10,704 nt of DNA from Campylobacterota bacterium (GTDB lineage: Bacteria > Campylobacterota > Campylobacteria > Campylobacterales > Sulfurovaceae). The DNA lies in contig QMKU01000022.1 in NCBI GenBank assembly GCA_003646525.1, positions 1 to 10,704 on the forward strand, in the 5' to 3' direction. Below the pieces are notes generated by a model that was not told where the DNA came from, ran no database searches, and saw only the letters and a list, made by a program, of their open reading frames with translations. The position numbers were made by a program, and so were the translations under genes. Below, in pieces: positions 1 to 10,704 of this stretch (positions are counted from its first letter, which is position 1; each line of letters begins with the position of its first letter).

Positions 1-990
1 ATCGTAAGCCTCTTGGGTATTGAGCACATTATCGTAGCGATCAACAAGATGGATTTGGTCGATTTCAGCGAAGAGATTTATAATGAAATTGCTCAAGCCT
101 ATGCTGAGCTTGCCAGTGAACTGGGTATTAAAAATACCTATTATATTCCAGTCTCTGCACTCGATGGTGACAATGTCGTCGATCAAAGTAAAAGCACCCC
201 TTGGTTCAAAGGAAAACCTCTACTAAGTCTGCTCGACAGTATGGATATCAGCAAAGAAGAGAAAGCGGAAGACTTTAGGCTTCCTATTCAGTATGTCAAT
301 CGTCCCAATCTTGACTTCAGAGGCTTCTGCGGTACGATCGCAGCAGGCTCAATCAAGGTAGGCGATGAGATTACGGTCTTGCCATCAGGCAAAACAACCA
401 AGGTCAAGAGCATTATCAATGCGGGTGACATCAATGAAAAGAACAGAGTAGCAACTAGCCAAGAAGCCTATGCACCTATGGCGATCACTATCACGACAGA
501 AGATGAAGTCGATATCTCTCGTGGTGATATGGTCGTTCATACGAAAAGCCTTCCTAGAGTTTCAAATAGCCTCAAAGTAATGCTGGTCTGGATGGATGAG
601 AAGCCGATGGAGATTGATCGAAGTTATGATATCAAAGGTGCGACATCTCTTGTATCTGGGCACTTTGATCATATTAATTACAAAGTTGATGTCAACACCT
701 ACAAGAGAGAGCAAGTACACAAATTAAATCTCAACGATATCGCCTCTTGCAAGATGGTACTCACACGCGCTATTGCAGCAGACGCTTACGAGACAAATCG
801 CCTGACAGGCAGTTTCATCGTAGTAGATCGCGTCACAAACAATACTGTGGGTGCTGGTATGATAGTGAGTGTCAGTCGTCGCGAAGAAGATGCAGTCAAA
901 TTGGCAGACAAGAAGTATACTGATGCAGAAAAAGCACTTAACCAATTTATTCGTACGAACTTCCCAGAGTGGGAGTGTAAAGTAGTATGA
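1..990 (+). CDS. cysN: Sulfate adenylyltransferase subunit 1 (CysN), 5' end cut by window
   Basis: GTPase subunit of ATP sulfurylase. With CysD it makes adenosine 5'-phosphosulfate (APS) from ATP and sulfate, driven by GTP hydrolysis, in the cytoplasm. The reading frame is open from base 1, so the TTG at 13 is internal and the real start lies upstream. The visible 329 residues open inside the GTPase domain, with the G4 motif NKMD at about visible residues 15-18 and a G5-like VSALDG near residue 54. The elongation-factor-like beta-barrel domain follows (YVNRPNLDFRGFCGTI near residue 98, then a second barrel to the C-terminus). CysN is usually about 470-480 residues, so roughly 140-150 residues carrying the P-loop and G2/G3 are missing. 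The stop at 988-990 precedes any APS kinase domain, so this is a stand-alone CysN and not a CysNC fusion. It leads directly into the two kinase genes downstream. Identity is secure; truncation is only by the window edge. Confidence 0.96.
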   Translation: MVSLLGIEHIIVAINKMDLVDFSEEIYNEIAQAYAELASELGIKNTYYIPVSALDGDNVVDQSKSTPWFKGKPLLSLLDSMDISKEEKAEDFRLPIQYVNRPNLDFRGFCGTIAAGSIKVGDEITVLPSGKTTKVKSIINAGDINEKNRVATSQEAYAPMAITITTEDEVDISRGDMVVHTKSLPRVSNSLKVMLVWMDEKPMEIDRSYDIKGATSLVSGHFDHINYKVDVNTYKREQVHKLNLNDIASCKMVLTRAIAADAYETNRLTGSFIVVDRVTNNTVGAGMIVSVSRREEDAVKLADKKYTDAEKALNQFIRTNFPEWECKVV

Positions 991-1004
991 TAATTCTGGT
1001 ATTT

Positions 1005-1008
1005 GAGG
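1005..1008 (+). promoter_or_regulatory. Shine-Dalgarno deciding the start of the DUF2061-kinase gene
   Basis: GAGG sits 9 bases before the ATG at 1018. A TTG at 1003 in the same frame would overlap this site and has no ribosome site of its own, so the ATG at 1018 is preferred. Confidence 0.55.
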
Positions 1009-1017
1009 AAAATTTGG

Positions 1018-1743
1018 ATGTATAGAGAGACCAATAAGCGTTCTATCGTCAAAGGTATTAGTTGGCGTGTTGTTGCGACGACTACGACGATTGTAATTGT
1101 CTATTTTTTCTTTGATAGATTAGATTTGGCTATTGCGGCAGGAGTGATAGAGACAGTTTTAAAAGTGGGACTCTATTGGCTACATGAGAGAACATGGTTC
1201 AAAGTACGATGGGGCAAAGAGCGAATCGAGCCCTTCAATCTATGGTTGACTGGATTACCTCTCTCTGGAAAAACAACTATTGCAGATAAGGTCTATACAG
1301 AACTGGAAAAACTAGATATTCCCCTTGAGCGAATTGACTCCAAAGATATTCGTGACCTCATCCCAGATATTGGCTACGGCAGAGAAGAGAGAAACCGTCA
1401 TATGCATCGAATTGGTAATCTCATTCGCACCCTACAAAACAACTCTATCTCTACAGTGGCATCCTTCGTCTCTCCCTATGGAGAATCCAGAAAAGCGATA
1501 CGAGAGATGGTCAAAAATAATATTGTTGTCTATGTAAAGGCCGATATTGAGACTTGCAAACAACGAGACTACAAAGGCAAGTATGCCCGAGCATTATCTG
1601 GTGAATTTCAAAACTTTCCTGGCATCAATGATGTTTATGAAGAGCCCAAACACGCTGAGATCACCATAGACACCGAGAATACTTCTGCTGATGATGCAGC
1701 GAAGATCATTGTAAAATATGTAAAGAGACATTATGTTAAATAA
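1018..1743 (+). CDS. DUF2061 membrane domain fused to divergent APS-kinase-like domain
   Basis: Two-part protein of 241 residues. Residues about 7-66 form a DUF2061 domain: a conserved GISWRVVATTTT start, two hydrophobic helices (about 16-32 and 37-55), and the hallmark HERTW at 56-60 followed by WG. The rest resembles CysC: P-loop GLPLSGKTT at 79-87, SPYGESR for the usual SPY/F segment, and RDYKGKYARALSGEFQNF for the lid segment. Key substrate-site positions differ from the canonical CysC next door. DGDNIR becomes DSKDIR (107-112), replacing the second Asp by Lys, and the Asn of DRxEN becomes His (REERNRHM, 122-129). The protein is probably anchored in the inner membrane with a cytoplasmic kinase domain. 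It may be an APS kinase variant, a kinase for another nucleotide, or a membrane docking partner for CysC. Its 3' end overlaps cysC by 11 bases. The domain call is firm; the activity is not known. Confidence 0.85.
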   Translation: MYRETNKRSIVKGISWRVVATTTTIVIVYFFFDRLDLAIAAGVIETVLKVGLYWLHERTWFKVRWGKERIEPFNLWLTGLPLSGKTTIADKVYTELEKLDIPLERIDSKDIRDLIPDIGYGREERNRHMHRIGNLIRTLQNNSISTVASFVSPYGESRKAIREMVKNNIVVYVKADIETCKQRDYKGKYARALSGEFQNFPGINDVYEEPKHAEITIDTENTSADDAAKIIVKYVKRHYVK

Positions 1744-2335
1744 AAATATAGTATGGCACGACCACTGTACCACAAAAGAAGAACGATCATCCATTAAAGA
1801 TCAAAAGCCATGTATTCTCTGGTTTACAGGACTTAGCGGTTCTGGCAAATCAACGATTGCCAATGCAGTTGAGAGTAGACTTCTTGAACTTGGCAAGCAT
1901 ACCTATCTTCTCGATGGTGACAATATCCGAATGGGACTCAATAGAGGTTTGAGTTTTTCAGATGAGGATCGCATAGAGAATATCAGACGCATTGGCGAAG
2001 TCTCCAAGCTCTTTGTCGATGCAGGGACGATCGTACTTACAGCGTTTATCTCGCCCTTTCAAAGAGAGAGAGATGCTGTGCGTGCTCTGGTAGGAGAAGG
2101 TGAATTTATCGAACTCTTTATCGACACGCCTCTAGCAGTCTGTGAAAGCCGAGACCCAAAAGGGCTGTATCAAAAAGCAAGAAAAGGTGAAATCCCAAAC
2201 TTTACAGGGATTAGCTCTCCTTATGAGTCTCCTAGGAAGCCTGAAATACATATTGTCAATGACAATATCACGATTGACGATATCACACAACAAATTATAG
2301 ACTATATGAAAGAAAAGGAGTATTTGCATGCTTGA
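1733..2335 (+). CDS. cysC: Adenylylsulfate kinase (CysC)
   Basis: Phosphorylates the 3'-hydroxyl of APS with ATP to give PAPS, the donor for sulfate reduction and for sulfotransferases. All family motifs are present in 200 residues, the usual length. These are the P-loop GLSGSGKST at 33-41, LDGDNIR at 60-66, SDEDRIENIRRIG at 76-88 (APS-contacting Arg and Asn), FISPF at 105-109, and the lid region RDPKGLYQKARKGEIPNFTG at 140-159. No membrane segment is present. The ATG at 1733 lies inside the end of the preceding kinase-like gene (11-base overlap) behind a weak AAAGAG at 1722-1727, suggesting translational coupling. It overlaps cysQ by 8 bases at its 3' end. In a pathway sense it sits between cysN (makes APS) and cysQ (clears PAP). 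The call is very secure; it is the intact, canonical member of the tandem kinase pair. Confidence 0.97.
   Translation: MLNKNIVWHDHCTTKEERSSIKDQKPCILWFTGLSGSGKSTIANAVESRLLELGKHTYLLDGDNIRMGLNRGLSFSDEDRIENIRRIGEVSKLFVDAGTIVLTAFISPFQRERDAVRALVGEGEFIELFIDTPLAVCESRDPKGLYQKARKGEIPNFTGISSPYESPRKPEIHIVNDNITIDDITQQIIDYMKEKEYLHA
2315..2320 (+). promoter_or_regulatory. Shine-Dalgarno of cysQ inside cysC
   Basis: AAGGAG lies 7 bases before the ATG at 2328, within the last codons of cysC. It fixes the cysQ start and supports translation of cysQ from the same message. Confidence 0.7.
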
Positions 2336-3107
2336 AAAAATAGATTTAGAAATCATTGTGACGATCGCCAAAGACGCTGGTGATGCCATTATGGAGATTT
2401 ATGACAAAGATTTTACCATAGAGTACAAAGATGATAAGTCACCCTTGACAGAGGCAGATACAAAATCAAATGAAATCATTTGTCAAGCACTAGAAAAAGC
2501 CTATCCAACCATTCCTTTGCTCTCAGAAGAGAACAAGGCAGAAGAGTATGGAGTGCGTAAAAACTGGGAGTACTTTTGGCTAATAGACCCCATAGACGGC
2601 ACCAAAGAGTTTATCAAAAAGAATGGCGAGTTTACTGTTAATATAGCCTTGATCCATAATGGGACACCCGTACTTGGAGTTGTGTATGCTCCAGCTTTAG
2701 CCGATATGTACAAGGCAAAAAAAGGCTCTGGTGCATTTAAAAATGGTCAAGAGTTGCCGTTAGAAGTGAATGAAATGCCCGAGAAATCCCTAAGGGTGGT
2801 TGCATCCAAGTCTCATCTCTCCAAAGAGACTCAATCTTTTATCGATGAAGTTGCAAAAGGTACAGAATATATCGAACAGGTATCGAAAGGCTCTTCTCTG
2901 AAACTTGTTATGGTAGCAGAGGGTATTGCCGATATCTATCCACGATTGGCTCCTACGATGGAGTGGGATACGGCTGCGGCAGATGCGATAGTCAGAGAAT
3001 CAGGCAAAATGTCTTACCAATATAATACAGAATCAAAAACAGAGAACGAAGAACCCTTAAAATACAACAAAGAAAACCTTCTTAACCCTTGGTTTATCGT
3101 CAAGTAA
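2328..3107 (+). CDS. cysQ: 3'(2'),5'-bisphosphate nucleotidase (CysQ)
   Basis: Inositol-monophosphatase-superfamily phosphatase that hydrolyses adenosine 3',5'-bisphosphate (PAP), the inhibitory product left when PAPS gives up its sulfate, to AMP. The 259-residue protein has normal family length. It shows the metal-binding signatures: a SEEN segment (about residues 66-69), DPIDGTKEFI (about 87-96) followed by GEFTVNIALI, and EWDTAAADAIV (about 212-222) for the second Asp motif. The start ATG at 2328 has a strong AAGGAG 7 bases upstream and overlaps cysC by 8 bases, so the two are coupled. CysQ in this position is typical of sulfate-activation operons and would serve either PAPS reductase or a sulfotransferase. 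A general inositol-phosphatase role is less likely given the neighbours. No oddities were seen. Confidence 0.95.
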   Translation: MLEKIDLEIIVTIAKDAGDAIMEIYDKDFTIEYKDDKSPLTEADTKSNEIICQALEKAYPTIPLLSEENKAEEYGVRKNWEYFWLIDPIDGTKEFIKKNGEFTVNIALIHNGTPVLGVVYAPALADMYKAKKGSGAFKNGQELPLEVNEMPEKSLRVVASKSHLSKETQSFIDEVAKGTEYIEQVSKGSSLKLVMVAEGIADIYPRLAPTMEWDTAAADAIVRESGKMSYQYNTESKTENEEPLKYNKENLLNPWFIVK

Positions 3108-3110
3108 TTC

Positions 3111-3118
3111 AAGGGGGA
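3111..3118 (+). promoter_or_regulatory. Shine-Dalgarno of first glycosyltransferase
   Basis: AAGGGGGA lies 5 bases before the ATG at 3124 but only 2 bases before an in-frame TTG at 3121. The spacing favours the ATG as the start. It fills most of the 13-base gap after cysQ. Confidence 0.65.
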
Positions 3119-3123
3119 ATTTG

Positions 3124-3939
3124 ATGATCGCAGCTATCACTCTCCTCTTTAAGCCCCTCCCTGAAGTCTACAGGAATATCAAAACATATCTGGATGAAGT
3201 AGACTGTCTTTACCTAGTGGACAATTCACCTGACACTTGCTCTTTTCCAGAGGGGCTACTAGAAGAAGAAAAGGTTAAACTTTTGTCTTCTGGTACCAAC
3301 ATGGGAGTTGCAGAAGCCTATAATCTTGGATTGCAAAACGCACAAAAAGATGGTTATCGCTGGCTGATGACAATGGATCAGGATAGTTTTTTTGAATCTA
3401 GACAAAGAGAGCATTTTTTTGAAGATTTTTCAAAAGCTTCTAAAAATAATCTTGGCATTTATGCTCCCCTACACAACCCAAAGTTTCTCTCACAACAGGG
3501 TGATGAGCCTGTTTCTGTTGTCATGAGTTCCGCTAGTATTGTCAATGTGGATATGGCACTCAAGTTAGGTAGTTTTGATAGTGCACTGTTTATTGATGAG
3601 GTAGATCATGAGTTTTGCCTGAGAATACAGCAAAATGGTTTTATCGTATTGCAAAACAAATCTGTTTACCTCAACCACTCCCTAGGCGAAGAGGTCAGAA
3701 AAGGGGTCAAAAAATACTCTTCGACACGACTTTACTACATGACGAGAAATCACTTCTACATCAAAAATAGATATCAGTATCTCTATCTGGCTTACTTCAG
3801 AAAACGGATATCATATATGCGAAAATTTCTCTTTTGGCAACTCTTTAATCACGGGCATAAATTACATCGTATTATGATGATACTCCTAGGCATAAAGGAT
3901 TACTATCTCAGCAGGATGGGCAAGAGGTATGAGTTTTGA
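3124..3939 (+). CDS. GT2 glycosyltransferase, rhamnosyltransferase-like
   Basis: Family 2 (GT-A fold) glycosyltransferase of 271 residues. It is expected to add a sugar from a nucleotide-sugar donor to a growing surface polysaccharide at the inner face of the inner membrane. The N-terminal nucleotide-binding fold shows LVDNSPD (about 31-37), then NMGVAEAYNLGL (about 59-70) and the metal-binding MDQDS (84-88). Further on, FIDEVDHEFCLRIQQNGF (156-173) and LNHSLGEE resemble the acceptor/catalytic part of RfbF/RfbN-type rhamnosyltransferases. The C-terminus is basic and rich in aromatic residues, suggesting peripheral membrane contact. Rhamnose as donor is only a similarity-based guess; the GT2 call is firm. 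The stop overlaps the next gene's ATG (TGATG), so the two glycosyltransferases are co-translated. It begins 16 bases after cysQ, with no terminator or promoter visible between. Confidence 0.88.
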   Translation: MIAAITLLFKPLPEVYRNIKTYLDEVDCLYLVDNSPDTCSFPEGLLEEEKVKLLSSGTNMGVAEAYNLGLQNAQKDGYRWLMTMDQDSFFESRQREHFFEDFSKASKNNLGIYAPLHNPKFLSQQGDEPVSVVMSSASIVNVDMALKLGSFDSALFIDEVDHEFCLRIQQNGFIVLQNKSVYLNHSLGEEVRKGVKKYSSTRLYYMTRNHFYIKNRYQYLYLAYFRKRISYMRKFLFWQLFNHGHKLHRIMMILLGIKDYYLSRMGKRYEF

Positions 3940-4886
3940 TGAGCAGTGAACCGCTTGTTACGATCATTATGGCAACCTACAATGGGGAAACTTTTATAGA
4001 AGAACAACTGCAATCAATCATAGAGCAAGACTGTGGAAACAAAGAGTTATTGATTGCGGATGATAATTCTGACGATAACACCTATAGTATATTGGCACGA
4101 TATGCCAGAGAATATGAGTGGATTCATCCCCGCCAAAACAAGAAGCGTCTAGGTTTGATTGGTAATTTTGAAGCATTATTAGAGAGAGCCCAAGGAGACT
4201 ATATCTCCTTTTGTGATCAGGATGATATTTGGGAAAGAGAGAAGCTATCTAAATCAGTAAAGAGACTAGAGGAAGAGGATAACAGACAGGCTCTACTCTT
4301 TCACAGTGACTTAATAGTAGTGGATAAGAGTCTTGAAACTATTGCTCTATCATTTTTCAAAATGAGATCTTATACATTCAAAAAGCAACAGCAGGTTGAC
4401 GCAATGTTGGGTCGATGTGGCGTGATGGGAAATACGATGATGATCAATCAAAAACTAAAATCACTGGTGTTACCTTTTCCAGATGACCTAAAGGTGCATG
4501 ACTACTGGATTGCCCTGATCAATGAACTTTATGGCAAGCGTCTAACATCGTATGAACCTCTCGTTAGATATCGGTTGCATCAGACGAATACCTCCAATAC
4601 GCTTGAGAGTATCAGAGGTCAAGGCAACAGCAGGATTTATATCCCAAGAGATAAAATAAAACTCCCCTACCTTAATATCAATAGAGAGAAAAACTTGAAA
4701 ACTTTATTGTTACGATACCATCTGGACGAAAAAGAAAAGAGAGTAATTTTAGACTTTATCGATTATCTGGAATTCAAAAAGAGTCGGCTCTATTTAGTCA
4801 TCCTAATATTTAGATATGATTTCTTGAGAGACAATCTTCTCTATAGATTTAAGACAGCCCTAAAAATTTTATGGAAAAAAAGATGA
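3939..4886 (+). CDS. GT2 glycosyltransferase, WcaA-like
   Basis: Second family 2 glycosyltransferase, 315 residues. It begins with the classic VTIIMATYNGETFIEEQL motif (about 7-24), then ADDNSDDNT (about 40-48), NFEALL, and the donor/metal site FCDQDDIW (91-98). HDYW at 187-190 and YRLHQTNTSNT (about 211-221) fit the acceptor-side motifs of polysaccharide GT2 enzymes. A basic C-terminal region ends in Lys/Arg. The ATG at 3939 uses the last base of the preceding stop (TGATG); an in-frame TTG at 3936 is a weaker alternative. Its own stop overlaps the kpsC start (ATGA). The position just before kpsC argues for a role in repeat-unit or linker assembly of a capsule-like polysaccharide. Donor and linkage cannot be read from the sequence. 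Confidence 0.9.
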   Translation: MSSEPLVTIIMATYNGETFIEEQLQSIIEQDCGNKELLIADDNSDDNTYSILARYAREYEWIHPRQNKKRLGLIGNFEALLERAQGDYISFCDQDDIWEREKLSKSVKRLEEEDNRQALLFHSDLIVVDKSLETIALSFFKMRSYTFKKQQQVDAMLGRCGVMGNTMMINQKLKSLVLPFPDDLKVHDYWIALINELYGKRLTSYEPLVRYRLHQTNTSNTLESIRGQGNSRIYIPRDKIKLPYLNINREKNLKTLLLRYHLDEKEKRVILDFIDYLEFKKSRLYLVILIFRYDFLRDNLLYRFKTALKILWKKR

Positions 4887-6931
4887 GAGTTGCAAAGAAG
4901 CTAACTGACTCTTTTTATTGGAAAAATACTCTTTCCATATTGCGTCAAAAAAATACTCCTCTTCAGGGCTGGGGAAGAAAAAGAACGGGTCGTTTTGCGG
5001 TACAGTGTGCCAAATTACTTCAAAAAGATTTTATTTTGCTTGAAGATGGTTTTGTGCGATCTATAGGACTAGGTGTAGACAACGCTCCCTCATTCTCTAT
5101 TGTTAAAGATGACATCGGCATTTATTATGATGCGACGATGCCTTCTAGGCTTGAGGAAATTCTCAACCATTATGATTTTGAGAATGACATAGTATTGATG
5201 CAGCAATCACAGACAGCAATAGCGTTGATAGAGAAATATCACATATCCAAGTATAATAGCGCCCCTGATGTAGATAGCAAACTAACGACCAAATATGCGC
5301 TAGACAAAAAAAGGGATAGGGTACTGGTTATTGCTCAGACAGCAGATGACGCTTCATTGAAGTATGGATTGGCAACGCAGTTTGATACCAACACAATCAT
5401 CCAAGATGCACGAGAGCAGAATCCTGATGCCGATATTTATCTGAAAATTCATCCAGATGTACTCAGTGGTAAAAAAAGTTCCGATACTGATATTCGGAGG
5501 ATAGATAGTGATTGCCGTATTATTGATGATGATATCAACCCTCTTTCACTCTTGAAGTATTTTGGCAAAGTCTATACAAAAACATCACAGATGGGTTTTG
5601 AGGCACTCCTGCTAAACAAGGAGTGTGTCTGCTATGGTATGCCTTTCTATGCAGGCTGGGGCGTGACGGAGGATAGAATCACTTGCGATCGTCGCACAAG
5701 AAGCCTGAGCACAGAAGAGATCTTCGCTGCTTCCTATATCCTCTACACTGACTACCACAATCCCTACAGCCAAAAATCATCAAATATCATCGATACTATA
5801 CAGACCATTGAAAAATATAGAAACCGCGACAGGATGATTAATCAAAAGGCATATTTTTTTGGCTTTTCAAGATGGAAGCACTCATTTATCAAAGCTTTTG
5901 TCACAAATATAACTTCTGTAAACTTCATCAATCCACTTTTATCACAAACAGCTCTTGACCTAGCAATCAAAAAAGGTTTGGACAAAAAGAGTCGGATTTA
6001 TATTTGGGGCAAGAGAGAGCTTGCAGATATAGAGCAGTATGCCAGAGAAAATCAGATCAGCATCTATAGGGTAGAAGATGGGTTTATTCGATCAGTCAGT
6101 CTAGGTTCCGATCTCACACGACCATACTCTCTAGCTATAGATAGGCGAGGCATCTACTTCGACCCTGCCCAAGAGAGTGATCTGGAACATATTTTAAATT
6201 TTCACCCCTTTAGCTCTGATGAACTAAATCGTGCTAAACAGATCAAAGATCAAATTATCAAAGAGAAATTATCAAAATATAATAATTATGAGAATATTTC
6301 ACTACAGGTCCCCGATCATCAAAAAATCTTACTAGTTCCTGGTCAAGTAGAAGATGATGCTTCTATTAGATATGGTGCAGTAGGGATGAGTAACTTAAAA
6401 CTTCTACAGCAGACAAGAGCCAAAGCCCCACAAGCCTATATTATCTACAAGCCACATCCTGATGTACTAGCAGGGAACAAAATTGGAAAAATAGAAGATG
6501 AAGTGGCATTGAACTATTGTGATCGTATTGTGACTGAGGTTAGCCTCGATAGCATCCTTTCACTAAGTGACGAAGTCCATACGATGACCTCTCTGGTCGG
6601 ATTTGAAGCAATTATGAGAGGCATCAAAGTCTACACCTATGGTCTTCCCTTTTATGCTGGCTGGGGACTCAGTGTCGACCTCTATCGATGTGAACGCAGA
6701 AAAAGAAAATTGAGTATAGAGGAACTAACTGCGGGAACTCTCTTACTCTATCCGCACTATATCGATCCATTGAGCAGAAGACCATGTAATACAGAAGTAA
6801 CACTCAGAGGGTTAAAATTTGAACGAGAGAAATTGAAGTCATCCACCTTGTATCGAAAAAGCTTACAATGGCGTAATTTCATAAGCCGAAAGTTACAGTG
6901 GCTATTGAGGCTTGTTTTTAGAGGATTTTGA
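4883..6931 (+). CDS. kpsC: Capsule beta-Kdo transferase KpsC (two-module)
   Basis: Builds the poly-Kdo linker on the lipid anchor of ABC-transporter-dependent capsules, at the cytoplasmic face of the inner membrane. The 682-residue protein contains two related glycosyltransferase modules. Repeated landmarks are EDGFVRSIGLG (about 54) and EDGFIRSVSLG (about 400); QTADDAS (about 152) and QVEDDAS (about 487); HPDVLSG (about 190) and HPDVLAG (about 524); TSQMGFEA and TSLVGFEA; and PFYAGWG (about 254) and PFYAGWG (about 589). In characterised KpsC proteins the two modules add Kdo in alternating linkages. Both modules here look intact, which fits a full-length enzyme. The start was set at the ATG at 4883, which overlaps the previous stop (ATGA) with GGAA six bases upstream; an ATG at 4871 in frame would add four residues. 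The end overlaps a putative promoter for kpsM. No kpsS, the partner that adds the first Kdo, is visible in this window. Confidence 0.95.
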   Translation: MRVAKKLTDSFYWKNTLSILRQKNTPLQGWGRKRTGRFAVQCAKLLQKDFILLEDGFVRSIGLGVDNAPSFSIVKDDIGIYYDATMPSRLEEILNHYDFENDIVLMQQSQTAIALIEKYHISKYNSAPDVDSKLTTKYALDKKRDRVLVIAQTADDASLKYGLATQFDTNTIIQDAREQNPDADIYLKIHPDVLSGKKSSDTDIRRIDSDCRIIDDDINPLSLLKYFGKVYTKTSQMGFEALLLNKECVCYGMPFYAGWGVTEDRITCDRRTRSLSTEEIFAASYILYTDYHNPYSQKSSNIIDTIQTIEKYRNRDRMINQKAYFFGFSRWKHSFIKAFVTNITSVNFINPLLSQTALDLAIKKGLDKKSRIYIWGKRELADIEQYARENQISIYRVEDGFIRSVSLGSDLTRPYSLAIDRRGIYFDPAQESDLEHILNFHPFSSDELNRAKQIKDQIIKEKLSKYNNYENISLQVPDHQKILLVPGQVEDDASIRYGAVGMSNLKLLQQTRAKAPQAYIIYKPHPDVLAGNKIGKIEDEVALNYCDRIVTEVSLDSILSLSDEVHTMTSLVGFEAIMRGIKVYTYGLPFYAGWGLSVDLYRCERRKRKLSIEELTAGTLLLYPHYIDPLSRRPCNTEVTLRGLKFEREKLKSSTLYRKSLQWRNFISRKLQWLLRLVFRGF

Positions 6932-6937
6932 TATAAT
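6929..6937 (+). promoter_or_regulatory. Putative extended -10 promoter for kpsMTE
   Basis: TGATATAAT is a perfect extended -10 (TGnTATAAT) overlapping the kpsC stop codon, preceded by a T-rich run (from about 6912) and no good -35. This is the promoter style known for sigma-70 of Campylobacter relatives. Transcription would begin near 6943-6946, leaving a short leader before the kpsM ribosome site. It lies in the largest intergenic gap of the window (36 bases). This is a sequence-only prediction. Confidence 0.5.
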
Positions 6938-6953
6938 CTTTTTTATATTAAAG

Positions 6954-6961
6954 AAGGGGAG
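6954..6961 (+). promoter_or_regulatory. Shine-Dalgarno selecting the TTG start of kpsM
   Basis: AAGGGGAG is 6 bases before the TTG at 6968 but 24 bases before the first in-frame ATG at 6986. This makes the TTG the likely start codon. Confidence 0.7.
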
Positions 6962-6967
6962 CGTAAC

Positions 6968-7747
6968 TTGCATCAAAGAAATTATATGTTTGTCTTCTTC
7001 TCTGTTCAAAAGGCTCTATTCCTAAGAGAGATGAATTCAAAGTTTAGCACAAGCAGATTGGGTGTTTTTTGGACATTTTTTCAGCCATTTATGCAAGTCG
7101 TCGCTTTCGTTCTTATTAAAATGTTCATTTTTGGAAGAGGAGATGAACACTTTGACTATGCTGTCTTCCTCGCACTAAACTTCACCGCATTCAATATGTT
7201 TAACGGAATCCTAGGCAAATCCATTGGCGCATTTAAAGCTAACAAGGCACTTTTCAACTATAAGCAGGTTAAGCCTATTGATGCGATCATAGCTGGGAGC
7301 CTAGTAGAAATCTTCATGACAGGCATTGTTTATAGCATGTTCCTCTTTGTCGGATACTATTTTGACTTTGGTATGGAGGGAAAAAATATATTGATGGTAG
7401 GCATTGGACTTGTCTGGCTCATCGTCTTCTCTTTCTCCTTCGCTCTTGTAGTTGCCATAGGAGATACATTCTACAAGAGTATCGGAAAGATAGTAAAGAT
7501 ATTCACCTTTGGGTTGATGATCTTTTCTGCTGTCTTTTATCCAGTGGCAAGCATCCCTCCTGAGGGTCAAGCTATACTGCTTTATAATCCACTGGTTCAT
7601 TTTATGGAAATCATTCATGGTTCATATTTTCATGCACTTGATACCAGATATGTAGATTATACCTACATAGCTATCTGGACGATCACTCTGCTCTATATAG
7701 GGATGTGGCTCTATCAACGACTTGAAAAGAAGATTATTTCGGGATGA
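6968..7747 (+). CDS. kpsM: Capsule ABC transporter permease KpsM
   Basis: Membrane subunit of the exporter that moves lipid-linked capsular polysaccharide across the inner membrane with KpsT. The 259 residues match KpsM length and ABC-2 topology: an N-terminal cytoplasmic amphipathic stretch (FLREMNSKFSTSRLGVFW, about 18-35, a hallmark of the family), then about six hydrophobic segments near 36-55, 64-80, 105-130, 140-165, 173-195 and 230-250. FYPVASIPPEGQ and YNPLVHFMEIIHGSYF near 191-222 are the conserved C-terminal family motifs. It starts at TTG 6968, chosen for its strong AAGGGGAG at ideal spacing, and the rare start codon may moderate its level. The stop overlaps the kpsT ATG (ATGA at 7744-7747), so the two subunits are translationally coupled. 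Identity is secure. Confidence 0.95.
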   Translation: MHQRNYMFVFFSVQKALFLREMNSKFSTSRLGVFWTFFQPFMQVVAFVLIKMFIFGRGDEHFDYAVFLALNFTAFNMFNGILGKSIGAFKANKALFNYKQVKPIDAIIAGSLVEIFMTGIVYSMFLFVGYYFDFGMEGKNILMVGIGLVWLIVFSFSFALVVAIGDTFYKSIGKIVKIFTFGLMIFSAVFYPVASIPPEGQAILLYNPLVHFMEIIHGSYFHALDTRYVDYTYIAIWTITLLYIGMWLYQRLEKKIISG

Positions 7748-7797
7748 TTGAGCTTCGCAATGTCACAAAGTACTTCCGAACCGAAGAGGGGCGAAAA

Positions 7798-7800
7798 TAG
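7798..7800 (+). other. In-frame amber codon inside kpsT
   Basis: TAG directly follows GRK and precedes ILKD in the frame set by the kpsM-overlapping ATG. From memory of the family, this position is often Tyr in KpsT (GRHYVF-type segment), which would need only TAT/TAC to TAG. No homopolymer run adjoins it, apart from AAAA at 7794-7797. Confidence 0.9.
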
Positions 7801-7818
7801 ATTCTTAAAGATGTCACA

Positions 7819-8412
7819 ATGACTCTTCCCGATGGTAATATTGGGATCCTAGGGAGAAATGGTATGGGCAAAACAACACTCATTCGGATGCTCGGAAGGA
7901 TAGAATTTCCCCAAAAAGGCAGAATAGCCTCAGCGCAGACCTTCTCATGGCCTCTCTCCCTCTCTGCAGGTTTTATAGCGACGATGAACGGCAGAAGCAA
8001 TGTCAAATTTGTTTGCCGGCTTTATGGAAAGAGTGACAAAGAAACAGAAGATATCATAGAGTTTGTCAAAGATTTTGCTGAACTTGGCGACTACTATACG
8101 ATGCCTATCAATACTTACTCATCTGGAATGAGAGCAAGACTCAATTTCGGTCTTAGCCTTGCCTTTGATTTTGACTATCTCCTTATCGACGAGACACTCT
8201 CTGTAGGTGATGCCAGCTTCCGAAACAAAGCCAAAGAGATGTTACAAAAGAAGATAGAGCAGAGCCAGATACTGCTTGTAAGTCATGATATGAAAACACT
8301 TAAGGATTTGTGCCACATAGGACTTCTTGTCCATGAGGGAGAACTCCACTATTTTGATCACATTGACGATGCTGTCAAGGCATATGAAGAGATCAACAAA
8401 AAGGCTAAGTAA
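7819..8412 (+). CDS. kpsT: Possible N-terminally shortened KpsT made by restart
   Basis: If ribosomes restart after the amber codon, the first in-frame ATG is at 7819, 18 bases past the stop, giving 197 residues. No convincing ribosome site precedes it (only AAAGATG-like bases), so it would rely on reinitiation by terminating ribosomes. The product keeps Walker A (12-20), signature (100-111), Walker B (119-125) and the switch His (156), but lacks the first strands and the A-loop aromatic. ATP binding and folding would therefore probably be impaired. Listed as the alternative reading of the interrupted gene, not as an independent gene. Confidence 0.45.
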   Translation: MTLPDGNIGILGRNGMGKTTLIRMLGRIEFPQKGRIASAQTFSWPLSLSAGFIATMNGRSNVKFVCRLYGKSDKETEDIIEFVKDFAELGDYYTMPINTYSSGMRARLNFGLSLAFDFDYLLIDETLSVGDASFRNKAKEMLQKKIEQSQILLVSHDMKTLKDLCHIGLLVHEGELHYFDHIDDAVKAYEEINKKAK

Positions 8413-9512
8413 TGACAAGAATCATTCTAAAAACAGTACTAACACTGCTTTTTGCTGCAACAGCAATCTATATTTTTCGCTATGAAACAGAGCGATATGA
8501 GTCTCAGTCCGTTGTTTCACTCAAAGATCTCTCAAGAAAACAAGCCATGGACTCCATCGGATCAATCATAACAGGACCCTCTGGTGATTCTCAGGGCTCT
8601 AGGCTCTTGGAGCTCTATATCAAATCGCATGAAATGTATGATTATTTAGAGTACAAATTTCACCTAAGCGAATACTATACTAGCGAAACGATCGATGAAC
8701 TCCACCGACTCTACAAGGATTCAAAGCTAAAGCATTTTGATGCAAACAAAGAAAATTTTCTCATAAAATACAATGAAGATTTAAGTATTCTCTATGACGA
8801 GCCTACTAGTACGCTGGCAATCAATTTTGCCCATGCGGATCTAAATACTTCAAAGGTCATACTTCAGGCGATCATTGACCGTTCGGCTGATGTTGTCAAC
8901 CAGTTTGAAAAAGAAAATGCCAAGGTAGCTCTAAAGTTTATCGAAAAGCAGAGCAATGAAAACAAAGCTATCTATATCGCATCCATCAAAGAGATGCTAA
9001 AATACCAAAATAAGCACCTTACCATTGATCCCAATATAGATGTCCAAACCCAAAGTACTATCATTGCAAATCTAGAGAGTGAACTTATGCAAAAAGAGGT
9101 TGAGTACAACAGTAAATCTAAGTTCTTCAATAAAAATACCTATGAGATGAGAATACTCAAAGATACTATGATAAACATTGAAAAAAATATCATTAAAGTC
9201 AAACATAAGATGACAGGCAAAAGCACTGAAAAAAGAGAGCTCAATGAGAATGTATTTGATTTCGAGCTGATCAAGAGCGACATGGAGTTCAACAAAGAGA
9301 TCTATCGTCAAGCACTTATCAATCAAGAAGAGCTCAAAATAGAAGTAAGTCAAAATGCAAAAAACCTGCTCACCATATCTACACCTATTGTATCAGAGTA
9401 TTACACTTATCCAGCAAAATATCAAGATACGCTGACTGTACTTCTTATTATATTTTTCTTTTATGGTATCGTGACGACTATACTCACTATACTTCAAGAT
9501 CACAAGGACTAG
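8412..9512 (+). CDS. kpsE: Capsule export inner-membrane adaptor KpsE
   Basis: Polysaccharide co-polymerase type 3 (KpsE/CtrB/Wzz-like) protein that spans the periplasm and links the KpsMT exporter to the outer-membrane channel. The 366 residues show the expected plan: one N-terminal membrane helix (about 5-21), a large periplasmic part that is mostly helical and likely coiled coil (about 165-325, with heptad-like Glu/Lys-rich segments), and a second membrane helix near the C-terminus (about 339-361, LTVLLIIFFFYGIVTTILTI) ending in QDHKD. YIKSHEMYDYLEYKFHLSEYY (about 69-89) is a recognisable family segment. The N-terminal cytoplasmic tail is only about four residues, shorter than in the E. 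coli protein. The ATG shares a base with the kpsT stop (TAATG), so it is the third gene of the export operon. The outer-membrane partner KpsD is not in the window. Confidence 0.88.
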   Translation: MTRIILKTVLTLLFAATAIYIFRYETERYESQSVVSLKDLSRKQAMDSIGSIITGPSGDSQGSRLLELYIKSHEMYDYLEYKFHLSEYYTSETIDELHRLYKDSKLKHFDANKENFLIKYNEDLSILYDEPTSTLAINFAHADLNTSKVILQAIIDRSADVVNQFEKENAKVALKFIEKQSNENKAIYIASIKEMLKYQNKHLTIDPNIDVQTQSTIIANLESELMQKEVEYNSKSKFFNKNTYEMRILKDTMINIEKNIIKVKHKMTGKSTEKRELNENVFDFELIKSDMEFNKEIYRQALINQEELKIEVSQNAKNLLTISTPIVSEYYTYPAKYQDTLTVLLIIFFFYGIVTTILTILQDHKD

Positions 9513-9523
9513 GTTCTCTTCTA

Positions 9524-10704
9524 ATGATAAAAATTATTTTAATAGTAGTATTGATGACTACTATTACCTTGGCAACAGAGTCTGATCAATGTATACACTT
9601 ACTTAACCGTACCTCATTTGGAGTGGATCAGCAGGGTCTCTCGTCCTGCCTGAAAGACAAGACCTATGAGGTGACCGTATCGAGGCTACTTTCTCTATCT
9701 GCCATGGAAACAGAAGAGGAGCTACTCCCTTTCGCGAAAAAGATTATCAAACCCAACAAAAAACACAAAGATCTCAACGCCGAAGAGAGAGAGGCTTTTA
9801 GAGAGAATCGAAGAAGAGAGAAATCAGCCATAAAAAAGTGGTGGATGCACAAGCTTATTGAGACAAATGCTCCATTCGAAGAGAAGATGGTTCTTTTTTG
9901 GCACAACCACTTCACAAGTAGTCTCAAAAAGGTACCACAGATCGCACTGATGTATAGACAAAATCAACTCTTTCGGAGGTATGCCCTAGGAAACTTTGCA
10001 AAAATGCTTCATTCCATTGTCGAAGATCCTGCTATGCTTATCTATCTCGATAATCGTGCCAATAGGAAAAAACGCCCCAATGAAAACTTCGCACGCGAAC
10101 TTCTTGAACTCTTTACCTTGGGAGAGGGTCACTATAGCGAACAGGATATCAAAGAGCTTGCTCGTGCACTTACAGGCTATAGCATAGATAAGCATATGAG
10201 TTTTCGCTTCAAAAAAAAGCTTCATGATTCGGGCGAAAAATCAATTTTTGGTCATAGGGGAGACTTCAACGCCCATCAGGCAGTCGATATTATTCTTGAG
10301 CAAAATGCCACAGCCGAATTCATTGTTGGAAAGCTATGGAAAGCCTTTGTCAGCGAAGAGTCGGATGATATGGAGATAAAGAGATTGGCTCAATACTTCA
10401 GAGATCAAAAGTATGAGCTCAAGCCAATTATAAATGCTATTTTGACCTCCAAAGCTTTCATGGAACTCTCCAATAGAGGCACCCTGATCAAATCCCCTAT
10501 AGAGTTGATCGTCGGAACTTTACGCACATTCAATACTACTGCTTTTGATCTGAAAATCGCTCTTCAGTACAGTAGAAGACTCGGACAGGATCTTCTCAAT
10601 CCCCCCAATGTCAAAGGCTGGTCTGGTGGCAAACAATGGATCAATGCCAACACCCTACTAATCCGAAAAGAGTTTATCAGCAGGTTGACACGAGCCAAAG
10701 GAAA
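9524..10704 (+). CDS. DUF1800 family secreted protein, 3' end cut by window
   Basis: Open to the window edge with 393 codons visible. The N-terminus MIKIILIVVLMTTITLATES is a good Sec signal peptide with likely cleavage after Ala17 (TLA-TE), so the protein is exported. DUF1800 hallmarks follow in order: LLNRTSFG (26-33), WWMHKLIE and KMVLFWHNHFTSS (106-133), RPNENFARELLELFTLGEG (184-202), DIKELARALTGYS (208-220), FGHRGDFNAHQAVDIIL (242-258), and NPPNVKGWSGGKQWINANTL (359-378). A Lys/Arg/Glu-rich insert at about 71-103 is compositionally distinct. DUF1800 proteins have no firmly established activity and are often encoded beside a DUF1501 protein, which would be expected just downstream. The start lies 11 bases after kpsE without a strong ribosome site. 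Whether it belongs to the capsule operon or merely abuts it cannot be told. The family call is secure. Confidence 0.9.
   Translation, partial: MIKIILIVVLMTTITLATESDQCIHLLNRTSFGVDQQGLSSCLKDKTYEVTVSRLLSLSAMETEEELLPFAKKIIKPNKKHKDLNAEEREAFRENRRREKSAIKKWWMHKLIETNAPFEEKMVLFWHNHFTSSLKKVPQIALMYRQNQLFRRYALGNFAKMLHSIVEDPAMLIYLDNRANRKKRPNENFARELLELFTLGEGHYSEQDIKELARALTGYSIDKHMSFRFKKKLHDSGEKSIFGHRGDFNAHQAVDIILEQNATAEFIVGKLWKAFVSEESDDMEIKRLAQYFRDQKYELKPIINAILTSKAFMELSNRGTLIKSPIELIVGTLRTFNTTAFDLKIALQYSRRLGQDLLNPPNVKGWSGGKQWINANTLLIRKEFISRLTRAKG

Follow-up and report, generated by a model that had tools for sequence, protein, structure and literature searches.

A single in-frame amber codon interrupts the capsule export gene kpsT in a metagenome bin of a Sulfurovum-like bacterium

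The window, by which we mean the whole stretch of DNA analysed, is an entire contig (C22) of 10,704 bases, taken from a metagenome bin of 2,079,481 bases in 429 contigs with completeness and contamination values of 74.34 and 4.36. Its genes lie on the + strand in the order cysN, a DUF2061-APS-kinase fusion, APS kinase, cysQ, two glycosyltransferase genes, kpsC, kpsM, kpsT, kpsE, and a DUF1800 gene; the contig ends truncate cysN at the start and the DUF1800 gene at the end. The capsule genes are laid out as follows (P0002 is an intact homologue of the kpsT product and P0241 the protein corresponding to kpsC).

3121-3939 and 3936-4886, + strand: two glycosyltransferase family 2 genes, from profile matches
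4871-6931, + strand: kpsC, 686 aa, uninterrupted, with two PF05159 (Capsule_synth) stretches; P0241
6968-7747, + strand: kpsM, capsule ABC transporter membrane subunit, TTG start, 259 aa; PF01061 above cut-off, NF050053 below cut-off
7744-7797, + strand: 5′ piece of kpsT, 18 codons, identical to residues 1-18 of P0002
7798-7800, + strand: amber codon TAG, in frame, kpsT codon 19, read from the sequence
7801-8412, + strand: remainder of kpsT, open to TAA, with a PF00005 match; ATG 7819, the first downstream, opens a 197-aa frame
8412-9512, + strand: kpsE, 366 aa, uninterrupted, ending with TAG at 9510-9512; TIGR01010 below cut-off, no Pfam match

The kpsT frame opens at ATG 7744-7746, which overlaps the kpsM stop codon (ATGA), meets the TAG at codon 19, and then stays open, without a shift of register, up to a TAA whose last base is 8412. 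The 18 and 203 residues that flank the TAG match P0002 at 221 of its 222 residues, so the frame is not a chance ORF. The DNA is kpsT, yet as written it encodes no full KpsT. We aligned 36 sequences chosen from 120 listed homologues (the best of 839), with P0002 as the first row; the invariant columns include G37, N39, G40, G42, K43, T45, Y125, S126, G128, M129, D149, E150, and H181, which we take to be the ATP-binding and hydrolysis motifs. All of these are kept in the window, and column 19, the stop, is the only invariant column at which the conserved residue is missing. The preliminary description, made from the letters of the window, had reported a kpsT broken by a single TAG with both pieces in one frame, intact ATPase motifs 3′ of the stop, and undamaged genes around it. 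On each of these points we concur: the coordinates agree with the match to P0002, every invariant column except 19 is retained, and KpsC, KpsM, and KpsE are all uninterrupted. Capsule phase variation in Campylobacter works through repeat slippage. In contrast, the longest single-base runs in the window kpsT are of five A, at 7913 and 8398, and neither is at the stop, where there is no simple repeat; slippage-type phase variation at this site was rejected for these reasons.

The name KpsT rests on two observations: P0002 residues 1-221 match the solved chain 8tsi_A (234 bits; 8tsh also matched), and the gene is flanked by kpsM and kpsE and has kpsC close by. The likeness to the KpsT of these structures (PMC11041684) extends from this match to the motifs, the kpsM-kpsT-kpsE neighborhood, and a shared glutamate, which reads Q in the 8tsh chain; the difference is that the window copy alone has a stop at codon 19. 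When the 197-aa fragment was compared with NCBIfam, none of the 25 families listed out of 130 matched scored over its cut-off (the best, NF050108, reached 122 bits vs. a cut-off of 400), and no model named KpsT was among those 25.

A protein search with the same fragment found 839 homologues; the figures given here come from the best 120. The broken form, which is the window's own fragment (P0001, 10704-base contig), is listed on one contig only, although these per-protein counts are not exhaustive. P0002 is unbroken on a contig of 11161 bases and agrees with the window at 221/221 other residues, reading an amino acid where the window has TAG. P0003, a second unbroken protein (223 aa, on two contigs, the longest 20549 bases), is 98% identical over the query; it departs from the window in four more residues and has one extra residue at the end. 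All 366 aa of KpsE agree with P0121, for which a single contig is listed, also of 11161 bases (the window contig encodes P0121 as well, yet is not counted there), and we infer that P0121 and P0002 share that contig. P0241 (KpsC) is listed on the 10704-base contig, in a cluster of six members. The N terminus of KpsT is present in 117 of these best 120 proteins; it is missing from P0001 and from two short proteins, probably cut by contig ends, whose contigs measure 1695 and 1299 bases. Where the window has its stop, 116 proteins have Tyr, one has His, and three do not cover the site; across the 36 chosen sequences the column is invariant. The part of kpsT that follows the stop shows no decay, being equal to the intact copy, P0002, and an older pseudogene is therefore unproven.

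The DNA of related loci gives the same picture. The comparison covers 59 relative loci (L007-L037 and L042-L069), 45 of them distinct by their last 190 residues; L038, which holds the last 49 residues only, and L039-L041, which are 27-28% identical, were omitted before the count. Most of the close relatives are bins labeled Sulfurovum, Campylobacteraceae, or Campylobacterota. Among the 45 distinct loci, 44 carry a sense codon at the stop column and none carries TAG, with L036 falling short of the column; the encoded residue is Tyr in 40 and Phe, Trp, Val, and Thr in one each. The preliminary description had looked to the kpsT of close relatives for the ancestral codon: the stop is shared by 0/44 covering distinct loci and by neither P0002 nor P0003. 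Stops were flagged in eight loci (L053, L054, L057, L059, L061, L062, L068, and L069), all outside genes whose frames of 224-247 aa are uninterrupted, and these are taken as terminal stops. Suspected breaks in two genomes (G167 and G127) were likewise set aside, there being no stop within kpsT residues 1-219. As far as these sequence searches reach, the stop is private to the window sequence, and it would be recent if real.

We also surveyed 175 genomes of the family, in 39 of which kpsT is matched at E values up to 1e-60; all 39 were inspected. The gene is uninterrupted in 36 and broken in three: the window genome (G000), G134, and G087. The G134 copy (L051 and L124, contig C10) has an in-frame TAG at codon 69, and the G087 copy (contig C91; L121, the same as L034, 3378-3411) is frameshifted next to eight consecutive A, the mark of either phase variation by slippage or a mistake in assembly. 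Other ABC genes of G134 are broken as well: a split gene on C6, presumably lptB, which is an essential gene, and a split ABC exporter on C25. These splits suggest errors in the G134 assembly, and its kpsT TAG is probably another. Stops inside PF00005 matches number two out of 26 in G134, plus one gene split over two frames; the counts are 0/26 in the window's own genome (where the kpsT match begins after its stop), 0/30 in G007, 0/39 in G063, and 1/28 in G009, the last in a weak match below the cut-off.

Across the same 175 genomes, the count of stops is zero both inside the 42 matches to kpsM (E values of 1e-20 or lower) and inside the 41 to kpsE (1e-40 or lower); these zeros are reported stop counts, with short matches looked into, and unlike the kpsT count they do not cover frameshifts. 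The short kpsE in G161 and the short kpsM in G124, considered as lesions, are due to contig ends. Compared with 0 of 83, the 3 of 39 broken kpsT genes give P = 0.03 with the window included (Fisher's test), 2 of 39 give P = 0.10, and 1 of 39 gives P = 0.32. The lowest of these values counts the window, which was picked for being broken. Breakage of kpsT in the sampled Sulfurovaceae is not an established pattern, and no switch is shown. In one genome of the same genus (G009; L088 and L118, contigs C90 and C466) the assembly appears to break inside kpsT; it has no whole copy, the kpsE contig (C90) holding the last 49 residues and kpsM standing at the end of another contig.

TAG terminates kpsE in the same operon (9510-9512) and ends the kpsT genes of several relatives (L019, L020, L045, L046, L049, and L067), and the bin encodes RF1, the release factor for TAG (512.5 bits vs. 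a cut-off of 423.25). A change of genetic code was rejected, given the presence of RF1 and the TAG that ends kpsE. A complete tRNA set is larger than 11 genes; in this bin, which is only 74% complete, 11 distinct tRNA genes are found (ARAGORN; 12 RF00005 matches), none with a CUA anticodon. The ATG at 7819 lies 18 bases past the stop, with a weak purine stretch upstream. Met occupies this column in just 29/120 homologues (the best 120 of 839), so the start looks incidental, and a conserved restart was rejected. Restarting there drops the first 25 residues and with them the strand predicted at residues 2-12 and most of that at 18-28, at pLDDT 52-62; the structure model concerned is that of P0002, of moderate confidence at best, with a mean pLDDT of 70.8 and residues 1-30 at 52-62 (the other four models have 41.5-48.9). 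The preliminary description had also proposed a search for a second kpsT; none that might rescue the function was found in the 74%-complete bin. The next-best matches (C84 and C269) are 37% and 36% identical, and their frames, of 430 and 348 aa, exceed KpsT in length; a further three, weaker matches in the same bin are 24-29% identical.

That the stop is sporadic, counting mutation and error jointly, is in our judgment very probable. By a modest degree we favor a recent, real nonsense mutation, a private single-base change in this uncultured Sulfurovum-like bacterium, in the strain sampled; the match of P0002 at 221/221 residues, on a contig of 11161 bases vs. 10704 for the window, supports such a change. 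An error in the assembly consensus, in which case the living cells would carry an unbroken kpsT, is a prospect to be taken seriously, if one we put below even chances. It draws on the unbroken and otherwise identical P0002 being listed elsewhere, with the broken P0001 on one listed contig only, and on the fragmentation of the bin (429 contigs, 74% complete); other bins of the family hold error-like broken genes, as in G134 with its C25 exporter, its C6 gene, and its kpsT with TAG. P0002 may even share its sample with the window, and an error or a mixed population would then be favored. However, a high rate of local errors is not apparent: stops are absent from all 26 PF00005 matches of the window's own genome, KpsE is identical to P0121, and no other window gene looks interrupted. 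The preliminary description had offered recent mutation, assembly error, and a suppressible stop acting as an off-switch; the first two of these hold nearly all of the probability.

The third finds no support. A functional stop would give regulated or low levels of KpsT through low read-through, tRNA suppression, or restart at ATG 7819. The early site of the stop, the intact frame beyond it, and the ATG with its purine stretch 18 bases on are consistent with such a role, and the few tRNA genes in the bin leave room for a suppressor. Against this, the stop is absent from P0002, P0003, and all 44 covering distinct loci; TAG is an ordinary stop here, ending kpsE, and RF1 is encoded; none of the 11 tRNA genes has a CUA anticodon; and the restart residue is Met in 29/120 of the best of 839 homologues, with a restart forfeiting strands predicted by the model at low local confidence. 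We regard a functional stop as very unlikely. Equally improbable, in our view, is that the allele is a selected capsule-off variant and that kpsT is repeatedly inactivated in Sulfurovaceae, which the excess of broken kpsT genes (3/39, vs. 0/42 for kpsM and 0/41 for kpsE; Fisher's P = 0.03) might suggest. The window, however, was chosen as broken, and 2 of 39 give P = 0.10 and 1 of 39 gives P = 0.32; moreover, further ABC genes are broken in G134, the G087 break adjoins eight consecutive A, a context also prone to errors, and the kpsM and kpsE zeros count reported stops. Capsule-on and capsule-off alleles of kpsT might nonetheless coexist in the family, under phage pressure on the one hand and a need for the capsule on the other, with kpsT rather than kpsM or kpsE repeatedly hit; we allow this a small chance, because it may overlap with a real mutation in the window.

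If the stop is a real mutation, RF1 would end translation after 18 residues, leaving an 18-residue peptide unless the codon is suppressed, and a restart at ATG 7819 would yield a product lacking the two opening strands of the ATPase fold. Capsule export by KpsMTE would probably be lost in cells with the TAG allele, which would have no surface capsule and would hold unexported polymer inside. With a catalytically inactive KpsT, surface polymer is no longer detected in a laboratory system, according to PMC11041684, and loss of KpsT should therefore stop export. Reports on export mutants describe intracellular buildup of polymer in Escherichia coli group 2 mutants (PMC2408645), growth in vitro like the parent for a kpsT in-frame deletion in another species (PMC4264864), and kpsM disruptants of Campylobacter jejuni that serve as working strains (PMC5126078). 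As these mutants are viable, a lone kpsT lesion appears tolerable and not paradoxical, and the argument of the preliminary description that failure of export alone is usually harmful is a weak one.

Premature stops in capsule loci are already known, and the window stop is of an ordinary kind. The E. coli catalogue includes 22 capsule loci set apart from a parent locus solely by premature stops, which arise from SNPs or short indels (PMC13171606); the window resembles them in equaling an intact parent save for a premature stop, whereas they concern serotype-specific ORFs of E. coli and the window a gene for export in a metagenome bin. The phase-variable features of the Campylobacter capsule (PMC5808241) are alike in that a surface feature is lost within a population. 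Among titles and abstract openings on kpsT nonsense mutations or premature stop codons, none concerns a kpsT stop in Sulfurovum or related bacteria. A single stop in a metagenome bin may be an error, and little hangs on the kpsT stop alone; it is a minor hint that Sulfurovum-like bacteria may lose capsule export through mutation. It also carries a caution, since the database gene call P0001, a plausible 197-aa ATPase, conceals the lesion.

As to the rest of the window, no kpsD was recognized in it, the sole Poly_export match of the genome being on C203, and an Rfam search of the window gave no RNA element at the gathering score. The DUF1800 gene (9524-10704) comes after kpsE. Directly upstream of the capsule genes, at 1-3107, lie cysN, the DUF2061-APS kinase fusion, the second APS kinase, and cysQ, a sulfate-activation set that could be the sulfate source for a sulfated polysaccharide.
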